DNA from: Eggerthella sp.
GTDB taxonomy: Bacteria > Actinomycetota > Coriobacteriia > Coriobacteriales > Eggerthellaceae
Length of the DNA stretch: 64,000 bases
Assembly (NCBI GenBank): GCA_030540085.1
Contig: JAUNWY010000002.1
Coordinates: 1-64,000 of the forward strand
Reading direction: 5' to 3'
Shown here: one piece after another, positions 1 through 64,000 of the stretch
How the letters are laid out: each line of letters starts with the position of its first letter
Position numbering within the stretch: the first letter of the stretch is position 1
Notes under the pieces: model-generated
What the model saw: only the letters and a program-made list of their open reading frames with translations
Databases searched by the model: none
What the model was told of the DNA's origin: nothing
Made by a program: the position numbers and the translations under genes

Positions 1-2
1 GC

Positions 3-152
3 GGCGTTTCCGAGAGCGGTACCGAGGTTGCAAGCCTCATGACCAAGAAGCCGAGTCGATTTGCACCTGCTAATGCGTATGCGGACATGAAGGCCCGGGT
101 ACTCGAGAAGATCAAAGGCTTCTTCGATAGGTTCAATGGGTTGGGAGGGTAA
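3..152 (+). CDS. 3' end of an unidentified gene (truncated by window edge)
   Basis: An open frame enters from the left edge and stops with TAA at 150-152, giving about 49 residues. The tail is basic and ends in a short amphipathic stretch followed by Gly-Leu-Gly-Gly. The next gene begins within 7 bases of this stop, and a GGGAGGG sequence inside the last codons is its ribosome binding site, so the two are probably cotranscribed. I do not recognise the family from this fragment. The downstream DUF262 gene makes a defence-related gene plausible, but that is inference from position only. Confidence 0.55.
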   Translation, partial: GVSESGTEVASLMTKKPSRFAPANAYADMKARVLEKIKGFFDRFNGLGG

Positions 153-158
153 TTGCCC

Positions 159-1088
159 ATGCGCATTCCAGAATGGGATTGGAGCCTCATTTGCAGCGTC
201 GCCTCCGCAGTTGCGGCTGTGGTTTCCGCAATTGTGGCTATTGCTGCAGTGATTCTCTCGGTGCGCGTAGCTTACAAGCAAAGGGAGGCAGCAAAGGAAC
301 AGACACGGCTTGCAGAAGAGCAGAAGAGAATTGCCGAGAGACAGGCGGCGTTCGAGCTAGAAATCAATCAACGCGAAGAACGAAGACGCACAAATTGGGT
401 TGATGCAGAGGTCTGCGCCTTCCTTCAAAAGCACAGTACGGAAAGGTGGCTCATGCCGCTCTGCTTCGTGGCTGCCACTTTTGATAAGACACAGCCTTAC
501 TGCCGTGAGCTGTATCGAGACTTCTGTTGCCTGACTAATGAGGTTCAGTGCGCGTTATTTGAGCATGAAGGGATTTCTCTTCGAGTGGGCGAATGGGATT
601 GCAGTAAGTCGCTTTTTTCTTCGTGCGTCGGCGCCCTTAAGGAGCTGTCAGCTCGTTCTTTCCCTGACGATCATTCAAGTGTCCTGTACGACAATGGCAA
701 GTATCTCAGGCGCTGTCTTGTACATGGTGAGATGCGCGTTGATGTTGCTGCAAGAGATGCATGCTCCTCGCGGCCTTTTGGCCGATTATATGAACAGCGG
801 ATTGTTGATGTGCTGTCTGATGCCTATGACGGTACGGGGGATTATTGCCATGAGCCTATCTCGCTTCTAAAGAAGGAGTATTCAATCGCAGGATCTGATG
901 AAACTCAAGCTTGCTTTTTTGTAGCCGAGTTATGCATGTATTTGGCCATATTGGGAACATCTTCAAAGGAATCCGAACATGAATACGGCTCAATATACGA
1001 CTACTTTGCCTCTGGCGATTGCACTATGGAGGACCTGTTTCTTCGCGTCTTATTTGAAGTCTACGTTCGTTTGCTTAGAAACCGCTAA
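159..1088 (+). CDS. Membrane-anchored coiled-coil protein of unknown function
   Basis: A protein of about 309 residues. A single strongly hydrophobic segment lies at roughly residues 10-35 and is followed by a charged Ala/Glu/Gln/Arg-rich stretch (about 36-75) that should form a coiled coil. The remaining 230 residues are soluble, with many Cys and aromatic residues, and no catalytic motif was recognised. I prefer ATG at 159 over TTG at 153, because GGGAGGG at 142-149 is correctly spaced for 159. It lies between an unknown gene fragment and a DUF262 restriction-like gene. The layout of one membrane helix, a coiled coil and a cytosolic domain is common in phage-defence accessory proteins, but no defence role is shown here. 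Confidence 0.7.
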   Translation: MRIPEWDWSLICSVASAVAAVVSAIVAIAAVILSVRVAYKQREAAKEQTRLAEEQKRIAERQAAFELEINQREERRRTNWVDAEVCAFLQKHSTERWLMPLCFVAATFDKTQPYCRELYRDFCCLTNEVQCALFEHEGISLRVGEWDCSKSLFSSCVGALKELSARSFPDDHSSVLYDNGKYLRRCLVHGEMRVDVAARDACSSRPFGRLYEQRIVDVLSDAYDGTGDYCHEPISLLKKEYSIAGSDETQACFFVAELCMYLAILGTSSKESEHEYGSIYDYFASGDCTMEDLFLRVLFEVYVRLLRNR

Positions 1089-1225
1089 TCGGCTTGCAAT
1101 CTGTTCCAGCAAGGCCGCTCAGCGGCAGTCGCGAAGCTCGATTATGACGTCGACCTCCAGCCCGTCCGAGTCAATCAGAATCCGCATCATGGTTTTGACC
1201 TATATTCTTCTTGAAAGGAAAGCAT

Positions 1226-3292
1226 TTGAAAGGCGAAGAACGATATTTATTGAATCTTCTCGAGGGCACAAAGACCAGGTTCGTAATCCCCGTCTATCAG
1301 CGCAACTACGACTGGAAGATTGAAAACTGCAAGCAATTGTTTGACGACCTTGAGGATGTTATTTCCGAAGACGTAGAGAGTCATTTCTTTGGCAGCATTG
1401 TCTCCAAGGCAAATGGTCCCGACACACGTATCGTCATCGACGGGCAACAAAGGATCACCACGTCTTACCTCCTTCTCCTTGCGCTTGTGAGCAAGCTGAG
1501 ATCTGGAGCAATTTCTTCTGAAGACGACAACTTGGCCGACATGATCAACGAGGAATATCTCATTGACAAATGGCATAAGTCCGAACGAAAGCTGAAGCTG
1601 AAGCTCATCAAGGACGACCAGGCTGCCTTTGAGGCAATCTACTCCGCCGACGCAGAGAAGTTCATCCAGGACTCCAACGTCACCCAAAATTTCATCTATT
1701 TCTGCGGCCGAATCGACAAGACAAAGCTGACAGCCGACCAGCTGCGCGACGCCATCGAGCGCCTGATGATCATCGACATCAAGCTCGGCAAAGAGGACGA
1801 CGCCCAGCGCATCTTCGAAAGCCTCAACTCGACAGGCCTCGACCTGAACGAGGGCGACAAGATCCGCAACTTCATCCTTATGGGCCTCGATGCCCAAATG
1901 CAGGAAGAATATTACGAGCGGTACTGGAACGAGATCGAGAAGAACACCGGCTACGACGTAAGCTCCTTTGCTCGTGATTGGCTTGCTGCCGTCCGCAGGA
2001 AGACCCCCGCAATCAAGAAGGTCTATTCCGTGTTCAAGGACTATGTAAAAGCGGAAGCATTCGATACGAAAGTCCTGCTTGAGGAACTTCTCAAGTACTC
2101 AAAGCATTACAAGGCGATTATCGCCGCCGACTCCGGAAACCATAGACTTGATGCAATTTTGAGGCGGCTCATTCTACTGGACATGAGCGTCATGAACCCG
2201 TTCACCCTGAATCTACTCGAATACAGACGCTGCGGAGAAATCAGCGACCAGCAGGTGATCGACGCGCTCAAATCCGTCGAGACCTACCTTTTCAGGCGCT
2301 GGGTCTGCAAGGTTCCCACAAATGCGCTCAACAAGGTCTTCGAGACCCTTCACAGCGAGGTCCTGAGAGGCGTCAAGGACGGCGGTTCATACCCTGACGT
2401 ATTGAACAAGGTTCTTCTCTCCAAGGAGGGCAGCGGCCACTTCCCTGACGACACCGAGTTCATTCAGGCATTCGAAGAGAGGGACTTCTACAGGATCGCA
2501 AGCTACAAGTACTATCTCTTCGATCGACTTGAAAATGGAGACAGCCTCGAAAGGGTTAACGTTGTTGACAACCTTCGCGATGAGTCTTTCAGCGTCGAGC
2601 ACATCATGCCCCAGACGCTTTCGACAAGCTGGCAGCAGGATTTGGGCGACGACTTCGCAGAAATCCATGCAAAGTGGCTCAACAGCATGGCGAACCTGAC
2701 GCTTACCGCATACAACTCCAAATACAGCAATAGGCGCTTTGTCGAGAAGCGAGACATGGAGAACGGATTCAAGCAGTCTGGCTTCAGGATCAACGGCTTC
2801 GTCTGCCAGCAGGAAGCCTGGGGCGAGGAGCAGCTGAAGGCTCGCAACAAACTCATGAAGAAGAAGTTCCTGGAGCTTTGGCCATCCATCGAGTCCGACT
2901 TCGAGTGGAGCAACGACGCCTACGAGGAGCATGCCCTTGACGATGACTTCTCGTTCACCGGCAGGCAGATTGCCGCATACAGCTTCATGGGATCTCGCTT
3001 CACGGCGAAGACCTGGGTTGACATGATCTGCGGCGTGCTTTCCATGGTTTACGAGCTTGATCCAGTCGTCTTCCATAAATTCGTCCCAGAGGGCTCGGAC
3101 TTCCCGGGAAGGTATTTCTCATGGAAGGAAAGCGACTATTGCTTCAAAGTTGGTGAGGGAATCTACTTCAATCCCGGAAGCTCAACTTCGGTGAAAATCG
3201 AAACGCTGAAGATCGTTTTCGAGGCAGCGGGCATTGACTGCTCGGAGCTTTTGATTGAGCTGTACAAGTCGAAGATTGAGGATCCATTGTAG
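1226..3292 (+). CDS. DUF262/DUF1524 protein, GmrSD-like (type IV restriction-like)
   Basis: About 688 residues. The N-terminal DUF262 (GmrS/ParB-like nucleotide-hydrolysing) domain shows the family motifs IPVYQRNYDW near residue 20 and the nucleotide-binding DGQQR near residue 75. The centre holds a DUF1524 His-Me/HNH-type nuclease core: SVEHIMPQ, then about 30 residues on NLTLTAYNSKYSN. The C-terminal 100 residues look like a separate small domain. Known relatives (GmrSD, BrxU) cleave modified phage DNA. Here both domains are in one chain, as is usual. I chose TTG at 1226, because GAAAGGA at 1213-1219 sits at ideal spacing; the longer frame starts at another TTG (1211) with no binding site. 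The target is unknown. Confidence 0.85.
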   Translation: MKGEERYLLNLLEGTKTRFVIPVYQRNYDWKIENCKQLFDDLEDVISEDVESHFFGSIVSKANGPDTRIVIDGQQRITTSYLLLLALVSKLRSGAISSEDDNLADMINEEYLIDKWHKSERKLKLKLIKDDQAAFEAIYSADAEKFIQDSNVTQNFIYFCGRIDKTKLTADQLRDAIERLMIIDIKLGKEDDAQRIFESLNSTGLDLNEGDKIRNFILMGLDAQMQEEYYERYWNEIEKNTGYDVSSFARDWLAAVRRKTPAIKKVYSVFKDYVKAEAFDTKVLLEELLKYSKHYKAIIAADSGNHRLDAILRRLILLDMSVMNPFTLNLLEYRRCGEISDQQVIDALKSVETYLFRRWVCKVPTNALNKVFETLHSEVLRGVKDGGSYPDVLNKVLLSKEGSGHFPDDTEFIQAFEERDFYRIASYKYYLFDRLENGDSLERVNVVDNLRDESFSVEHIMPQTLSTSWQQDLGDDFAEIHAKWLNSMANLTLTAYNSKYSNRRFVEKRDMENGFKQSGFRINGFVCQQEAWGEEQLKARNKLMKKKFLELWPSIESDFEWSNDAYEEHALDDDFSFTGRQIAAYSFMGSRFTAKTWVDMICGVLSMVYELDPVVFHKFVPEGSDFPGRYFSWKESDYCFKVGEGIYFNPGSSTSVKIETLKIVFEAAGIDCSELLIELYKSKIEDPL

Positions 3293-3839
3293 CTACAGAA
3301 GAGGGTTTACAGAGACTACTCTACCCTGCTCTTCCTTGACATGTAATGTCCATGCGGCCAATAGTTGCTGCTCGCAGTTTGCCGTGACCCACCATGACCC
3401 GCAAAATTACCTCGGATGGCCCGAAAAAGCGTGACCATGCCTTCGAATTTTGATTCCAGCAAAGCGAGCTGCTAAACTCATCGCAGCTCGCCTAGAGCGG
3501 GCGTGTTTTATCCAGAGTCGGAGCAAAATGCTCACGAGTTCCTCGATACCTGCCAAGATGCCGTCAGCTTTGTCAACCTTCCCTGTTGGAACGAGCACGA
3601 TTACCAGCTGCTTTGCGCGATGCGTAAAATAGCCGCTCTTTAATCATGAACTAACGGTCGAATAGGACGTTCCGCAACCACATACGAGGAGCAAACGCCT
3701 AATCCGCATTCGTCTTTAACCAAAAACGAAGAGCAACGCTGCCGCGCGCACAGCAACAACTTGCACCCACACCTTCTGCTCAAGAACGCCATGCAATACC
3801 TGATACATTTAAGACAGCATGAAAGGAGCGAAGGCAGCC
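3293..3839. other. Non-coding stretch between the DUF262 gene and the crp/fnr gene
   Basis: About 550 bases with no gene I can support. Overlapping open frames of about 60 codons occur on both strands near 3410-3630, but neither has a ribosome binding site or a recognisable motif. The region marks the junction between the accessory patch on the left and the redox genes on the right. No terminator or tRNA was recognised. Confidence 0.5.
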
Positions 3840-4499
3840 ATGATCAAAGACATCGTAGAGAAGCTCCCTTTCTGGGAACGGCTTTCACCAGAGCAGAAGG
3901 CACTTGTGGCTGAGCGTTCTTCGCTACGCTCGTTCGAAGCCAATCAGGTAATTGCCAACACCGACAACACCTGCACCGGCATAGTGTTTATCGAACGCGG
4001 GGGTATTCGCGCCAGCCTTCTCTCGGATGAAGGCAAAGAAGTTACCTTATTCCGACTCAGTAATGGCGAGTGCTGCGTTACCACGGCTTCCTGCGTCATA
4101 GAGCAGATCTCCTTCAACACGCTGGTAACCACAACGGAGCAATCCATGCTCCTCGTGGTGCCTGCTGGCGTGTGCGAACATCTTGTCGCCACCAATATCC
4201 ATGTAAAAGCTTTCATGCTCGAAGTCGAAGCAGAACGTTATTCACAGGTAATACGCGTACTGCAACAAATGCTATTCAAGCGCCTTGACCAACGAGTTGC
4301 TGCGTATCTGCTCGCACGAAGCGCAGCTGTCCATTCGGCAGAGTCGAAGCTCACCCAGGACGAGCTCGCGCGCGATATCAATTCCGCACATGAAGCGGTA
4401 ACGCGTGTCCTTCATCGCCTGGCAAACGACGGTCTTATCGAAGTCAAACGTGGCCGAATACTGATACTTGATGCAGGAAGATTAAGCCAGATGACCTAG
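3840..4499 (+). CDS. Crp/Fnr-family transcriptional regulator
   Basis: About 219 residues. An N-terminal cyclic-nucleotide-binding-like beta barrel (roughly residues 15-125) is followed by a long dimerisation helix and a C-terminal winged helix. Its recognition-helix region includes the stretch DELARDINSAHEAVTRVL near residue 190. The Fnr-type N-terminal cysteine cluster for a 4Fe-4S centre is absent, although cysteines occur in the barrel. ATG at 3840 is preferred because AAAGGAG at 3822-3828 precedes it; ATG at 3819 lies upstream of that site. It stands just ahead of rhodanese and CoA-disulfide reductase genes, so it probably controls a sulfur or redox stress response. A possible binding site lies at 4613-4623. 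Confidence 0.88.
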   Translation: MIKDIVEKLPFWERLSPEQKALVAERSSLRSFEANQVIANTDNTCTGIVFIERGGIRASLLSDEGKEVTLFRLSNGECCVTTASCVIEQISFNTLVTTTEQSMLLVVPAGVCEHLVATNIHVKAFMLEVEAERYSQVIRVLQQMLFKRLDQRVAAYLLARSAAVHSAESKLTQDELARDINSAHEAVTRVLHRLANDGLIEVKRGRILILDAGRLSQMT

Positions 4500-4612
4500 C
4501 GCAGACCATGAAACGAGGCCAATGCCCAACCCAAACTCCTTCGGTGCTCCTTAGGCCATCTTCGCCCCCAATGCTGCCCCTTCAGCCCGTCTGAAAGAAA
4601 AACCCCCGAAGG

Positions 4613-4623
4613 TGACTTAGTCA
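4613..4623. promoter_or_regulatory. Candidate Crp/Fnr-type operator upstream of the rhodanese gene
   Basis: TGACTTAGTCA is a perfect palindrome with a single central base (GGTGAC on the left, GTCACG on the right). It lies about 60 bases before the rhodanese start and just after the Crp/Fnr gene, and resembles TGTGA-type half-sites of that family. The link to the neighbouring regulator is inference. Confidence 0.4.
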
Positions 4624-4684
4624 CGGAACCAGCACCAAGGCACTTGGCATACTTGCATCATCCAATACAACAAAGGAGTTCGCC

Positions 4685-5005
4685 ATGGGACTATTCAGCC
4701 TTTTCACTGGAACCGATATCAACAAAGGCGTGGAGGAATGGCAAAGCACTGAAAATGCGGTATTGCTTGACGTGCGAAGCCCATCCGAATACCAGCAGGG
4801 TCACATCCCTGGCAGCATAAATATCCCCCTCGACAGCATTCAGCAGGTAATGAAGAAGTACCCAAAGAAAGAAACTCCACTCTTCGTTCATTGCTTAAGC
4901 GGCGGCCGTAGCGGCAAGGCGGTGAGTTTCCTGAAGCACGAGGGATACACCAACGTGAAAAACATCGGCGGCATCAACGGCTATACGGGAAAGGTGGAGC
5001 GATAG
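4685..5005 (+). CDS. Single-domain rhodanese-like protein
   Basis: 106 residues, the normal size for a single-domain rhodanese. The family signature LLDVRSPSEY is at about 27-36, GHIPGSINIP at 39-48, and the catalytic loop HCLSGGRS places the persulfide-forming cysteine at residue 70. It should be a cytosolic sulfurtransferase or sulfur carrier. The start has a clear binding site (AAAGGAG) eight bases upstream. Two bases separate its stop from the next gene, a CoA-disulfide reductase carrying its own rhodanese domain, so the pair are almost certainly one operon handling persulfide or thiol-disulfide chemistry. Confidence 0.92.
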   Translation: MGLFSLFTGTDINKGVEEWQSTENAVLLDVRSPSEYQQGHIPGSINIPLDSIQQVMKKYPKKETPLFVHCLSGGRSGKAVSFLKHEGYTNVKNIGGINGYTGKVER

Positions 5006-5007
5006 CT

Positions 5008-6699
5008 ATGAAGGTTGTAATCGTAGGCGGCGTAGCTGGTGGCGCAACAGCCGCAGCACGCCTACGCAGGCTCGATGAGCAAGCGGAAATCATCATTTTT
5101 GAAAGAACCGGATTCGTTTCATACGCAAACTGCGGCCTTCCCTACTTCATTGGTGGCGTAATCGAAGAGGAAAGCGCGCTGACGCTGCAAAGCCCCAAAG
5201 GCTTTTGGGATCGGTTTTGCATTGAAGTGAAGACGAACCACGAAGTAACCGCCATTCACCCTGATGCGCACACCGTAGAGGTGCACAATCTGGAAACCGG
5301 CAAACAGTTCGTTGAAACATACGACAAGCTCATTCTTTCGCCAGGGGCTCACCCTATTCGCCCCGAGCTACCTGGCATCGACTCAAAGAAGCTATTCAGC
5401 TTGCGAACCGTTGAAGACACGCTGCGCATCCACGGCTATGTGCAGGAACACAAGCCAACCAGCGCCATTGTAGTGGGCGGCGGCTATATCGGCATCGAAA
5501 CCGCCGAGAACCTACGCGAACTGGGATTGGAAGTTACGCTGCTTCAACGACCAAAGCAGCTGATGAACAACCTGGATTTCGACATGGCGACGCTCATCCA
5601 CGCGAAAATGCGCGATTCAGGCATCAGCTTGCACTTGGGCGCCAACGTGACGGGATTCGAGGAAGTGGGCGGCCGCATAGTTGCTCATATCGAGAACGAA
5701 GCATCCATCACAGCTGATCTAGCACTGCTTGCCATTGGCGTCATGCCTGAAAGCCACCTGGCAAAAGCCGCAGGACTCGAACTGGGTATAAAGGGATCCA
5801 TTGTGGTGAACGAACGAATGGAAACATCTGCGCCTGATGTGTATGCAGTGGGCGATGCTGTGCAGGTGAAGCACCAGGTTACTAACGAAAACGCCGTGAT
5901 TTCCCTTGCTGGCCCCGCCAACAAACAAGGCCGCGTTGTCGCCGATGTTATTGCTGGGATGAACAGCAGCTATAAAGGCTCGCTAGGATCTTCAGTGATA
6001 AAGGTGTTCGACCTGACGGTTGCCAACACAGGTCTTTCCGAAAAAGCAGCAGTTGCAGCGGGCTTCAACTATGACTGCGTTGTTCTTTCCCCTGGATCCC
6101 ACGCTGGCTACTACCCTGGCGCCACACCGATGACCATGAAAGTGGTATTCGAAAAAGAATCGCTACGCTTGCTGGGAGCCCAAATCGTTGGCGGCGATGG
6201 CGTCGACAAGCGCATAGACGTGCTGGCCACTGCCATCCAGGCTGGCATTCGCGCTGACCGGCTAAAGGATTTGGACTTAGCGTACGCTCCCCCGTATTCT
6301 TCGGCAAAAGACCCCGTAAACATGGCCGGCTTCATGATCGAGAATCTGAACAACGGCGTAGTAAAACAGTGGCATTGGAACGAAGAACCCGAATTGCCTC
6401 GCGACGGCAGCGTGCAATTGCTGGATGTTCGTACGGTTGGCGAATACCAGCGCGGGCACATCGAAGGCTTCAGAAACATTCCCGTTGACGAATTGAGAAG
6501 CCGTCTGAATGAGCTCGATACTAATAAGCCCTTGTACGTTATTTGCCAAAGCGGCGTACGGAGCTATATTGCTTGCCGCATTCTGACACAGCACGGATTC
6601 AACAGCTTCAACTTCTCGGGAGGTTACCGCTTCTATTCAGCAGTAACCGAGGAGCGACTCGGCAGCAACAACATCATGCCCTGCGGTATGGAACGGTAA
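5008..6699 (+). CDS. CoA-disulfide reductase with C-terminal rhodanese domain
   Basis: 563 residues. The N-terminal FAD fingerprint GGVAGGATAAARLRR is at residues 7-21. The single redox cysteine in SYANCGLPY is Cys42, as in CoA-disulfide reductases that use one cysteine rather than a CxxC pair. The second nucleotide-binding fold (VVGGGYIGIE) is near residue 157, and the dimerisation domain follows. The last 100 residues are a rhodanese domain with LLDVRTVGEY and the active loop ICQSGVRS. Family members (CoADR-RHD, Npsr-like) reduce CoA disulfide, CoA persulfide or polysulfide with NAD(P)H. The preceding rhodanese and Crp/Fnr genes fit a role in thiol homeostasis. Exact substrate is not deducible. 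Confidence 0.9.
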   Translation: MKVVIVGGVAGGATAAARLRRLDEQAEIIIFERTGFVSYANCGLPYFIGGVIEEESALTLQSPKGFWDRFCIEVKTNHEVTAIHPDAHTVEVHNLETGKQFVETYDKLILSPGAHPIRPELPGIDSKKLFSLRTVEDTLRIHGYVQEHKPTSAIVVGGGYIGIETAENLRELGLEVTLLQRPKQLMNNLDFDMATLIHAKMRDSGISLHLGANVTGFEEVGGRIVAHIENEASITADLALLAIGVMPESHLAKAAGLELGIKGSIVVNERMETSAPDVYAVGDAVQVKHQVTNENAVISLAGPANKQGRVVADVIAGMNSSYKGSLGSSVIKVFDLTVANTGLSEKAAVAAGFNYDCVVLSPGSHAGYYPGATPMTMKVVFEKESLRLLGAQIVGGDGVDKRIDVLATAIQAGIRADRLKDLDLAYAPPYSSAKDPVNMAGFMIENLNNGVVKQWHWNEEPELPRDGSVQLLDVRTVGEYQRGHIEGFRNIPVDELRSRLNELDTNKPLYVICQSGVRSYIACRILTQHGFNSFNFSGGYRFYSAVTEERLGSNNIMPCGMER

Positions 6700-6733
6700 C
6701 GGTTTCTGAATTCAAGGAAACTCCCCAACGAAC

Positions 6734-6760
6734 AGGGGCAGCCCCTATTGGGCTGCCCCT
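6734..6760. terminator. Terminator hairpin between convergent genes
   Basis: Arms AGGGGCAGCCC and GGGCTGCCCCT pair around a short loop between two convergent genes. It can serve the CoA-disulfide reductase gene on the plus strand and possibly the opposing gene. The T tract is weak on both sides. Confidence 0.7.
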
Positions 6761-6765
6761 TAAAG

Positions 6766-7131
6766 TTAAAAGCGATGCTCATCTGGGTCGAGACCAGCGT
6801 CTTCCAGTGCCTCACATTGTTCCCTGAAGGTCATCGACTCGAATTCATCGAGGTCAATTCCGGCGTCCTCAAGCGCTTCGGCAACCTCGTTGCCATCCTC
6901 GAAATCGTCGTCATCTTCGTAGTCGTCGATATCATCGTCATTGGATACGTCGAAATCGTCCAAACGATCATCGTCGTCGAAATACGATTCCGACGAACGC
7001 TTGCGACTGGCTCCATCATCGTCATCGTCGGTTGCCCAATAATTGAACACCGAAAAGTCCATCATGTGCTCGGCAGCACTCAGCTTGCCATCATGATTCA
7101 GGTCGAACTTGTCCCCGAATAAGTCGTACAT
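6766..7131 (-). CDS. Acidic EF-hand-like small protein
   Basis: About 121 residues, very rich in Asp and Glu. An EF-hand-like loop DLNHDGKLSAAE lies near the N-terminus with Asp, Asn, Asp and Glu at the expected calcium-ligand positions. The middle holds several runs of consecutive Asp residues and is probably disordered. The end has two copies of EALEDAG(I/L)D-D-E. ATG at 7131 follows AGAGGGG at good spacing; the longer frame from 7167 has no binding site. No signal peptide is seen, so it is probably cytosolic. It might bind divalent cations, but its role is unknown. Flanking genes are a CoA-disulfide reductase (convergent) and a flavodiiron protein. Confidence 0.72.
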   Translation of the reverse strand: MYDLFGDKFDLNHDGKLSAAEHMMDFSVFNYWATDDDDDGASRKRSSESYFDDDDRLDDFDVSNDDDIDDYEDDDDFEDGNEVAEALEDAGIDLDEFESMTFREQCEALEDAGLDPDEHRF

Positions 7132-7337
7132 GGCAACCCCTCTTAGCGTGTATCCTTGAAACTGCACATTGGCAAAAGCAAAAATACCCGTTTACCTGGA
7201 TTTATCTAGCCAATATGGCAATTATACTCATTAAAAAAGCTCAACCTGTACCGCACAATGGACAGCATCTTGAACCGCCATCGAGCAGCTAAAACCGACG
7301 AAAACCTTACTGTTTTCAGATGGTTGTAATGACTGCG

Positions 7338-8498
7338 CTATTCAGCAAGTTCATTGGCCAAAGCGGCAATCTGAGCACGAGCCGCATCGTCAACAGAACC
7401 GCGCACGGTTACAACCGTTTCAGCGAACTGTATATCCGCCATCTGTTCCATCTGCGCACGCATTGCCTTGGCGGCAGCTGGCGCCCATGTGCCCGACTCG
7501 ATAAAGGCTACCTTTCGATTCTGATAAGCATGCTCAGCAAGGGTATGGATAAACGTATTCATGAACGGGAACATGCCACCTGTATACGTAATGCTTGCAA
7601 GCACTAAGCGATCGTAGCGGAATGCATCCTCCACGGCCTCAGCCATGTCATCGCGTGCCAGGTCGAACAGCGAAACGGATTCACCCTTTTCCCGAAGAGC
7701 ACCAGCTAGCTCTTCTGCAGCCTGCTTGGTGTGGCCATATACGCTCGCGTACGCGATGGTTACGCCATGATCCTCAGGTTCGTAATTAGACCAGGTGGTA
7801 TAGGTGCCCAAATAATAGGGCAGGTTTTCGGAAAGCACCGGACCATGAAGGGGGCAAATGCACTCAACGTCAAGCGAAGCAACCTTCTTCAGCACCGCTT
7901 GAACATTCTTGCCAAACTTGCCCACAATTCCAAAATAATAGCGACGCGCCTCGCAAGCCCAGCCTTCGGGGTCTTCGATGTCGTTCGCGCCGAATTTGCC
8001 GAATGCATCCGCAGAGAACAGTACTTTGTCTTGCGAATCGTACGAGAACATAACCTCGGGCCAGTGCACATTAGCTGCGCCGATGAAGCTTAGCGTGCGA
8101 CCGCCAAGATCGAGCTCAAAACCTTCCTTGCACACAATCTGGCGATCGGCAAAGTCGGTACCGAAATAGGCGTTCATCATCTTGAAAGCCATTTTTGAAG
8201 CCACAACCTGCGCCTCGGGATAGCGATCCATAAACGCAACAATACCCGCCGAATGATCAGGCTCCATATGATGCACCACAAGATAATCGGGTGTGCGGCC
8301 AGCAAGCGCAGCTTCAACATTGCCAAGCCATTCCTCAACGAAATGGGCATCAACAGTATCGGCAACTGCAACCTTATTGCCCAGCACGACATAACTGTTG
8401 TATGCCATGCCGTTTTCACGGACGTCGTACTGCCCTTCAAACAAATCGATATCGTGATCGTTTACGCCTACATACTTGATAGTTTCGGTTACCTGCAT
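7338..8498 (-). CDS. fprA: Flavodiiron protein (FprA family A-type flavoprotein)
   Basis: 386 residues, the size of a class A flavodiiron protein. The metallo-beta-lactamase half carries the diiron motif HHMEPDHSAG near residue 80, and the C-terminal half is a flavodoxin domain (AYASVYGHTKQAAEEL near residue 255). Such cytosolic enzymes reduce oxygen to water or nitric oxide to nitrous oxide and protect anaerobes. No fused rubredoxin domain is present, so a separate electron donor is needed. GGAGATATCC precedes the start, and a TAGAAT -10 element (8582-8587, minus strand) lies about 85 bases upstream. It appears monocistronic. Confidence 0.93.
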   Translation of the reverse strand: MQVTETIKYVGVNDHDIDLFEGQYDVRENGMAYNSYVVLGNKVAVADTVDAHFVEEWLGNVEAALAGRTPDYLVVHHMEPDHSAGIVAFMDRYPEAQVVASKMAFKMMNAYFGTDFADRQIVCKEGFELDLGGRTLSFIGAANVHWPEVMFSYDSQDKVLFSADAFGKFGANDIEDPEGWACEARRYYFGIVGKFGKNVQAVLKKVASLDVECICPLHGPVLSENLPYYLGTYTTWSNYEPEDHGVTIAYASVYGHTKQAAEELAGALREKGESVSLFDLARDDMAEAVEDAFRYDRLVLASITYTGGMFPFMNTFIHTLAEHAYQNRKVAFIESGTWAPAAAKAMRAQMEQMADIQFAETVVTVRGSVDDAARAQIAALANELAE

Positions 8499-8801
8499 GG
8501 ATATCTCCGATCCCCGATGGTTGAAACCGCCTTGCTAACCGCAGGCGACCTAATTGCGATGTCCGCACTGCCAATGGACTCATTCTAGAACGCCAAATGG
8601 GTTCTTTTCGAAATGTTAATAACACGATACGCGAATAAGCCATTCTGCCCTATTGGCTCAGGTTGAATGGTCGGTTTGCCCAGTCATGGCACCAATTAAC
8701 CCATAAGAAAAGGGAGCGGATTAAACCGCTCCCTAAGCCATAAAGCTTATTGGTTTTTCATTGTAAGTTGCTGTTGCTGCAGAATGGAAAAACGAGTAAG
8801 A
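8499..8801. other. Intergenic: fprA promoter and moaE-like terminator
   Basis: Holds a minus-strand -10-like TAGAAT at 8582-8587 for the flavodiiron gene and the terminator at 8711-8734 for the MoaE-like gene. No gene is seen in it. Confidence 0.5.
8702..8734 (-). terminator. Rho-independent terminator of the MoaE-like gene
   Basis: On the minus strand AGGGAGCGG and CCGCTCCCT pair around TTTAAT and are followed by TTTTCTTAT, a typical intrinsic terminator about 70 bases after the stop of the MoaE-like gene. Confidence 0.85.
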
Positions 8802-9218
8802 CTAGGCTTCGCATTCGATTTCGGTGACGCATTCGTTTTTAATGATTTCCACCAAGGCCTGGAGTGCATCGACAACATTCGGACGAATGTCTCCGCCAAT
8901 AAGCACGAACATGATGTCGTCTCCCATTGCTAGCTGACCATCAGCCAACCAAACACGCACGTATTTGATGCCAGGCATCGCATGCGCGTCCTCGATAGCG
9001 GCTTTTACCTTTGCGACATCGTAGCCGAAAATCATGCCGCCCACTTTTTTGCCAGGTTCCACCCCATCGGTTTCGACGCCGCGCGCTTCCGCTTTCGGTG
9101 TAGCACGCACCACACCGTTATGCGTCAAGTACATGCCGCATTCTGCGGCAGAAGGGTCGGCCTTCGCCTGGCGCAGCCAAGCATCAACAGAGGGAGCCGT
9201 CTTACTGGTATCGAACAT
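8802..9218 (-). CDS. MoaE-like molybdopterin synthase large-subunit homologue
   Basis: About 138 residues. The central region has the MoaE-like pattern of GGMIFGYDVAKVKAAIEDA, then VRVWLADGQLAMGDDIMFVLIGG, as in the catalytic subunit that converts precursor Z to molybdopterin. It is somewhat divergent, and I could not confirm the conserved lysines. AAGGAG precedes ATG at 9218; the longer frame lacks a binding site. No MoaD partner is nearby. The molybdenum hydroxylase operon starts 3 kb away, which fits a role in cofactor supply. It follows a small membrane protein on the same strand with a 43-base gap. Confidence 0.65.
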   Translation of the reverse strand: MFDTSKTAPSVDAWLRQAKADPSAAECGMYLTHNGVVRATPKAEARGVETDGVEPGKKVGGMIFGYDVAKVKAAIEDAHAMPGIKYVRVWLADGQLAMGDDIMFVLIGGDIRPNVVDALQALVEIIKNECVTEIECEA

Positions 9219-9261
9219 TAGTTTCTCCTTAAGCATCCACAAGCAATATGCGGTCAAAGCC

Positions 9262-9702
9262 TTAGTCGATGTTTTTCGCCTTAGCCTTCTTCGATTTCTT
9301 CATGCCAGGCTTAAATACCGAAAGCGCAAATAGCGCGATAACGCACACAAGCATTGCGCCCACCGTTGCCGTCGAAAATGGTAGCAACGCAAAGCCAACA
9401 ATAACAACAACGCTCAGAATCCACTTCGCCAACAACCAGCCGTGCTTGGCAAAACCCCATGATGTCAGAACGCCATATAGCACTGCTGTCGCCATAAGAA
9501 ACGGGATGCATGGCACGATGAATTGCGAACGAAACGCATCAATGACAACAGGCGCATCGAGGTTTGTTAACCCTAACGCCGCGCCGTCGCCAAAGGTCAG
9601 AACAAATAGGACGGCAAACCCACCAAGCCAGATAGATGCCGCAAAAAGATGGACAAGATCAATCGTTCTTTTTGTCATTCGATTTGCTTTAGGGAATTGC
9701 AT
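9262..9702 (-). CDS. Small four-helix membrane protein (CopD/DUF2269-like)
   Basis: 146 residues with four hydrophobic segments, at roughly residues 15-37, 60-82, 92-108 and 112-130, and a Lys-rich cytoplasmic tail. The opening DLVHLFAASIWLGGFAVLF resembles the first helix of CopD/DUF2269 proteins, where the His and Trp-Leu-Gly-Gly pattern is typical. It could begin at Met1 or Met9. It probably shares a transcript with the MoaE-like gene downstream. No substrate or cofactor can be assigned from sequence. Confidence 0.6.
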   Translation of the reverse strand: MQFPKANRMTKRTIDLVHLFAASIWLGGFAVLFVLTFGDGAALGLTNLDAPVVIDAFRSQFIVPCIPFLMATAVLYGVLTSWGFAKHGWLLAKWILSVVVIVGFALLPFSTATVGAMLVCVIALFALSVFKPGMKKSKKAKAKNID

Positions 9703-9959
9703 GATAACCGATCGTCTCCCATTTCATCATCGGAGCCCAATAGCTCCTGGTCGGCGGCACTGACAGCCACAAAAAGGAGCCGCACTTTTCGTGCGACAAG
9801 GGTTTGGTCATTCTATCATGCACCAAAGCTCGCCAGCGTTTGCCGCAGAGGTTCGGGAGCGCGTTTCATGCGCAGCACCTTACCGTTTTGCTCAGAACCC
9901 CCGTGAAGCCTCGAGGCAAAGAACAGCGTTGGAAACGGCTAGGTTCCCACGCGTTCCAC

Positions 9960-10796
9960 TTAGAAGCCTACGATCAGACCACCACGTTCGGCATAGTAGC
10001 TACAAAGGCCCCTGGTGGGAATAATCTCAATCTCGGAATTACCCCACAGCTGCAAGATGTTTTCCTTCAAGGTATGCGCAACGGCGAGGTTATCGCAATG
10101 GCTGATGGCAACACGCCCACCGGCGAATCCCCGTTCCTTCATGCGGTTGATAATTTCGCGAATAGTCTTTTTCGTTCCCCTGGCTTTACCTTCGACCACA
10201 ATCGTGCCTTCTTCGCTTGCGGTGCCAATCCCCCACATGCCCAATGCCCTTGCAAGGAAACCGGTCATTTTGCCCATGCGGCCGCTTTTAATGAGATTGT
10301 CGAAAGAAGAAAGCGCAAAAAGGATCTTGGTTCTTTCAAGGAAGGTGTTGGCACGGGCAACCGCCTCGTCGAAATCAACGCCCTCCCGAGCGAGCCTTTC
10401 AAGTTCATGCACGCAAAGAACAAGCTCTGGGCCCGTCGACTTTGAATCCAAGACAGCAATCTTCTTTTCTGGGTGTTCCTCCAACGCCATATCCATGGCG
10501 GTAAGGGCACTGTTCATGCTTCCTGAAACTTGAGATGAAATCGTAATGGCAAACGTGTAGCTTGCCTTTTCGAAATGCTGCAACCACGTTCCAGGAGCAG
10601 GACACGCGGTGTGGCTGGCTTCCTTTTCCTCTTCCATATCGTGGAGCATTTTCTGCAGATCAAGATCTTCGTCGTCGACGAAATGCTGATCACCAACAGT
10701 GATCACAAATGGCACGCTGGAAAGCTCGATAACGTCAGATTGGTAACTTGATGGTAGAAGATCGCAACTCGAATCCGTAACAACATTCCACTTCAT
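9960..10796 (-). CDS. DegV family protein (fatty-acid binding)
   Basis: 278 residues, the usual length. The N-terminal VVTDSSCDLLPS is the DegV signature whose Asp and Ser residues begin the lipid-binding site. TITISSQVSGSMNSAL near residue 90 is the second ligand loop. Members bind long-chain fatty acids, and those of the FakB type present them to FakA kinase; no fakA is nearby. GAAAGGACGAG precedes the ATG. A strong hairpin with a T tract lies in its 5' leader (10822-10846). The gene appears monocistronic. Confidence 0.9.
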   Translation of the reverse strand: MKWNVVTDSSCDLLPSSYQSDVIELSSVPFVITVGDQHFVDDEDLDLQKMLHDMEEEKEASHTACPAPGTWLQHFEKASYTFAITISSQVSGSMNSALTAMDMALEEHPEKKIAVLDSKSTGPELVLCVHELERLAREGVDFDEAVARANTFLERTKILFALSSFDNLIKSGRMGKMTGFLARALGMWGIGTASEEGTIVVEGKARGTKKTIREIINRMKERGFAGGRVAISHCDNLAVAHTLKENILQLWGNSEIEIIPTRGLCSYYAERGGLIVGF

Positions 10797-11135
10797 GCCG
10801 CTCGTCCTTTCTGGCGCGCAAAAGCGCCCGACACGGTCGGGCGCTTAGGCCTGAGTTTGTTACCTCTGTTGTCTAACAGTGCAAAGCGATGGTTACCCAT
10901 GCTCGAAAATCCGCTGCTGTTAATAAATTATTCTACAGAATGGACAATTTTGTAACGAACCAGGAACCGAAAGTTCGATAAGTGGTGTTAAATGCAGCAC
11001 TACGGTGCTGGTATCTCATCCCGCAACTTAATCAGTTTGCATCCGATTTCTTTACAGATCGCCAAAGCACTATCAAAGCCGCTACAATCATTCGATCAAA
11101 CAAGTGAAAGAAAGACAAAAAAGGAACGCCCCTAG
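10797..11135. other. Divergent intergenic region between degV and the EFR1 gene
   Basis: About 340 bases with no gene. It contains the 10822-10846 hairpin close to degV and a smaller hairpin (CAGCAC / GTGCTG, 10995-11010). AT-rich sequence around 10920-10960 probably holds promoters for both directions, but no convincing -35/-10 pair could be fixed. Confidence 0.4.
10816..10846 (-). terminator. Terminator-like hairpin in the degV leader (possible attenuator)
   Basis: On the minus strand AAGCGCCCGA and TCGGGCGCTT form a perfect 10-base stem followed by TTTT, only 26 bases before the degV start. No minus-strand gene lies upstream whose transcript it would end, so attenuation of degV is a reasonable inference. 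Confidence 0.5.
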
Positions 11136-11909
11136 ATGTTGATCTACTTTTCCGCAACTGGGAACACCGAACATGTTGTAGACGAAATTAAGCTTAAAGA
11201 CGAAACGATTATCTCCATCGAAGAAGCCACCAAAAGCAGTACGTACCAATTCCAACTGAGAGAAAGCAGGCTAGGCATCATAACACCAACCTACGATTTC
11301 GTACTACCAAGCATCGTCGAAGAATTCCTTCAAAAGCTCGATGTCCGCTTCGACAGTAAGCCTTACACCTTCTATGTGGGAACCTACGGCACCACCACAG
11401 GAGCAGCTTCAGCTATTACAGACGCAATAATGAAGCCAAAAGGTCTTGCATTAGACGCCAAATTCGATATTCGCATGCCAGACACCTGGACGGTGTTGTT
11501 TGATCTTTCCGACAAAAAGAAGGTCGCCGAAACTATTACCAAGGCAGAAGCCGAAATCGACGAGCTGAAAAAGCAATTATTCGCCAGAGTAACGGGAAAA
11601 CACATGGGTCCCACCGCTCCTAGATGCGCTGGAGCCATTGGCAAACTGATCTACGACAATAAAGTTCGAAAGACCAAAAAGCTTTCAGTGTCTGAAACAT
11701 GTAGCGGCTGCGCTTTATGCGCCAAGAAGTGCCCGGTTCAGGCAATTGAAATGAGGAGCAAAAGGCCTGTATGGGTAAAGCGAAAATGTGCTATGTGTCT
11801 GGGCTGCTTACATAGGTGCCCAAACTATTCGATTCACTACGGGAATGGCAAAGCCACCAATGCTCACGGCCAATACACCTACCGCAAAGCTGCCTCAAAG
11901 ATGAAATAG
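11136..11909 (+). CDS. EFR1-type ferredoxin-flavodoxin fusion protein
   Basis: 257 residues. The N-terminal flavodoxin-like domain starts with LIYFSATGNTEHVVDEI, where the SATGNT loop binds the FMN phosphate. The C-terminus carries two 4Fe-4S motifs, CSGCALCAKKCP (about 190-201) and CAMCLGCLHRCP (about 219-230). This domain order is that of the EFR1 family, cytosolic electron-transfer proteins of anaerobes. Its partner is unknown. It is divergent from degV and convergent with the xdhC gene, and appears monocistronic. A GGAACG binding site precedes the ATG. Confidence 0.9.
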   Translation: MLIYFSATGNTEHVVDEIKLKDETIISIEEATKSSTYQFQLRESRLGIITPTYDFVLPSIVEEFLQKLDVRFDSKPYTFYVGTYGTTTGAASAITDAIMKPKGLALDAKFDIRMPDTWTVLFDLSDKKKVAETITKAEAEIDELKKQLFARVTGKHMGPTAPRCAGAIGKLIYDNKVRKTKKLSVSETCSGCALCAKKCPVQAIEMRSKRPVWVKRKCAMCLGCLHRCPNYSIHYGNGKATNAHGQYTYRKAASKMK

Positions 11910-12083
11910 TTTTCAGCTGAAATTGGCTGTCTTAGCTTCTGAGGCCCCAAGCAGGCAATCCCCACTTTCCATTTGCACCACAGGAACTCATCAACACCGC
12001 AATTAGTAAAACCTTTTCCGATTAGAGCGAATACCGCACTGGGACGCTGGATTTACCGCGAAGAACACCGGAATCGCAGTTTC

Positions 12084-13109
12084 CTAATGAGTCGCACGAT
12101 GTAGGATACATTCCGCTGCAACACTAACAGCGATTTCCTCGGGTGTTTCCGCCTTAATATCCAAGCCAATGGGCATATGAACCGTGTCCAACAGTTCCTC
12201 GGACACACCCGCATCCATCAAACGCTGCCGCGCTACTGCGATTTTTCGTCTAGAGCCCATGAAGCCCACATATGTCAACGGCTGACGAAGCGCTTGCTCG
12301 AGGATGGCATAATCGAACGCATGGCTATACGTCATAATGAAAACGTAATCGCGCTCATCGAATGACATGGACGAAGCAATGTCTTCGTAATCACCCAAGA
12401 TAATCTGTTCTGCATCAGGAAAATCTTCGGACCGGGCAAACTCAGGACGACACTCGAAAAGCGTGCAAGCGAAGCCCACCTGCGCAAGGGCCGCAATGGT
12501 AGCACGACCCACATGACCGCCCCCAAACACAATGGCACGCACGGGGATAGAGACAGGCATTGCGAAGCATCCGTCAATGACACACTTCCGCTTCAAGCCA
12601 ACAAGCTGCTCACCCGACACACCGCAATCTCCCGCCACAAGCGCGCCTCGCTCATCGAACAGAGCAACGGTGCCCTTAAATGGCGAGCCACCCTCACGGC
12701 ACTCCAATGCAAGATACGCTGGGGTGCGCCGTTCAAAGCACTTCAACAACTGGCTTGCCACCTGAGCCCAAGCGTCATCTTCCGCGCATATGGGAACATA
12801 CAAAAGAACGGCATCGCCACCGCAAACCATGCCAATGCTGTTTTCGGCTTGAGGCCTGAGGGCTAGGTCTTCCACAAAACAAGTGTCCTCACCAACCATG
12901 GTGCGCACTTTTGCAATGGCATGACCCTCAATGGCGCCGCCACCGATAGTGCCGCAAATCAGCCCCGCTTCAGATACCAGCATCTGGGACCCCGCGTTTC
13001 GCGGCGTGGAGCCCTTGCTCTCCACCACGGTAACCAATACGACGTTACGCCCCGTACTCAAAGATTCTGATATATGCTCAGCGATATCGCGCATGATCCA
13101 CCTTGCCAT
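12084..13109 (-). CDS. XdhC/CoxI family molybdenum-hydroxylase maturation protein
   Basis: 341 residues. The N-terminal XdhC/CoxI domain contains VTVVESKGSTPRNAGSQMLV and TIGGGAIEG, both family hallmarks. The C-terminal Rossmann domain has FGGGHVGRA near residue 193 and MGSRRK near 285. XdhC proteins bind molybdenum cofactor, promote its sulfuration and deliver it to xanthine dehydrogenase-type enzymes. It is last in an operon with the hydroxylase subunits and YqeC/YqeB, and abuts yqeB (stop and start overlap at 13109). A methionine at residue 6 is an alternative start. Confidence 0.9.
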   Translation of the reverse strand: MARWIMRDIAEHISESLSTGRNVVLVTVVESKGSTPRNAGSQMLVSEAGLICGTIGGGAIEGHAIAKVRTMVGEDTCFVEDLALRPQAENSIGMVCGGDAVLLYVPICAEDDAWAQVASQLLKCFERRTPAYLALECREGGSPFKGTVALFDERGALVAGDCGVSGEQLVGLKRKCVIDGCFAMPVSIPVRAIVFGGGHVGRATIAALAQVGFACTLFECRPEFARSEDFPDAEQIILGDYEDIASSMSFDERDYVFIMTYSHAFDYAILEQALRQPLTYVGFMGSRRKIAVARQRLMDAGVSEELLDTVHMPIGLDIKAETPEEIAVSVAAECILHRATH

Positions 13110-13909
13110 TATTGTCGATTATCGAATATGCCACTTAGGTGCAGAATAGCTTCCAATACGCCACCCGCCACCGACAAGCCTTTGTCAGAAACCAGTTGGC
13201 AATAACGGGCCTCGCCACGTGGATCCACATCACCGCACTTCAAACCTTCAGGAACACAAACACCATCGGCCAGCAAGCCCCGTAAAACTCCCGTAAGCAT
13301 AGCCACCACAGGAGCGTCTCCAACATAAGCAACGGCTTGGCCCTCTTCAACATGATCACCAATCGAACAAACGCCACGAAACAGGCCATCGGCAGGCGCA
13401 CGCAAAACGCGCTCGCCCGCAAAGCCACCCACAAGACCAGGCACTGCAGTATTTGGAAGCGCTGAACCCTGGTAATATGCACGTCCTAGAGTATGACCGC
13501 GCATGGTTTCTACCACCGCATGGCAGTCTTCGCCCGCAGTGAAGCCAGGGCCCACGCCCACCACAACGGGAGCCATGTCCATAGAAGTGCCTAAATTTCG
13601 TTTCGCCAAAATGGCATCAACTACCACATCGGGCTTAAGCTCAATGCAACGGCACTCAGGATCGATCAAAACAGGAATGGCGTGTTTTCGTTCGAGCACT
13701 TCCCTTGCCTGGCGAACATCCTGCACGCATATAGCCAAAACGCCCTCCACCTGCACCTGCCCCAAACGCACCGCTTCGCTGAAAGCAACGGTACGACGTA
13801 CAGTAAGTGGCTGCTCGATTTCAGTCATAACAACCGAAATGCCACTCCGCCACAGCCGAAGGGCAATGGCGGTAGCGATATCGCCCGCTCCACGAATTAT
13901 CGCAAGCAT
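13109..13909 (-). CDS. yqeB: YqeB, selenium-dependent molybdenum hydroxylase accessory protein
   Basis: 266 residues. The N-terminal nucleotide-binding fold IIRGAGDIATAIALRLWRSG, then the TEIEQPLTVRRTVAFSEA segment, are typical of YqeB (EF2563 family). The protein is a recognised marker for molybdenum hydroxylases that need labile selenium. Its biochemical role is unsettled; involvement in selenium or cofactor insertion is proposed for the family. It overlaps yqeC upstream and xdhC downstream by a few bases, so translation is coupled. No selD, selA or selB is present in this window, so selenium supply must come from elsewhere. Confidence 0.9.
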   Translation of the reverse strand: MLAIIRGAGDIATAIALRLWRSGISVVMTEIEQPLTVRRTVAFSEAVRLGQVQVEGVLAICVQDVRQAREVLERKHAIPVLIDPECRCIELKPDVVVDAILAKRNLGTSMDMAPVVVGVGPGFTAGEDCHAVVETMRGHTLGRAYYQGSALPNTAVPGLVGGFAGERVLRAPADGLFRGVCSIGDHVEEGQAVAYVGDAPVVAMLTGVLRGLLADGVCVPEGLKCGDVDPRGEARYCQLVSDKGLSVAGGVLEAILHLSGIFDNRQ

Positions 13910-14568
13910 CGGAACTCCCCATTCTTAAGACTTCCGGCAACGACTGGCGTATTGCACAGGAAGGCAATTCTCTCGACCATCCGCCATTGAGCGGGAGCCT
14001 CCACCTTGTTTATGAGCAACACGTCGTGAAGGGCTTCAGCATTCAGCACTGCCGCAACCGCTTCGGGCGTTACCTGGCATTCTTGCGAAATGCCCGCCAA
14101 CTTCGCATAGTGTTCAGGACGATGACATGTCTCCGAAACAGGCAAACCCACGCCATCTATACCAGCCACGCATACCACCAAGCTCGCACAATCGGGAATG
14201 ACCGGCTCATATTCAGCATGCGCCTTCAGGGGAAGCATCTTCGCACCGTCAGCTTCCACCAGTACATAGTCAGCCAAACTTACCAGATCGGAAAAAGCCA
14301 AGGAAGATTGGGTCATCTTTCCCGTTTCCTCTTGAATTGAGCCAACGCATACCACGGGACTGCCTGAAAGAGCCTCTTGCACTTCACCGAAGGAAGGATC
14401 AATCAAGGACGGACACCACTCCGGCGTCATCATCTTCGTGCTAGTAGCGACAATCACGCTACCACGCGCAGACAGCGCATTTGCAAGCACGCGCAAAAGC
14501 GTTGTTTTACCACCGCCGCCAATAATAGCCGTAAGGCCTGGTCGAATATGCAGATAATCGCAAAGGAT
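13897..14568 (-). CDS. yqeC: YqeC, selenium-dependent hydroxylase accessory protein
   Basis: About 223 residues from the proposed start. The P-loop IIGGGGKTTLL is close to the N-terminus, as in the YqeC family. DYVLVEADGAKMLPLKA is near residue 125 and matches the family Walker B-like segment. The start is odd: no ATG, GTG or TTG lies between the P-loop and the TTG at 14631, which is 61 bases inside the upstream gene. A perfect GGAGG at 14576-14580 sits seven bases before ATC at 14566-14568, and starting there gives the family's usual short N-terminus. I annotate this ATC but it may be wrong. It follows the Mo subunit directly. Confidence 0.8.
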   Translation of the reverse strand: MLCDYLHIRPGLTAIIGGGGKTTLLRVLANALSARGSVIVATSTKMMTPEWCPSLIDPSFGEVQEALSGSPVVCVGSIQEETGKMTQSSLAFSDLVSLADYVLVEADGAKMLPLKAHAEYEPVIPDCASLVVCVAGIDGVGLPVSETCHRPEHYAKLAGISQECQVTPEAVAAVLNAEALHDVLLINKVEAPAQWRMVERIAFLCNTPVVAGSLKNGEFRCLR

Positions 14569-14570
14569 GG

Positions 14571-16862
14571 CTATTCCTCCGGTTTCGCAAGCAGAATATG
14601 CTCTGGCAAAATCGGTAATTCGCGATGCCAAACACCTGTTGCTCGATAAATTGCCTGAGTCAGTGCAGGGGCAGGCGTATTGATAACGATTTCGCCAATG
14701 GACTTCGCGCCGAACGGCCCGGTGGGCTCATACGAATTCTCAAATTCCACGTTGATGCGCCCTGTGTCCAAACGGGTAGGCAAACGATACGTGAACAAAC
14801 TCGATTCGCGAATTTTACCTGTTGCGGTCCGGGTTACGTCTTCCATAAGCGTATGGCCGATACCCTGAACAATGCCGCCTTCAACCTGGATACGCGCCAA
14901 GGCAGGGTTGATAGGAATACCGCAATCAACCACAGCGGCGTAGTTAAGCACTTCCACCACACCGGTTTCGCGATCCAGCTCGATTTCTGCCATGCCCACC
15001 ATAAACGGCGGCGGAGAAACGGGCGAAGAATGCATAGCGGTAGCCTCGGGAGCCTCGCGGTTGCTGCACTGGCTCTTAACGGCAATCTCCTGCAATGAAA
15101 CCTTCTGGCCTGTGCTTTCTCGCAATACGCATCCGTCTTCAAACTGCAGCTCTTCGGGCTTGCATTCGAGGACATCAGCGGCAATAGCGCACAGCTTTTC
15201 CTTCAGCTGAGTGCATGCCTTTTCAACCGCCATACCCGTAACGTAGGTGGTTGAAGAAGCATACGAACCAGAATCGTACGGGGAAGCATCGGTATCGGCG
15301 CCAAACACGGAAACATTTTCAACGGAGCACTCCATATGCTCAGCGACCATCTGAGCAAGGATGGTATCGCAGCCCGTGCCCATATCGGCGGCGCCAATGA
15401 GCATCATGAACGAGCCGTCGTCGTTCAGCTTGACGGTAACCGAGCCAACATCGATGCCGGAAATGCCGGAGCCCTGCATGGACATGCCCACGCCAGCAGC
15501 GCGTACTTTGCCATTGCCCATTTCGCGTACAGGGTACTTCGCTTTCCAATCAAACAGTTCAGCGCAACGCTCCATACAGCGATCGAGCGCGCAAGAATTG
15601 GTAACCTCGCCATAGTAAGCAGGCATGGCCATACCCTCGCGAACCATGTTCTGCTCGCGAATGACGATAGGATCTATGCCCAGCTTTTCGGCAAGCTCAT
15701 TCACGATGGTTTCAACAGCAAATTGACCCTGCGTCGCGCCAAAGCCACGATATGCGCCAGAAGGTTGCATATTCGTGTACACCACATCGGCGGTGAATTT
15801 GAAAGCTTCGAGCGACCCCGTATACAGCGGAATGGATTTGTGACCAGTTAAGCCAACCGTAGCCCAACCGTGTTCGCCATAGGCGCCCGAATTGGAAAGC
15901 GTGTTGACAGCCAAAGCGCGAATGCGCCCATCGTTGTTGGCACCCAGACGCACGGAGATTTCCATTTCGTGGCGCGGGGAACCACAGGTCTGCGCTTCCT
16001 TGCGCGAAAAAATGCACATTGCAGGGCGCCCTGTTTTCATGGTGACAAACGCAGGGTACACCTCACAGACCGCAGTCTGCTTTGCGCCAAAGCCGCCACC
16101 GATACGCGGCTTTTCTACGCGGATGCGGCTTTTCGAAATGCCCAATGCGTTGGACAGAATACGACGCACGTGAAATACGATCTGCGTTGAGGAAATAACA
16201 TGCAAGCGGCCATAACGATCAAGTTGAGTAAAGGTGCGGAACGTTTCCATCATGGCCTGGTTGTAGGCTTTCGTATGGTAAGTGCGCTCCAGCACAATAT
16301 CGCAATCCGCAAGCACCGCTTCCACGTCTCCATCGCTGTCGGCGGTACCGCCTACCAAGTTACGGGTGTTGTCTCCACCCAGGTCGCACAGCATATGCCA
16401 GTTGTCTTCAGGGTGCACCAATACAGGGTTGTCTTTAGCGGCGCGGAAATCCAACACCGGCTCCAACACGTTGTACGTAACTTTGATGCGCCCAAGGGCT
16501 TTTTCGGCGGCCTCTTCGGTTTCAGCGGCAACGATAGCAACCACGTCACCCACAAAACGCACATGACGATCAATAATCAGGCGGTCGTAAGGACTGGTTT
16601 CTGGGTACGTCTGACCAGCATTCGAAAAACGCTCGTTCGGCACATCTTCCCACGTGTACACATCAACCACGCCAGGAAGTTTCTTGGCCTTTGAGGTATC
16701 GATGGTTTCAACGATGGCATTGGCGTGAGGGCTTCGAAGCAATTTCACCACCAGCGCATCGGGGACAATGTCATCGGTGTAAACCGGCTTGCCCAGCAAC
16801 AGCTGCAGCGAGTCCTTTTTGCGAACGGACTTGCCCACAGATTGGTAATCGGGTCTATTCAC
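14571..16862 (-). CDS. Molybdenum hydroxylase, molybdopterin-binding subunit (xanthine/purine type)
   Basis: 763 residues. Cofactor-contacting motifs are visible: IGGGFGAKQ near residue 255, AYRGFGATQGQFAVE near 370, and GAKSIGEIVI near 728, whose Glu is the catalytic base of this family. It catalyses hydroxylation of a purine or related heterocycle, with electrons passing to the 2Fe-2S and FAD subunits encoded upstream. The start is GTG at 16862 behind a perfect AGGAGG, overlapping the 2Fe-2S gene by 8 bases. Association with yqeB and yqeC marks it as the selenium-dependent type. A purine substrate is likely given the NCS2 permease nearby; nicotinate is the alternative. Confidence 0.9.
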   Translation of the reverse strand: MNRPDYQSVGKSVRKKDSLQLLLGKPVYTDDIVPDALVVKLLRSPHANAIVETIDTSKAKKLPGVVDVYTWEDVPNERFSNAGQTYPETSPYDRLIIDRHVRFVGDVVAIVAAETEEAAEKALGRIKVTYNVLEPVLDFRAAKDNPVLVHPEDNWHMLCDLGGDNTRNLVGGTADSDGDVEAVLADCDIVLERTYHTKAYNQAMMETFRTFTQLDRYGRLHVISSTQIVFHVRRILSNALGISKSRIRVEKPRIGGGFGAKQTAVCEVYPAFVTMKTGRPAMCIFSRKEAQTCGSPRHEMEISVRLGANNDGRIRALAVNTLSNSGAYGEHGWATVGLTGHKSIPLYTGSLEAFKFTADVVYTNMQPSGAYRGFGATQGQFAVETIVNELAEKLGIDPIVIREQNMVREGMAMPAYYGEVTNSCALDRCMERCAELFDWKAKYPVREMGNGKVRAAGVGMSMQGSGISGIDVGSVTVKLNDDGSFMMLIGAADMGTGCDTILAQMVAEHMECSVENVSVFGADTDASPYDSGSYASSTTYVTGMAVEKACTQLKEKLCAIAADVLECKPEELQFEDGCVLRESTGQKVSLQEIAVKSQCSNREAPEATAMHSSPVSPPPFMVGMAEIELDRETGVVEVLNYAAVVDCGIPINPALARIQVEGGIVQGIGHTLMEDVTRTATGKIRESSLFTYRLPTRLDTGRINVEFENSYEPTGPFGAKSIGEIVINTPAPALTQAIYRATGVWHRELPILPEHILLAKPEE

Positions 16863-17328
16863 GTTCAGCCTCCTGCGCTTTCCTGCTGTTCAAGAAGTTG
16901 CGAATACCACGCTGCTGACCCACATAACCCGAGCAGCGGCACAGATTTCCGCTGAGATATGCCAGGATTTCCTCATCCGTAGGGTCGGGATTTTCACGCA
17001 GCAAGGCAATGGTATTCATGACAAAACCGGGATTGCAGAAACCGCACTGCTCAGCGCCTTGGTCGGCAATGAAGCCTACGAATTCGGACGCTTCTTCCTG
17101 CAACCCCTCCAAGGTGTACACGCTGTGACCATTCGCACGAGCCGCCAACGTCGAACAGGACAAAACAGGCTGGTCATCAAGCAGCACTGTACACAAACCA
17201 CAGCTCGAAGTTTCGCATCCACGCTTAACGCTAAAGCAATTATGGGCACGAACGAAATCAATCAGCAGCATATCGGCCGGGATGTCGTCGGAAACCATCT
17301 TTCCATTCAGCTTGATTTTGATTTCCAT
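16855..17328 (-). CDS. Molybdenum hydroxylase, 2Fe-2S subunit
   Basis: 157 residues, the normal length for a stand-alone iron-sulfur subunit. The plant-ferredoxin-type cluster ligands are in RGCETSSCGLC and the following Cys of PVLSC (residues about 38-63). The second cluster ligands are in QCGFCNPGF and NLCRCSGY (about 102-145). It passes electrons from the molybdenum centre to FAD. GGGAGG precedes ATG at 17328, and the upstream FAD gene ends with TAATG overlapping this start, showing translational coupling. Confidence 0.95.
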   Translation of the reverse strand: MEIKIKLNGKMVSDDIPADMLLIDFVRAHNCFSVKRGCETSSCGLCTVLLDDQPVLSCSTLAARANGHSVYTLEGLQEEASEFVGFIADQGAEQCGFCNPGFVMNTIALLRENPDPTDEEILAYLSGNLCRCSGYVGQQRGIRNFLNSRKAQEAERE

Positions 17329-18128
17329 TACAGCACCTCCCCCAATGCCATTAGGGTGCGGCGTGTAAGCACGGGGACCAACGCCTTACGATACTCGGCG
17401 CTACCCCACATATTTCCCGATACGGGAACAGTGCTCGCCGCATACTCGGCAAAAGAGGCGGCGCTTTCTTCCGTAATGCCATTAGCCAGGATGCCTTGCT
17501 CGTCGCGAAGCATCATGGCACGCGCAGGACGGGAGCCCACTACCACACGGTACTCATTGCCCAGCTTCGCCGCAGCGCAGTTAAGCGAAGGCAAATCAGT
17601 ACGCTGCTTACGTACCGCCTGATAGGCAAACGCGCCAGGCTGCTTTTTTACAATGAGCCGTACCAGAAGATCCTTGTCGTACTTCATGTTCACGAACTCT
17701 TCCAGGGGAACTACGCCGCCCTCAAAAAGCTCGACGTAGCTGTCCATAGCCATAAAAAGAGCAACGATGTCAGAGAAACCCATGCGGCGCCATAAGCTTC
17801 CGCCCAACGTGGCACCATTGCGGAACTGCACGCCCACAATATCCTTGAACGCAGCCTCAACCGCACCGCAAGAATAGGCAGCCAAACCAGGATGCTTTTC
17901 CATTTGTCGCAGCGTAACCATAGCGCCAATACGGAACTCGTTTTCGGTTTCTTCAATTTCGCCCAAGCCCAAATCGCACAAGTCGATAGCAGTACCGAAA
18001 GAGTGCTTGCCCATTTTCAGCCACATCATGCCAGCAACGATGCGATGACGCTTTTTCTGGTTCAATTCCCAGGCCTCTTCCAGGCTCTGCGGACGCACAT
18101 ATTTCTGGAAGGTGATAATGACACTCAC
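17328..18128 (-). CDS. Molybdenum hydroxylase, FAD-binding subunit
   Basis: 266 residues, slightly short for this family (typically 280-300). The first FAD segment is at about residues 30-45 (IVAGMMWLKMG), replacing the usual IVAGGTDL. The second, NGATLGGSLWRRMGFSD near residue 105, corresponds to the usual NxATxGGN. Altered loops suggest a divergent FAD site. It is first in the operon, starting with GTG at 18128 behind GGGGTGA. A TATAAT -10 element lies at 18160-18165 on the minus strand. Confidence 0.88.
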   Translation of the reverse strand: MSVIITFQKYVRPQSLEEAWELNQKKRHRIVAGMMWLKMGKHSFGTAIDLCDLGLGEIEETENEFRIGAMVTLRQMEKHPGLAAYSCGAVEAAFKDIVGVQFRNGATLGGSLWRRMGFSDIVALFMAMDSYVELFEGGVVPLEEFVNMKYDKDLLVRLIVKKQPGAFAYQAVRKQRTDLPSLNCAAAKLGNEYRVVVGSRPARAMMLRDEQGILANGITEESAASFAEYAASTVPVSGNMWGSAEYRKALVPVLTRRTLMALGEVL

Positions 18129-18159
18129 CCCATTACTAGAACTTTACATAGATACTGAC

Positions 18160-18184
18160 ATTATACTTTGAACCGATAGCTATC
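18160..18184 (-). promoter_or_regulatory. Promoter and palindrome ahead of the molybdenum hydroxylase operon
   Basis: On the minus strand a consensus TATAAT (18160-18165) stands 31 bases before the FAD subunit start. The perfect palindrome GATAGCTATC (18175-18184) lies just upstream, in the -35 zone, and no good -35 hexamer is seen. This suggests control by a DNA-binding protein. The same short region must also drive the divergent mocA-like gene. Confidence 0.5.
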
Positions 18185-18233
18185 CGCTTAGAGGACAAAT
18201 CCAACCACCGAATTCGCAAAGGGAACTATCGCC

Positions 18234-18836
18234 ATGCCACACCTTGCCAAACAAATAACGATGAAGCACGGATGCATCATCATGGCATCGGGTATGGGCA
18301 CGCGATTTGGGGGCAATAAGCTCATTGTCAAGCTAAATGGCACGCCGCTTATTCAATACGTAATTCAGGCCACCGAAAAGCACTTCGAAAAACGCGTGGT
18401 AGTTACCCGCCACGATGAAGTGGCAGCACTGTGTCACGCGTTAGGTGCTGAAGTGGTACTTCACGGCAAGCCCCATCGGAATGATACGGTGCGCTTGGGT
18501 ATGGACGCCATAGGCGAATGCGACACCGTTACCTTCTTCCAGGCAGACCAACCGCTTATCAGTCCAAACACGATTGCCGCCCTTTTACACGCCGCAGAAA
18601 ACACCCCTGGGTGCATTTGGCGCACCAGCTTTAAAGGCACGCCAGGCGCCCCCGTGCTATTCCCCTCATGGGCATTCGACGAACTTAAAACGCTCCCATC
18701 GGGCAAAGGCGGCGGCCACGTTGCCAAAGCGCACGAAAAGCTCGTTAGAACCATCGAGGTTTCAAACAGATGGGAACTCTTCGATGTTGATACGCCTGAA
18801 GATCTGAACCTTTTGCAGAAGCACCTAAACTTCTAA
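18234..18836 (+). CDS. MocA-like molybdenum cofactor cytidylyltransferase
   Basis: 200 residues. The NTP-transferase signature MASGMGTRFGGNKLIVKLNG is near residue 18, where GMGxRFGxxK binds the nucleotide phosphates. QADQPLIS near residue 104 supplies the metal-binding Asp. The family includes MocA, which makes the cytosine dinucleotide form of the cofactor used by xanthine dehydrogenase-type enzymes; that fits its position divergent from the hydroxylase operon. MobA-like guanylyl transfer is less likely. AAAGGGA precedes ATG at 18234; a second ATG at 18261 has no binding site. Confidence 0.82.
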   Translation: MPHLAKQITMKHGCIIMASGMGTRFGGNKLIVKLNGTPLIQYVIQATEKHFEKRVVVTRHDEVAALCHALGAEVVLHGKPHRNDTVRLGMDAIGECDTVTFFQADQPLISPNTIAALLHAAENTPGCIWRTSFKGTPGAPVLFPSWAFDELKTLPSGKGGGHVAKAHEKLVRTIEVSNRWELFDVDTPEDLNLLQKHLNF

Positions 18837-19030
18837 CGGACGCAAAATCGTACCAGGACGATGGCCGCATCTTGCTTGGTTGCGCTCGCAAACAGGACAC
18901 GGCCAAAGGCAAGGCTCAGCGTAGAGCTGCATACTCAATGAAGCGCCCCCCATAACAACGAGCGGGCACGCGCTCTGAAGGCATCACGAGCACCCGTGCG
19001 AGAGCGCCCTAAACTAACCGCGCTTATCGC

Positions 19031-19067
19031 AAAAAACGCCCAGTTGGATAAGTCATCCAACTGGGCG
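19031..19067 (-). terminator. Rho-independent terminator of the NCS2 permease gene
   Basis: On the minus strand CGCCCAGTTGGAT pairs with ATCCAACTGGGCG around a five-base loop and is followed by TTTTTT. It lies 26 bases after the permease stop and is a textbook intrinsic terminator. Confidence 0.95.
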
Positions 19068-19092
19068 CAGAGTAAACCCGAACAGCCAATAC

Positions 19093-20580
19093 CTAGTTGT
19101 TCGAATCTTTTTTAAGAAGGGCCGAATCCTTCGGCAGCACAATGTTCAAAAGGATAGCTACCGCAGCTGCAGCAACAATACCGGAGCCACCGAAAATAAG
19201 GCTTACCATCTCGGGCGCACCAGCCAGAACGGCAGGGTTTGCGCCAATGCCGTAGCCCAGGCCAAGAGCAACCGAAACGATGCTCAGGTTGCGCGAGGTG
19301 AGCGGATCACGCGTAATGAGCTGGATGCCGCTTACCACGATAGAAGCGAACATGATAACGGCAGCGCCACCAAGAACGGACTGGGGCATGATGGAAATCA
19401 CCGCAGCCAGCTTCGGGCACAAGCCACACAGGATCAGGAAGAGGGCACCGCATGCCAGTGCCTTGCGGTTGACCATCTTGGTCATGGCAACCAAGCCGAC
19501 ATTCTGACTGAAAGACGTATTGGGCAAAACGCCGAACAAAGCAGCGAACGTCGAGCCAATACCGTCGCAAACAACGCCACCGGAAAGCTCCTTGTCGGTT
19601 GCTTCGCGATCCATACCGCCCTGGGTTACACCCGAGATGTCGCCAACCGTTTCAACGGCCGTAACAACGAACATAACCAGCACAGGAGCAATAGCGCGCA
19701 TATCAAACACAGGAGCAACGGGCATCAAAGCCGGAACAGCGAACCAGGACGCTTCGGCAACTTTATCCCAATTCAGAACCCAAGCTTTGGTGTACTCAAC
19801 GCCTTCGGCAGTAACACCCGTCGTAGGCAGAACCAAGCCCATGATGCCTGCAACGATATAACCCACAATAATGCCGGCCAAAATCGAAGAAGCACTCACA
19901 AAACCCGTGGTGGCGTGCTTGACAGCCAGGATGACAATCAAAACAACCAACGCTAAACAGAGGTTCTCGAGAGAGCCAAAATCAACTGCGCTGTTGCCAC
20001 CGCCAAAAGCATTAACGCCAACGCTAATTAGGCTCAAGCCGATTGAAAGCACAACGGTGCCCGTAACGATAGACGGGAAAAATCTGCGAAGCGGCTTTAA
20101 GAAGAAGCCCAGAACAGCTTCGAACAGACCACCAATAAGCGAAGCGCCCATGATGGCGCCATAGGCAACAAGACCTCCGCCCATAGATGCGGCAACGGAA
20201 TTGAATACGCCGATAAATCCGGATGACGTGCCCATGATAATTGGAACCCTGCCACCTACAGGACCGATACCGAACAACTGAACTAGCGTTACCACGCCGG
20301 CGATAAGCATGGCGTTCTGCAGCAGCGCCAACTGAATTTCCGCGAATTCAGCAGTGGCCAAGCCACAAACGCCCGTCACAATAAGCAACGGCGTTAGATT
20401 GCCAACAAACATCGCTAACACATGCTGCAGACCCAGCGGAACCGCCTGAGTAAGCGGAATATCGCCTTCAAACGAGAAAACACCCAGCGACCTACCATTG
20501 CCGGTGGTTTCTTCCGAAGAACCTTCCGTACGCACTTCTTCCTTTGCGTGAGGCTGATCCTCCTGTTTTTCTTCGACCAC
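19093..20580 (-). CDS. NCS2 family uracil/xanthine permease
   Basis: 495 residues with about 14 hydrophobic segments. The nucleobase-cation symporter-2 motifs are present, including VETVGDISGVTQGG near residue 310, with the substrate-contacting Glu, and GVLPNTSFSQNVGLV near 350. The charged N-terminal tail of about 35 residues is cytoplasmic. The neighbouring molybdenum hydroxylase operon on the same strand suggests uptake of a purine such as xanthine or urate for that enzyme. GTG at 20580 follows GGAAGGGGG. A strong terminator follows the stop, so it is a separate unit. Confidence 0.92.
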   Translation of the reverse strand: MVEEKQEDQPHAKEEVRTEGSSEETTGNGRSLGVFSFEGDIPLTQAVPLGLQHVLAMFVGNLTPLLIVTGVCGLATAEFAEIQLALLQNAMLIAGVVTLVQLFGIGPVGGRVPIIMGTSSGFIGVFNSVAASMGGGLVAYGAIMGASLIGGLFEAVLGFFLKPLRRFFPSIVTGTVVLSIGLSLISVGVNAFGGGNSAVDFGSLENLCLALVVLIVILAVKHATTGFVSASSILAGIIVGYIVAGIMGLVLPTTGVTAEGVEYTKAWVLNWDKVAEASWFAVPALMPVAPVFDMRAIAPVLVMFVVTAVETVGDISGVTQGGMDREATDKELSGGVVCDGIGSTFAALFGVLPNTSFSQNVGLVAMTKMVNRKALACGALFLILCGLCPKLAAVISIMPQSVLGGAAVIMFASIVVSGIQLITRDPLTSRNLSIVSVALGLGYGIGANPAVLAGAPEMVSLIFGGSGIVAAAAVAILLNIVLPKDSALLKKDSNN

Positions 20581-20851
20581 TCATATCCCCCTTCCAAAAG
20601 GATAGTAATGGCAAAAAAATATCACCCAATTGTTACGTTTAAAAGCGCGGCCAAAAATTTCCTCCACAAAAGTCGATCCGCACAACCGAAAAACAGTGCC
20701 GTCCTTTCGGAATGCTTACCGACCGCAGCTTCCAATACCGCCACCGACGCTTACCAAACGAACGAGTTCGTTACGCGTCTTGGTTGTCTAAAATCCTTTC
20801 AACCGACCAGAACTGCTTTAGAAACAGCTATCGATCCCATCTTCATTCCAC

Positions 20852-23347
20852 CTAAATGAACTTTCCCGTAACGCTTACGGGACAGTTCCGAATATCCCCC
20901 TGCGTACCGCAGGCAACAATTTGGCCACCTTCTTCACCGCCACCGGGTCCCATATCAATAATGCAATCGGCGGCGCGGATGACATCAAGGTCATGCTCGA
21001 TCACGACAACTGTTGCCCCCTTGGCAATCAATGCATCGAACACCCGCAACAATGTCTCGACATCCCTAGGATGAAGGCCAACGGTAGGCTCGTCGAAAAC
21101 GAAAACAGAATCGGTCTGTTCCCTACCCATTTCACTTGCCAATTTCAGTCGCTGCGCTTCACCACCGGATAACGAGGGAGTTTCTTCGCCAAGCGTAAGA
21201 TATCCCAACCCCAAATCCCGAAGGGTTTCGAGCTTCGGCCGTACGGAATTGAGGTTCTGGCAAAAGGCTACCGCCTCATTGACATCCATATTCATAAGCT
21301 CGGGTAAAGAACGCTCCTCACCCTGCTTATTTGCATAACGAACCTGATTTGCCTGTTTCCGATATCTCGACCCACGGCATTCGGGACAAGGGATATCGAC
21401 ATCTGGCAGGAACTGAACATCGAGCGAAATAGTTCCGGTGCCATCGCAAACGGGACACCTGAGGCTCCCCGTGTTATAGGAAAAATCGCCCGCTTTAAGT
21501 CCAAGCTCCTTCGCATCGGCTGTTCTTGCGTACGTCCTTCGCAACACATCATGCACGTTGGCATAGGTGGCAACGGTTGAACGTACGTTAGCGCCAATGG
21601 GCGTTGCATCGATCAACTTCACATGGTTGATGCCTTCCGCCTGGATGGAAGAGACGTGGTCTGGCATGGGCTTACCGTAGCATAGCGCCTCCAGACCAGG
21701 TATAAGGCTCTCCAGCACCATGGTAGTTTTGCCCGAGCCAGAAACCCCCGTAATAACCGTTAGCTGATGCTTGGGTATGCGCACCGAAAGCGGCTTTACG
21801 GTATGAATCGAATCGGTCTCCATGCTTATAGCGCCATCAGGATTAGCGGCAATCTGCTTAGGGCATCCATCGGCCGCCGTCACACCGGAAAGGTAAGGAC
21901 CCATCACGGAATTTGGGTTGCCTTCGATACTCCTCACGGTACCTTGGGCAATAACCATTCCGCCTTCGGCGCCTGCGCCCGGACCCATTTCGATAAGCCA
22001 GTCCGATTCCTTAAGAATCTGGGTGTCGTGGTCTACGAGCAAAACGGAATTTCCATCCCGCACAAGATCATGCATTACACCGTTCAAACCAACGATGTTG
22101 GCGGGATGCAACCCGATAGAAGGTTCATCAAGAACGTATAACACGCCTGTCGTACGATTACGCACCGCTCGTGCCAACTGCATGCGTTGACGCTCGCCCG
22201 TGGAAAGTGTGGACGAAGCCCTATCGAGCGTTAGGTACCCCAAGCCCAATTCCATAAGCCGAGCGGCAACTTCCTCATACGACTCGCAGATGCTCTGAGC
22301 CATAGCGCGCATTTCGTACGGCATAGCCTCGGGCACGCGTTTAACCCACGCAACGGAATCCTTCAATGTCATCCGACAAGCATCAGCTAGCGATATGCCC
22401 ATCAATCGCGGTGCTCGAGCTTCTTCGGAAAGCCTTGTACCGTGGCATTCTGGACACATCTCTTCTTTCAGAAACTTCTCAACGCGTTTCATGCCCTTGT
22501 CATCCTTAACCTTGTTGAGGGCGTTGAGCACTGTTGCGGTTGCGCTGTAGTAAGTCATGTTCAGCTCGCCAGCCGAAGCGCTGTCTTTGGTTTTTGGGAC
22601 GTAAAAGATATGCCGTTTTTCCATTGGGCCGTCATAGACGATTTCCTTTTCCCTATCGGAAAGCTCGCAGAACGGGATATCGGTACGTACGCCCATTTCC
22701 CGACAGACATCAGTCATCAACGACCACATAAGGGAATTCCAAGGTGCAACAGCACCCTCGTCTATGGTTTTGCTTTCATCGGGGATAAGCGTCGATCGAT
22801 CGACGGTTCGAACCATTCCCGTACCGCCACAATGCTTGCAAGCTCCTGCGGAATTGAAAGCAAGGTCCTCTGCCCCCGGTGCGAAAAAATGCTCGCCACA
22901 TTCCGGGCACACCAGCTCACCGTTCATAGCGGCCACGTTGATACTGGGCTCAACATAGTGACCGTTAGGACAACGGTGGCTGGAAAGGCGCGAGAACATC
23001 AGCCTCAAACTATTCAGCAGTTCCGTTCCTGTGCCGAAGGTGGAACGAATACCGGGGACTGAGGGTCTTTGATGCAAAGCCAAAGCCGCCGGTACATAGA
23101 GAACCTCATCGACATCGGCACGAGCCGCCTGCGTCATCCTTCTTCTGGTGTACGTGGATAGCGATTCGAGATAGCGACGCGAACCTTCAGCGTACAGAAC
23201 CCCCAAAGCCAACGAGCTCTTTCCCGATCCAGATACGCCCGCAATACCAACGATGCCGCCCAATGGAATATCGACATCGACATTTTTCAGGTTATGAACC
23301 CGAGCTCCCCTAACCTTTATGCAAGTTGGCCTCTGTTCAGCATTCAT
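20852..23347 (-). CDS. UvrA-like ABC ATPase (UvrA2 type)
   Basis: About 831 residues, against roughly 940 for housekeeping UvrA. Two ABC ATPase halves are present, with Walker A GVSGSGKSS near residue 40 and GVSGSGKTT near 540. The LSTGERQR and LSGGEAQR signatures and zinc-finger cysteines (CPECGEHF, CKHCGGTG, CPVCDGTG, CPECRGSRY) are also present. The region after the first Walker A is short and the UvrB-interaction domain seems missing, which is typical of UvrA2 proteins linked to drug or DNA-adduct tolerance rather than nucleotide excision repair. ATG at 23347 has GAGG upstream; the longer frame to 23482 lacks one. The gene stands alone. Confidence 0.85.
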   Translation of the reverse strand: MNAEQRPTCIKVRGARVHNLKNVDVDIPLGGIVGIAGVSGSGKSSLALGVLYAEGSRRYLESLSTYTRRRMTQAARADVDEVLYVPAALALHQRPSVPGIRSTFGTGTELLNSLRLMFSRLSSHRCPNGHYVEPSINVAAMNGELVCPECGEHFFAPGAEDLAFNSAGACKHCGGTGMVRTVDRSTLIPDESKTIDEGAVAPWNSLMWSLMTDVCREMGVRTDIPFCELSDREKEIVYDGPMEKRHIFYVPKTKDSASAGELNMTYYSATATVLNALNKVKDDKGMKRVEKFLKEEMCPECHGTRLSEEARAPRLMGISLADACRMTLKDSVAWVKRVPEAMPYEMRAMAQSICESYEEVAARLMELGLGYLTLDRASSTLSTGERQRMQLARAVRNRTTGVLYVLDEPSIGLHPANIVGLNGVMHDLVRDGNSVLLVDHDTQILKESDWLIEMGPGAGAEGGMVIAQGTVRSIEGNPNSVMGPYLSGVTAADGCPKQIAANPDGAISMETDSIHTVKPLSVRIPKHQLTVITGVSGSGKTTMVLESLIPGLEALCYGKPMPDHVSSIQAEGINHVKLIDATPIGANVRSTVATYANVHDVLRRTYARTADAKELGLKAGDFSYNTGSLRCPVCDGTGTISLDVQFLPDVDIPCPECRGSRYRKQANQVRYANKQGEERSLPELMNMDVNEAVAFCQNLNSVRPKLETLRDLGLGYLTLGEETPSLSGGEAQRLKLASEMGREQTDSVFVFDEPTVGLHPRDVETLLRVFDALIAKGATVVVIEHDLDVIRAADCIIDMGPGGGEEGGQIVACGTQGDIRNCPVSVTGKFI

Positions 23348-23640
23348 CCGACTGTCCTCATCCATAGTCTTTCGCCCATATCCGATATACCGCAGCGCTT
23401 TCGCCGTTTGGCTCCTTTTCAGGCTCGGCATAGCGAGCACATTGCTGCACCCCTGCTCAAACACAACATTGCCTATATCCACCGCGTTGAAATGCGAAGG
23501 TCTTCAACACCTAGACTCTGCTTCTTCGCATAAGCTTACCAACTTCCCACCGAGGCGAACGATTGGCTTATCTCTGCTGAAAACAAATAAGGCTGGCGAC
23601 ATTTCCGTCAGCCAGCCCCGCGTTCCTTAGAGCAAAAGCA

Positions 23641-24456
23641 TTAATTGCCGTGGCCACCGTGGCAACATGCACCGTGTTCGTGGCTGTGCCCCTGACACTC
23701 ACCATGAACTTGTGCGTGACCCTGACATTCCCCATGCGCATGCTGGTGGCCATGATGGCATCCCCCATGGCTATGCCCATGATGATCGCAAACTGGCATA
23801 GTGCTCTTCTCAAGAATACCGGCCAGCAGACACGATACGGCATCGTCCGCCAATCCAGACAGCCCGCCATACAGTTCGATGCCTTGAGCTGCAAGCGCGC
23901 TTTGTGCGCCACCACCAATGCCGCCGCACAGAAGGACATCGACATCATTTCCCTTAAGGAAGCCCGCCAAAGCCCCATGGCCAGAACCCTGAGTGTCGAC
24001 TACCTGCATTGCCACGACCTGACCGTCTTCAATGTCATATAGCTTGAACGCCTGAGTTCTTCCAAAATGTTGAAATATTTCGCCATTTTCATACGTTACC
24101 GCAACCCTCATAAGAGCCTCCTTCTTCTTGGGATTGCTTACAAATTTAAAATCGGCGCTACCGCATGGAGGAAACGCAACGTTACCGCCCTCAATGCACA
24201 GCCGTTTACCATTCACCAAACTGTCGGCAACTTTTGAACGAGCCCGTTCGTATATACCCGTTACCGTGGTTCGCGAAACGCCCATATGAGCCGCCGCTTC
24301 TTCCTGGCTCATTTTTTCTAAATCGAGAAGGCGTATTACCTCAAGTTCGTCATAGGCAAGCTCTACGGTGTCCCCTGTGGGGATGCCGTCAGGCACGAAA
24401 CCAACGAATTCGGGCACGATGCCCACGAACCGAGTCCTTTCTTTTCGTCCTGCCAT
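23641..24456 (-). CDS. DUF134 regulator fused to NifX/NifB-type domain with His-rich tail
   Basis: About 271 residues. The N-terminal DUF134 helix-turn-helix is seen in ELAYDELEVIRLLDLEKMSQ and MGVSRTTVTGIYERARSK. The middle is a dinitrogenase iron-molybdenum cofactor biosynthesis (NifX-like) domain (MRVAVTYENGEIFQHFGRT). The last 50 residues are packed with HGH, CHHGHQH and CQGH motifs and probably bind metal ions. Relatives occur beside metal and redox genes in anaerobes. ATG at 24456 follows AAGGAAA; the longer start at 24483 would lie on the operator. The twin palindromes upstream suggest autoregulation, perhaps metal-responsive. Confidence 0.85.
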   Translation of the reverse strand: MAGRKERTRFVGIVPEFVGFVPDGIPTGDTVELAYDELEVIRLLDLEKMSQEEAAAHMGVSRTTVTGIYERARSKVADSLVNGKRLCIEGGNVAFPPCGSADFKFVSNPKKKEALMRVAVTYENGEIFQHFGRTQAFKLYDIEDGQVVAMQVVDTQGSGHGALAGFLKGNDVDVLLCGGIGGGAQSALAAQGIELYGGLSGLADDAVSCLLAGILEKSTMPVCDHHGHSHGGCHHGHQHAHGECQGHAQVHGECQGHSHEHGACCHGGHGN

Positions 24457-24470
24457 AGCATTTCCTTTTC

Positions 24471-24538
24471 TGACATATGTCACTATTTAGTTTAGAAGGG
24501 CAGCCATACCGGTCAATCCCATTTTCGACATATGTCAA
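24471..24538. promoter_or_regulatory. Twin palindromic operators upstream of the DUF134 gene
   Basis: TGACATATGTCA at 24471-24482 is a perfect 12-base palindrome. A second copy with GACATATGTC at its core lies at 24527-24536, with centres 55 bases apart, about five helical turns. They sit directly upstream of the DUF134 start and between it and the divergent flavodoxin gene. They are strong candidates for binding by the DUF134 protein. Confidence 0.75.
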
Positions 24539-24667
24539 CTTTAATCCGCAAACGGCGAATTGGGTAAATATGAACCGCGTTGCAAGGAATGAGGCAGTCG
24601 CACCTTCAACGAAGCAATCATGGGATTACAATGTTCGCCAAACATCATCTGCAGAAAGCAGGACACC

Positions 24668-25183
24668 ATGACCCAATCCCACTACTCAATTTTATTCAGC
24701 AGCAGCACCGGAAACACTAAGCTGCTCGCTGAAGCCATCCGTGAAGCATTACCCGCAGAGCGCTGCGACTATTTTGGCGATTGCATGGGAAACGAACCCA
24801 AGTCGGACATGATCTACGTAGGCTTCTGGACCAATAAAGGCATTGCCGACGACAACGCCTTGAATCTCTTGAAAACGCTACGAAACAAGGAAATATTCCT
24901 GTTCGGAACAGCAGGATTCGGAGGCAGCGAATCCTATTTCAGGGGGATCTTAGATAAGACGAAGGAATCCCTTGATGCAAGCAATACTGTTGTCGGGGAG
25001 TACATGTGCCAAGGCAAGATGTCCCAATCCGTACGAGAGCGCTACGAGAAGGTGAAACAACAGCCCGATCATATGCCCAACATCGATGCGATGATCGAAA
25101 ACTTCGACAGAGCGTTAAGCCATCCTGATGAAGACGACTTGAATGCGCTCAAAGAGCTTGTAGCCAATATCGCGCAGCAATAA
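24668..25183 (+). CDS. Flavodoxin family protein
   Basis: About 171 residues. The FMN phosphate loop SSSTGNTKLLAEA is near residue 10, and GTAGFGGSESYF near 80 matches a second flavin loop. The C-terminal third is a helical extension. It is a cytosolic electron carrier or flavin reductase; it resembles the flavodoxin-like protein BilS of gut anaerobes, but no bilirubin reductase is near, so I do not assign that name. It is divergent from the DUF134 gene and may share its operators. ATG at 24668 is chosen because the domain starts there. Confidence 0.82.
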   Translation: MTQSHYSILFSSSTGNTKLLAEAIREALPAERCDYFGDCMGNEPKSDMIYVGFWTNKGIADDNALNLLKTLRNKEIFLFGTAGFGGSESYFRGILDKTKESLDASNTVVGEYMCQGKMSQSVRERYEKVKQQPDHMPNIDAMIENFDRALSHPDEDDLNALKELVANIAQQ

Positions 25184-25205
25184 GCACGAAAAACAAGCAA
25201 GCATC

Positions 25206-25250
25206 AGCGGCAGCTAACGGGTTTTCCCTTTAGCTGCCGCTCTGTTTTTT
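25206..25250 (+). terminator. Rho-independent terminator of the flavodoxin gene
   Basis: AGCGGCAGCTAA and TTAGCTGCCGCT form a perfect 12-base stem, followed by CTGTTTTTT, 22 bases after the flavodoxin stop. Confidence 0.92.
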
Positions 25251-25255
25251 CAGAA

Positions 25256-26146
25256 CTATTCGCGCACGGCTAATTCGAGTCGTTGCAAAAATTCCTCGCA
25301 GGCACGAGAACGCAAGCGGTACTTCTTCCAAATGACAAATGAGGCGATTTCCAAAGACGGCTCTAGGGGAATAAAGCGCAAATCGGAAGCATCATCGACT
25401 TGAAGCAGATGGTCGATGCCCATTGCGCAGGCAACGCCCGAACGCACAAGATGTGATGCGTTGCCAATAAGGTCAAAGCTCCCAACCACATCAAGCTCAT
25501 CGAAGCTGAACGCTCCACCAGACCAGGAAACAAGATCGACTGCCTTGTTCGACGTGCGCGAGCTTATCAAGAGCGGCATCTTCGCAACATCAGCGGGGGT
25601 CGCCACCTCGAGCGCGCCCCAAGGCCCATCGGCAGAAACCGCCAACCCTACCCGATTTGCATTGGGCATACGAATCCACTCGTATTTCTCTAGGTTTACA
25701 GGCTCGATAACAAGCGCAAAATCCAATAAACCGCGCTCTAGGCGCTCTTCCACAGCATCGGCGTTTCCCGTGTAAAGTTCGCAAGTAACACCTGGATAAT
25801 CGCGTCGAACATCAGCAAAAGCGCCTAGCACCACCTGCATGGCGCGGGTTTCACCAGCGCCAATGCGGATGTTCCCGGCAATTCCAAGCTCTCGGTCGGC
25901 AAGCTCTCCTTCGGTTTGCTCGACAAGCGAAATAATCTCTTCGGCGCGCTGACGCAAACGCATGCCATCGCTTGTAAGCATGCAAGAACGATTGGTTCGC
26001 TCAAACAGCTCAACGCCCAACTCGCGTTCAAGGTCAGCGATTTGCCTTGAGAGCGTGGGCTGCGTTACGTGCAGCACATTGGCTGCCTCGGTCATATTCT
26101 CTTCGCGCGCCACGGCCAAAAAATAACGAAGGGTTCGAAGCTCCAT
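25256..26146 (-). CDS. LysR family transcriptional regulator
   Basis: About 296 residues. The winged helix at the N-terminus shows MTEAANVLHVTQPTLSRQIADLERELG, the classic LysR signature, split here by position (residues about 20-45). The effector-binding domain follows. ATG at 26146 is preferred because GGGGATGG lies at good spacing. It is divergent from an aldo/keto reductase operon and almost certainly controls it; an inverted repeat with 11-base spacing lies between them. Confidence 0.92.
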   Translation of the reverse strand: MELRTLRYFLAVAREENMTEAANVLHVTQPTLSRQIADLERELGVELFERTNRSCMLTSDGMRLRQRAEEIISLVEQTEGELADRELGIAGNIRIGAGETRAMQVVLGAFADVRRDYPGVTCELYTGNADAVEERLERGLLDFALVIEPVNLEKYEWIRMPNANRVGLAVSADGPWGALEVATPADVAKMPLLISSRTSNKAVDLVSWSGGAFSFDELDVVGSFDLIGNASHLVRSGVACAMGIDHLLQVDDASDLRFIPLEPSLEIASFVIWKKYRLRSRACEEFLQRLELAVRE

Positions 26147-26189
26147 GTCCATCCCCTACTGAAATTTACAATCTTGCAGAATCACTATA

Positions 26190-26223
26190 CATACTTCGTA
26201 TGCCTAGGAAGTTGTTATAGGCA
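26190..26223. promoter_or_regulatory. Candidate LysR-type operator in the LysR/aldo-keto reductase intergenic region
   Basis: TGCCTA (26201-26206) and TAGGCA (26218-26223) are perfect inverted arms with an 11-base spacer, the spacing expected of LysR boxes. A second small palindrome, CATAC-TTC-GTATG (26190-26202), overlaps its left side. Confidence 0.6.
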
Positions 26224-26284
26224 ATATACATCTTCATCAGAGAAACCTACCTTTAAGAAAAGGCACTTTAAAGAAAGGATGCAG

Positions 26285-27133
26285 ATGAAATACATCACCC
26301 TTAACAATAAAGTTGAGATTCCCCAGTTGGGTCTCGGAACCTATCTTCTTAAACCTGACGATGCCCAAGCAGCGGTATCCTCAGCGCTCGGAATGGGCTA
26401 CGAGCTCATCGACACCGCCAATGCCTATGTCAATGAACGCGCCGTGGGTCGCGGCATGCGCGATTCGAAGCTTGAGCGCGAAAGCATTTTCCTCGAAACA
26501 AAACTATGGCCTTGCTTCTACAACAGCGAAACCGCCATTGACGAAACACTCGAACGACTAAACGCTTCCTACATCGATCTTATGATCCTGCACCAGCCGG
26601 CAGGTGATTTCTTGGCAGGCTATGCAAAGCTAGAAAACGCTTACAAAGCGGGAAAGCTTCGTTCGATTGGTATCTCTAACTTCAACGAGGAAGAAATAGA
26701 GCACTTGCTCGCACATTGCGAAATCGTTCCCTCGCTAATTCAGGTTGAATGTCATCCGTACTATCCGCAAACCCATCTAAAGGAAATGCTTGCAAAGCAC
26801 GACATAGCATTGCAGGCGTGGTACCCACTTGGCGGACGCGACAACGGATGCATCATGGATGAGCCCATCGTGAAACAGCTTGCTACAAAACATGGTAAAA
26901 AACCTGCTCAAATTATTATGCGCTGGCACATTCAGCAGGGAAATATCGTGATCCCAGGTTCGAAGACCCCTTCTCATATCGCCGAAAATATCGACATCTT
27001 CGACTTCGAGTTTTCTGATGAGGACATGGCAGCCTTGTCAACACTCGATCACGGCAAGCCCTTCTATGAGCGCACGCCCGAAAAAATGGATATGTACGCT
27101 ACCTGGCATCCCAACGTTGAAGACCAGAAGTAA
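26285..27133 (+). CDS. Aldo/keto reductase (2,5-diketogluconate reductase-like)
   Basis: About 282 residues. The opening VEIPQLGLGTYLL, the active-site tyrosine in DTANAYVNE, the catalytic Lys in FLETKLWP, and the late NADPH-binding IPGSKTPSHIAENIDIFDF follow the AKR fold order. The soluble enzyme would reduce an aldehyde or ketone. ATG at 26285 follows AAAGGA. It is the first gene of an operon with a second aldo/keto reductase and a carboxymuconolactone decarboxylase-cupin protein, controlled by the divergent LysR gene. Confidence 0.92.
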   Translation: MKYITLNNKVEIPQLGLGTYLLKPDDAQAAVSSALGMGYELIDTANAYVNERAVGRGMRDSKLERESIFLETKLWPCFYNSETAIDETLERLNASYIDLMILHQPAGDFLAGYAKLENAYKAGKLRSIGISNFNEEEIEHLLAHCEIVPSLIQVECHPYYPQTHLKEMLAKHDIALQAWYPLGGRDNGCIMDEPIVKQLATKHGKKPAQIIMRWHIQQGNIVIPGSKTPSHIAENIDIFDFEFSDEDMAALSTLDHGKPFYERTPEKMDMYATWHPNVEDQK

Positions 27134-27142
27134 GGAAGCACC

Positions 27143-28162
27143 ATGGAATACACAACCCTCGGCCATTCGGGCATCGAAATTTCAAAGCTCTGCCTTGGCG
27201 GCATGAGTTTCGGCGAAGCAAGCCCCAACTTTCACCAGTGGACCATTGGTCCTGACGAAACCCAAGCGGTAATCAAGAGAGCACTTGATGCGGGCATCAA
27301 CTTCATCGACACCGCCAACTGCTACAGCTTCGGCACAAGCGAAGAGTATATCGGAGCGGCTCTACGCAAACTGGGCATCGCCCGCCAAAACATCGTGCTT
27401 GCAAGCAAGGTGCACTTCAACGAAGGCGGCCTTTCTGCTGCGGCCATCAAGCACGAAATAGAAGGATCGCTCAAACGCTTGGGCACCGATTACTTGGATC
27501 TCTACATCATCCACCGCTTCGACTACGACGTTCCCATGGAGGAAACCATGGAAGCTCTTAACGAATTGGTGCGCGAAGGAAAAGTTCGCGCGCTCGGAGC
27601 GAGCGCAATGTATGCATACCAGCTGCACAACCTGCAAGACATCGCCATCGCAAATAATTGGGCCACATTCACCAGTATGCAATGCCACTACAATCTGCTC
27701 TACCGCGAAGACGAACGCGAGATGATCCCTGTATGTCGCCAGTTCGACATGGCAATTACCCCTTACAGTCCCCTTGCTTCCGGTCACCTCTGCCGTCCCA
27801 CCTGGGAAAGTCAAAGCACTCGCAGCACCACCGACAAAACCATGGTGAACAAATACGACCATGACCGAGCTATCGACATGCCCATCATCGAACGCGTTGC
27901 AAAAGTTGCTGCCCGCCACAATGTGCCCATGTCGCAAATCGCCCTTGCTTGGCACTGGGCGCGTGGCGTTGAAGCTCCTATTGTGGGCTGCTCGAAATCA
28001 GAGCGCGTAGACGACGCCGTGGCTGCACTCGATACTAAGCTCTCTACCGAAGAGATCAACTTCCTCGAAGAACTCTATCAACCCCACGCACTTGTAGGGC
28101 CCAAGGGCAGACCCGGAGAAAAACCACTTGCTGGCACCACAAAGGTTATGACCACGAGGTAG
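27143..28162 (+). CDS. Aldo/keto reductase (YghZ/Tas-like)
   Basis: 339 residues. LGHSGIEISKLCLGGMSFG opens the chain, NFIDTANCYSFGTSEEYIG holds the active-site Asp and Tyr near residues 53-58, and the nucleotide-binding segment near 285 (VGCSKSERVDDAVAAL) is clear. It belongs to the longer AKR subfamily, unlike its upstream neighbour, so the two are not a recent duplication. It begins 9 bases after the first reductase behind GGAAG. The pair probably reduce related carbonyl compounds. Confidence 0.92.
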   Translation: MEYTTLGHSGIEISKLCLGGMSFGEASPNFHQWTIGPDETQAVIKRALDAGINFIDTANCYSFGTSEEYIGAALRKLGIARQNIVLASKVHFNEGGLSAAAIKHEIEGSLKRLGTDYLDLYIIHRFDYDVPMEETMEALNELVREGKVRALGASAMYAYQLHNLQDIAIANNWATFTSMQCHYNLLYREDEREMIPVCRQFDMAITPYSPLASGHLCRPTWESQSTRSTTDKTMVNKYDHDRAIDMPIIERVAKVAARHNVPMSQIALAWHWARGVEAPIVGCSKSERVDDAVAALDTKLSTEEINFLEELYQPHALVGPKGRPGEKPLAGTTKVMTTR

Positions 28163-28165
28163 ATC

Positions 28166-28405
28166 GTGGACGACAGAACTTTAGCAAACCTTCAGGATGC
28201 GGGGTGCGACGAAGCATTTGTTGCCGAATTCGACAAGGCGGCAAGCGAATGTGCTCGCATCTGCCTTCTGAAAGGGTATCGGCGTGAACTGCTTAACGGC
28301 ATCCACGCAGAGCAGAAGAAGCTCGAATACCTTGACTTCCTGATACATCAACTGCAAACAGCCGATGCTGGCGATTGTGCATGCGAATGCAAGCGAGAGG
28401 AGTAA
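28166..28405 (+). CDS. Small conserved-context protein of unknown function
   Basis: 79 residues starting with GTG at 28166, only 3 bases after the reductase stop. The sequence is mostly helical and charged, with YRRELLNGIHAEQKKLEYLDFLIHQL suggesting a helical hairpin, and ends CACECKREE with two cysteines. It ends 3 bases before the next gene, so it is firmly part of the operon. I recognise no family with confidence. Small proteins of this form, often annotated only as hypothetical, accompany aldo/keto reductases in gut bacteria. Confidence 0.7.
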   Translation: MDDRTLANLQDAGCDEAFVAEFDKAASECARICLLKGYRRELLNGIHAEQKKLEYLDFLIHQLQTADAGDCACECKREE

Positions 28406-28408
28406 TCC

Positions 28409-29173
28409 ATGACCACAAAACAAACCGCGGGACATGATGCACTGGGGGAATTCGCCCCCGAATTCGCGCATATTAACGACGACATTCTCTTCGGAGAAAT
28501 CTGGAGCCGCGAAGACAAGCTGCCGCTGAAATTGCGCAGCATAGTGACAATAAGCGCTCTCATCGGCAAAGGAATTACCGACAGCTCCCTTGCCTATCAC
28601 CTAGCAAGCGCACGAAAAAACGGGGTCACGCAACAGGAAATGGCCGAAATCCTTACGCATCTCGCCTTTTATGCTGGGTGGCCAAATGCATGGGCGGCAT
28701 TCAATATGGCAAAGGATGTATACGCAGAAGACGGAGACAGCACCGTGACGAACGGCGCCGAATCCCATGGTGGCTTTTTCGGGTTGGGCAAGCCAAACGA
28801 CGGTTTTGCGCAGTACTTCAGCGGTCGTTCTTGGCTCAATCCCGTAAACGAAGAAGGCAGCTACCTCCCTATCTTCAATGTGACCTTCGAGCCGGAATGT
28901 CGCAATAACTGGCATGTGCACCACGCAAGCAGCGGCGGTGGACAAGTGCTTATCTGCGTAGACGGCGAGGGCTGGTACCAAGAGGAAGGGAAGGCAGCTC
29001 AACGTTTACAGCCAGGTGATGTGGTTGAGATTCCCGCCAACGTCAAGCATTGGCATGGCGCAGCAGCTGATTCCTGGTTCAGCCATCTAGCGTTCGAATA
29101 TCCAGGCGAAAACGCAAGCAATGAATGGCTCGAACCCGTAGACGACGAACAATACAACACGCTGACTGCGTAA
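28409..29173 (+). CDS. Carboxymuconolactone decarboxylase-cupin fusion protein
   Basis: 254 residues. The N-terminal CMD domain (about 10-105) has the LRSIVTISALIGKG and LTHLAFYAGWPNAWAAF helices, but lacks the AhpD CxxC pair. The C-terminal cupin (about 140-245) shows WHVHHASSGGGQVLICVDGEGWYQEEG and GDVVEIPANVKHWHGA, with the His ligands typical of metal cupins. This fusion often accompanies aldo/keto reductases and is probably an oxidoreductase or a decarboxylase-related enzyme; its substrate is unknown. It ends the operon. Confidence 0.85.
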   Translation: MTTKQTAGHDALGEFAPEFAHINDDILFGEIWSREDKLPLKLRSIVTISALIGKGITDSSLAYHLASARKNGVTQQEMAEILTHLAFYAGWPNAWAAFNMAKDVYAEDGDSTVTNGAESHGGFFGLGKPNDGFAQYFSGRSWLNPVNEEGSYLPIFNVTFEPECRNNWHVHHASSGGGQVLICVDGEGWYQEEGKAAQRLQPGDVVEIPANVKHWHGAAADSWFSHLAFEYPGENASNEWLEPVDDEQYNTLTA

Positions 29174-29712
29174 CCGCTTGAAGAGCCCAGGAGGGCTTGA
29201 CCCCCCAACGATTCACCACTCTTGCGAATTAAGCGAACAACGGTTCACAAAGCCTTCACAATTGAGGGGACATATTTAAGGAATTGTTTAAAAGAGTTGG
29301 CACTTCTGCAAAAGCCCAGCTCAATTATTAATTGAATCGTGATAGCTAATCGATTTGATTAAATTTATTAATAACACGTTCAAAACATGTTCATTTTTTA
29401 TTAGGGAACACTTATTTTAAATGTGTTCCCTAATTCATTTTTCTTAAACGATTTTATAGATGAACGCTTATTAATTCCCTCAAACAAAGAACGGGTTTTT
29501 ATCCGTTCAACTATCCATAATGGCTCCAGGCCAAATGCTTCTACTTTGTTCGAAGCACCATGGTCCACCAATCGTTCTTCCGCGAAAAAAGCTCACGGAT
29601 TTTTAAAAGCCCAGTTCAAGGGCTTTACTTCGTGCACCTTTTTTCTCGTAAACACAGATTGGGCAAAGGAGGGGGCCCAGTTTTTTGGGCGCAAAGAAGG
29701 AGAGGGGTTTGA
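29174..29712. other. Long AT-rich leader upstream of the permease gene
   Basis: About 540 bases without a supported gene. It holds the perfect inverted repeat at 29401-29432, a hairpin AAAGCCC/GGGCTTT (29606-29626), and GCCCA/TGGGC around a T run (29675-29690) just before the ribosome binding site. The structure and length suggest a regulated leader. I could not match it to a known riboswitch. Confidence 0.45.
29401..29444 (+). terminator. Terminator-like inverted repeat
   Basis: TTAGGGAACAC and GTGTTCCCTAA are perfect 11-base arms with a 10-base spacer, followed by TTCATTTTTCTT. It could end the aldo/keto reductase operon transcript or act inside the permease leader. Confidence 0.55.
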
Positions 29713-31176
29713 ATGGCTCTTAAACGTGAATACGGTGGTATTCAGCCATGCATCCGCCTGGGAATGTTCAGAATCCGCATTCCCTTCATCCACTTCAAGA
29801 TCTCCGGACCTGAAGTGGTTACCGGCCTCATGAACGCATGCACTTCGTACGGTGCTCTTGCTGTTCTGACGGCAACACTAGGTCTTGATCCTGATGTAGC
29901 CTATGCGCTGGTTCTGTTCGAAACCGCATGTTATACGCTCAATTGGCTGTTGGGCGAAAGCTCCATTTGCGGTTGGATCACCGCTGCGATGGCAATCATC
30001 GTCCTTTACTTGGAAACGCTGCCTGAAGGCGTGGCCCGACTACAAGCGTTAACTACCATTCAACTAGAACTAGGGTTGCTGTTCATCATATTGGGCGCAA
30101 CAGGCTTATCGAAAAAGCTCAATACGTTAATGCCTGCAGCCCTTAAAGGCGGCATCGTTCTTGGCGCGGGCATCAACTCCGTTGCAGCCCGCCTGAAGGA
30201 AGGCGGAGCGGTCGATACCGCAACCATCGGCTGCCTTGTTGGACTTACCGTTGTATGCCTGTTCATGTTCAGCCAGCGCATCCGCGAGCACATGGCAACC
30301 AATAAGTTCCTGAGCCTTCTTGGCAATTACAGCTTCCTTTGGGCAGTCCTTATTCTCTTCGTGGTTGGCGGCCTTACCGGCGACTTCGACTACCAGTTCT
30401 CGGGGAAAATAATCGTTATCCCCGACTTCGCCACGATGTTCGCCACGGTGTCACCGTTCTGTATCGGCTTTGCGCCTGACCCAACCACCTGGATCACAGC
30501 AATACCCTATGCGATTACCGCATGGATCATTGCATACGGCGACTTCATCACCGTCCAGGAGCTTGGCTTCGCCGCCGTTCGCGAAGATGAGCACATCGAA
30601 TTCGACGCGAACCGCACCAATGTCATCTGCGGCATCCGTAACGTTATCCTTTCGCTGTGCGCTCCCTACCCCGCACTCGCTGGCCCGCTGAGCCCTCCGT
30701 ACTGCATCGCGACCTACGCTCGTTACCATCAGGGCGGACGCGAGGCAATGGATTCCATCTACGATGGCTCTGCAACGAACTTGATCTTCACGGTTCTTGG
30801 CCTGTTCATTTACCCGCTGTACGAAGCTTCGCTTGCAGCATCAGGAGCGCTTCTCGTAGTTATCATGGTTATCCAGGGCTTCGTTTGCGCACAGATCGCC
30901 TGCAACATGCTGCGAGACGATATGGACAAGGGTCTTGCCGGTATGGGCGCGGGTCTGGTTGTTGCCCGTGGCGCCGCAGTTGCCTTGCCCGCTTCAATCA
31001 TCCTGTACCTGCTCTTGTGCAACAACAAGAAGATCAAAGAAGACTACCGTCTGAATAAGGAGATCCAACGCCAAGAAGACGAGGAAACTGAACGCCAGCT
31101 GGCAATCCTCGAAGCAAGAATGCGTGGCGGCAAAGCCGAAGACGGCATGCCAGTTGAACCCACAAAGAGAGAATGA
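29713..31176 (+). CDS. Multi-pass permease, NCS2/SLC23-like
   Basis: 487 residues with about 12 hydrophobic segments and a charged C-terminal tail of about 55 residues rich in Glu and Arg. The motif ALKGGIVLGAGINSVAA near residue 145 and PSPFCIGFAPDP-like loops recall the SLC23/SLC26 fold, but the canonical NCS2 motifs of the permease at 19093 are not clear. It imports or exports an unknown solute. AAGGAGAGGGG precedes ATG at 29713. It appears monocistronic, with a terminator at 31209-31243. Confidence 0.65.
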   Translation: MALKREYGGIQPCIRLGMFRIRIPFIHFKISGPEVVTGLMNACTSYGALAVLTATLGLDPDVAYALVLFETACYTLNWLLGESSICGWITAAMAIIVLYLETLPEGVARLQALTTIQLELGLLFIILGATGLSKKLNTLMPAALKGGIVLGAGINSVAARLKEGGAVDTATIGCLVGLTVVCLFMFSQRIREHMATNKFLSLLGNYSFLWAVLILFVVGGLTGDFDYQFSGKIIVIPDFATMFATVSPFCIGFAPDPTTWITAIPYAITAWIIAYGDFITVQELGFAAVREDEHIEFDANRTNVICGIRNVILSLCAPYPALAGPLSPPYCIATYARYHQGGREAMDSIYDGSATNLIFTVLGLFIYPLYEASLAASGALLVVIMVIQGFVCAQIACNMLRDDMDKGLAGMGAGLVVARGAAVALPASIILYLLLCNNKKIKEDYRLNKEIQRQEDEETERQLAILEARMRGGKAEDGMPVEPTKRE

Positions 31177-31208
31177 GCCAACCGTCGAAAAGACAAGTCC
31201 GATCATGA

Positions 31209-31245
31209 AGGGCTACCCCTATAAATACTGGGGTGGCCCTTTCTT
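31209..31245 (+). terminator. Rho-independent terminator of the permease gene
   Basis: AGGGCTACCCC pairs with GGGGTGGCCCT (one mismatch pair) followed by TTCTTT, about 35 bases after the permease stop. Confidence 0.8.
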
Positions 31246-31371
31246 TGCTCCCCATGCAAAAAGAAGAGCACGTTTCGCCCTGCCCCATCTCGCGTCACCG
31301 CATCTCGGCACGCTCCCCTAACGTTCAAAAGCCATCGCGAAAATCGAATCAAAGGGTTAAGTTACAAGGCA

Positions 31372-31387
31372 ATCAAATGGAATACGA
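31372..31387 (+). repeat. 16-base element, copy 1 of an inverted pair flanking tetR-hsmA
   Basis: ATCAAATGGAATACGA occurs here on the plus strand and again inverted at 32928-32943. Both copies are preceded by TTAAGTTA within 7-12 bases. It lies about 90 bases before the TetR gene. Confidence 0.55.
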
Positions 31388-31478
31388 TCACGCGTCGCCG
31401 TGGTTGGATAGGATAGGCGATACGTAATCCACTTCGTGCATTCAATGATTATCTACGCCTCTTGCCGAAAGGAATGCA

Positions 31479-32039
31479 ATGGCTGAACCAACATCCCGTG
31501 ATACCCTTCTTAATCACGCATACGACATCGCGGACAAATACGGTCTTGCAGCCCTTTCGGTAAGGGGACTCGCATCAGACTGCAACGTGAGCGTTGGAAC
31601 CATCTACAATCATTTCGCTTCGAAGGGCGAACTCACCACAGCAACCACAGCGCTGTATTTCAAACGCGCATTCTACACCGATTTCTGTCACCCCACGAAA
31701 GGTGAACGTTATCTGGATTTCTGCAAGCGCATGTTCAACAGCATGGAAAAAACCATCCGTCATTTCAGGGAACACTGGCTTAAAGATTCCGAGGCACTGC
31801 CCATGGCAGAGAAGACTATCGCGCGATTCCGCGAAGAAAAGCAGTTTGACCATATTTGCGAGGGCATGATTATCATCTTAGAAAACGACCCTTCTATCAG
31901 GCACGATCTTCCTAATCACGTCACCGCAGAAGCCGTTTCCAAGTTCACACTGCGCAACATCATCACCGAATTGCGGAGCGAACAACCCGATTGCTCCCTC
32001 CTGTTTACCATGCTCGAACGAACCCTCTACGAACAATAG
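31479..32039 (+). CDS. TetR family transcriptional regulator
   Basis: 186 residues. The N-terminal helix-turn-helix is in ALSVRGLASDCNVSVGTIYNHFASKGEL (split about residues 25-52), a clear TetR signature. The C-terminal ligand domain is unremarkable. GAAAGGAATGC precedes the ATG. The next gene is an HsmA-like membrane protein, a likely target. A 14-base perfect inverted repeat lies between the two. Confidence 0.92.
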   Translation: MAEPTSRDTLLNHAYDIADKYGLAALSVRGLASDCNVSVGTIYNHFASKGELTTATTALYFKRAFYTDFCHPTKGERYLDFCKRMFNSMEKTIRHFREHWLKDSEALPMAEKTIARFREEKQFDHICEGMIIILENDPSIRHDLPNHVTAEAVSKFTLRNIITELRSEQPDCSLLFTMLERTLYEQ

Positions 32040-32054
32040 GGCCAAAGCGAAATA

Positions 32055-32092
32055 TGCCACCTGAACATTAGCCCGTAGATGTTCAGGTGGCA
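32055..32092. promoter_or_regulatory. Perfect 14-base inverted repeat between tetR and hsmA-like genes
   Basis: TGCCACCTGAACAT and ATGTTCAGGTGGCA are exact inverted arms around a 10-base spacer. It begins 15 bases after the TetR stop and about 75 bases before the next start. No T tract follows, so it may be an operator, or a terminator of unusual form. Confidence 0.6.
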
Positions 32093-32165
32093 CGCCTTCA
32101 AGATTGTTCTTGCCAAAAGCAAAGCTATCAGCTGCAAAGCGCAATCTTGAAAGGAGCAAAAGATC

Positions 32166-32672
32166 ATGGGAATCCAAGGTACCCCCAACATGGGAATGGT
32201 GATCTTTGCCGCAATTATCATTTCGCTCGCACTCGTCTTCTACACCATCGGTGTATTTGCCGAGCGCCGCTCGGGCACTTTAAGGCCAAAGCACCTGGCT
32301 TTCTTCTGGACCGGCTTCGTGTTTGACACCGCGGGAACCACCATCATGTCTATAGTTGCAGGCGAAACCGGCGGCGCAGGTTCTCCTCTCCATGCAATCA
32401 CAGGCGTACTCGCACTTTCGCTTATGCTCTTCCACGCGGTCTGGGCAACCGTCGTCGTCCTTCGCGGCAATGAGCGCTCCAGGGCCAACTTCCATCGACT
32501 GAGCATCGGCGTGTGGCTGTTCTGGCTTGTTCCCTACGGCGTTGGCGTGATGCTCGGAGCACCGATGTTTCCGTTCTCCGATTCGATGGCGCTCACCATT
32601 ACCGCATCCTTTGTTCTGGTTCTAGGCGTCTTCTTCTGCATCAAGGCAAACAAGGCGCGTCTGCATCGATAA
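32166..32672 (+). CDS. HsmA family (TIGR03987-like) membrane protein
   Basis: 168 residues with five hydrophobic segments. LVFYTIGVFAERRSGTLRPKHLAFFWTGFVFDTAGT near residues 20-55 and HAITGVLALSLMLFHAVWA near 78 match the HsmA/TIGR03987 pattern as I remember it. In that family the conserved His residues suggest a haem or metal site, but function is not known to me. GAAAGGAGC precedes the ATG. It follows a TetR gene that may control it. Confidence 0.72.
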   Translation: MGIQGTPNMGMVIFAAIIISLALVFYTIGVFAERRSGTLRPKHLAFFWTGFVFDTAGTTIMSIVAGETGGAGSPLHAITGVLALSLMLFHAVWATVVVLRGNERSRANFHRLSIGVWLFWLVPYGVGVMLGAPMFPFSDSMALTITASFVLVLGVFFCIKANKARLHR

Positions 32673-32691
32673 CGCACATCGCACCACCCCG

Positions 32692-32729
32692 AAGACGGCT
32701 GCAGGTTTCCCAGCGACCGTCTTTTCATT
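32692..32729 (+). terminator. Probable terminator of the hsmA-like gene
   Basis: AAGACGG (32692-32698) pairs with CCGTCTT (32717-32723), extended by partial pairing of the flanking GC bases, and is followed by TTCATTTCA. It begins 20 bases after the stop. Confidence 0.6.
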
Positions 32730-32927
32730 TCACCGCAACCCCAAAGCTCAAGCATTCCGAAGAGCACGAAGCCGTATGCGCTTCCCAAGCAGACCCCGCC
32801 CCTGAAAGCAACGAAACTAGGAATCCCCTTTCCTCTCAGCGAAGAGGCTTCCCTTCCTGCACGCTCAAAACGCGATAAAGCTCACCCGCGGAAAGACCCC
32901 CTAGCGATGGAAACAATGCAAATATAG

Positions 32928-32943
32928 TCGTATTCCATTTGAT
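32928..32943 (-). repeat. 16-base element, copy 2 (inverted)
   Basis: Reverse complement of the element at 31372-31387, again accompanied by TTAAGTTA at the equivalent side. It lies about 85 bases before the map start. Confidence 0.55.
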
Positions 32944-33028
32944 CGCTATCTCAATTAACTTAAGCTAACAACTGAGAACGCAACGGTTTCGCACTTTCAG
33001 TGACGGAACAACGAATAAGGAGCTTGCT

Positions 33029-33913
33029 ATGTACGACAACGGCCCAAAGCCCGGACGCAACGATGAGTGCTGGTGCGGAAGCGGAAAGAAATATAAGAAG
33101 TGCCACGGCCCCATTGATAGCCGCCTCGAAAGTTTTTATCTCGACGGATACGAAGTGGTGCCCCGTTCGCTTCTTAAAAGCCACGAAGAAATCGAGGGCA
33201 TTAAGCGCTCTGCCGCTATCAATATCGGGGTGCTCGATTATGTTGCCGAGCATATCAAGCCAGGCGTTACCACCGCTGAAATAGACAAGTGGATCTATGA
33301 CTACACGGTTGAGCATGGAGGCATCCCCGCCGATCTTAACTTCGAGGGCTACCCCAACAGCGTTTGCACCTCCATCAACAGCGTGGTATGTCATGGCATC
33401 CCCAGCGACGACGATGTGCTCAAAGAAGGCGATATCGTCAACGTGGACTGCTCTACCATTTTGGACGGATATTACTCCGACTCTTCGCGCATGTTCTGCA
33501 TCGGCGAAGTGAGCCCCGAGCGCAAAAAACTTGTCGACGTAACCTATGAAGCTGTTCAGCGCGGCCTAGCCGCAGTAAAACCCTGGGCAACCGTAGGCGA
33601 CATCGCCCATGCCGTGCAAACATATGTCGAAGAAAACGGCTTTAGTGTGGTGCGCGAATTCGGAGGGCACGGCATCGGAAACGACTTCCATGAAGACCCC
33701 TTCGTCTTCTTCGTGGGCGAACCTGGAGAAGGCGCGGTTCTAGCACCGGGCATGTGCTTCACCATTGAGCCTATGATCAACGCAGGCGGTCCCGAACTGA
33801 ATATGGAAGATCCCAACGGCTGGACCGTCCGTACTAAAGATGGCTCGGATTCCGCCCAGTGGGAAGTGCAGCTCGTTGTAACCGAAGACGGATACGAGCT
33901 TATTTCCTGGTAA
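33029..33913 (+). CDS. map: Type I methionine aminopeptidase with SEC-C zinc motif
   Basis: 294 residues. The N-terminal SEC-C motif ECWCGSGKKYKKCHG (about 12-26) binds zinc and is found in a subset of bacterial MetAPs. The pita-bread catalytic domain follows, with metal-ligand motifs VNVDCSTILDGYYSDSSRMF (about 135-155), EFGGHGIG near 212 and FTIEPM near 248. It removes the initiator Met from nascent proteins. AAGGAG precedes the ATG. It appears monocistronic. Confidence 0.95.
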   Translation: MYDNGPKPGRNDECWCGSGKKYKKCHGPIDSRLESFYLDGYEVVPRSLLKSHEEIEGIKRSAAINIGVLDYVAEHIKPGVTTAEIDKWIYDYTVEHGGIPADLNFEGYPNSVCTSINSVVCHGIPSDDDVLKEGDIVNVDCSTILDGYYSDSSRMFCIGEVSPERKKLVDVTYEAVQRGLAAVKPWATVGDIAHAVQTYVEENGFSVVREFGGHGIGNDFHEDPFVFFVGEPGEGAVLAPGMCFTIEPMINAGGPELNMEDPNGWTVRTKDGSDSAQWEVQLVVTEDGYELISW

Positions 33914-34111
33914 AACGACACAACGCCAAAGAGGTTTGCGTTCACCTTATTTTGGTTCTCCTGTGGGCAAAATGCTCCAACACAATCGATACTGATAAAC
34001 ACGCAACCGTCCTTATTCGGCTGTCAGATAGATCATTCTGGCAGCCGAATTTTATCCCTGCCGGAAGAAACCCAAATAACCCGCCAAAACCAACTGGGTT
34101 CCATACAACAG

Positions 34112-34146
34112 AAAAGGCCTGACGAAGAACCGTCTTCGTCAGGCCT
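34112..34146 (-). terminator. Terminator of the UPF0303 gene
   Basis: AGGCCTGACGAAGA and TCTTCGTCAGGCCT form a perfect 14-base stem with a 4-base loop. On the minus strand it is followed by TTTTCTG, 22 bases after the stop of the UPF0303 gene; it also serves the convergent map gene. Confidence 0.9.
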
Positions 34147-34168
34147 CACAAACTCGGTTGGCTACCCC

Positions 34169-34675
34169 CTATATCAGGCCAGAGACATCAATGCCCAATT
34201 CGCCGTGCATGGCTTTTTCGACCGTCTCGAACGCCAATGCATGATCCTCATGGCTTGCCATTCCCGAAATGGTCAAGGTGCCCACCATGCCCGCGCCCTT
34301 AATGCACAAGGGGAAGCAACCGCCTGCTGGCGCATAATCTTCATACGACATGCCGCGCCATTCGAATGGGTGAAGCCCCTGTTCACACCAGCACTCCCAA
34401 AAATATGAGCTTTGGTTGGTAGCGTAAGCAAGATTTTCTTTACGGCGAAGCCAGTTATCGCTTTCGGGTTTTGTTCCTGCCATCGAAAGCGAGAACAATG
34501 TACGACGATTCAGCGTGATACGCGTTGCAACAGGCTTGCCCATTTCACGTGCGCGACGAACCACATAGAAGCCCATCTGAAGCGCAAGCTCTTCGTCGAT
34601 TCGATCGAATTCGTACATGGTTTCTTGTTCTTTGATGCGTTCCATCAGTGCTTCGATATTGTCTGTTTGTTCCAT
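34169..34675 (-). CDS. UPF0303/GlcG-HbpS family heme-degrading-domain protein
   Basis: 168 residues, the normal length of UPF0303. GKPVATRITLNRRTLFSLSMAGTKPESDNWLRRK (about residues 47-80) and GGCFPLCIKGAGMVGTLTISGMASHEDHALAFE near the C-terminus are typical. The family has the GlcG/HbpS fold; a haem-related role is implied by name only. GGGGG precedes the ATG. Monocistronic. Confidence 0.85.
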   Translation of the reverse strand: MEQTDNIEALMERIKEQETMYEFDRIDEELALQMGFYVVRRAREMGKPVATRITLNRRTLFSLSMAGTKPESDNWLRRKENLAYATNQSSYFWECWCEQGLHPFEWRGMSYEDYAPAGGCFPLCIKGAGMVGTLTISGMASHEDHALAFETVEKAMHGELGIDVSGLI

Positions 34676-34877
34676 AGCGACCCCCTAGTATCTCCCAAAC
34701 CTATACTGCAAATTTTCCCAGAAACGAAACAGTCACACCAGAGATCAGAAAGCTCAAAAATGCACTTGGGTTCCAGGGCATCGCACCGCATAGCGAAACC
34801 GATATCACCATGAACCAGCTGCAACAAGCCGAATGGCCAGAGTCGCGGCAAACAAAAGCACTCTCTCTCCTTTGCGG

Positions 34878-34890
34878 TAGAATTGCAATC
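34878..34890 (+). promoter_or_regulatory. -10 element immediately before trmO (possible leaderless transcript)
   Basis: TAGAAT at 34878-34883 is separated from the trmO ATG by only 7 bases, so transcription would begin at or next to the start codon. No ribosome binding site is visible. Confidence 0.5.
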
Positions 34891-35628
34891 ATGAAACCAA
34901 TCGCTCACATCCACACCGACATGCCGCAGAAATTCGGCATTCCCCGAAACAGCTTCCTTGCACCGCACTTGCAGGGAACCATCGTCTTCGAACCGGAGTT
35001 CGCCCTGAACTCAGCAGTTGAGGGAATGGAAGGCTTTACGTACCTATGGCTCATCTGGGAGTTCGAGAATGGAACCCCTGGAGGCACCGCCGCCGATATA
35101 GCCAACGATGTACAAACCGAAAACAAACGAGGTACCTCAGAAAAATGGTATCCGACCGTTAGGCCGCCACGACTAGGGGGCGCCAAGCGCATGGGGGTGT
35201 TTGCCACCCGCAGTCCCTTCCGCCCTAACCCCATCGGGCTTACCTGCGTAAAGTCAGAGCGCATAGAGCTCACTGAAAACGGCCCGATTATTCATGTTTC
35301 GGGCGCCGATCTACGCGATGGTACGCCTATTTTCGATATAAAGCCCTACATTCCCTTTGCCGATTGCCACCCCGACGCGCAAGGCGGCTTCATCGACGAA
35401 ACACCTTGGCAAGAGCTCACCGTTCACTGCCCCGCTAAACTGCTGCAGGCCATTCCCGAAGAAAAGCGCAAAGGTCTCCTTGAAGTGCTAAGCCAAGACC
35501 CACGTCGCGCAGGCAGCAAGCATGAACCCAAGCGTACGTATCATCTTGCCTATGCAGGGTTCGATATTGCCTTTACCGTTGATAATACAAATCTTCACGT
35601 TCAAAGGATCGAACCCGCCATCGCTTAA
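34891..35628 (+). CDS. trmO: TrmO-like tRNA methyltransferase (YaeB family)
   Basis: About 245 residues. The family signature RLGGAKRMGVFATRSPFRPNPIGL is near residue 94 and LRDGTPIFDIKPYIPFAD near 147. The enzyme N6-methylates the threonylcarbamoyl adenosine at position 37 of tRNA-Thr. The C-terminal extension with RTYHLAYAGFDIAF is usual. I start at ATG 34891, where the family domain begins; the longer frame from 34810 adds unconserved residues. No ribosome binding site is present, but a -10 element lies at exactly the distance expected for a leaderless message. Confidence 0.9.
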   Translation: MKPIAHIHTDMPQKFGIPRNSFLAPHLQGTIVFEPEFALNSAVEGMEGFTYLWLIWEFENGTPGGTAADIANDVQTENKRGTSEKWYPTVRPPRLGGAKRMGVFATRSPFRPNPIGLTCVKSERIELTENGPIIHVSGADLRDGTPIFDIKPYIPFADCHPDAQGGFIDETPWQELTVHCPAKLLQAIPEEKRKGLLEVLSQDPRRAGSKHEPKRTYHLAYAGFDIAFTVDNTNLHVQRIEPAIA

Positions 35629-35654
35629 GGCGTGAACCTACCCCCCCCAACAAA

Positions 35655-35694
35655 TAGAGGGAATGCGAAGTTTCGCATTCCCTCTAACTTTTTA
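35655..35694. terminator. Bidirectional terminator between trmO and ddh
   Basis: TAGAGGGAATGCGAA and TTCGCATTCCCTCTA pair almost without a loop, followed by ACTTTTT on the plus strand. It lies between convergent genes. Confidence 0.9.
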
Positions 35695-35718
35695 GCAATT
35701 CGCTGATTGGCTATTGCG

Positions 35719-36696
35719 TTACAGCATATGAGCGCGCAGCTCTTCGCCAGACTTCGCAGAAAGATAAGCCGGCGCAATGTCGAATACCGTTTTGCAGCCA
35801 TGGCTACCCTCAGCAGAAAGACGGGCAATGGCACGAGCATAGCAAGCCAGCACACAAGCAGTAAACTCGGGGTTGGACTCAAGATCAAGCGAATACTCGA
35901 TCTTGCAGTTCTTGTCACCAGCGGTTTTGCCGGTGCGAATAACCATGCCCCCGTGAGGAAGACCAGCATGATCGCGATCGAGCTCTTCTTGGCTGATGAA
36001 GTTCACGGTAACGTCGTATTCGTCGAAGTAGTTTGGCATTTCCACGATCTGCTTGGTTACCTCAGCAGGATCAGCGCCCTCTTCCAAAACAACCCAGCAC
36101 TCACGCGTATGCTTTTCGCGCGTGATGAGCTCAGGGTTAGAGCCCGAACGAACCGCTTCCAGTGCCTCAGAAACGGGAATGGTGTATTGACGAGCATCAG
36201 CGACGCCAGGAATACGACGGAGCGCATCGGAATGCCCCTGGGAAACGCCACGACCCCAGAAGGTGTAGTCGGCACCTTCCGGCAGGATGCAGTTTGCGTA
36301 CAAACGGTTCAAGGAGAACAGGCCGGGATCCCAGCCGCATGAGATCAGGGCAGTTTTGCCAGCACCCTTAGCTGCCTCATCAACCTTGGCAAAATGAGTA
36401 GGGATTTTCGCATGGGTATCGAAGGAATCTACCACATTGTACAGAGCAGCGTACTTCGGCGTCTGTTCAGGCAGATCGGTTGCGCTGCCGCCGCACAGGA
36501 TCAAAACATCGATATCCTCGTTGCCCGTTTCAAGGTCTGAAACCGAGCGGACGGGAACGCCAGGAGTAGCGATAGTTACGGTTTCGGGATTACGGCGCGT
36601 ATATACAGCCGCCAGATCCATATCATCGTTTTGACGAACGGCAAGCTCAACACCCTTGCCAAGATTTCCGTAGCCCAAGATACCGACTCGAATCAT
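35719..36696 (-). CDS. ddh: meso-Diaminopimelate D-dehydrogenase
   Basis: 325 residues. The NADPH-binding motif VGILGYGNLGKGVE is at residues 4-17, and SCGWDPGLFSLNRLYANCILP near residue 120 and GVSQGHSDALRRIPGV near 150 are diagnostic of Ddh. It makes meso-diaminopimelate from tetrahydrodipicolinate in one step, bypassing the acylated routes, for lysine and peptidoglycan synthesis. AAAGGAAG precedes the ATG. Monocistronic, with a shared terminator. Confidence 0.95.
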   Translation of the reverse strand: MIRVGILGYGNLGKGVELAVRQNDDMDLAAVYTRRNPETVTIATPGVPVRSVSDLETGNEDIDVLILCGGSATDLPEQTPKYAALYNVVDSFDTHAKIPTHFAKVDEAAKGAGKTALISCGWDPGLFSLNRLYANCILPEGADYTFWGRGVSQGHSDALRRIPGVADARQYTIPVSEALEAVRSGSNPELITREKHTRECWVVLEEGADPAEVTKQIVEMPNYFDEYDVTVNFISQEELDRDHAGLPHGGMVIRTGKTAGDKNCKIEYSLDLESNPEFTACVLACYARAIARLSAEGSHGCKTVFDIAPAYLSAKSGEELRAHML

Positions 36697-36823
36697 GTGG
36701 CTTCCTTTCTAATCAAGCCCCAGTTTCTAAAACGGAGCAAACTCTCACGCTAGTGATTGTACGCTGCAAGCATTCAAGAAATGTTTTGAACGTATTAATA
36801 CTACGGAAAACGAAACGAAATGG

Positions 36824-37603
36824 TTAACCGCTAGCAAGCAGCTTCGAATAGATACGCGCATCTTCGTCAAGGAAAACGTTAAAGACCACATTGAGCGGAC
36901 AGCTATCGGCTTCAATCAAATCGGAAACAGTAGCGATAGCAATTTCCGCCGCCTGCTTCTGGGGAAAACCGAACACTCCCGTACTAATGCAGCAGAAGGC
37001 TATTGATTTCAAACCCTGGTTCTTGGCCAGGTCATAACAGCTGCGATAGCAGGCAGCTAATTGGTCACGGTGCGCGGCGGTTGGGGATCCATTCGCAATA
37101 GGTCCCACTGTATGGATAACGTATTTACAGGGTAGGTTATAGGATTTGGTTATTTTTGCCGACCCCGTTGGCTCGGGGCAACCCTGAGCTTCCATAAGGC
37201 GATCGCACTCATACCGAAGCTGTACCCCGGCAAACGTATGAATACAATTATCTATACAAAGATGATTTGGCGCCCAGCAACCCGTCATCTGGCTATTCGC
37301 CGCATTGACGATAGCATCGCACGCAAGCGCAGTTATATCGCCTTGCCACAGAAAAATATGGGGCCTTATCTGCATAAGCGAATCCAAATGAACAATGCCT
37401 CTTTCGGCATTGCGCTCCCTCAGATACTCGTCTTGCACACGGAGAATCTCAGCACTCGGCAATCCTGCAGCACGGATGTTTATGAGTCCACGAAGCAACT
37501 TGCGCTGCTCATCCGGCTTTTCCGGTATTTGGACAGAAGCACCATCTGGAAGCTCGTCTAAAAACGCCTTGATAAGAAAAAGCCTTCGTTCGGCCTGATT
37601 CAT
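36824..37603 (-). CDS. Zinc-type macrodomain protein (ADP-ribosyl hydrolase, SirTM-linked)
   Basis: 259 residues: about 70 residues of helical N-terminal extension, then a macrodomain with DITALACDAIVNAANSQMTGC (about 94-114) and CISTGVFGFP near residue 205. Inserted NHLCIDNCIHTFAGVQLRYEC supplies Cys and His residues that in SirTM-linked macrodomains hold a zinc ion at the active site. Such enzymes remove ADP-ribose from proteins modified by the partner SirTM. The start overlaps the sirtuin stop (ATGA), so both are cotranslated. It is the last gene of the ACGX peptide operon. Confidence 0.9.
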   Translation of the reverse strand: MNQAERRLFLIKAFLDELPDGASVQIPEKPDEQRKLLRGLINIRAAGLPSAEILRVQDEYLRERNAERGIVHLDSLMQIRPHIFLWQGDITALACDAIVNAANSQMTGCWAPNHLCIDNCIHTFAGVQLRYECDRLMEAQGCPEPTGSAKITKSYNLPCKYVIHTVGPIANGSPTAAHRDQLAACYRSCYDLAKNQGLKSIAFCCISTGVFGFPQKQAAEIAIATVSDLIEADSCPLNVVFNVFLDEDARIYSKLLASG

Positions 37604-38472
37604 TGCACCTTTTCCTCCCTCAGCTCAAGCAACGATGAAACCACTTGGGCAATATCGCCATCAATAACTATACTGCGATGCTCGATGGTCGGATGGCAAA
37701 TAGCCTCTCCACTATTCACTGTAGCAAATAACGCCTTGCTGTTCCTGCTGGTCATCTGCCAGAACGGATATTTAATGATGCCAGGGGTATTGAAGCCTAC
37801 GCCCAATTCAAGAAAAAGGACCTTCAGCCCCTTGTGGCGTCGGAGAAAATCCGAATAGCGGTCAGACGCTTGGTACCACCCCTCGTCCTGAACAAAGGTG
37901 CCATCGCACCGAAGATTGGTAGTAAGCGGACCGCCGCAATGGGGGCACAAAGGAATAAGTTCGCTCGAAATTGCCGTGTCCTCGATACTTGAGTGCATTG
38001 CACGCACCATCTGCTCATTATCGTATGTTTCTTGGCAACAAGGCTTGCTGCACTGGAATAGGCCGTAATCACCTTGCGTATAGAATAGACGCTTCTTGTC
38101 AAAACCAGCACGTTGGAATTGATGATCGACGTTAGTGGTCAGGACAAAATAATCCTTCCCTTCCAGCAACGCCCTCAGCTGCACGTACACTTCCCCTACG
38201 CCGCATTCGTAACGGTTGGCAAGAATCGAAGCACTCCAAAGACCCCAAAATTCCTCAAGCGTCGAAAAAGGATAAAAACCGGCAGAATAAAAATCGTGCA
38301 CGTCATATTTCTTTTCCCATGGCTCACACCATCGAGTGAAACGTTGACCGCTATAGCCAAATCCCGCAGATGCGGAAAGGCCCGCGCCAGCCCCCACCAC
38401 CACTGCATCGGCATCCTGAAGGGCCTCAGCAAGCTTTTGAATGCTTTTGGATTTCTGCACCATTGCCTCCAT
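37600..38472 (-). CDS. SirTM-type (class M) sirtuin, probable protein ADP-ribosyltransferase
   Basis: About 290 residues. The NAD-binding GAGAGLSASAGFGYSG is at 27-42. TTNVDHQF places Asn114 in the catalytic loop, and the general-base His of ordinary sirtuins is replaced by Gln133 in YTQGDYG; this Asn/Gln pair characterises SirTM, which transfers ADP-ribose rather than deacetylating. Zinc cysteines are in CSKPCC and CPHC. In staphylococci and streptococci SirTM modifies an Asp of lipoylated GcvH-L, but neither gcvH-L nor lplA is present here. I start at ATG 38472 behind GGAGG; the longest frame starts at TTG 38493. It lies 25 bases after the nitroreductase gene. Confidence 0.88.
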   Translation of the reverse strand: MEAMVQKSKSIQKLAEALQDADAVVVGAGAGLSASAGFGYSGQRFTRWCEPWEKKYDVHDFYSAGFYPFSTLEEFWGLWSASILANRYECGVGEVYVQLRALLEGKDYFVLTTNVDHQFQRAGFDKKRLFYTQGDYGLFQCSKPCCQETYDNEQMVRAMHSSIEDTAISSELIPLCPHCGGPLTTNLRCDGTFVQDEGWYQASDRYSDFLRRHKGLKVLFLELGVGFNTPGIIKYPFWQMTSRNSKALFATVNSGEAICHPTIEHRSIVIDGDIAQVVSSLLELREEKVQ

Positions 38473-38497
38473 CACGCCTCCACAATCATTCAAACCA

Positions 38498-39079
38498 TTA
38501 CCCTTCGACTATCCTCACGCGGCCTTTGCGGCGGGGTTTTGCCTGAGGGTATGGCCCATCGCAATACCCCAACGCAAGGAATGCTCGGCAGATATATCCC
38601 TCTGGAACCTGCCATTCGCTTAATAGCGCTTTTCCTTCTTCGCTTTCAAACGTCGTTTCAGCGCGGCTTACAATACAGCTTGCTATGCCAATGCTATGAG
38701 CTTCAAACGCCATAGCCTGAGCGATGATGAACGCGTCGGCAACACCGAAGACGAAATCCTTCTGGCAGAAAACGCACATTACCGTTGGCGCGCCGTAAAA
38801 CCCGTTCTTAATGCTGGGATCATCGATAACGCTTGGCTGCTCCTTGCTAACATACGAACCTATCAGGCCACCGCGATTGAACTTTGCCATGTTAAGCTTG
38901 CCGATTTTTTTGGCGAGATCTGCATTATTCACGGCGACAACCATGCTCCGTTGAGCACCACCCGCATTAGCGGAATAAATACCTGCTTCGATGATTTTGG
39001 CGAGATCTGCTCGGGAAACCTGTTGCTGGGTATATTTACGCACCGAACGACAGCCCTTGATGGTTTCAAGCATGTCCAT
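38498..39079 (-). CDS. Nitroreductase family FMN oxidoreductase
   Basis: About 193 residues. ETIKGCRSVRKYTQQQVSRADLAKIIEAGIYSANAGG (split at residues 5-42) matches the nitroreductase FMN-binding N-terminus, and GIASCIVSRAETTFES and FLALGYCDGPYPQAKPRRKGRV the C-terminal part. AAGGA precedes ATG at 39079, two bases after the radical SAM stop, so the genes are translationally linked. In this operon it may act as a tailoring oxidase or dehydrogenase on the peptide, as azoline-type dehydrogenases of this family do in other peptide clusters; that role is inferred. Confidence 0.85.
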   Translation of the reverse strand: MDMLETIKGCRSVRKYTQQQVSRADLAKIIEAGIYSANAGGAQRSMVVAVNNADLAKKIGKLNMAKFNRGGLIGSYVSKEQPSVIDDPSIKNGFYGAPTVMCVFCQKDFVFGVADAFIIAQAMAFEAHSIGIASCIVSRAETTFESEEGKALLSEWQVPEGYICRAFLALGYCDGPYPQAKPRRKGRVRIVEG

Positions 39080-39081
39080 AT

Positions 39082-40125
39082 TTACATATCCTTCCAACAC
39101 TGCGGGTCGGCATCGTACATATTCCCGGTGTAGCCATACGTCACCGCAGGACACCCACGGCACCAGCCGAAGAGCTCGCATTTCGAGCATTTGGAAAACT
39201 CTTTAAACTTGCGCTTCTCTTCCATGGCATCGGAGTAAAACAAATCAAACAGAGTGCTTTCCGCGATAGATCCCACTTTGCTATCCATGCGACGGCAGGC
39301 ATATACCTCACCCGTGGGGAGAATAGTCATATGGCCGGTTCCGCAATGGCAGCCGTCATATACCATTCCCGGTTTTGCATCTTCTGGGATAGAGAAGCGT
39401 CCCTGCTCCCAACGAAGCAACGTCCATAAGTGGTCTTTAAGCTGGAAAAATGTCTTGCAGCCGTTTGACTCATGGAAATCAATTCGTTCTTGACAGTCCA
39501 GCAAAAGCTGACGGTACTGAAGCGGTTCAATATGAAACTCGTCGCGCTTCTGCCCTGAAGTGGGGCAATATCTGCCAAACGCAAATACATCAACTTCCAA
39601 ACCTGCCGCCAAATCGATAAGCTGCGGCAGTTCGCTGGCATTCACGCTGGATACCGTATTCATTACGGCAACCCATATACCTGCTTTTTGCAAACAAGAA
39701 ATGGCTCGCATGGTTTCTTTGAACGACCCGGGCTTGCGAAACCTATCGTGCGTTTCTTCCAAACCATCAAGAGACAGCTGGTACTTTCGGCAGCCAAGGC
39801 TTTTCAATCGAACGCAAACCTCATCGGTAAGGTGGAAGGGATTGCCCATCACGCACCACATAAAGCTTTTGTCATGCAAAAGCTCTGCTAAATCCCAAAA
39901 GCGAGGATGGAGAATAGGATCGCCACCAGTAACGTAGAAGTACGGCTGACGGCCTAACTGCTTGCACATATCCTCTGCTTGCTGAACCACTGTTTTCATT
40001 TGATCCCAGGACATGCGATCAAATCCAGCGCATTCGCCGTTAGCAAATATATAGCAATGCTCACAACGCTGGTCGCATTCATCGGTGATGTGCCATTGGA
40101 AGGCAAATGAAGGAAGTGTTTTCAT
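39082..40125 (-). CDS. Radical SAM/SPASM peptide maturase (ACGX-type system)
   Basis: 347 residues. The radical SAM cluster ligands are Cys17, Cys21 and Cys24 in CDQRCEHCY. The SAM-binding YVTGGDPILHPRF lies near residue 65. The C-terminal SPASM domain has HCGTGHMTILPTGEVYACRR and CSKCELFGWCRGCP, enough cysteines for two auxiliary 4Fe-4S clusters. Such enzymes form thioether or carbon-carbon crosslinks in ribosomal peptides. Its context of an ACG-repeat peptide gene two genes upstream matches what I recall from family descriptions as the 'ACGX system'. The start abuts the PNPOx gene (15-base gap). Confidence 0.9.
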   Translation of the reverse strand: MKTLPSFAFQWHITDECDQRCEHCYIFANGECAGFDRMSWDQMKTVVQQAEDMCKQLGRQPYFYVTGGDPILHPRFWDLAELLHDKSFMWCVMGNPFHLTDEVCVRLKSLGCRKYQLSLDGLEETHDRFRKPGSFKETMRAISCLQKAGIWVAVMNTVSSVNASELPQLIDLAAGLEVDVFAFGRYCPTSGQKRDEFHIEPLQYRQLLLDCQERIDFHESNGCKTFFQLKDHLWTLLRWEQGRFSIPEDAKPGMVYDGCHCGTGHMTILPTGEVYACRRMDSKVGSIAESTLFDLFYSDAMEEKRKFKEFSKCSKCELFGWCRGCPAVTYGYTGNMYDADPQCWKDM

Positions 40126-40140
40126 TGATATCAGGGCTCC

Positions 40141-40752
40141 TTACAGGCGCTCAGCCGCACCAACAGGACAGTTTTCAGCACACGCCCCACAATGAAGGCA
40201 ATGCTCTTGCTGGATTTCGTAAATATCACCAGGCGTAATGCACCCTTGGGGGCATACCGACAAACAGGTACCGCAACCGATGCAATCCTCCGTGATATGA
40301 AAGCCCTTTTGACAAACAGGCGCATTACCAAGTGGGTATCTGCCACGCTCAATAGGCCTTACTCCAAGATTGAAATAGTCGAGAACGATTTCGGTCACTT
40401 TAAAAACAATGCCAATGGAACGCGTCTCACCTGGATACACATTGGCAAGATAGGGCTGTTCATCGAAGATCGCGTCTATCCACATTCGCTGCTCTGCAGC
40501 GGACACTGGCACAGCCACACCACTCATGCGAATCATCTCGTTGAAACGGGTATGCACCATAGTCTGCAAACGACCATTGCGCATAAGCTGCTGCGCCATT
40601 TCCTTGCCTCGTGCCGTGAAAAAGTACACCGCATCAGGCTCGTAATGGACAGCGCTCACACAGCGAATCTGAGGGCAACCGCACTCATCTACCGTGGCCA
40701 GTGCCAATGTGCCGACTAGTTTCATTTTCTGCAAACATGTTTGCGCGTCCAT
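40141..40752 (-). CDS. PNPOx-like flavoprotein fused to two 4Fe-4S ferredoxin motifs
   Basis: About 203 residues. The N-terminal split-barrel FMN domain (LVGTLALATVDECGCPQIRCVSAVHY, about residues 12-37) is of the pyridoxamine-phosphate oxidase type. The C-terminus has CIGCGTCLSVCPQGC and CLHCGACAENCP, two 4Fe-4S clusters. It probably carries electrons, and could reduce the SAM cluster or auxiliary clusters of the maturase downstream. ATG at 40752 follows GGGAGG at 6-base spacing, 28 bases after the peptide stop; the longer frame to 40869 would run through the peptide gene in another frame. Confidence 0.87.
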   Translation of the reverse strand: MDAQTCLQKMKLVGTLALATVDECGCPQIRCVSAVHYEPDAVYFFTARGKEMAQQLMRNGRLQTMVHTRFNEMIRMSGVAVPVSAAEQRMWIDAIFDEQPYLANVYPGETRSIGIVFKVTEIVLDYFNLGVRPIERGRYPLGNAPVCQKGFHITEDCIGCGTCLSVCPQGCITPGDIYEIQQEHCLHCGACAENCPVGAAERL

Positions 40753-40780
40753 TGCGAGCCTCCCTGTTCCGCTCGAAAGC

Positions 40781-40900
40781 CTACTGAGCGTCTGCCGTAC
40801 CGCAAGCCGGGGCTGCGGGGTCAGCCGTGCCGCAAGCGGGAGCAGGATCGGAAGCACCGCAAGATGCAAATGCTGCCACGTTGTTCAGATTCTCAGACAT
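40781..40900 (-). CDS. ACGX-repeat ribosomal peptide precursor, 39 residues
   Basis: A small gene with a perfect binding site (AAAGGAG) six bases before ATG at 40900 and a TAG stop at 40781. The leader is SENLNNVAAFAS; then three repeats CGASDPAPA, CGTADPAAPA and CGTADAQ. Each repeat has Cys-Gly two residues from Asp: Cys14, Cys23, Cys33 and Asp18, Asp27, Asp37. The repeats and the downstream radical SAM/SPASM enzyme show it to be the substrate of that maturase. No transport or protease gene follows, so the product may stay in the cell. The repetition, Ala/Pro linkers and lack of other cysteines suggest modification at Cys. Detected by reading the sequence, not by length. Confidence 0.85.
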   Translation of the reverse strand: MSENLNNVAAFASCGASDPAPACGTADPAAPACGTADAQ

Positions 40901-41019
40901 GAGATCTCCTTTCATGGTGGTTACGTTCATAACCGCTTTTACCGAGGCGCCCTCTACGCCCCGAAAGCATGATCTCTAACCGCCCGCCTACGCAAAAGAA
41001 GGCACTAAACTATCAGCCA

Positions 41020-41036
41020 GTTACCTAAAGGTAAGT
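41020..41036. promoter_or_regulatory. Candidate HxlR operator between the peptide operon and hxlR gene
   Basis: TTACCTAAAGGTAA (41021-41034) is an inverted repeat, extended to AGTTACC and GGTAAGT with imperfect flanks. It stands between the divergent HxlR regulator and the peptide operon, where it could repress both. The HxlR family recognises short palindromes of this form. Confidence 0.6.
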
Positions 41037-41088
41037 GGCTCAACAAGTGGGAAGTAGATGCCATAATGAAACCGTCGAAGGAGGCCCC

Positions 41089-41421
41089 ATGCTCACCAAG
41101 GAAGAACTTCCCCCATGTCCTGTAGCTACCTGCTTCCAGCTTTTTGGAAACAAGTGGAAGATCTACATCATCCAACAGCTCATCGAACAGCCCTACGGCT
41201 TCAATGCCCTGCAACGAGCCATTCCCGGCATCAGCCAAAAGGTGCTTTCCTCGAATCTGAAGGAAATGGAATCAGCCGGCCTGATTACTCGTACGGTAAT
41301 CCCCGAAACGCCCATCCGAACGGAATATGCCTTAAGCGATTTAGGAAACTCTCTCATGCCCATCATCGATTCGATGGTTGAATGGGGCACCGACTATCAA
41401 GAGCTTGTTAATAAGGCCTGA
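41089..41421 (+). CDS. HxlR family transcriptional regulator
   Basis: 110 residues, the usual size. The opening CPVATCFQLFGNKWKIYIIQQLIEQPYGFNALQRAIPGISQKVLSSNLKEM follows the HxlR winged-helix pattern, including Cys9 and Cys14, of which the first resembles the redox-sensing Cys of several members. The wing ends in TEYALSDLGNSL. GAAGGAGG precedes ATG at 41089. It is divergent from the ACGX peptide operon, with a palindrome between, and is probably its regulator, perhaps responding to electrophiles or oxidants. Confidence 0.9.
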   Translation: MLTKEELPPCPVATCFQLFGNKWKIYIIQQLIEQPYGFNALQRAIPGISQKVLSSNLKEMESAGLITRTVIPETPIRTEYALSDLGNSLMPIIDSMVEWGTDYQELVNKA

Positions 41422-41574
41422 AAACCCACGCTCGTCTTCTTTGCTAGAATAGTCAGCCTGATAAACCAAAAGCGTGGACTTTTCCAGACGCCCTTCGTCT
41501 CCTTTTCGCCACGCAACCGCAAAGCTGCATTCACTTTTGCGATGCAGCGAAACGATTGCCCGAAGGAGTTCACG

Positions 41575-42525
41575 TTGTCTCAGAATGCTCCCAAGCATAA
41601 GCCATTTGCCACCGCCGCAGCCGATGCGGGCACTCGAACCAAGGCTGCTATCTTGGTGTTCTTCGGTGGCGCCTGCTACGGTTTCAACGCCACCTGCTAC
41701 AAGCTTTCCTACGCATGGGGGTTCAGCTCTGCACAAATTGCCGCCGCGCAAATGTGGGCGGGCTTCGCATTGTTTGCCGTATTCCTTCTTTTTAATCGCG
41801 CCCGAGGAAAACGATGGGCAAAACTTGGCTGCGCCAACACCATGAAGCTCTTAGGCATCGGCGCTGTAACCTGCATTACATCCATCTTCTACACCTACGC
41901 CATGAGCGTGTTGCCCGTTGCCTTGGCCCTAACCCTCCTATTCCAATTCACCTGGATAGGCACGGTGATTCAAGTAATAATGACGCGCAGGCCACCCGCA
42001 CTTAGCCAGGTGATATCGGCGGCAATCATCGTATTCGGAACGGTGTTTGCGAGCGGGCTCTACGCCACCGATCTTTCGAGCTGCAACCCGTGGGGCATCG
42101 CAGCCGGACTCCTTGCCGCCGTAAGCTGCGCTTCGTTCTTGGCCCTGTCTGGTCAGGTGCAGCCAAAATGCTCGCAAGCTCAGCGAGGTTTGATTGTCTG
42201 CGGCGGCGCGGTGATTATGTCGCACCTCATCTGCCCTAATTTCATCGTTTCAGGCGTGCTCTTACAGGGCATTGCCCCTCTGGGCTTAATTGCCGGAGCC
42301 TGCGGGTTCTTCCTGCCAATTCTGCTATTAAGCATGGGAACGCCATATTTGCCCGCTGGACTATCTTCGGTGCTGGCCGCGTCGGAACTGCCGGCTGGAT
42401 TGTTTGTGGCCATGATCGTGCTCGAGTCACCAATCGACACCGTCGAATGGCTGGGCGTTGCCGTCATCTTGCTTGGCATCTGCGTTTCACAGCTTCAGCT
42501 CTTCCCCGGCAAAACGCCACGCTAA
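41575..42525 (+). CDS. EamA/DMT-superfamily transporter
   Basis: About 316 residues with ten hydrophobic segments in two EamA halves, each with the expected loop sequences (GGACYGFNATCYKLSYAWG near residue 26; GIAAGLLAAVSCASFLALSGQ near 170). It exports or imports a small metabolite of unknown identity. TTG at 41575 is preferred, since GAAGGAG at 41562-41568 sits at good spacing; the frame from 41542 has none. A TAGAAT -10 element lies at 41445-41450. Monocistronic. Confidence 0.85.
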   Translation: MSQNAPKHKPFATAAADAGTRTKAAILVFFGGACYGFNATCYKLSYAWGFSSAQIAAAQMWAGFALFAVFLLFNRARGKRWAKLGCANTMKLLGIGAVTCITSIFYTYAMSVLPVALALTLLFQFTWIGTVIQVIMTRRPPALSQVISAAIIVFGTVFASGLYATDLSSCNPWGIAAGLLAAVSCASFLALSGQVQPKCSQAQRGLIVCGGAVIMSHLICPNFIVSGVLLQGIAPLGLIAGACGFFLPILLLSMGTPYLPAGLSSVLAASELPAGLFVAMIVLESPIDTVEWLGVAVILLGICVSQLQLFPGKTPR

Positions 42526-42670
42526 ACGAATCTTTCCTGAAAGATATCCACATCACTTCCCGGGTTCAAACGAATGCACCAACAAGGAGCCAGCGAGCAT
42601 CGCTTCGTTTCAATGCGATAGAATAGAACGACTCAATTCAATGGCTTAAACCATCGATTAAAGGACAACC

Positions 42671-43093
42671 ATGAGCATCAAAGAATTCACCACCGACGAG
42701 GCGCTGCTCAGCACGCCCTGCGAAAAAGCAACCGCCGAAGACGCTGCCGTGGCGCAGGATCTGCTTGACACCTTGGCTTCACTCGAAGGCGCAGCATGCG
42801 TGCATGCGAATCAAATCGGGGTAACCAAGAGCTTGTTCGCCTACCTTGACGAAAACGACAACCCCCACGTTATGTACAACCCCACCATTCTTATCGGATT
42901 GGTGCCCAAGAAGGAAACCGAAAGCTGCTTCACCCACGAAGAGCCCACCGTTAATACTCGTTATGAAAAGGTGAAGGTCTCTTACCAAGAGCTGGTTGAC
43001 GGTAAGCTCGTTTCTCGAAAGAAAGACTTCCAAGGCTGGGTCGCTCAGCTTATCCAACACATGGCAGACCACAGCAAGGGCAAGCTCGTTTAG
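42671..43093 (+). CDS. Peptide deformylase-like protein lacking the catalytic Glu
   Basis: 140 residues with a deformylase fold order: GAACVHANQIG (residues 40-50, usually GxGLAAxQxG), TESCFT (84-89, usually EGCLS) and QHMADH (129-134, usually QHExDH). Metal ligands Cys86, His130 and His134 remain, but the catalytic Glu is Met131. It can probably bind iron yet should be a poor deformylase. It might be a divergent active enzyme, a formyl-Met sensor or a pseudoenzyme. AAAGGA precedes the ATG; a TAGAAT -10 element lies at 42619-42624. Confidence 0.85.
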   Translation: MSIKEFTTDEALLSTPCEKATAEDAAVAQDLLDTLASLEGAACVHANQIGVTKSLFAYLDENDNPHVMYNPTILIGLVPKKETESCFTHEEPTVNTRYEKVKVSYQELVDGKLVSRKKDFQGWVAQLIQHMADHSKGKLV

Positions 43094-43110
43094 GCGTAGC
43101 TCAAGCATTG

Positions 43111-43146
43111 TAAAACGGCGTTGGAATCATCCAACGCCGTTTTTTA
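43111..43146 (+). terminator. Rho-independent terminator of the deformylase-like gene
   Basis: AAACGGCGTTGGA pairs with TCCAACGCCGTTT around ATCA and is followed by TTT-A-TT, 20 bases after the stop. Confidence 0.93.
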
Positions 43147-43187
43147 TTGGAAGGGGAACCAACGAACAGGCGGTAGCAAAAATCCGA

Positions 43188-43199
43188 TATTATGAAGCC
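43188..43199 (+). promoter_or_regulatory. -10-like element directly before the esterase gene (possible leaderless transcript)
   Basis: TATTAT at 43188-43193 is separated from ATG at 43200 by 6 bases. No binding site for ribosomes is visible. Confidence 0.4.
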
Positions 43200-43889
43200 A
43201 TGGAACAAACAGTAGAAATAGCTGGGCAAACGATATCGATCCACTCCAGTGGCAACACACTGGTATCTTACGATCCTGTGGTGTATCTACATAGCCTCAA
43301 AGGAAACGGCAGTGAAGTTTGGGGGCAGTGCCAATCGCTGCATTGCCCACCCTTTACCCTAATATCTATTCTGACCCCCAACTGGAACGATTCTCTAACA
43401 CCTTGGAGATGCGAAGGCCTTTTCGCGGAGGATAAGCCTTTCGAAGGAAGCGCCCGACAGCACCTTATTCAGCTTGAGACGATAGTCGCTCAAACCGAGC
43501 AGCATCTCGGAATAACGCCACAGCATCGCTGCATTGCCGGCTATTCCCTGGCAGGGCTATTCGCCACTTGGACGCCGTTCAACACCACCCTCTTCGATGC
43601 TCTCGCAAGCGCATCGGGTTCGTTATGGTATCCCAACTTCAGTGAATACGTATCAACGAATACCTTTGCAAAGAAACCTTTGTGCGCCTATTTTTCCCTT
43701 GGCTCGAAAGAAGCAAAAACACCCAGCCGCCTTCTGCGCACGGTTGCCCAGGGAACAAAAAGCGTGGTTTCATCCTTCCAGGAAAAGGGCGTAACGACCT
43801 TCTTTGAGTCTAATCCTGGGAACCACTTCAAAGAACCCGATCTGCGCATGGCAAAAGGCATCTGTTGGATGCTTCAACAATTTGCCTGA
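43200..43889 (+). CDS. Alpha/beta hydrolase, esterase-like (IroE/Fes type)
   Basis: About 229 residues. The nucleophile elbow GYSLAGLFA lies near residue 115 (Ser in GxSxxG), the fold ends with a probable catalytic His in PGNHFKEPD, and an Asp or Glu of ASGSLWYP precedes. It resembles small iron-siderophore-esterase-like hydrolases, but the substrate is unknown. The ATG at 43200 is chosen since upstream frame crosses the previous terminator; it lacks a ribosome binding site. No signal peptide; probably cytosolic. Confidence 0.8.
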   Translation: MEQTVEIAGQTISIHSSGNTLVSYDPVVYLHSLKGNGSEVWGQCQSLHCPPFTLISILTPNWNDSLTPWRCEGLFAEDKPFEGSARQHLIQLETIVAQTEQHLGITPQHRCIAGYSLAGLFATWTPFNTTLFDALASASGSLWYPNFSEYVSTNTFAKKPLCAYFSLGSKEAKTPSRLLRTVAQGTKSVVSSFQEKGVTTFFESNPGNHFKEPDLRMAKGICWMLQQFA

Positions 43890-44047
43890 TGGATTGAAAC
43901 CCTAAACCTATTCATGAAATTGATGCTATAACACCAGATAAACCTATAATATTTATGATTTTCATATAAAGTGGCAGGTGAAGCGGTTTCTTGCGACATC
44001 AAAAACGCTATGTTCATACCTGTAAAGCTCTTAGCGAAAGGCCCGTC

Positions 44048-44560
44048 ATGGAATTTAAAGAAGTAGTTGAAGATCGTTACTCTTGCAAGAAGTTCAACGG
44101 CGAGCCCGTTGCCGAAAAGGCCCTGAAAGCTATCCTGGAAGCAGGCCGCGTAGCACCCACCGCAAAAAACCTGCAAGAACAGCATGTTTATGTGGTGCAA
44201 TCGTCCGAGAAGCTTACCCTTGTCGATGAGCTAACTCCTTGTCGCTACGGCGCCACCACGGTACTTGTTGTCGCCTTCAACAAGGAGAACGTTTTCACCT
44301 ATCCTGGCGGAACGCGCGATTCCGGCATCGAAGACGCCACCATCGTGGCAACGCACATGGTGCTCGCCGCAAAGAATGCCGGCGTAGACAGCTGCTGGGT
44401 AAACTTCTTCAACCCAGAGGAAGTGGCAGAAAAACTGGAGCTTCCCGAAAACGAAGAAGTGCTGATGATGCTCGACTTGGGCTACGCCGCAGAAGACGGA
44501 AAGCCGCTGCCGAACCATGCCAGCCGCAAGCCCCTTAGCGACACCGTAACCTACCTCTAA
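44048..44560 (+). CDS. Nitroreductase family protein
   Basis: About 170 residues. The N-terminal FMN-binding pattern EDRYSCKKFNGEPVAEKALKAILEAGRVAPTAKN and the C-terminal VLMMLDLGYAAED..PLPNHASRKP fit the family. It is short, near the smallest active nitroreductases. GAAAGG precedes ATG at 44048. It is not the same subfamily as the one at 38498. Substrate unknown. Confidence 0.88.
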   Translation: MEFKEVVEDRYSCKKFNGEPVAEKALKAILEAGRVAPTAKNLQEQHVYVVQSSEKLTLVDELTPCRYGATTVLVVAFNKENVFTYPGGTRDSGIEDATIVATHMVLAAKNAGVDSCWVNFFNPEEVAEKLELPENEEVLMMLDLGYAAEDGKPLPNHASRKPLSDTVTYL

Positions 44561-44611
44561 GCATCCCTATCACTGGGTACGTTCACGCAATAAGACTCGA
44601 ATGCAACTCAA

Positions 44612-44650
44612 AGAGGCCCTCTTTCAGCAAAGAAAGAGGGCCTCTCATAG
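44612..44650. terminator. Bidirectional hairpin between nitroreductase and ygiQ genes
   Basis: AGAGGCCCTCTTTC and GAAAGAGGGCCTCT form a perfect 14-base stem between convergent genes. T tracts are short on either side, but the stability and place suggest a terminator. Confidence 0.75.
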
Positions 44651-44754
44651 TATCGCGATGACTTTGGCTCTTTTCTATCGATTGAATCGCTCAAGCATGG
44701 ACAGGGAGTCCCGCAGATCAAACAACGGGCGAACACTGACCCACATCTAAGAAG

Positions 44755-46938
44755 CTAGCGCTTCGATCCCTGCCTACGGATGCCTCCCTTGCTTCCAGCT
44801 GCCTTGTTCGGCCCACGGCCCTGCGGTTTAAACGAACCCCTCGAAGGACTTACCTTGCCCTTGTCAAAGTGGGCATCCCTGTGCGAACGGGCACGTCCAC
44901 CTAAAGCGTTCCGAGAACTGCTACCATTCGCCTTTCCGCCGGAAAGTGAAACCTCGCTTTTCCCAGCATGCTTTTCGCGCTGCGAAGACGCACCATTGCC
45001 GTACCGGCTCTTTCCCTTAGGATTTCCCGCAGCAGCAGTCCCTTTTGAGTGAGACCTCGCATCAGAGCTGCTCCCCTGTCGCTTGCCGCGCTGGCCCTTG
45101 GCCCCTTTAGCATGATTATTCGCTTTACGTGCCCCGCCCTTATCCGGACGCACCAGGCATTTCTCGTCGTACCCAATAAGGTCTTCCCTGCCAGCCGCCT
45201 TCAGAGCCTCGATAACCAGCCTGCGATTCTTTGGATTTCGGTATTGGATGAGCGCACGCTGCATCGCCTTTTCATGGGGTGTGCATGGGCAATAAACTTC
45301 TTGCATAGTGCGCGGGTCGACCCCCGTGAAATAGATACACGTGGAAATGGTGCTAGGCGTGGGGTAAAAATCCTGTACTTGTTCGGGGTTAAAGCCCATA
45401 TCGCGGCAGAACTCCGCAAGCTCAATGGCTTCTTTTAGAGTAGAACCGGGATGCGAACTCATAAGATACGGAACTACGAATTGCTTGAGCCCAAGTTTCT
45501 TGTTAGCTGCCTCAAAGCGCCGCACAAATTCCTGGTAGGTGTCGTTGTTCGGCTTCCCCATCACCCTAAGCACCTCATCGCTCACGTGCTCCGGCGCCAA
45601 ACGAAGTTGCCCCGAAACATGATACTGAGATAACTCGTCGATGAATTCATTTGCGTGCTTATCAAGAAGCACATAGTCAAAACGCAGGCCACTGCGCACG
45701 AACACTTTCTTGACGCCAGGCAAGCTGCGCAACTCGCGCAGCACATTCAGATAATCGCGATTGTCCACCTGCAAACTTCTACAAGGCTTCGGCGCCAAGC
45801 AACGCTTCCCACGACACGCGCCTTTGTCGAGCTGCTTGGGACAAGCGGGTTTGCGGAAGTTCGCCGTCGGACCGCCCACGTCGTTGATGTACCCCTTGAA
45901 ATCAGGATCTTGCGTGATGGCTTTCGCTTCCTCAACCAGGCTTTCTTTGCTGCGACTTTGAATAATACGGCCCTGATGGAACGCTAAGGAACAGAATGAG
46001 CACTCGCCAATACAGCCTCGGTTGCTGGTTAAGCTGAATTTCACTTCGCTGATTGCGGGAATGCCACCAGCCGCTTCGTACATGGGGTGGTAAGTTCGCT
46101 CATATGGCAAACGATACACCGCATCGAATTCCGAAGTAGAAAGCGGAGTGCTCGGTGGATTCTGGACAACGTACAGGTTGTCCTGCTCGTAAGGCTCAAC
46201 CAAACATTTGCCGCTAAATGGATCAAGGTTGCGGTATTGCAAACGAAAGCTTTCGGCATACTTCAGCTTATCCGCGCGCATGCTTTCGAAGGAAGGCAGC
46301 GAAACGTACCCTTCCATTACCCCCTCAAGATTATGGGAGCGGAACGCTGTACCCTCAATCCAGGTGATTTGACCGACAGGGATCCCCGCATTCAGGGCAT
46401 CGGCGATAGCAACGATCGATTTTTCGCCCATCCCGTAGCTGATCATATCTGCTCCGCTGTCGAGCAACACCGATCGCTTCAGCTTGTCGGACCAGTAGTC
46501 ATAATGAGCCAGCCGGCGCAGCGAGGCTTCCACGCCGCCCATGATAATCGGGGCATCTTTATAAGTGCGCCGAATTAGATTGCCGTAGACCACTGATGCA
46601 TGGTCGGGACGCAAGCCCATCTTCCCACCAGGAGAATAAAAATCGCGATTGCGATGCTTCTTTGCAACGGTGTAGTGACACACCATAGAATCCATGTTTC
46701 CTGCGCTGACCAGAAACGCCAAGCGAGGCTCGCCGAACACATCGATGCTGGCAGGGTCATTCCAATCAGGCTGTGCAACAATACCTACTTTGTAGCCATT
46801 CGCCTCAAGCAAGCGCGTGATGATAGCCATGCCAAAGGAGGAATGATCCACGTACGCGTCGCCGCAGACGTACACAAAATCGCACTGGTCCCATCCACGC
46901 TCTTCCATCTCTTTACGTGTTACTGGCAAAAAGGCCAC
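44755..46938 (-). CDS. YgiQ family radical SAM protein
   Basis: 727 residues. The N-terminal half has QCDFVYVCGDAYVDHSSFG; the radical SAM cluster CIGECSFC lies near residue 315 in LTSNRGCIGECSFCSLAFHQG. The TIM-barrel core continues to about 600. The C-terminal 130 residues are basic, low complexity, rich in Gly, Lys, Arg and Ser, probably for RNA binding. YgiQ proteins are widespread and their reaction is not established. GTG at 46938 follows GGAGG. Monocistronic. Confidence 0.9.
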   Translation of the reverse strand: MAFLPVTRKEMEERGWDQCDFVYVCGDAYVDHSSFGMAIITRLLEANGYKVGIVAQPDWNDPASIDVFGEPRLAFLVSAGNMDSMVCHYTVAKKHRNRDFYSPGGKMGLRPDHASVVYGNLIRRTYKDAPIIMGGVEASLRRLAHYDYWSDKLKRSVLLDSGADMISYGMGEKSIVAIADALNAGIPVGQITWIEGTAFRSHNLEGVMEGYVSLPSFESMRADKLKYAESFRLQYRNLDPFSGKCLVEPYEQDNLYVVQNPPSTPLSTSEFDAVYRLPYERTYHPMYEAAGGIPAISEVKFSLTSNRGCIGECSFCSLAFHQGRIIQSRSKESLVEEAKAITQDPDFKGYINDVGGPTANFRKPACPKQLDKGACRGKRCLAPKPCRSLQVDNRDYLNVLRELRSLPGVKKVFVRSGLRFDYVLLDKHANEFIDELSQYHVSGQLRLAPEHVSDEVLRVMGKPNNDTYQEFVRRFEAANKKLGLKQFVVPYLMSSHPGSTLKEAIELAEFCRDMGFNPEQVQDFYPTPSTISTCIYFTGVDPRTMQEVYCPCTPHEKAMQRALIQYRNPKNRRLVIEALKAAGREDLIGYDEKCLVRPDKGGARKANNHAKGAKGQRGKRQGSSSDARSHSKGTAAAGNPKGKSRYGNGASSQREKHAGKSEVSLSGGKANGSSSRNALGGRARSHRDAHFDKGKVSPSRGSFKPQGRGPNKAAGSKGGIRRQGSKR

Positions 46939-47488
46939 GACGTTCCTCCTCTAGTCTATACAGGCGATTTCATTTTATCGGAAGCGCTGCAAAGCGTGAC
47001 CGGAAGGGCGCATGAGCAACGGCATGCGTTTGGCTGCTGGCGCAACAGCAAGCGCTTACGTATTGGCGTATATCACCAAATATTTTTTTGGGAGTACACT
47101 GCGCTACCCATCCTAGTCATCTATGAAGTGATATGCTAAGGATGCACCCGGGGGCTTAGGCCCATTTTTTAAAGTCGCATTTAACGGGCACGTCGGCCCA
47201 TCCGCACTTCAGCGGCATTTCGCGACTCATACATCTTTTCACAATCGAATACGCAGAAAAATTATGCATCCGCCAAGGGAGTCGTGCGTCTTCTTTCGCT
47301 CGTTGTAGGCGTGTTCCATTTTTGGTTACCACCAGCAAAGCGACAGAGCCTCACCCAAGGGCTTAGCTTCATGCGCTTTAATGCGCATCAGCTCCAAGCC
47401 TGCTCTATCCCAGGTGGTTCGCAGCAGCCCCATGGCTGCATATTTCTGCACACGCATGGCTTGCCATGCCCCTTGAAAGGACCAAAAA
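46939..47488. other. Intergenic region at the left edge of the ClpP/VirD4 island
   Basis: About 550 bases with no supported gene. A 60-codon minus-strand frame at 47156-47338 begins with TTG and has no ribosome binding site. A run of T residues at about 47081-47089 may belong to a promoter or a terminator. Only short inverted repeats (ATGCG/CGCAT near 47370) are seen. No attachment site or direct repeat was found. Confidence 0.45.
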
Positions 47489-48082
47489 ATGGACAACACC
47501 TCGGTATATGCACCCCTTGTTATGCAGGAAACCTGCGAAGGCCTGCGCCTCTATGACATTCGCGACGAAATGCTCGCCTCTCGAGAAATCGAACTTACCG
47601 GCCCCGTCGATGCCAGCTCGGTTGCCACCGCCGTTCGCTCTATGCTTCATCTTCAAAAAGAAGATCCCCATGCACCCATCACCCTTTTCATCAACAGCCC
47701 TGGCGGTGAAGTTCAATCAGGGCTGGCGTTATACGATGTGATGCAAGCCATCAGCTGCCCCGTGCACACCGTATGCCTCGGCATGGCCGCCAGCATGGCA
47801 GCGCTACTGTTTATAGCGGGCAGCGATCGTGGAATGCTGCCACATAGCCGCGTCATGATTCACGACCCCCTCATCGGCGGAGGCATTGGCGGAAGCGCAC
47901 TTTCAGTCAAAGCACGAGCAGACGATCTGATGCGCATTCGCGACATCACCGCCCAGGTTCTATCCCAGCACACCGGAATGAGCCTCGACAAAGTGTTTGA
48001 GCTCACCGCCCAAGATACCTATTTCGAGGCAGAGCAAGCTATAGAGGCGGGCTTGGCCGACCGCATCATCACGAGCCTGTAA
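47489..48082 (+). CDS. ClpP-like serine protease
   Basis: 197 residues, close to housekeeping ClpP length. The catalytic triad is Ser102 (GMAASMAAL), His125 (RVMIHDP) and Asp176. The handle and hydrophobic pockets appear intact. A divergent ClpP paralogue is implied by GMAASM (usually GQAASM) and MIHDP (usually MIHQP). No ClpX/ClpA gene is adjacent; the ATPase downstream is VirD4-like, not a Clp unfoldase. AAAGGA precedes the ATG. The gene leads an operon with the ATPase and a 191-residue unknown; similar pairings occur in conjugative elements, but no relaxase is here. Confidence 0.87.
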   Translation: MDNTSVYAPLVMQETCEGLRLYDIRDEMLASREIELTGPVDASSVATAVRSMLHLQKEDPHAPITLFINSPGGEVQSGLALYDVMQAISCPVHTVCLGMAASMAALLFIAGSDRGMLPHSRVMIHDPLIGGGIGGSALSVKARADDLMRIRDITAQVLSQHTGMSLDKVFELTAQDTYFEAEQAIEAGLADRIITSL

Positions 48083-48148
48083 TTACCAGATAGCACATGG
48101 AGTCTGCTGGCAAGCCTGCAGACTGAGCACATCAACCAAGGAGAACAC

Positions 48149-49531
48149 ATGAACACGAACAATTTCGCTGAAAACAACGCCCGTGAAGCATACCAAGGCA
48201 CCATCATCTTCACCGAACGCCACAGCGCAGATGCCGACAGCTGGAAAACGGGAATGAACAACAACATCTTAGTGCTGGGATGCTCCGGAAGCGGTAAAAC
48301 CCGAAACCACCTCAAGCCAAACCTCATGCAATGCAACGGTTCGTATATCGTGCTGGACACCAAGGGGAGCCTTTACGACGAAATGGGCGCTTTTCTTGCG
48401 CTGCAAGGTTACCAAGTAGATCAGCTGAACTTCACCACCATGGGCGGAACTTGCGGCTACGACCCGTTACACCAAGTCCGCTTCCAAGACGGCAGGCCCA
48501 ACCAGCAAGACATCATCGCTATTGCAAGCGCGATCTGCCCCCGGGAAGCGCAAAAATCCGATCCGTTTTGGGGGCTTGCCGCAGCCAACTATCTTTCAAG
48601 CTATATTGCCTTCGTATTCGAGGCGCTTCCCGAAGACGAGTGGAGCATGGCTTCCGTTATCAAGCTCTTCGAAAAGGGAGGCCGCGGAATCCAGAATCTA
48701 TTCGGTGACCTAGAGAAGAACAATCCCAACAGCTACGCTGTCTCCCTCTACAACCGCTCAAAAGCCACGTGCGTCGCAGAGAAAATGCACTCAAGCATTA
48801 TGGGCATCATCGCTGCGCATCTTCTGCCTTTCGGCTTCCAGGGTGCATTGGATTCGTACAGCAATCCCAATCGCATTGATTTCAGCTCATTCGGACGCGA
48901 GAAGCGAGCCCTATTCGTTACCGTCGATGACCTTGATCACAGCCTCGAAGGGCTAACAAGCCTCTTTGTCCAGCAAGCCTTCACTCATTTATGCGCCAGC
49001 GCCGATCACGATTACGCCGACCATAAGCTCCCCGTTCCCGTTCGCTTTATCTTGGACGATTTCGCGAATTTGAACCTTCCCCATATCGACGATGTGCTTG
49101 CGGTTATCCGAAGCCGCGAAATCAGCGCCACCATCATCTGCCAAACCGTGAGCCAGCTCGAGGCGAGATACGACATGGCTACCGCAAACTCCATTATCGG
49201 CAATTGCGATCGCCACCTGCTTCTAGCGGTCCAAGACGAAGCAACCGCCCGTTACTTCAGCCCCAGGGCCAACAAGCCGGCGTTCGCCCTGCTCGAAACG
49301 CCCGCTGATTCCTGGTGGTATTTCGAACGAGGCAAACGCGGCGTGCGCGACAACGCCTACCGTCTCGAGGAACACCCCGAGTACCCCTTTCTTCAGGCTA
49401 TTTTCGAATGCAAGCATCAAATAAGCCAGGATGGCCAATTCAAGCTCCGCTTTGAAGAGGAGGTTGCCCTGACCGACGAAGGCATCACCGATGCCGACCC
49501 CGCCATAAACACCGATTTCTTCGCCGCTTAA
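48149..49531 (+). CDS. Soluble VirD4/TraG-type ATPase
   Basis: 460 residues. Walker A GCSGSGKT is at 44-51, and the Walker B-like FILDDFANL near residue 303 and CQTVSQLEARY near 335 match VirD4-like coupling proteins (CD1115 group). Two N-terminal membrane helices that anchor VirD4 are missing: the chain starts only about 40 residues before the P-loop. It therefore cannot be an ordinary coupling protein. GGAGAAC precedes the ATG. It sits between a ClpP-like protease and an unknown gene, and no other type IV secretion genes are near. Confidence 0.85.
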   Translation: MNTNNFAENNAREAYQGTIIFTERHSADADSWKTGMNNNILVLGCSGSGKTRNHLKPNLMQCNGSYIVLDTKGSLYDEMGAFLALQGYQVDQLNFTTMGGTCGYDPLHQVRFQDGRPNQQDIIAIASAICPREAQKSDPFWGLAAANYLSSYIAFVFEALPEDEWSMASVIKLFEKGGRGIQNLFGDLEKNNPNSYAVSLYNRSKATCVAEKMHSSIMGIIAAHLLPFGFQGALDSYSNPNRIDFSSFGREKRALFVTVDDLDHSLEGLTSLFVQQAFTHLCASADHDYADHKLPVPVRFILDDFANLNLPHIDDVLAVIRSREISATIICQTVSQLEARYDMATANSIIGNCDRHLLLAVQDEATARYFSPRANKPAFALLETPADSWWYFERGKRGVRDNAYRLEEHPEYPFLQAIFECKHQISQDGQFKLRFEEEVALTDEGITDADPAINTDFFAA

Positions 49532-49541
49532 GGAGGCACCT

Positions 49542-50117
49542 ATGAACCCGAATCAGAACAAGTGCACTCTTGATCAGCTTCTTGAACATGCAGAATCTCA
49601 AGCCCTCGAAGACCGGCAAACAAGGTTTCGCGCCGAGCGCTTAAACGAGTTCAAAGGATCAGATATCTATCTGGACAACGCAAGCTCCATGATCGAACTC
49701 GTTGAACCCTTGCGGCAGCTGCTGCCCACCAAAGAAGAGTTCGATTCCTACGCAAATGGCAAACCCCTTTCGCAAGGCAACGATAGAACGCTTGAAGGCA
49801 TACGAAGGATCAAAAACCCTGCCATCGTCATGGTCGACGAAGCCCATCGCTGCGAAAAGGACGATTTCCACTCTTGGAGCAGCATGAGCGATGACTGCTG
49901 GGAAGGGCTGCTTGAGAGCGTTGATTTCATCAAGGACTTCTGGGAAGTAAACGAGTCGGCAAACACGCTCGAACTCGCAAAGGCCATTATCGTTCATACC
50001 GTTCTCTACGACGACGGGTTGAAAGATGAAGTATTCCATAAGGCTTCCGAAATGGTACGCATTATGACAATTCCCGCCAGCGACTTAAAAGCCTGGAAGG
50101 ACAACCTTCCCAAATAG
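49542..50117 (+). CDS. Unknown protein of the ClpP/VirD4 operon
   Basis: 191 residues, acidic and soluble; TKEEFDSYANGKPLSQ and KNPAIVMVDEAHRCEKDDFHSW are distinct segments, the second superficially resembling a DEAH box but without a P-loop, so it is not a helicase. No domain recognised. It begins 10 bases after the ATPase stop behind AGGAGG, so it belongs to the operon. A strong terminator follows at 50205-50236. Function unknown; an adaptor or substrate for the ClpP/ATPase pair is a guess. Confidence 0.75.
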   Translation: MNPNQNKCTLDQLLEHAESQALEDRQTRFRAERLNEFKGSDIYLDNASSMIELVEPLRQLLPTKEEFDSYANGKPLSQGNDRTLEGIRRIKNPAIVMVDEAHRCEKDDFHSWSSMSDDCWEGLLESVDFIKDFWEVNESANTLELAKAIIVHTVLYDDGLKDEVFHKASEMVRIMTIPASDLKAWKDNLPK

Positions 50118-50204
50118 ACAGACTAGCCCCGCCCTGCGCATAATGCCCACCCTGGCAACAACCAAGGCCGAAACAGGCACCAAACGAAACGGGGCTTTTG
50201 CCGT

Positions 50205-50237
50205 AAAGGAAGTGCGTCAGCGGACGCACTTCCTTTC
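50205..50237. terminator. Bidirectional terminator between the ClpP/VirD4 operon and the McrBC-like pair
   Basis: AAAGGAAGTGCGTC and GACGCACTTCCTTT form a perfect 14-base stem with a 4-base loop between convergent operons. Confidence 0.88.
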
Positions 50238-50324
50238 GCATGCAATGACGCTTCAAAGAAGAGCTCATCGGATACGTAAAAGACCAGATGGCGCACTATT
50301 CAGAATAGGTTCGCCGAGCCAGTC

Positions 50325-52268
50325 CTATTCAGTACCGATCCTCACAACATCAAGGAACTCAGGCAACGCATTTGCCCCTGGAGCTACCGCAGCAATGCCG
50401 TCTGGCGTAAAACGCTGCCCCAGAGCCCACGACGACTGCTGCAAGCTCTCCAAATAATACGATTGAGTCCTCCCACACAGTAGCCACAAAGCATCCACCG
50501 AGGCACCATTACTGCCGCATGTTTCCAGTTTGTATTTGCGCAGACACTCCAGCATGCAACTCTTGGCGTCGTTTTCCGAGCCGTCGAACTTCACCGCTGA
50601 TACCTTGCGGAACTTGGCGTCGAGCACCAGCGTCCTTGCGCCTTCGTGGGATTCGTGAACCATGAGGTAATCAGGCGTCCAATAAGAGTCGAAACCCGCA
50701 GAGGTCAACGTGGTTCGATGCAACGAAATGCCATGCTCCTCGCGCTCGTCACCATAAATAACCGGCTGGTAATACAGCGTTATACGCTCATCGCCACGAA
50801 CCAGGCGAAAGACCGTTGCGACCTGGGTTTCATTTTGAAAAAACCGCGAGTCAAGGCTATAGTGCGCCTGTTCGATAGGGTTAGCATCCAATGAACTGTT
50901 AGGCGAAAACCCTCTACCATGCAAAGCGGATAGCAGTTCGTAGAGCACATAATATTCGTAGAGCTTGTCCATCTTCCAGGTGTGCAGAACCATGCCATCA
51001 CGCTGCATTTGAAATTCGCCAAACGTATCCCATGCTCGCATGAGAGCATGGATTTCGGCATACGCAGGAATTTCCTGGAATGTCTTGGTTCGCTTCGGCA
51101 GGCGATAGCGAATGCAACGTACATCGGGCAACGCACGATCAAGCGCCTTGGCTATACTGCGCATTCTTTTACGGAGGGCAATTGCTTTGCGCAAAAGAGG
51201 TTGTTCTCGCTCAAAACACGTCCTCAGCATCAAGAGCACCGGGATCAGACCCTCGCCGTCATTAAGCCCTTCCAAGCGACTGATCATGGCTTCGATATGG
51301 GCAATATCATCCTGTGCTCCCTCGATGATGCGGCCAAGCGCCGCAGCAATCTCTTCGGCATAGGACAAAAGCGCTCGATTCTCCTTGGTGTCAAACGTCT
51401 TCCTGGGGCGCTTGGTACGCATACGGGCGGGAACAACATACCTGCCATTAATACGTAAGGGCGTTTTCGCATCCGTCGCGTGAAGCACATCAGGATTACT
51501 CGCCAACCAGAGCAATTCCTCGCGCCCCAAACGGCGCATTTGAAGAGGAGAAACCATGACATCAGTCTTCACGGTACGACAATGAGCATGGGTGCAGAAA
51601 TAATTGAGGTTTGCCTCGTATCCGCGAACCGCCCTTTCGCAAAGAGCAAGAAACGAGGAAAGCGATTCAGAGGAATCGGAAACCGTGCCCGACTCCACCA
51701 AGGCATATCTGCTTTCTCGAGCTTGGCCCTCGCCGAACATCCACCGAACTGCCTCGTCATCACTTCCCGAGATCAGGGTGTCAACCATACCCAGCACGGA
51801 AGCCTCTTGGTCATCCTTATCGCAGGCGCAAGCGATGTCCTTAGTTGAGAGAACCCACAGACCTTCCCCAGCCAGACCCACCTGAAGGGAGACCGATGCG
51901 AAACCGTAGGTCATAGAAAAAGGAAACCACTCATCTCCCTTCTCAAAATGCAGCTGGTAAAGATGCAGCTGGGAGCCCTGGAATTCTTCGATATGGTTAG
52001 CAACCACGCGAGCGCATAAGGCTATAGGCTCCTCTCCGTTGACCGACCATAAGATGCTCTCCTCTTCGGAAGAACCGAGAGGAGCATCGGTAGCCAATAG
52101 AGCACGATACCTATGCGATTCATGGACGATGCCTTCTGCGGCAAGATCTAAGGAAGCGGGTGCATAGTTTTCGAGCAGAGGAAAATCAACGCGGTCGCTG
52201 CTCGATGCATCCACCAAACGCAGCACCCAATTGTAAGAGCCGTTACGCAAAGTACTGGTAATAGCCAC
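50325..52268 (-). CDS. DUF2357 / McrC-like PD-(D/E)xK nuclease
   Basis: About 647 residues. The N-terminal DUF2357-type part is followed by an alpha-helical middle region and a C-terminal nuclease domain. There, YWTPDYLMV and LVLDAKFRK (about residues 535-555) give the PD and (D/E)xK catalytic residues. It should cut DNA or RNA under control of the AAA+ partner encoded upstream, as McrC does with McrB. The start is uncertain: the upstream gene stops at 52243, and GTG at 52268, GTG at 52301 or TTG at 52250 are possible; I give 52268. The genes overlap, so translation is coupled. Confidence 0.8.
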   Translation of the reverse strand: MAITSTLRNGSYNWVLRLVDASSSDRVDFPLLENYAPASLDLAAEGIVHESHRYRALLATDAPLGSSEEESILWSVNGEEPIALCARVVANHIEEFQGSQLHLYQLHFEKGDEWFPFSMTYGFASVSLQVGLAGEGLWVLSTKDIACACDKDDQEASVLGMVDTLISGSDDEAVRWMFGEGQARESRYALVESGTVSDSSESLSSFLALCERAVRGYEANLNYFCTHAHCRTVKTDVMVSPLQMRRLGREELLWLASNPDVLHATDAKTPLRINGRYVVPARMRTKRPRKTFDTKENRALLSYAEEIAAALGRIIEGAQDDIAHIEAMISRLEGLNDGEGLIPVLLMLRTCFEREQPLLRKAIALRKRMRSIAKALDRALPDVRCIRYRLPKRTKTFQEIPAYAEIHALMRAWDTFGEFQMQRDGMVLHTWKMDKLYEYYVLYELLSALHGRGFSPNSSLDANPIEQAHYSLDSRFFQNETQVATVFRLVRGDERITLYYQPVIYGDEREEHGISLHRTTLTSAGFDSYWTPDYLMVHESHEGARTLVLDAKFRKVSAVKFDGSENDAKSCMLECLRKYKLETCGSNGASVDALWLLCGRTQSYYLESLQQSSWALGQRFTPDGIAAVAPGANALPEFLDVVRIGTE

Positions 52269-54837
52269 TGTCTTCGCCAGCCTCAAGCATGTGATCGACA
52301 CGAGCCTTGGTCAACGGAAGATTGCTTACCAAGGAAAGTTCTTCGAGCAGAGCCCCTAAGCGCTCTTCGGTGCCCGAAAGAACCGGAAGCACTTTTTGCG
52401 CAATGGCGTAATCAACGGGAGCATATTGGGTTTGCGCAGACGAGCAATCCATAACACTCGCCGCTGTGCAAGCATATGAAAGCATCATTTTCTGGCTACG
52501 CGGACTTACGGGGTAGCGATGACGAGCACATAGCTCGACCACTTCCTTCAGCTTCGCCTCAAGCTCAACACTTAACAAGGCATTGCTCCTTGGGCCGAAA
52601 GCCGCCTGAAGAGCCTGATACGAATAGACACTCGCGTCCTTGTAGTTGAAGGGAACCAAGGGATCGCCAAGGTCATCCAAATCCAAAGCTTGCGGATCGA
52701 GGGTAACCACCCAGCTGCGATCCAAGAAACGAGGCGACAACTCCTCGGTTGTATGGTCGAAGTTTACGGTCGCGATAAAACGCAAGTAGCTCGGAACCTT
52801 GAAGGAATGGTTTCCGCCCAAAGAAAGCTCGAACGAACCACCACGGAAGGAATCGCAGGCGCGCAAAAACGGCGACCAATAGTGCTCGATAGAGCTGAGG
52901 TTCGCCTCGTCAAGTAGGAACAAATATGGTGCCGCATCGCTATCCGCAACCCCCTGTTCACATTCGGAATTCAAAAGTGAGAGCGCATCGAATGCAACGG
53001 GGTTGGACTTTTCGAGCGACTCGCTAAAGGGATTGTAGTAGCCGATAAAGTCTTTGTAGGAAGTCCAGCCTTTTTCAACCGGCACCTCAACAAAGCGCTT
53101 CGAAGCGGCATTTTTCAAGCCAAGAACCTCAGCGAGGATATTCACGAGAGACGTTTTGCCGGTACCGGGCAAACCGGCAAGAGTTGTAATGTAGCCCTGA
53201 GTAAGGCAAATGAGCACATTGGCAAGATCGTTTTTGGGAATATCACGGCCGTACGACGCGCCGATAAGGTCATCGAGCTTCGAAAGCAAAGCCCCAGCAT
53301 CAGACCCATCCTCCTCGGAAAGCAATGGCTCAACGGAGGGAGCAGCGTAGAGGCGCTCCCCGCCATCACCCACATGCTCAGATCCCGACATTCCACCTAC
53401 CGTAGAAACAACCTGCTTCAATGCCGCGTTCTCAAGTACTCGGCCCATCAAAACTTCTTCATTTGAAAAGGAAGACACCAGTTCGTCGATTTGACGCTGC
53501 ACCGATTCCTTGCCACGTTCCAAGCTGTCTTTTTGCTCTTTAAGGGCATGGACCTCTTCAACTAGTTTGTCTCGCTCCCCCTGGACGATCTTGACATGCG
53601 ACGACATTTCTTCTTCGAAACGCTTACGACGCAGGTCGAGTTCGTCGTCAAATCGCTTGAGCTCATCTTGCACGTGGCTCAGCGATTCCTGAGCCTGTTT
53701 TGCAGCAGCCTGAGCCTCCGCGGCTTCCGCGGCATATTGCGCCTTTTCCTTTTCAACCCGTTGACGCACCTGGTCACTTTCAAGGACCTTATCGTAGAAC
53801 GACCTGAAATGCTCATTAGAGAGCACATATTCAGCCAGCTGCTGAGGGTCGGCATTCTCGATGGCAGAATCCCTTACCGATTCAGGAAGCGTCGACCAGC
53901 TTTCGTAGGTGTCAAGAAGGCCCAACATACGCTCGCGGCGCTCGGGAGTTAGGGCAATTTTCGCATCTTCATCGAGACAGGCGGCAATCTCGCTTTTCAA
54001 AGCGCGCATTTGACCCTTCGTTAAGGGTGTTTCGCCCGAACGAGAAATCCTGCCCAAGGCATCGAGGAGATCTTTATCGGTGATCCAATCAAAAAGGCTG
54101 TCGGAGGCAGCTACATGGGCATCAAGCTCTTCTGCACTGACGTATTGAGCAACCATATTGCCCAGATCGTCAACAAGATCAATGGAGAAGACAAATTCGC
54201 TCTCATCGAAAACACCAATACGTAAATCGCAGGAATTGCTGGCCTGCAGCTGGACAGCAGTCCCTTCAACACAGGTTGCCTCAAAAGGTCCGTAGTACTT
54301 GCGTTCGCCCAACTTGCCTTGGGAAACCACGACAAGCTTTGTTTGCGGAAGAGACGCAACCGAGCGGACGTGAACCGGCTGTGCCTGGGCATGGGTTAAA
54401 TCGACGATTTCCTGAACATCAAGCACCTGCACCAATGAACCGGAAAGGGAATGCCGAGAAAGGGGCATGAATTCAACCGACGAAGCACCCTTGGCAAAGT
54501 AAGGATCAATGATGCTGTTGAAGCGTGATGTTTCGCTCTCTGGGTAATTGCGATTGCGGCCAGGATGCTCGTCGTTCACCCTCATGACAACAACATTGCC
54601 AAACATATCAAGCAACTCATGGGGAGTAGTACGACTCGTAACCATGGGAAGGCAACCATTGTCGGGGAAGGCGCTGTCCTCAAGGAGCGTAAGCGTCTCG
54701 TCATCTACCAAAAACTGGGGGTATGCAAAGCATCGAGTAGCACCCTTAAAAGAGGGGTAGCTAACATACGTGAGCAAATCACGGCGAACGCATTCCTGAA
54801 AAGTGCCAATTTCGCCTTCGGAGAGAACCATACCCAT
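52243..54837 (-). CDS. McrB-like AAA+ ATPase with central coiled coil
   Basis: 864 residues. Residues 1-340 are of unknown fold; about 356-452 form a long coiled coil (heptad-like Glu/Lys/Leu repeats). The AAA+ domain has Walker A GLPGTGKTS near 556, Walker B LFLLDEANLSS near 638, and sensor/arginine region ATVNFDHTTEELSPRFLDR near 700. With the downstream PD-(D/E)xK gene it forms an McrBC-type restriction unit; coiled-coil McrB proteins with tandem nucleases have been called CoCoNuT systems, a possible match. The usual McrB GTP signature NxxDR is changed. It is probably a phage-defence system. Confidence 0.85.
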   Translation of the reverse strand: MGMVLSEGEIGTFQECVRRDLLTYVSYPSFKGATRCFAYPQFLVDDETLTLLEDSAFPDNGCLPMVTSRTTPHELLDMFGNVVVMRVNDEHPGRNRNYPESETSRFNSIIDPYFAKGASSVEFMPLSRHSLSGSLVQVLDVQEIVDLTHAQAQPVHVRSVASLPQTKLVVVSQGKLGERKYYGPFEATCVEGTAVQLQASNSCDLRIGVFDESEFVFSIDLVDDLGNMVAQYVSAEELDAHVAASDSLFDWITDKDLLDALGRISRSGETPLTKGQMRALKSEIAACLDEDAKIALTPERRERMLGLLDTYESWSTLPESVRDSAIENADPQQLAEYVLSNEHFRSFYDKVLESDQVRQRVEKEKAQYAAEAAEAQAAAKQAQESLSHVQDELKRFDDELDLRRKRFEEEMSSHVKIVQGERDKLVEEVHALKEQKDSLERGKESVQRQIDELVSSFSNEEVLMGRVLENAALKQVVSTVGGMSGSEHVGDGGERLYAAPSVEPLLSEEDGSDAGALLSKLDDLIGASYGRDIPKNDLANVLICLTQGYITTLAGLPGTGKTSLVNILAEVLGLKNAASKRFVEVPVEKGWTSYKDFIGYYNPFSESLEKSNPVAFDALSLLNSECEQGVADSDAAPYLFLLDEANLSSIEHYWSPFLRACDSFRGGSFELSLGGNHSFKVPSYLRFIATVNFDHTTEELSPRFLDRSWVVTLDPQALDLDDLGDPLVPFNYKDASVYSYQALQAAFGPRSNALLSVELEAKLKEVVELCARHRYPVSPRSQKMMLSYACTAASVMDCSSAQTQYAPVDYAIAQKVLPVLSGTEERLGALLEELSLVSNLPLTKARVDHMLEAGEDSGYYQYFA

Positions 54838-55148
54838 AGTTTCGCTTTCTTCCCGTCAACAATCGATGAGGTCGTAAACCCTCTAAAAGGTACCGCAAAA
54901 TGCCCACTTTCAACGCTAGATCGCTGAATGATTTCGGGATGTCCAATGAGTTTCCCATGCAAAAAAACGAAGCAGGGCGCTTCGGCAAAGACAAATAAAG
55001 CATTCCGGAAAGCAACAGTGACAAGAATCCGTAAAGGCTGTATAAAACAGCGGTTCTTCCTGTGAGCAGACGGCATCTTGCATTAATCTAAAGGATCGCA
55101 ACTATATCACTGCCAAAAGGGTTTTCCATAGCAAACAGAAGGAACCAC
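54838..55148. other. Divergent region between the McrB-like gene and prfC
   Basis: About 310 bases, no gene. Promoters for both directions must be here; ACTATATCAC (about 55099-55108) may include a -10 for prfC. No operator was recognised. Confidence 0.4.
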
Positions 55149-56762
55149 ATGTCAAGCATGCAAGAAGAAATCGCCTCAAGGCGCACTTTTGCCATCATCT
55201 CCCATCCTGACGCCGGCAAAACAACTCTCACCGAAAAGCTGCTTTTGTACACCGGCAGCATCCAAACTGCCGGTTCGGTTAAGGGAAAAAGCAGCTCCAA
55301 GCACGCCGTTTCCGACTGGATGGATATCGAAAAGGAACGCGGCATTTCCGTAACCTCTTCGGTTCTGCAGTTTAACTACGATGGTTGCTGCGTAAACATC
55401 CTGGATACCCCTGGACACCAAGACTTTTCCGAAGATACCTATCGCACCCTCATGGCCGCTGATGCCGCCGTTATGGTAATCGATGCCGCAAAGGGCGTAG
55501 AGGCCCAGACCAAGAAGCTCTTCAAGGTTTGCACCTTGCGCCATATTCCCATCTTCACATTCGTGAACAAGCTTGACCGCGAAGCCCGCGATCCATTTGA
55601 GCTTATGGAAGAAATCGAAACGGTGCTGGGCATTGGCACGTATCCCATGAACTGGCCCATCGGCTGCGGTCGCAACTTCCGTGGCGTGTTCGATCGTCGC
55701 ACGCGTCACGTCATCGCCTTTGACGGCGAAGGACGCGGCAATTCTTCGAAGAAGGTTCAGGAAATCGAAGCCGAACTGGGCGATTCAGCCCTTGACGATC
55801 TTATCGGCGAAGACAACCACAACAACCTGATGGACGATATCGAGCTTCTCGACGGCGCAGGCGACGAACTCGACCTGGAAGCCGTACGCAACGGCAAACT
55901 TTCGCCAGTATTCTTCGGTTCGGCCCTAACCAACTTCGGCGTAGAGCCCTTCCTGAAAGGGTTCCTGGAGCTGGCGCCCACACCGCGCGCCTACAACGAC
56001 TGCCTTACCGACACGCCAGTTGATCCTATGACGGAATCCTTCTCGGGCTTCGTGTTCAAAATCCAGGCGAACATGGACAAGAACCATCGCGACCGCATTG
56101 CCTTCGTACGCATCTGCTCGGGCAAGTTCGAGCGAGGCATGGAAGCCTACCATATGCAGGGAAAGAAGAAGCTGAAGCTTGCTACCGGCACTTCGCTCAT
56201 GGCCGACGACCGCGCTATTGTCGATGAAGCCTACGCAGGCGATATCGTGGGCTTGTTCGATCCGGGCATCTTCTCTATCGGTGACACCGTGTGCGCTGCA
56301 AAGAACAAGGTGCAGTTCCCCGCTATTCCTATGTTCGCGCCTGAAATCTTCGCTAAGGTCTCGCAGGTAAACACGCTTAAACGCAAGCAATTTGTAAAGG
56401 GCATGGAACAGCTTGCTCAAGAAGGCGCCATCCAGATTTTCCGCGAGCTTGGTGCTGGTATGGAAAGCGTTATCGTAGGTGCTGTAGGTGTTCTTCAATT
56501 CGAGGTTTTGGAACAGCGCTTGAAAAACGAATACAATGTCGAGGTTCGAAGGCAGGGGCTGCCCTACTCGATTATCCGTTGGGTAGCAAATCCCGAAGAA
56601 GTTGATGTTCCGAAGCTGAACCTTACTCACGACACCTATCGTGTAGAAAACATGCGTGGCGAAAAGTTGCTGTTGTTTACCAGCGAATGGAACTTGCGTT
56701 ACGGCATCGAGCACAATCCGAACTTAAAGCTTTCTGAGTTTGGTAACGTTTCCTTCAAATAG
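55149..56762 (+). CDS. prfC: Peptide chain release factor 3
   Basis: 537 residues. The GTPase G1 ISHPDAGKTTLTEKL is at 17-31; G2/G3 are ISVTSSVLQF and DTPGHQDFSEDTYR, where the latter is diagnostic of RF3; G4 is NKLD near residue 140. It removes RF1 and RF2 from the ribosome after termination. GAAGGA precedes the ATG. Domains II and III follow at expected positions. The gene closes the right edge of the island and is likely core genome. A strong terminator follows. Confidence 0.96.
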   Translation: MSSMQEEIASRRTFAIISHPDAGKTTLTEKLLLYTGSIQTAGSVKGKSSSKHAVSDWMDIEKERGISVTSSVLQFNYDGCCVNILDTPGHQDFSEDTYRTLMAADAAVMVIDAAKGVEAQTKKLFKVCTLRHIPIFTFVNKLDREARDPFELMEEIETVLGIGTYPMNWPIGCGRNFRGVFDRRTRHVIAFDGEGRGNSSKKVQEIEAELGDSALDDLIGEDNHNNLMDDIELLDGAGDELDLEAVRNGKLSPVFFGSALTNFGVEPFLKGFLELAPTPRAYNDCLTDTPVDPMTESFSGFVFKIQANMDKNHRDRIAFVRICSGKFERGMEAYHMQGKKKLKLATGTSLMADDRAIVDEAYAGDIVGLFDPGIFSIGDTVCAAKNKVQFPAIPMFAPEIFAKVSQVNTLKRKQFVKGMEQLAQEGAIQIFRELGAGMESVIVGAVGVLQFEVLEQRLKNEYNVEVRRQGLPYSIIRWVANPEEVDVPKLNLTHDTYRVENMRGEKLLLFTSEWNLRYGIEHNPNLKLSEFGNVSFK

Positions 56763-56772
56763 CGCATTTGCA

Positions 56773-56796
56773 GGCGGCCTTCGGGCCGCCTTTTTT
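56773..56796 (+). terminator. Rho-independent terminator of prfC
   Basis: GGCGGCC and GGCCGCC pair around a TTCG tetraloop and are followed by TTTTTT, 10 bases after the prfC stop. Confidence 0.97.
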
Positions 56797-56805
56797 ACGC
56801 AAAGC

Positions 56806-58038
56806 CTAACGCTCAAGCAAGCGCTTCTGCAGCCTGGAGCAAACAACCACCAGCACAACACCCACTAATGCCAGCACACCGGCAATAGTGAATGCTGGAG
56901 CATAGCTGCCCACCGCTTCGAAGGCCGATGCCGCCGCCATGGGACCAACAAAAGAAGCGACCGTATATCCGGGGTATACAAACGAGTAGTTCTGCCCAAA
57001 GTTCACCGATCCGAAGGCATCACCAACAATGGCAGGAACGATGCTCATGGTACCGCCAAAACACGCGCCAACCGCAGCAACGGCAACAAGGAAGGTTACG
57101 AATGTGGTGGCAGCATGGATGCAGAACAGCATCACTACCGCGTTGGCCGCAAGGGAAAGAGCCAACGCTTTATAGCGTCCAATGTTGTCAGACAAAGCTC
57201 CGAAGCCAAAGCGGCCCAAGCAGCTGCCCAGAGCAAGGGCGGCAACCATCACGGCGCCCTCCGAAGCCGTAAGGCCGGCAAGTTCCTGCCCGATATTCGA
57301 AGCATGAGCAGTGATCATAAGGCCGCTGGTGGAAGCCACCATCATCACCAGGAACAATACGTAATACAACGGCTGCCGAAACATCTGCGTCGCGGAAAGA
57401 TTCAGCTCCTGGCATGGCTTTTCCTCGGTTTGCTCTTCCCTCTTTTCCGTGATGATTCCAGGCTGCCACTCAGCTGGGGGAACCAGCAGCAACCATGACA
57501 CAGTAAGGTAAATCACCAACCAGATTACTCCCACAATATGGAACGCCATCTGAACGCTGAATGACTCAATAAGGAAATTGCCCAGAGGCGCAAAGAACAC
57601 CGGCCCAAGCCCGATTGCCCCGATGCATATGCCATTGGCAAAACCACGTTTATCGGGGAACCACTTCATCACAACGGCAACAATGGTGTTGTACAGAAGC
57701 CCGTTGCCCGCACCCGCAAATCCACCAAAAAAGAGATAGAGCATTACCAAATTGCTCGCAAAGCCGGAAAGGAACCAGCCCATTCCGAACAAAACGCCCG
57801 AGCACACCACGATGTACCGAGGCTGGATGCGTTGCTGCAACCAGCCAGCCAGCATGCTCGAAAAGCAGGTGGTCAGCAAGAACAGGGAATACGCCATGGA
57901 AACCTCTGAGGCACTGAACCCATAGGTTGCCATGAGCGGCTTATTGAAAATGCTCCACATGTAGATGCAGCTTGTGCCCATCGCAGCAAGCGTGCCTGCC
58001 GCCAAAATGACATTGCGCTGCGGTTGAGTTCCCCTCAT
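56806..58038 (-). CDS. OFA-type MFS transporter (oxalate/formate antiporter family)
   Basis: About 410 residues with twelve hydrophobic segments. GTSCIYMWSIFNKPLMATYGFSASEVSMAYSLFL (about 20-53) and the loop GSCLGRFGFGALSDNIGRYKALAL near residue 255 are typical of the oxalate/formate antiporter branch of MFS. The exchanged anions are unknown; a monocarboxylate is probable. ATG at 58038 follows GGGGG; the longer frame to 58140 lacks a binding site. Monocistronic. Confidence 0.85.
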   Translation of the reverse strand: MRGTQPQRNVILAAGTLAAMGTSCIYMWSIFNKPLMATYGFSASEVSMAYSLFLLTTCFSSMLAGWLQQRIQPRYIVVCSGVLFGMGWFLSGFASNLVMLYLFFGGFAGAGNGLLYNTIVAVVMKWFPDKRGFANGICIGAIGLGPVFFAPLGNFLIESFSVQMAFHIVGVIWLVIYLTVSWLLLVPPAEWQPGIITEKREEQTEEKPCQELNLSATQMFRQPLYYVLFLVMMVASTSGLMITAHASNIGQELAGLTASEGAVMVAALALGSCLGRFGFGALSDNIGRYKALALSLAANAVVMLFCIHAATTFVTFLVAVAAVGACFGGTMSIVPAIVGDAFGSVNFGQNYSFVYPGYTVASFVGPMAAASAFEAVGSYAPAFTIAGVLALVGVVLVVVCSRLQKRLLER

Positions 58039-58334
58039 TGCAATCCCCCTTGCGCCTCCAAGCACCGAGCCCCACGCACGAGCTTGTGGTCCTTTCCCTT
58101 GTTTTTCGTGTTCGGCGAGCTTTGCCCTTCCGCCCAACACTCAACAAACCATGAGCAAATCCCATCGTTGCTCTACGTCAATTAATAACCAAGTTGCCGC
58201 ACCATCAAGACCAGAATTTCATTGCATCTTTTCGTCATTCTATAAAGAACGACAATGGAAAACCGTTCAACCAGGTCACGAACGCGTTCACTTGAATTTC
58301 CTATGCGGAATCGAAGAAAAGCAAACGAGAGCGA

Positions 58335-58340
58335 TAGAAT
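58335..58340 (+). promoter_or_regulatory. -10 element for sulP or a short leader RNA
   Basis: TAGAAT in the context GCGATAGAATA, the same extended sequence that precedes the deformylase-like gene. A transcript from here would meet the terminator at 58381-58411 after about 60 bases. Confidence 0.5.
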
Positions 58341-58380
58341 AAAGCGCTTTCGCATTAATCGCGCAACGTGAAAGCACGTG

Positions 58381-58411
58381 CGTTCCACTCTTTGAGTGGA
58401 ACGTTTCTTTT
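58381..58411 (+). terminator. Intrinsic terminator within the sulP leader
   Basis: CGTTCCACTC and GAGTGGAACG pair around a TTT loop and are followed by TTTCTTTT. It lies 46 bases before sulP, and no plus-strand gene precedes it, so it should end a short leader RNA or act as an attenuator. Confidence 0.85.
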
Positions 58412-58456
58412 ACAGGCAAATTCGAACACGATAGTCAGGAGCACGAAAACCCCGTC

Positions 58457-60139
58457 ATGCAACACGATAAGATCAAACCGATTCTATTCAGCGTCATCAA
58501 GCACAGCAGCAAAGAAGAACTCAAAAAGCAGCTTCCTAAAGACATCGTGTCAGGCATCGTGGTTGCCGTTGTAGCCCTGCCACTTTCCATCGCACTTGCC
58601 ATTGCTTCAGGCGTCGGGCCCGAAGCTGGCTTATATACCGCCATCGTTGCAGGCTTTCTCATTGCCTTTTTGGGAGGCAGCCGCGTTCAGATCTCGGGCC
58701 CTACTGCCGCCTTTGCCACCATCGTTGCCGGCATCGTGGCAACCGATGGCCTCGATGGACTGTTTGCCGCCACCATTATCGCGGGCGTCGTTCTCATCCT
58801 CATGGGCGCATTCAAACTTGGTGCGCTTATTCGCTTCGTTCCCTACACCATTACCACTGGCTTTACCGCCGGCATCGCGGTAACCATCGTTATCGGTCAG
58901 ATCAAAGACCTGCTGGGGCTTACCTACCCCGCAGGCACCCCTACCGTAGAAACCACCGACAAAATTCAAGCGGTTGTTCAGAACATCGCCACCATTAATA
59001 CCGAATCGGTGCTGGTTGGTCTGGTTTGCCTAGTAGTACTGTTCCTGTGGCCTAAATTTAACAGGAAGATCCCCAGCTCGCTTATTGCCATTTTTGTAGG
59101 TATCGGCATGGTGAACCTGCTGGGCATGAACGTAAACACCATTGGCGATCTCTACACCATTAGCAGCGCCCTTCCCGAACTGCACATTCCCCAACTCAGT
59201 ACCGAACTCTTCCGCGAAGAGCTTGCCAACGGCTTCACCATCGCCATGCTGGCAGCCATCGAATCGCTGCTTTCCTGCGTTGTTGCCGACAGTATGATCA
59301 GCTCGCATCACCGCTGCAACATGGAGCTTGTTGCGCAGGGTGTGGGTAATATCGGTTCTATCTTGTTTGGCGGCATCCCTGCCACAGGAGCTATTGCCCG
59401 CACCGCCGCAAACGTCGACAACGGTGGGCGTACCCCCATCTCCGGCATGGTTCATGCCGTTGTCCTGCTACTTATGCTGGTATTCCTTATGCCCTATGCA
59501 GCATTGATTCCCATGCCTACCATTGCAGCAATCCTGCTGCAGGTTGCCTACAACATGTCGGGCTGGCGCAACTTCGCGCACCTCTGCAAAACCGCATCAA
59601 AGGGCGCCGTGGCAACTCTTTTGCTCACCTTCACCCTAACCATCGTATTCGACCTGGTTACCGCTATCGGCATTGGCATGATCATCACCATCGTACTGTT
59701 CATGAAGATGGTCAGCGAAGAAACCGAAGTTAAAGGCTGGAAGTACTACTGCGATGCAAACTCCGAGGTTACTCACTTGCGTGAATTGCCCAAGAGCGTA
59801 CGCGTTTACGAAATCAACGGCCCCATGTTCTTTGGCATGACCGACCGCATTACCGATATTTCGGTAAAGTCGTTCACCAAGTACCTGATCATCCGCATGC
59901 GCGGCGTTCCATCGCTTGATGCATCTGGAATGAATGCCCTGGAAAACCTCTACGACTACTGTACCGAAAACGGCGTAAAGCTGATCTTCAGTCATGCGAA
60001 CGAACAGCCCATGAAGACCATGCGTCGCGCTGGCTTTGTTGAGCTGGTAGGCGAAGAACACTTCCGAGCCAACATCGATGACGCTATCGAGCATGCACGC
60101 GAACTCATCGAACAAGAAGAGTGCAAACTCTCTGCCTAG
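58457..60139 (+). CDS. SulP family anion transporter with STAS domain
   Basis: 560 residues. The motif IVAVVALPLSIALAIASGVGPEAGLYTAIVAGFLIAFLGGS (about 34-74) is the SulP signature; about 12 membrane segments end near residue 430. The cytoplasmic STAS domain follows, with VRVYEINGPMFFGMTDR and GVPSLDASGMNALENLYD. It transports sulfate, bicarbonate or another anion. The start has only a weak distant AGGAG. Expression is probably attenuated, as a terminator lies in the leader. Confidence 0.9.
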   Translation: MQHDKIKPILFSVIKHSSKEELKKQLPKDIVSGIVVAVVALPLSIALAIASGVGPEAGLYTAIVAGFLIAFLGGSRVQISGPTAAFATIVAGIVATDGLDGLFAATIIAGVVLILMGAFKLGALIRFVPYTITTGFTAGIAVTIVIGQIKDLLGLTYPAGTPTVETTDKIQAVVQNIATINTESVLVGLVCLVVLFLWPKFNRKIPSSLIAIFVGIGMVNLLGMNVNTIGDLYTISSALPELHIPQLSTELFREELANGFTIAMLAAIESLLSCVVADSMISSHHRCNMELVAQGVGNIGSILFGGIPATGAIARTAANVDNGGRTPISGMVHAVVLLLMLVFLMPYAALIPMPTIAAILLQVAYNMSGWRNFAHLCKTASKGAVATLLLTFTLTIVFDLVTAIGIGMIITIVLFMKMVSEETEVKGWKYYCDANSEVTHLRELPKSVRVYEINGPMFFGMTDRITDISVKSFTKYLIIRMRGVPSLDASGMNALENLYDYCTENGVKLIFSHANEQPMKTMRRAGFVELVGEEHFRANIDDAIEHARELIEQEECKLSA

Positions 60140-60164
60140 ACACTTCGCAACAGCCAGCAACAAC

Positions 60165-60248
60165 GCCCCCGATTTCCCCTACAAGCACCCCCGTTTCTTG
60201 AACACCGAGAAACGGGATACGCTTAGAACGGAATCGGGGGCGCTTTGT
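60165..60248 (+). terminator. Nested-hairpin terminator after sulP
   Basis: Outer arms GCCCCCGATT and AATCGGGGGC enclose an inner hairpin (CCCGTTTCT / AGAAACGGG, 60190-60216), followed by GCTTTGTT. It starts 25 bases after the sulP stop. Confidence 0.8.
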
Positions 60249-60378
60249 TAAACCATGGACATCATCAAACAACAAATTGCTTCAGTGACACAGGCGCTAG
60301 TCGTGCATATCGCTATTCGCCCACATAAGGAAATGCCTTCAGCACCAATTTCACTATAAGCCTGAAGGTAAGTTCGGG

Positions 60379-61689
60379 CTACACCCTATAGTCTGCCTGT
60401 TCGGGCTGAAACGCTCTGGGAAGCGGAATAGCCGCCCCGATCACCGCTGCCACAAGCATCACAACAACACCCTTCAGGGGAAAACACAACATCAGCAGCA
60501 GCGCTGCCATAATAGGCTGGCGCATAACCGACCCCATCAAAGCTGATGTACAAGCAGCAACGCAGAACGCAGGAGCTGCTCCAGTAAGCAAGGCAAAACC
60601 ATAGCCCAAGCTAACGCCAGAAAAGATCACGGGAAAGAAATGGCCACCGCGCCAGCCCAGATTCAAGCATGTTGGCGTAAGAGCGCATTTCACAAAGCCA
60701 GTAGCAATAAGGACAGCCGCAGGAAGCGCCGAATACCCCACCATCAGATAATGCGCCTGCGATTCGCCAGCAAACATGGTATACGGCAATGCCATGCCGC
60801 ATACAGCCAAAAGAACACCAGCAAGCACTGCTTTCGCCACCGGACGATCCCCCATCGCCTTCGAAAGGAGCACCGTGCCCTTATTGGCGGCATGGAATAC
60901 CCAACCACAGGCCATACCCGCCAAAGCCAGTGGCAACAAGAGTGCCAGTTCGCGCGAGCCAACTTCCACCGCATCGAATCTCGGCAAACCAGAGTTTTCC
61001 CCAACCAGTTGGCCCAAAACCAAGAACGCACCCAATGCTCCCGCAATAGCGCAAAGATACACCACGGTTTTCTGAGCTTTCGGAAGAGTGATGTTCTCTT
61101 CCCCGTGTGCACCATCAGCCGTCCCGGAAAGCGGAGCCACAAAACCATAGAGCGGAGCAGTGAACACCGCGGTGAGCGCCGCCTGGGTACCAGCAATGGC
61201 AAGGGCACGAAAGTCGGCGCCAAACTTGCGCATCCTATCGCCCACCCACGTACATAGACCCGCAATAACACCTGTTAGGCCAGCTTCAGGCCCCACGCTT
61301 CCTCCAAACAACAACGGAAGCAACGCAGCCAATGAAAGCTTGCCGATATGGCTGTAGTCATAACGACCATCTTGCTTGACCTTTGCCATCACGCCATTAA
61401 GCTCTTCAGGCTCAACACCCGTATGTTTGGCATACAGCCCGATTACCAACCCGCCTAGCACACAGACAATCAAGGGGAAGGGCACGAATCCAAAAGGGCC
61501 TTGGGATAGAACAGGGAGCGGTTCTGCAGTAGCGGAGCCTATCCAACCAGGCAGCGTCCGCCACAAAAAAGTAATGCCCTTATCCATGAGAAAAAAGAAC
61601 AGCCAAACAAAGGCACCGGCTAAGGAGCCAGTTACAAAAACGCACAGCAAAAAGAAAACGCGATTAAAGGGTTTTGCAAAGCTACCCAT
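60379..61689 (-). CDS. ClC-type voltage-gated chloride channel/antiporter family protein
   Basis: About 436 residues with ten or more hydrophobic segments. GGSVGPEAGLTGVIAGLCTWVG near residue 140 corresponds to the GxEGP-type selectivity motif, here GPEAG; GWRGGHFFPVIFSGVSLGYG near 350 is the GxFxP motif. The gating Glu is in GPEAG. The family includes chloride or fluoride antiporters. ATG at 61689 overlaps the ung stop (TAATG), so it is coupled to ung; the longer frame would start inside ung. Confidence 0.88.
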   Translation of the reverse strand: MGSFAKPFNRVFFLLCVFVTGSLAGAFVWLFFFLMDKGITFLWRTLPGWIGSATAEPLPVLSQGPFGFVPFPLIVCVLGGLVIGLYAKHTGVEPEELNGVMAKVKQDGRYDYSHIGKLSLAALLPLLFGGSVGPEAGLTGVIAGLCTWVGDRMRKFGADFRALAIAGTQAALTAVFTAPLYGFVAPLSGTADGAHGEENITLPKAQKTVVYLCAIAGALGAFLVLGQLVGENSGLPRFDAVEVGSRELALLLPLALAGMACGWVFHAANKGTVLLSKAMGDRPVAKAVLAGVLLAVCGMALPYTMFAGESQAHYLMVGYSALPAAVLIATGFVKCALTPTCLNLGWRGGHFFPVIFSGVSLGYGFALLTGAAPAFCVAACTSALMGSVMRQPIMAALLLMLCFPLKGVVVMLVAAVIGAAIPLPRAFQPEQADYRV

Positions 61690-62417
61690 TAGCAAACACT
61701 TTGCCACGAAATCGGGTTCTCACCATAATGCGCAAGTAAAGTGTTCGCACTGGAAAAGGGCCGTGACCCAATGAATGCACGCAATTCCCCGCCCTGTTTA
61801 TTTGCGGAAAGAGGCGAAGGATGGGTCGATTGGAGAATATGTTTGTTATCCAAGCCCGCAGAACCCTGGTCAGCGGCCTTCGTGCGCGCATCTTCAACAA
61901 GAGCTACCGCATGTCTGCCCCAAGCCAAAAACACAATAGGCTGCGGCAACATGAAGCACCGTTCAATCACATAATTGGTTAGCACCTGCCATCCCAGTTT
62001 TGCATGTGAATTTGCGGCATGCTCTCGTACGGTAAGCGTCGTGTTCAACAGAAGAACACCCTGCTGAGCCCAAGAGGCCAAGTCCCCGCTTTCAGGCATG
62101 GAACACCCTATATCAGAAACCATTTCTTTATAGATGTTACGCAGGCTCGGCGGCAGTTTTTCGTCTTTTGGAACCGAAAACGAAAGCCCCATGGCTTGAT
62201 TGGGACCATGGTAGGGGTCTTGTCCCAGAATAACCACCCGTACATCTTCAGGAGCCGTAAAAGCCAATGCATTCAAGATTTTCTCTTGGGCAGGATAGAT
62301 GGTTTCCGTTTTTCGAAGCTCTTCCACTGCCCCCATAAGCCGTGAAGTGGTTTCAACGACCTCTTGCGAAGCGCCACTCAACCAAGCATCGATGTTCTGT
62401 TCGTTATTCACTTCCAC
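61689..62417 (-). CDS. ung: Uracil-DNA glycosylase (family 1)
   Basis: 242 residues. The water-activating loop GQDPYHGPNQAMGLSFSVP (residues about 64-82) and the DNA-intercalating HPSPLSANKQGG near 195 are family-1 hallmarks. It removes uracil from DNA. Its stop overlaps the start of the ClC gene. The terminator at 62430-62452 separates it from dxs. Confidence 0.96.
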   Translation of the reverse strand: MEVNNEQNIDAWLSGASQEVVETTSRLMGAVEELRKTETIYPAQEKILNALAFTAPEDVRVVILGQDPYHGPNQAMGLSFSVPKDEKLPPSLRNIYKEMVSDIGCSMPESGDLASWAQQGVLLLNTTLTVREHAANSHAKLGWQVLTNYVIERCFMLPQPIVFLAWGRHAVALVEDARTKAADQGSAGLDNKHILQSTHPSPLSANKQGGELRAFIGSRPFSSANTLLAHYGENPISWQSVC

Positions 62418-62419
62418 TC

Positions 62420-62452
62420 CAAAGAATAAGCAAGGGCCCGGACGGCCCTTGC
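62420..62452 (-). terminator. Terminator of dxs
   Basis: On the minus strand GCAAGGGCC pairs with GGCCCTTGC around a five-base loop and is followed by TTATTCTTT. It lies 32 bases after the dxs stop and just ahead of ung. Confidence 0.85.
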
Positions 62453-62484
62453 ATTATTAGCGGCTAATACCTGTATACGGCAGC

Positions 62485-64000
62485 CTATTCACCAAGCAAA
62501 TTCGCAACGGTGCGAGCAATGCCTTTGGCATCAATGCCCAAATCAGCAAATAGCTGATCCACTTTACCCTGAGCAACAAAACTGTCAGGCAAGCCCAAAA
62601 CCTCAACTTTTGAGGTGGAGCCCATGAGCGCCAAGGCTTCTGCTACACCTTCGCCAGCTCCACCAATACGAACGCCATCTTCAACCGTTACCACGACCCC
62701 GGTTTCTGCGGCTGCCGCAATTGCCTCAAGGTCGAGAGGCTTTACCCAACGCATATCAACAACACGCACCGAAAGGCCTTGCTCCGAAAGAAGCTCAGCG
62801 GCATCAACGGCATAGTTGACCATACGGCCGAATGCCAGAATTGCAGCCTGTGTGCCTCCACGAACCTCACGCGACTTACCAGGTTTCATCATAAGGGCAT
62901 CGTCCGGCATAGAGACACCCGGTGCTTCACCACGGGGATAACGCAGGGCAACAGGCCCATCAAGTTTCAAAGCGGTATGCAATGCATGGGCAAGCTCAGC
63001 TTCATTTGAGGGTGCCAAGATCTTCATATTTGGCACACACCGCAGAAGCGCCATATCGAACATGCCGTGATGCGTGGGGCCGTCGTCACCCACCAAACCC
63101 GCACGATCGAGAGCAAACACAACATTGAGCTTTTCGAGCGCCACGTTGATAATGGCCTGATCGATTGCACGCTGGAAAAAAGTGGAATACAAGGCCACTA
63201 CCGGTTTACGGCCACCTAACGCCAAACCGCTTGCCATGCCCACCGCATGACCTTCTGCTATTCCGACATCGAAGCACCTATCGGGATGAGAATTCGCAAA
63301 GGGGCGCAATCCCGTTCCGTCAACCATAGCGGCAGAAATAGCGCAGATGGAGTTATCCAGCTGAGCTTCTTTCTCAAATGCCTTAGTAAATGCTTGCGTA
63401 TAAGTAAGGGCCTTGGGGGCACCCTTCAGCGAGGCACCTGTAGCAATATCATAAGGTCCCGTACCGTGGAATCGGGATGGATCGGCCTCAGCCGGCCCAT
63501 AGCCCGCACCCTTTTTGGTAACCACATGCACCAGAACAGGAACATCGGATTCCAACGCATGGCCGATAGTCCGTTTCAGTGCAGGAATATCGTGACCATC
63601 AACAGGCGGTGTGCATACAATGCCCAATTGCTCGAAAAGCATAGTGTCAGGCATGACAAACTGCTTCAACGACTCTTTTGCCGTTTTACCCAGTTTCACC
63701 ATGGCCTTACCTGCAGGACCAAGAGAGTTCTCCATAAAATCCTGCATGTTATCGCGGTTCTTGCGGTAATTGCTCGTAACGCGCAGCGCGCCCAAGTGCA
63801 TAGCCATTGCACCGACATTGCGCGCAATGCTCATTTCGTTGTCGTTCAAAATGATAACGAGCGGGGTCTGCGCTTGGCCGATATCGTTGAGTGCCTCGAA
63901 GGCCATGCCGCCAGCAAGCGAAGCATCGCCAATAAGAGCCACGATCTTTTGATTGTCACCGCGCAAATCGCGCGCACGCGCCAATCCGCATGCTACAGAA
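62485..64000 (-). CDS. dxs: 1-Deoxy-D-xylulose-5-phosphate synthase, 5' end outside window
   Basis: About 505 codons are visible and the frame continues past the right edge. The thiamine diphosphate motif is seen in LIGDASLAGGMAFEALNDIGQ (DXS normally GDGxLTGGMAxEA), GLVGDDGPTHHGMFD with the catalytic Asp/His pair, and the transketolase C domain. It condenses pyruvate with glyceraldehyde 3-phosphate, the first step of the MEP isoprenoid route. The Thr-to-Ala change in GDASLAGG is mild. The N-terminal glycine-rich loop is outside. Confidence 0.95.
   Translation of the reverse strand, partial: SVACGLARARDLRGDNQKIVALIGDASLAGGMAFEALNDIGQAQTPLVIILNDNEMSIARNVGAMAMHLGALRVTSNYRKNRDNMQDFMENSLGPAGKAMVKLGKTAKESLKQFVMPDTMLFEQLGIVCTPPVDGHDIPALKRTIGHALESDVPVLVHVVTKKGAGYGPAEADPSRFHGTGPYDIATGASLKGAPKALTYTQAFTKAFEKEAQLDNSICAISAAMVDGTGLRPFANSHPDRCFDVGIAEGHAVGMASGLALGGRKPVVALYSTFFQRAIDQAIINVALEKLNVVFALDRAGLVGDDGPTHHGMFDMALLRCVPNMKILAPSNEAELAHALHTALKLDGPVALRYPRGEAPGVSMPDDALMMKPGKSREVRGGTQAAILAFGRMVNYAVDAAELLSEQGLSVRVVDMRWVKPLDLEAIAAAAETGVVVTVEDGVRIGGAGEGVAEALALMGSTSKVEVLGLPDSFVAQGKVDQLFADLGIDAKGIARTVANLLGE

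Follow-up and report, generated by a model that had tools for sequence, protein, structure and literature searches.

The closest named relative of the locus described here is the ACGX system, represented by the NCBIfam models TIGR04340 and TIGR04341, whose names do not mention linked HxlR, SirTM or zinc-macrodomain genes. Many such families were reportedly set up in a 2011 paper by Haft and Basu. No paper on ACGX peptides or on either model was found, nor one linking SirTM to radical SAM or HxlR proteins, in a searched literature that omits most subscription journals. PapB is described in passages of PMC9413430 as joining the Cys sulfur to the Asp beta carbon at CX3D motifs, and passages of PMC11002830 report that SbtM products lose four hydrogens. 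The known class M sirtuins (SirTM) modify GcvH-L, probably at Asp27, once it has been lipoylated (parts of PMC4518038), and GcvH-L is, according to parts of PMC11490716, no substrate for the zinc macrodomains of lone SirTM pairs; portions of both sources tie SirTM/zinc-macrodomain systems to oxidative stress.

In the window (the whole stretch of Eggerthella sp. DNA analysed, 64 kb in length) a peptide gene heads a tight six-gene operon opposite an HxlR-type regulator. The genes follow on the minus strand in the order peptide, PNPOx-ferredoxin protein (PNPOx-Fd), radical SAM enzyme, nitroreductase, sirtuin and macrodomain, with gaps of at most 28 bases (Table 1). Over residues 6-346 the enzyme scored 525.1 bits with TIGR04340 ("radical SAM/SPASM domain protein, ACGX system"), whose cut-off is 400, and the gene order, peptide then enzyme, is that of the ACGX system. 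The difference lies in the peptide, which has three units and gave no match to TIGR04341 (cut-off 28 bits) up to E 10. The window gene is a divergent member of the named, uncharacterised ACGX system.

The PapA/PapB ranthipeptide system (freyrasin, with Cys-X3-Asp thioethers) is similar in the repeated Cys-X3-Asp of its substrate, found in all three window units, and in its SPASM-type radical SAM enzyme, but the window enzyme scored 60.2 bits with the PapB model NF047865 (cut-off 340), CX3C doublets occur, and the operon partners differ. SbtM, whose substrates are Cys-containing peptides, is the nearest other family by sequence (TIGR04082, 173.6 bits, cut-off 350); the match covered only positions 198-515 of 516, and the N-terminal third of the model is absent from the window enzyme. 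Membership of the PapB or SbtM family was rejected because both cut-offs were missed; the AhbD model gave 128.7 bits. The enzymes of two relatives, L007 and L008, also had SbtM as second-best family. The extended SirTM operons, which include GcvH-L and LplA2, are matched by the adjacent SirTM and Cx4HxC macrodomain genes with flavin-type oxidoreductases alongside, whereas the window operon lacks GcvH-L and has a Cys-repeat peptide and a radical SAM enzyme instead.

Table 1. Coordinates of the peptide operon and its regulator in the window.
Feature	Position	Strand	Remarks
ACGX-like precursor peptide gene	40781..40900	minus	39 aa, three Cys-Gly-x-x-Asp units
AAAGGAG ribosome-binding site	40906..40912	minus	5 bases (ATCTC) ahead of peptide ATG
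PNPOx-Fd, 203 aa	40141..40752	minus	pyridoxamine-oxidase-like flavin-type domain and two 4Fe-4S ferredoxin motifs; Pfam PNPOx_N, Fer4
Radical SAM/SPASM enzyme, TIGR04340 rSAM_ACGX, 347 aa	39082..40125	minus	two genes downstream of peptide
Nitroreductase-family protein	38498..39079	minus	Pfam PF00881
Class M (macrodomain-linked) sirtuin, SirTM	37600..38493	minus	best PDB match 5a3a, 2.2e-63
Zinc macrodomain (ADP-ribosyl hydrolase)	36824..37603	minus	NF003163, 340.5 bits, cut-off 272
HxlR-family transcription regulator, divergent	41089..41421	plus	Pfam PF01638
Inverted repeat CACTTACCTTTAGGTAACTG, probable HxlR operator	41018-41037 (plus-strand coordinates)		136 bases ahead of peptide ATG

The peptide frame has 39 codons, from the ATG at 40900 to the stop at 40783-40781, and its product is MSENLNNVAAFASCGASDPAPACGTADPAAPACGTADAQ. 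The sequence-only reading had described a threefold Cys-Gly-x-x-Asp repeat with Ala/Pro linkers, and this is what the frame encodes, the units being CGASD, CGTAD and CGTAD and the linkers Ala/Pro-rich. The AAAGGAG site reported by that reading is present, but it lies five bases before the ATG and not six. An alternative in-frame ATG at 40930 would give a 49-aa peptide; the 39-aa start was preferred because the peptides of relatives begin at the same MSENLxNVAAF.

A search of all six frames of the window gave the threefold, closely spaced CGxxD pattern at this one place, and 200 block-shuffled windows did not contain it. Compared with the peptide of Collinsella L009, the 39 codons showed 18 synonymous and 5 non-synonymous differences (pN/pS 0.10). 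A value of 0.15 was obtained over 31 non-overlapping peptide pairs of at least 75% identity, a filter that depresses pN/pS generally, and the window-L009 pair is therefore the one relied on. The 39-residue frame is a real protein-coding gene under purifying selection, as the sequence-only reading had held; that reading had named loss of the frame or repeats in relatives as evidence to the contrary, and L009 keeps both. A chance frame was ruled out by the shuffles, the synonymous excess and the presence of an upstream peptide at nearly all related loci.

Relatives of the enzyme were sought in 84,980 species genomes, which gave 546 stretches; the best 80 of these 546 were fetched and, with the window, make up the 81 loci referred to below. 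A Cys-Gly repeat frame was found upstream of the radical SAM gene at 79 of the 81, spanning Coriobacteriia and Clostridia, so that the proposed comparison with short frames ahead of homologous radical SAM/SPASM genes, like the suggested pairing of ACGX peptides with such enzymes, was borne out. Two of the 79 frames (L012 and L017) are cut by a contig end, and no believable Cys-Gly repeat frame was found upstream of the enzyme gene at L052 and L083. Peptide counts were made on 75 peptides (74 non-identical), leaving out L012, L017, L021 and L078, to which the script that assigned starts gave none. The assigned start was too far upstream for L030 and L036, adding two Cys, and too late for L011. 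The start codon was ATG in 73 of the 75, and a purine-rich upstream site with 5 or 6 matching bases preceded 71.

The 74 non-identical peptides from the best 80 loci and the window contain 380 Cys, which make up 8.5% of residues. Gly follows 374 of them, and 375 are preceded by Ala, Gly or Ser. At +4, 229 have an Asp and 117 a further Cys (CX3C), and some clostridial units have a Glu further on in place of the +4 Asp. The CX3C stretches continue as CX3CX3[DE] in 106 of the 117, and the unit is therefore CGxxD, often with a second CGSA ahead. The last unit is CGx(1-2)[DE] in 72 of the 74 peptides, and the number of CG units ranges from 2 to 8. Two loci named Collinsella aerofaciens, L009 (5166-5300) and L010 (5056-5301), differ in their CG units (4 in the first, 8 in the second), a count that shifts fast while the motif stays; both peptides start with MSENLENVAAFASCG and end in CGAADAQ.

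TIGR04341 was passed by clostridial peptides (L011, L049, L082 and L087 among them) with 29 to 78 bits. Scores below the cut-off of 28 were given by L009 (14.6), L010 (11.8) and L047, from Eggerthellaceae (17.9), and L013 had no match. A six-frame search of the window's own genome with this model returned only a 14.1-bit stretch with stops, elsewhere. The window peptide was rejected as a TIGR04341 member, the 28-bit threshold not having been reached. By these scores the coriobacterial peptides are a variant outside TIGR04341, and the window peptide is too diverged for the model.

The nearest enzyme relatives found were those of L009 and L010, 80 and 79% identical to the window's. A tree built from 79 enzymes placed the window's with these two Collinsella rows (99/94), nested in a clade of nine actinobacterial rows (100/99). 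L045, labelled Alistipes, fell among Ruminococcus rows and may be a mis-binned contig. The enzyme starts directly with the radical SAM domain; a match to PF05402, the PqqD-like recognition domain of RRE-dependent RiPP systems, was absent from its own genome and from 8 of 18 other enzyme-bearing genomes, incomplete ones included.

A structural model built from 22 sequences had a mean pLDDT of 87.2 and a pTM of 0.86, with residues 18-34, which include part of the cluster motif, below 50. The top match of this predicted fold in a second-look aligner was CteB, which makes ranthipeptide thioethers (5wgg; Z 24.5, rmsd 3.1, 300 residues), followed by the sulfatase maturase anSMEcpe (4k39, Z 24.1), ChlB (9gm3, Z 23.3) and SuiB (5v1t, Z 23.2); the lead of CteB over the sulfatase maturases amounts to a tie. 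Since 5wgg aligned only from its residue 92, the enzyme has no counterpart of the N-terminal part of 5wgg. No PapB or SbtM entry was among the structure matches listed, which is uninformative either way. By family and fold the enzyme belongs to the SPASM class of peptide maturases, and the peptide is very probably its substrate.

Genome G035 (L008) carries, at 715-2532, a 605-residue radical SAM protein with 371.6 bits to TIGR04340, under the cut-off of 400. The gene just after it, at 2615-2884, encodes a leader peptide of the Nif11 type, which scores 35.8 bits (cut-off 32.3) and ends in the Cys-rich tail GGCVCICCAHNCARICAR. This pair may represent a sister system that uses a different kind of precursor.

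Partner genes were counted at all 81 loci, with separate models for the nitroreductase and PNPOx-Fd. HxlR was present at 70 loci (69 divergent), SirTM at 58, the nitroreductase at 56, PNPOx-Fd at 46, the zinc macrodomain at 39, a quinone-oxidoreductase-like gene at 20 and DUF1848 at 18; at least one of the nitroreductase, PNPOx-Fd and quinone-oxidoreductase-like genes occurred at each. Where at least 3.5 kb past the enzyme was available (56 of these loci), the counts were HxlR 50, SirTM 45, nitroreductase 40, PNPOx-Fd 35 and macrodomain 32. The recurrent DUF1848 protein scored 343 bits to PF08902 at L029 (8282-9217).

No exporter or peptidase, named by Pfam or by reading, was found in the clusters common to at least 7 of the 81 loci; one ABC-ATPase-like cluster occurred at 6, in mixed orientation. 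This agrees with, but does not establish, the intracellular product that the sequence-only reading suggested because no export or protease gene follows the peptide. Three further genes of the window lie beyond the regulator. The plus-strand gene at 42671-43093 encodes a peptide-deformylase-like protein (NF006670, 83.9 bits, under the cut-off of 162) in which HMADH was seen by eye for the usual HExxH, so that it is possibly not an ordinary deformylase. The gene at 43991-44560 (plus) codes for another nitroreductase-like protein, whose NCBIfam matches are all weak, and the one at 44755-46938 (minus) for a radical SAM protein of the YgiQ family (830.7 bits).

HxlR-family proteins are known as sensors of oxidants or electrophiles. 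The motif GTTAC-N6-GTAAC, with at most one mismatch, was found between HxlR and the peptide in 39 of 61 regions from the best 80 loci and the window (shuffles: mean 0.99, maximum 3 of 61). Of 18 enzyme-free SirTM operons, 11 likewise have it next to HxlR (shuffles: mean 0.46, maximum 3). The inverted repeat of the window is probably a conserved HxlR operator.

The sirtuin has QG where others have the catalytic HG, in the window as TQG at 139-141, and Q140 and G141 were kept in 52 of 52 aligned relatives. The macrodomain gene overlaps the sirtuin stop; the best PDB match of its product was 8rsi, and its loop, C109-WAPN-H114-L-C116, has the Cx4HxC zinc-loop motif given in section 4 of PMC11490716.

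The association of SirTM with the enzyme was examined in an even sample of 341 genomes from one class (that of the L060 genome, Clostridia by records), with SirTM accepted at E up to 1e-60. The enzyme was above cut-off in 15 genomes and SirTM was present in 59: in all 15 enzyme genomes and in 44 of the other 326 (Fisher p 7e-13), the latter including G645, which has a sub-threshold enzyme and no SirTM. In 12 of the 15 the two genes share a contig and are no more than 5 kb apart, the exceptions being G760, G780 and G796. Of 59 genomes of Coriobacteriia-side relatives 5 carry the enzyme, and SirTM was present in 2 of these and in 19 of the remaining 54 (p 0.59). Genome G032 (one contig, 99% complete) has peptide and enzyme and no SirTM at 1e-60, and of 22 genomes without SirTM at the enzyme locus, 13 carry one elsewhere and 9 do not. 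A strict rule that the enzyme always comes with SirTM was rejected on G032, G035, G042 and these 9 of 22 genomes. SirTM is a frequent, non-obligatory partner of the enzyme, there being no SirTM excess among the Coriobacteriia enzyme genomes. Enzyme and SirTM distances were correlated (r 0.62, n=53; 0 of 500 permutations).

A GcvH-family gene was not found in 17 of the 19 enzyme-bearing genomes searched, that is, in the window's own genome (80% complete) and 16 of 18 others. GcvH-L was rejected as a partner, as no GcvH occurred in the own genome or among the operon genes. GcvH was also not found in 41 of the 44 Clostridia SirTM genomes without the enzyme; being scarce with and without the enzyme, its absence is general in these bacteria and not specific to the peptide system. 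At 40 clostridial SirTM loci without the enzyme (L154-L193) the zinc macrodomain was present at 39, HxlR at 19 and PNPOx-Fd at 12, and no believable repeat peptide was found, the hit at L170 being an overlapping non-coding frame. The idea that this peptide serves every lone SirTM pair was rejected, 44 of 59 Clostridia SirTM genomes having no enzyme, and SirTM/macrodomain pairs without the enzyme must therefore have other substrates. The peptide and its enzyme thus seem to have been added to a more widespread stress operon of HxlR, SirTM and macrodomain.

In the mechanism proposed here the enzyme, with electrons from the flavin/ferredoxin protein, would cross-link each Cys thiol to a side-chain carbon of the Asp at +4. 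Such a step, by analogy with PapB on Cys-X3-Asp, may well occur and is put forward tentatively. The modified peptide would stay in the cell and serve, with the flavin oxidoreductases, an HxlR-switched response to redox or electrophile stress; this role is judged probable, and cross-linking and role jointly make a somewhat more tentative proposal than cross-linking by itself. SirTM and the zinc macrodomain, in bacteria that have them, might also switch the peptide through reversible ADP-ribosylation, which is considered rather unlikely. An alternative reason for keeping the Asp would be a role as acceptor of ADP-ribose, which was examined by comparing peptides with and without SirTM. The Asp following a Cys outside CX3C was kept in 36 of 39 cases in genomes without detected SirTM, a group of nine genomes and G032 in which all but G032 are drafts and a SirTM may have been missed, and in 152 of 174 at SirTM-linked loci. 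As the Asp is equally kept with or without SirTM, its function does not depend on SirTM and is most simply explained by the radical SAM reaction. We infer that the carboxylate would remain free if the cross-link were made through the beta carbon, so that the cross-link and ADP-ribosylation ideas are compatible.

Several findings count against a PapB-like step: the enzyme is nearer to SbtM than to PapB in score, the structural lead of CteB is a tie, the 117 CX3C Cys have no Asp at +4, and some clostridial units carry a later Glu in its place. If a thiooxazole or similar heterocycle were instead formed from each Cys and its neighbour, as with SbtM, and the Asp guided recognition only, the place of SbtM as second-best family (in L007 and L008 as well) would be expected, the Ala, Gly or Ser before 375 of 380 Cys would suit cyclisation, and the CX3C cysteines would be handled like the rest. 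This is nevertheless thought quite unlikely, as the SbtM cut-off is missed, a third of that model is absent and the kept Asp at +4 is left unexplained. The high Cys content and the redox operon would also suit a peptide that buffers thiols or binds metal without being modified, the radical SAM enzyme having some other target; the joint occurrence of peptide and enzyme at 79 of the 81 loci, the peptide-maturase class of the enzyme, and a strict C-G-x-x-D spacing unlike a simple metal-binding array make this very unlikely. A secreted bacteriocin or signal peptide is highly improbable: a short leader with a repeated core, as in many modified peptides, and a variable number of CG units would agree with it, but no shared exporter or peptidase gene was seen in clusters at 7 or more of the 81 loci, and the peptide is accompanied by oxidoreductases, a redox-type regulator and enzymes of ADP-ribosylation.

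Another reading gives the peptide the place of lipoyl-GcvH-L: the enzyme would add a sulfur group, SirTM would ADP-ribosylate a nearby Asp and the macrodomain would remove the modification under stress. The SirTM and zinc-macrodomain genes at 45 and 32 of the 56 loci with enough downstream sequence (best 80 of 546 and the window), the presence of SirTM in 15 of 15 clostridial enzyme genomes against 44 of 326 (p 7e-13; 12 of 15 within 5 kb), the distance correlation and the finding that 17 of 19 enzyme-bearing genomes searched have no GcvH-family gene all point to it. In the known system lipoylation likewise precedes ADP-ribosylation of the GcvH-L Asp (parts of PMC4518038), and lone-pair zinc macrodomains do not act on GcvH-L (parts of PMC11490716). 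The Coriobacteriia counts (2 of 5 against 19 of 54) and G032 speak against it, as do the 44 of 59 Clostridia SirTM genomes without the enzyme, 41 of which also lack GcvH; Asp conservation is independent of SirTM, and shared ancestry alone can yield the distance correlation. This replacement of lipoyl-GcvH-L is regarded as unlikely, though not far-fetched, and the preferred proposal remains Cys-to-Asp cross-linking with a role in the stress response.

The six-gene operon, the HxlR regulator with its probable conserved operator and the SirTM/zinc-macrodomain pair beside ACGX genes are new here; the regulator, this pair and the CX3D spacing did not figure in the sequence-only reading. The genomic partners suggest a redox-stress role, Cys-Asp cross-links and a tie to reversible ADP-ribosylation for a peptide family that is widespread in common gut bacteria, and for specialists the point of note is its conserved association with SirTM, zinc macrodomain and HxlR. 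As the lone-pair zinc macrodomains are inactive on GcvH-L, the peptide becomes a concrete substrate candidate where both co-occur. It is doubtful, yet conceivable, that the radical-SAM-modified Cys-Gly-x-x-Asp peptide is a substrate of orphan SirTM/zinc-macrodomain pairs in gut Clostridia and some Coriobacteriia. If it is, the peptide would be a genetically encoded, enzyme-built stand-in for the lipoyl carrier, which ADP-ribosylation of its Asp residues would switch on and off within an HxlR-controlled stress operon.

Follow-up and report, generated by a model that had tools for sequence, protein, structure and literature searches.

Can a soluble ATPase of the type that drives conjugation serve a ClpP protease, or is the operon that encodes both a leftover of a conjugative element? 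The question is raised by a locus of Eggerthella sp. (GCA_030540085.1, contig JAUNWY010000002.1), of which positions 1 to 64,000 were analysed; this stretch of 64,000 nucleotides is called the window below, and the genome it comes from is about 80% complete. The features of the locus are as follows.

47489-48082, + strand: accessory ClpP, 197 aa; Pfam PF00574 (CLP_protease), E = 7.6e-52
48149-49531, + strand: VirD4/T4CP-type ATPase without a membrane anchor, 460 aa; PF02534, E = 1.4e-36; TraG-D_C, E = 1.1e-19
49436-49528, + strand: C-terminal tail of the ATPase, disordered (pLDDT below 50 for residues 429-460), with Ala-Ala as its last residues
49530-49536, + strand: AAGGAGG, the ribosome-binding site for the third gene, which overlaps the stop codon of the ATPase gene; read from the sequence
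49542-50117, + strand: third protein, 191 aa, predicted helical
50205-50236, no strand: 14-bp perfect hairpin between convergent operons; fold of 50180-50260, -33 kcal/mol, z -3.86
50325-54837, - strand: facing two-gene operon, DUF2357/PDDEXK_7 nuclease (658 aa) and AAA protein (864 aa)

Organization of the operon

The clpP, ATPase and third genes are tightly spaced in one orientation (+). The original prediction had linked the starts to AGGAGG, which holds for the third gene (AAGGAGG) but not for the other two (AAGGAG and AAAGGA). It had also proposed a shared terminator. A strong hairpin does lie between the convergent operons, but it lacks a T-run and the terminator scan has no entry for it; the hairpin is probably a bidirectional terminator of both operons. 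In the facing operon, the AAA protein is similar to PADLOC PDC-M26A, and the operon is a McrBC-like candidate defence pair.

The ATPase is a T4CP-type motor without a membrane anchor

The window ATPase carries the Walker A motif GCSGSGKT and the Walker B motif LDDFA, and it scored 265.7 bits against the NCBIfam VirD4-like conjugal transfer family CD1115, just over the cut-off of 250. By name alone, carriers of such an ATPase could thus be credited with a conjugation that they lack. Its highest 19-residue mean hydropathy is 1.45, that is, no membrane helix, whereas in most conjugative relatives a segment at the N-terminus, upstream of the matched domain, reaches about 1.5-2.9. The AlphaFold2 model (pLDDT 85) starts directly with the motor domain, comprises nucleotide-binding and all-alpha domains and is disordered beyond residue 428. 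Hydropathy and the start of the model thus bear out the earlier reading of a VirD4/TraG-type ATPase without membrane helices. The closest solved folds found by Foldseek were CagBeta (E = 8.9e-15) and TrwB (E = 8.7e-13), then VirB4, and then HerA-type defence motors (HerA, E = 1.4e-7).

The Walker B motif LDDFA was invariant in the alignment of these ATPases, and the conjugative relatives in which the motif was read have LDEFA instead; with LDDFA in place of LDEFA, ATP hydrolysis may be slow. Since the genome scan described below used the pattern PVRxxLDDFA, the constancy of LDDFA among the 80 loci it supplied partly reflects this choice of pattern; neither the Eggerthellaceae set nor the adjacency of ClpP is affected by the bias. 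Neither an IGF-like nor another ClpP-docking motif was identified in the window ATPase.

Conservation and spread of the ClpP-ATPase pair

A scan of 85,000 species genomes gave 259 relatives, and the best 80 of these 259 were retrieved as loci. They came from Coriobacteriia (Collinsella, Slackia, Senegalimassilia, Ellagibacter and Olsenella), Lachnospiraceae, Oscillospiraceae, Erysipelotrichaceae, one Bifidobacterium and others. In 76 of these best 80, a ClpP gene adjoined the ATPase gene on the same strand (66 upstream and 10 downstream), typically with a gap of about 40 bp. The four others comprise L058, which is divided between two contigs, L078 and L119, where the contig ends, and the Bifidobacterium locus L105, the sole true exception among the best 80. 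A separate search of 138 Eggerthellaceae genomes found the ATPase next to ClpP in 12 further loci with differing chromosomal surroundings. The reverse test gave the same association: each of the 13 Eggerthellaceae ClpPs that share 49% identity or more with the window ClpP adjoins the ATPase, and the housekeeping ClpPs of the family are at most 44% identical to it. The pair recurs across Coriobacteriia, Clostridia and Erysipelotrichia, almost always without conjugation genes nearby, the check that had been proposed for the original prediction, and its distribution is patchy even inside the genus of the window.

In Collinsella, the clpP and ATPase frames are coupled, with an overlap of 8 bases and the ribosome-binding site inside clpP. 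In one Collinsella aerofaciens strain (L067:5380-7302), a one-base deletion places both in a single open frame; this may be a sequencing error, although a fusion of clpP and the ATPase is evidently possible. The cassette was also seen near prfC (release factor 3) in the window (55149-56762) and in L032:5836-7524, L035:6432-8096 and L040:11399-13204, the cassette being incomplete in L040. The prfC neighbourhood is possibly a hot spot or the ancestral site of the cassette; a comparison of the site within the genus found relatives without a PrfC match at the set limit.

The pair is no remnant of conjugation

The original prediction would fall if the homologous loci were complete conjugative elements, of which the window operon would then be a remnant after random gene loss. 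Conjugation genes were sought as PF03432 relaxases and PF12846 matches around 50 ATPase loci of 43 genomes, over a range limited by the contigs of metagenome-assembled genomes. A PF03432 relaxase was found within 20 kb of the ATPase at one of the 50 loci (L109 in G168), and 16 of the 43 genomes have none at all. The VirB4-type AAA_10 matches above the cut-off likewise lie outside these neighbourhoods; the closest of them, in G168, is weak and 22 kb distant. The L109 pair (G168:C13:31768-36478) is the only one with a relaxase about 3 kb off, and it may lie in a mobile element. In the window genome itself, the earlier statement that conjugation genes are absent held for a second VirD4, which the assembly lacks, but one relaxase (G000:C12:241465-241857) lies about 193 kb off on the same contig, perhaps in a mobilizable element.

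A maximum-likelihood tree was built from 93 ATPases, 58 linked to ClpP and 35 conjugative VirD4s. A branch with 99% SH-aLRT support separates all 58 ClpP-linked ATPases from the 35 conjugative VirD4s. Within the tree, the Collinsella ATPases are nested among those of Eggerthellaceae, and L041, from Eggerthellaceae, clusters with Lachnospiraceae; these placements indicate horizontal spread.

A decayed conjugative element could account for the ATPase passing the CD1115 cut-off, and one relative, L109, has a relaxase 3 kb off and a weak VirB4-type match 22 kb off. Against this, the same two to three genes recur with intact frames in different contexts, at 49 of the 50 loci the 20 kb on either side of the ATPase hold no PF03432 relaxase, and the ClpP-linked ATPases form a single-sided clade. 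Given the pairing with ClpP, the scarcity of relaxase and VirB4 and the shape of the tree, we rejected this reading as very improbable. An origin in prophages or phages was also rejected: the pair occurred in just one UViG (L159), which is nearly identical to a chromosomal locus, and the phage database matches are ordinary VirD4s of about 25-35% identity. The plasmid database likewise held only ordinary VirD4s of less than 60% identity.

The accessory ClpP keeps its triad and has a remodelled docking surface

The catalytic triad of the window ClpP (S102/H125/D176) aligns to E. coli S97/H122/D171, so that the complete triad noted earlier stands. The genome also holds a normal housekeeping tig-clpP-clpX operon, its clpP (G000:C12:184800-185345) being 137 kb away, and the window ClpP is therefore an extra copy. 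With 162.6 bits, it falls below the cut-off of the canonical ClpP equivalog TIGR00493 (308.6).

An alignment was made of 71 accessory ClpPs with E. coli ClpP and the housekeeping copy. The Ser, His and Asp of the triad are conserved in 71, 71 and 70 of the 71 accessory proteins. The positions F82, F112 and Y60 we take to be the dock for the IGF loops of ClpX and ClpA. F82 is replaced by a non-aromatic residue in all 71, the F112 position is acidic (Glu or Asp) in 57, and the Y60 position is Thr in 64; in 69, Asp directly follows the catalytic His. The window ClpP carries 'IHDP' and has likewise lost the aromatics of the pocket. To judge from the alignment, the hydrophobic IGF-loop pocket of canonical ClpP is lost in the accessory ClpPs, and triad-intact ClpPs without F82 of the docking pocket (71 of 71) are a new observation here. 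An altered docking surface makes a canonical IGF-loop partner unlikely and is what would be expected of a ClpP with a different partner.

Third protein and optional fourth gene

The third protein matched no family in Pfam or NCBIfam, in agreement with its first description as an unfamiliar protein, and its AlphaFold2 model (pLDDT 56) was of low confidence and too poor for a structure search. In an iterative profile search, the significant relatives of the window-type third protein were found solely beside ClpP-ATPase pairs, among others in Solobacterium, a member of another phylum. A second family, named X, emerged from an iterative profile search of all open reading frames in 81 loci, seeded with a small protein that in Clostridia is encoded upstream of ClpP. 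All 49 matches are on the same strand as the ATPase and within about 1.3 kb of it, and by six-frame search the X family is present in 62 of 87 loci. Most loci thus have a small third protein of either the window type or the X family, and some have neither; no locus was found with both. Both types often start with an [I/L][S/P]LxERL-like motif, but homology between them was not shown (hhalign, 13.7%) and was set aside.

An optional fourth gene (family C3/C16) was observed beside the pair in Eggerthellaceae and Solobacterium (L035:8299-9120, L037:3181-3831 and L084:7374-8120). Its GxD...FQVKT motif recalls PD-(D/E)XK enzymes by eye, and the family has neither a Pfam nor a PADLOC match.

A possible motor-protease and the alternatives

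That ClpP, the ATPase and the small protein work as a unit is strongly supported, and the recurrence of the ClpP-ATPase pair in dozens of gut bacteria, mostly with conjugation genes missing from its surroundings, suggests a molecular machine that has not been described, possibly a new kind of energy-driven protease. We found no prior description of a ClpP-VirD4 pair in the open-access literature, nor a case of the T4CP superfamily driving ClpP. We regard it as an even call that a soluble T4CP motor domain has here been recruited to its own ClpP, within an accessory operon that is conserved and has spread horizontally, giving a motor-protease or an ATP-gated protease. The ATPase would form a hexamer, as T4CPs do, and the ring would stack on the ClpP barrel, or engage it otherwise, through a non-canonical interface. 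It would then unfold substrates and thread them into ClpP, or gate ClpP activity, and the small helical third protein could be an adaptor or substrate selector. A relaxase that is the substrate of a type IV secretion system must unfold to pass through it (PMC5826034), which makes an unfoldase role of a T4CP-type motor mechanistically reasonable. The central part of the original prediction, a soluble coupling-protein ATPase repurposed and tied to ClpP, gains from the cross-phylum pairing, the single-sided clade, the reciprocal association, the remodelled dock and the recurrent third gene; its other part, that the ATPase feeds ClpP, we infer, as we do the hexamer, the physical complex and the adaptor role.

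What such a machine would act on is a separate matter. A role against mobile elements, in which relaxases or incoming DNA would be recognised by the soluble T4CP-like ring, much as by a coupling protein, and the ring would activate ClpP or feed it, with either the protein of the invader or, abortively, host proteins being degraded, is compatible with the motor-protease reading, and we consider it rather unlikely. A patchy occurrence that shows inside a single family and even a single genus, horizontal spread on the ATPase tree, HerA-type defence ATPases among the fold neighbours, the nuclease-like motif of the optional fourth gene and some Abi_2, GajB-like or Mokosh-like neighbours all speak for it. 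In a count of PADLOC families, which is a crude measure, the neighbours showed no enrichment in defence families: 111 neighbour proteins gave 68 and 109 control proteins from the same contigs gave 72. PADLOC has no model for the ClpP-ATPase pair, and many loci adjoin plasmid replication genes instead, several Clostridia copies lying next to RepL, DUF5688 or DnaB-like helicases. The McrBC-like operon facing the window operon, offered earlier as support for defence, does not recur as a partner across the mapped loci, and support for the defence proposal does not go beyond circumstance. A defence or anti-conjugation role is attractive but unproven. The more specific proposal of a first ATP-dependent protease against mobile elements driven by a T4CP (HerA-FtsK superfamily), in which the soluble mimic of a coupling protein takes hold of relaxases or element DNA and hands the protein over to its dedicated ClpP rather than to a secretion channel, we hold to be unlikely. 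Among individual neighbours, an Abi_2 abortive-infection-like gene (L051:3887-4849) lies close upstream of the cassette in Senegalimassilia, a Mokosh-like large SF1 helicase lies near the two most divergent pairs (L046:15355-19854 and L045:2665-7017), and related helicases lie near L076, L082, L088 and L112.

Two further alternatives leave the ATPase without a role in feeding ClpP. The C-terminal Ala-Ala of the window ATPase (49523-49528), an ending that resembles an ssrA-type degron and is found in about half of Coriobacteriia, could mean that ClpP regulates the ATPase, which would do DNA work alone and be kept at a low level by Clp proteolysis until released. Twelve of 23 Coriobacteriia ATPases end in this way, on a disordered tail, compared with 6 of 314 other open reading frames (Fisher p = 6e-12). 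None of 49 Clostridia ATPases does so (13 of the 49 end in a single Ala), and turnover by ClpXP needs no dedicated ClpP, which leaves this explanation improbable; a search for the tmRNA tag, for comparison with the -AA tail, gave no match above the Rfam cut-off. Alternatively, accessory and housekeeping ClpP could form mixed barrels driven by ClpX or ClpC, with the ATPase serving another step. Mycobacteria offer a precedent, MtbClpP1 and ClpP2 forming mixed barrels in which one ClpP ring has no usable dock, and the loss of the pocket in the accessory ClpP of a genome with a normal tig-clpP-clpX operon fits as well. The exclusive, phylum-wide linkage to the ATPase and the recurrent third gene are left unexplained by mixed barrels, to which we assign a similarly low probability.

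If the motor-protease reading is right and ClpP has swapped Hsp100 for a conjugation motor, a different ATPase superfamily is able to power compartmental proteases. The ClpP-ATPase system is common among Actinomycetota and Bacillota of the human and animal gut.

Comparison with known systems

The window ATPase shares with the type IV coupling proteins (VirD4, TrwB and CagBeta; CD1115) the fold of nucleotide-binding and all-alpha domains, the Walker A motif and TraG-D_C. It differs from them in having no N-terminal membrane helices and in its Walker B motif (LDDFA, not LDEFA), and the ClpP-linked ATPases have neither relaxase nor VirB4 nearby and almost always have ClpP. The ClpP partners known so far are AAA+ Hsp100 proteins, and T4CPs are not AAA+ proteins. 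With ClpXP, ClpAP and ClpCP, the window pair has in common a triad-intact ClpP beside a P-loop ATPase; unlike them, it has a T4CP-type ATPase in place of an AAA+ Hsp100 protein, its ClpP has lost the aromatic pocket, and no ClpX or ClpC is present in the operon. As in the MtbClpP1-ClpP2 system, an additional ClpP offers no usable dock to AAA+ partners, but the mycobacterial system has no linked T4CP-type ATPase gene. The HerA-effector defence complexes such as DUF4297-HerA (PMC11291478), in which a related ring ATPase of the HerA-FtsK superfamily is encoded beside an oligomeric effector enzyme, are a partial parallel: the window ATPase has the fold of this superfamily, and the type of effector differs. 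No defence activity is known for the ClpP-ATPase pair, its effector is a protease, and its ATPase is of the T4CP type, closer in fold to CagBeta than to HerA by the Foldseek values given above. If the proposed machine exists, the HerA/VirD4-type machines, now known mostly with nucleases, would gain a protease branch.
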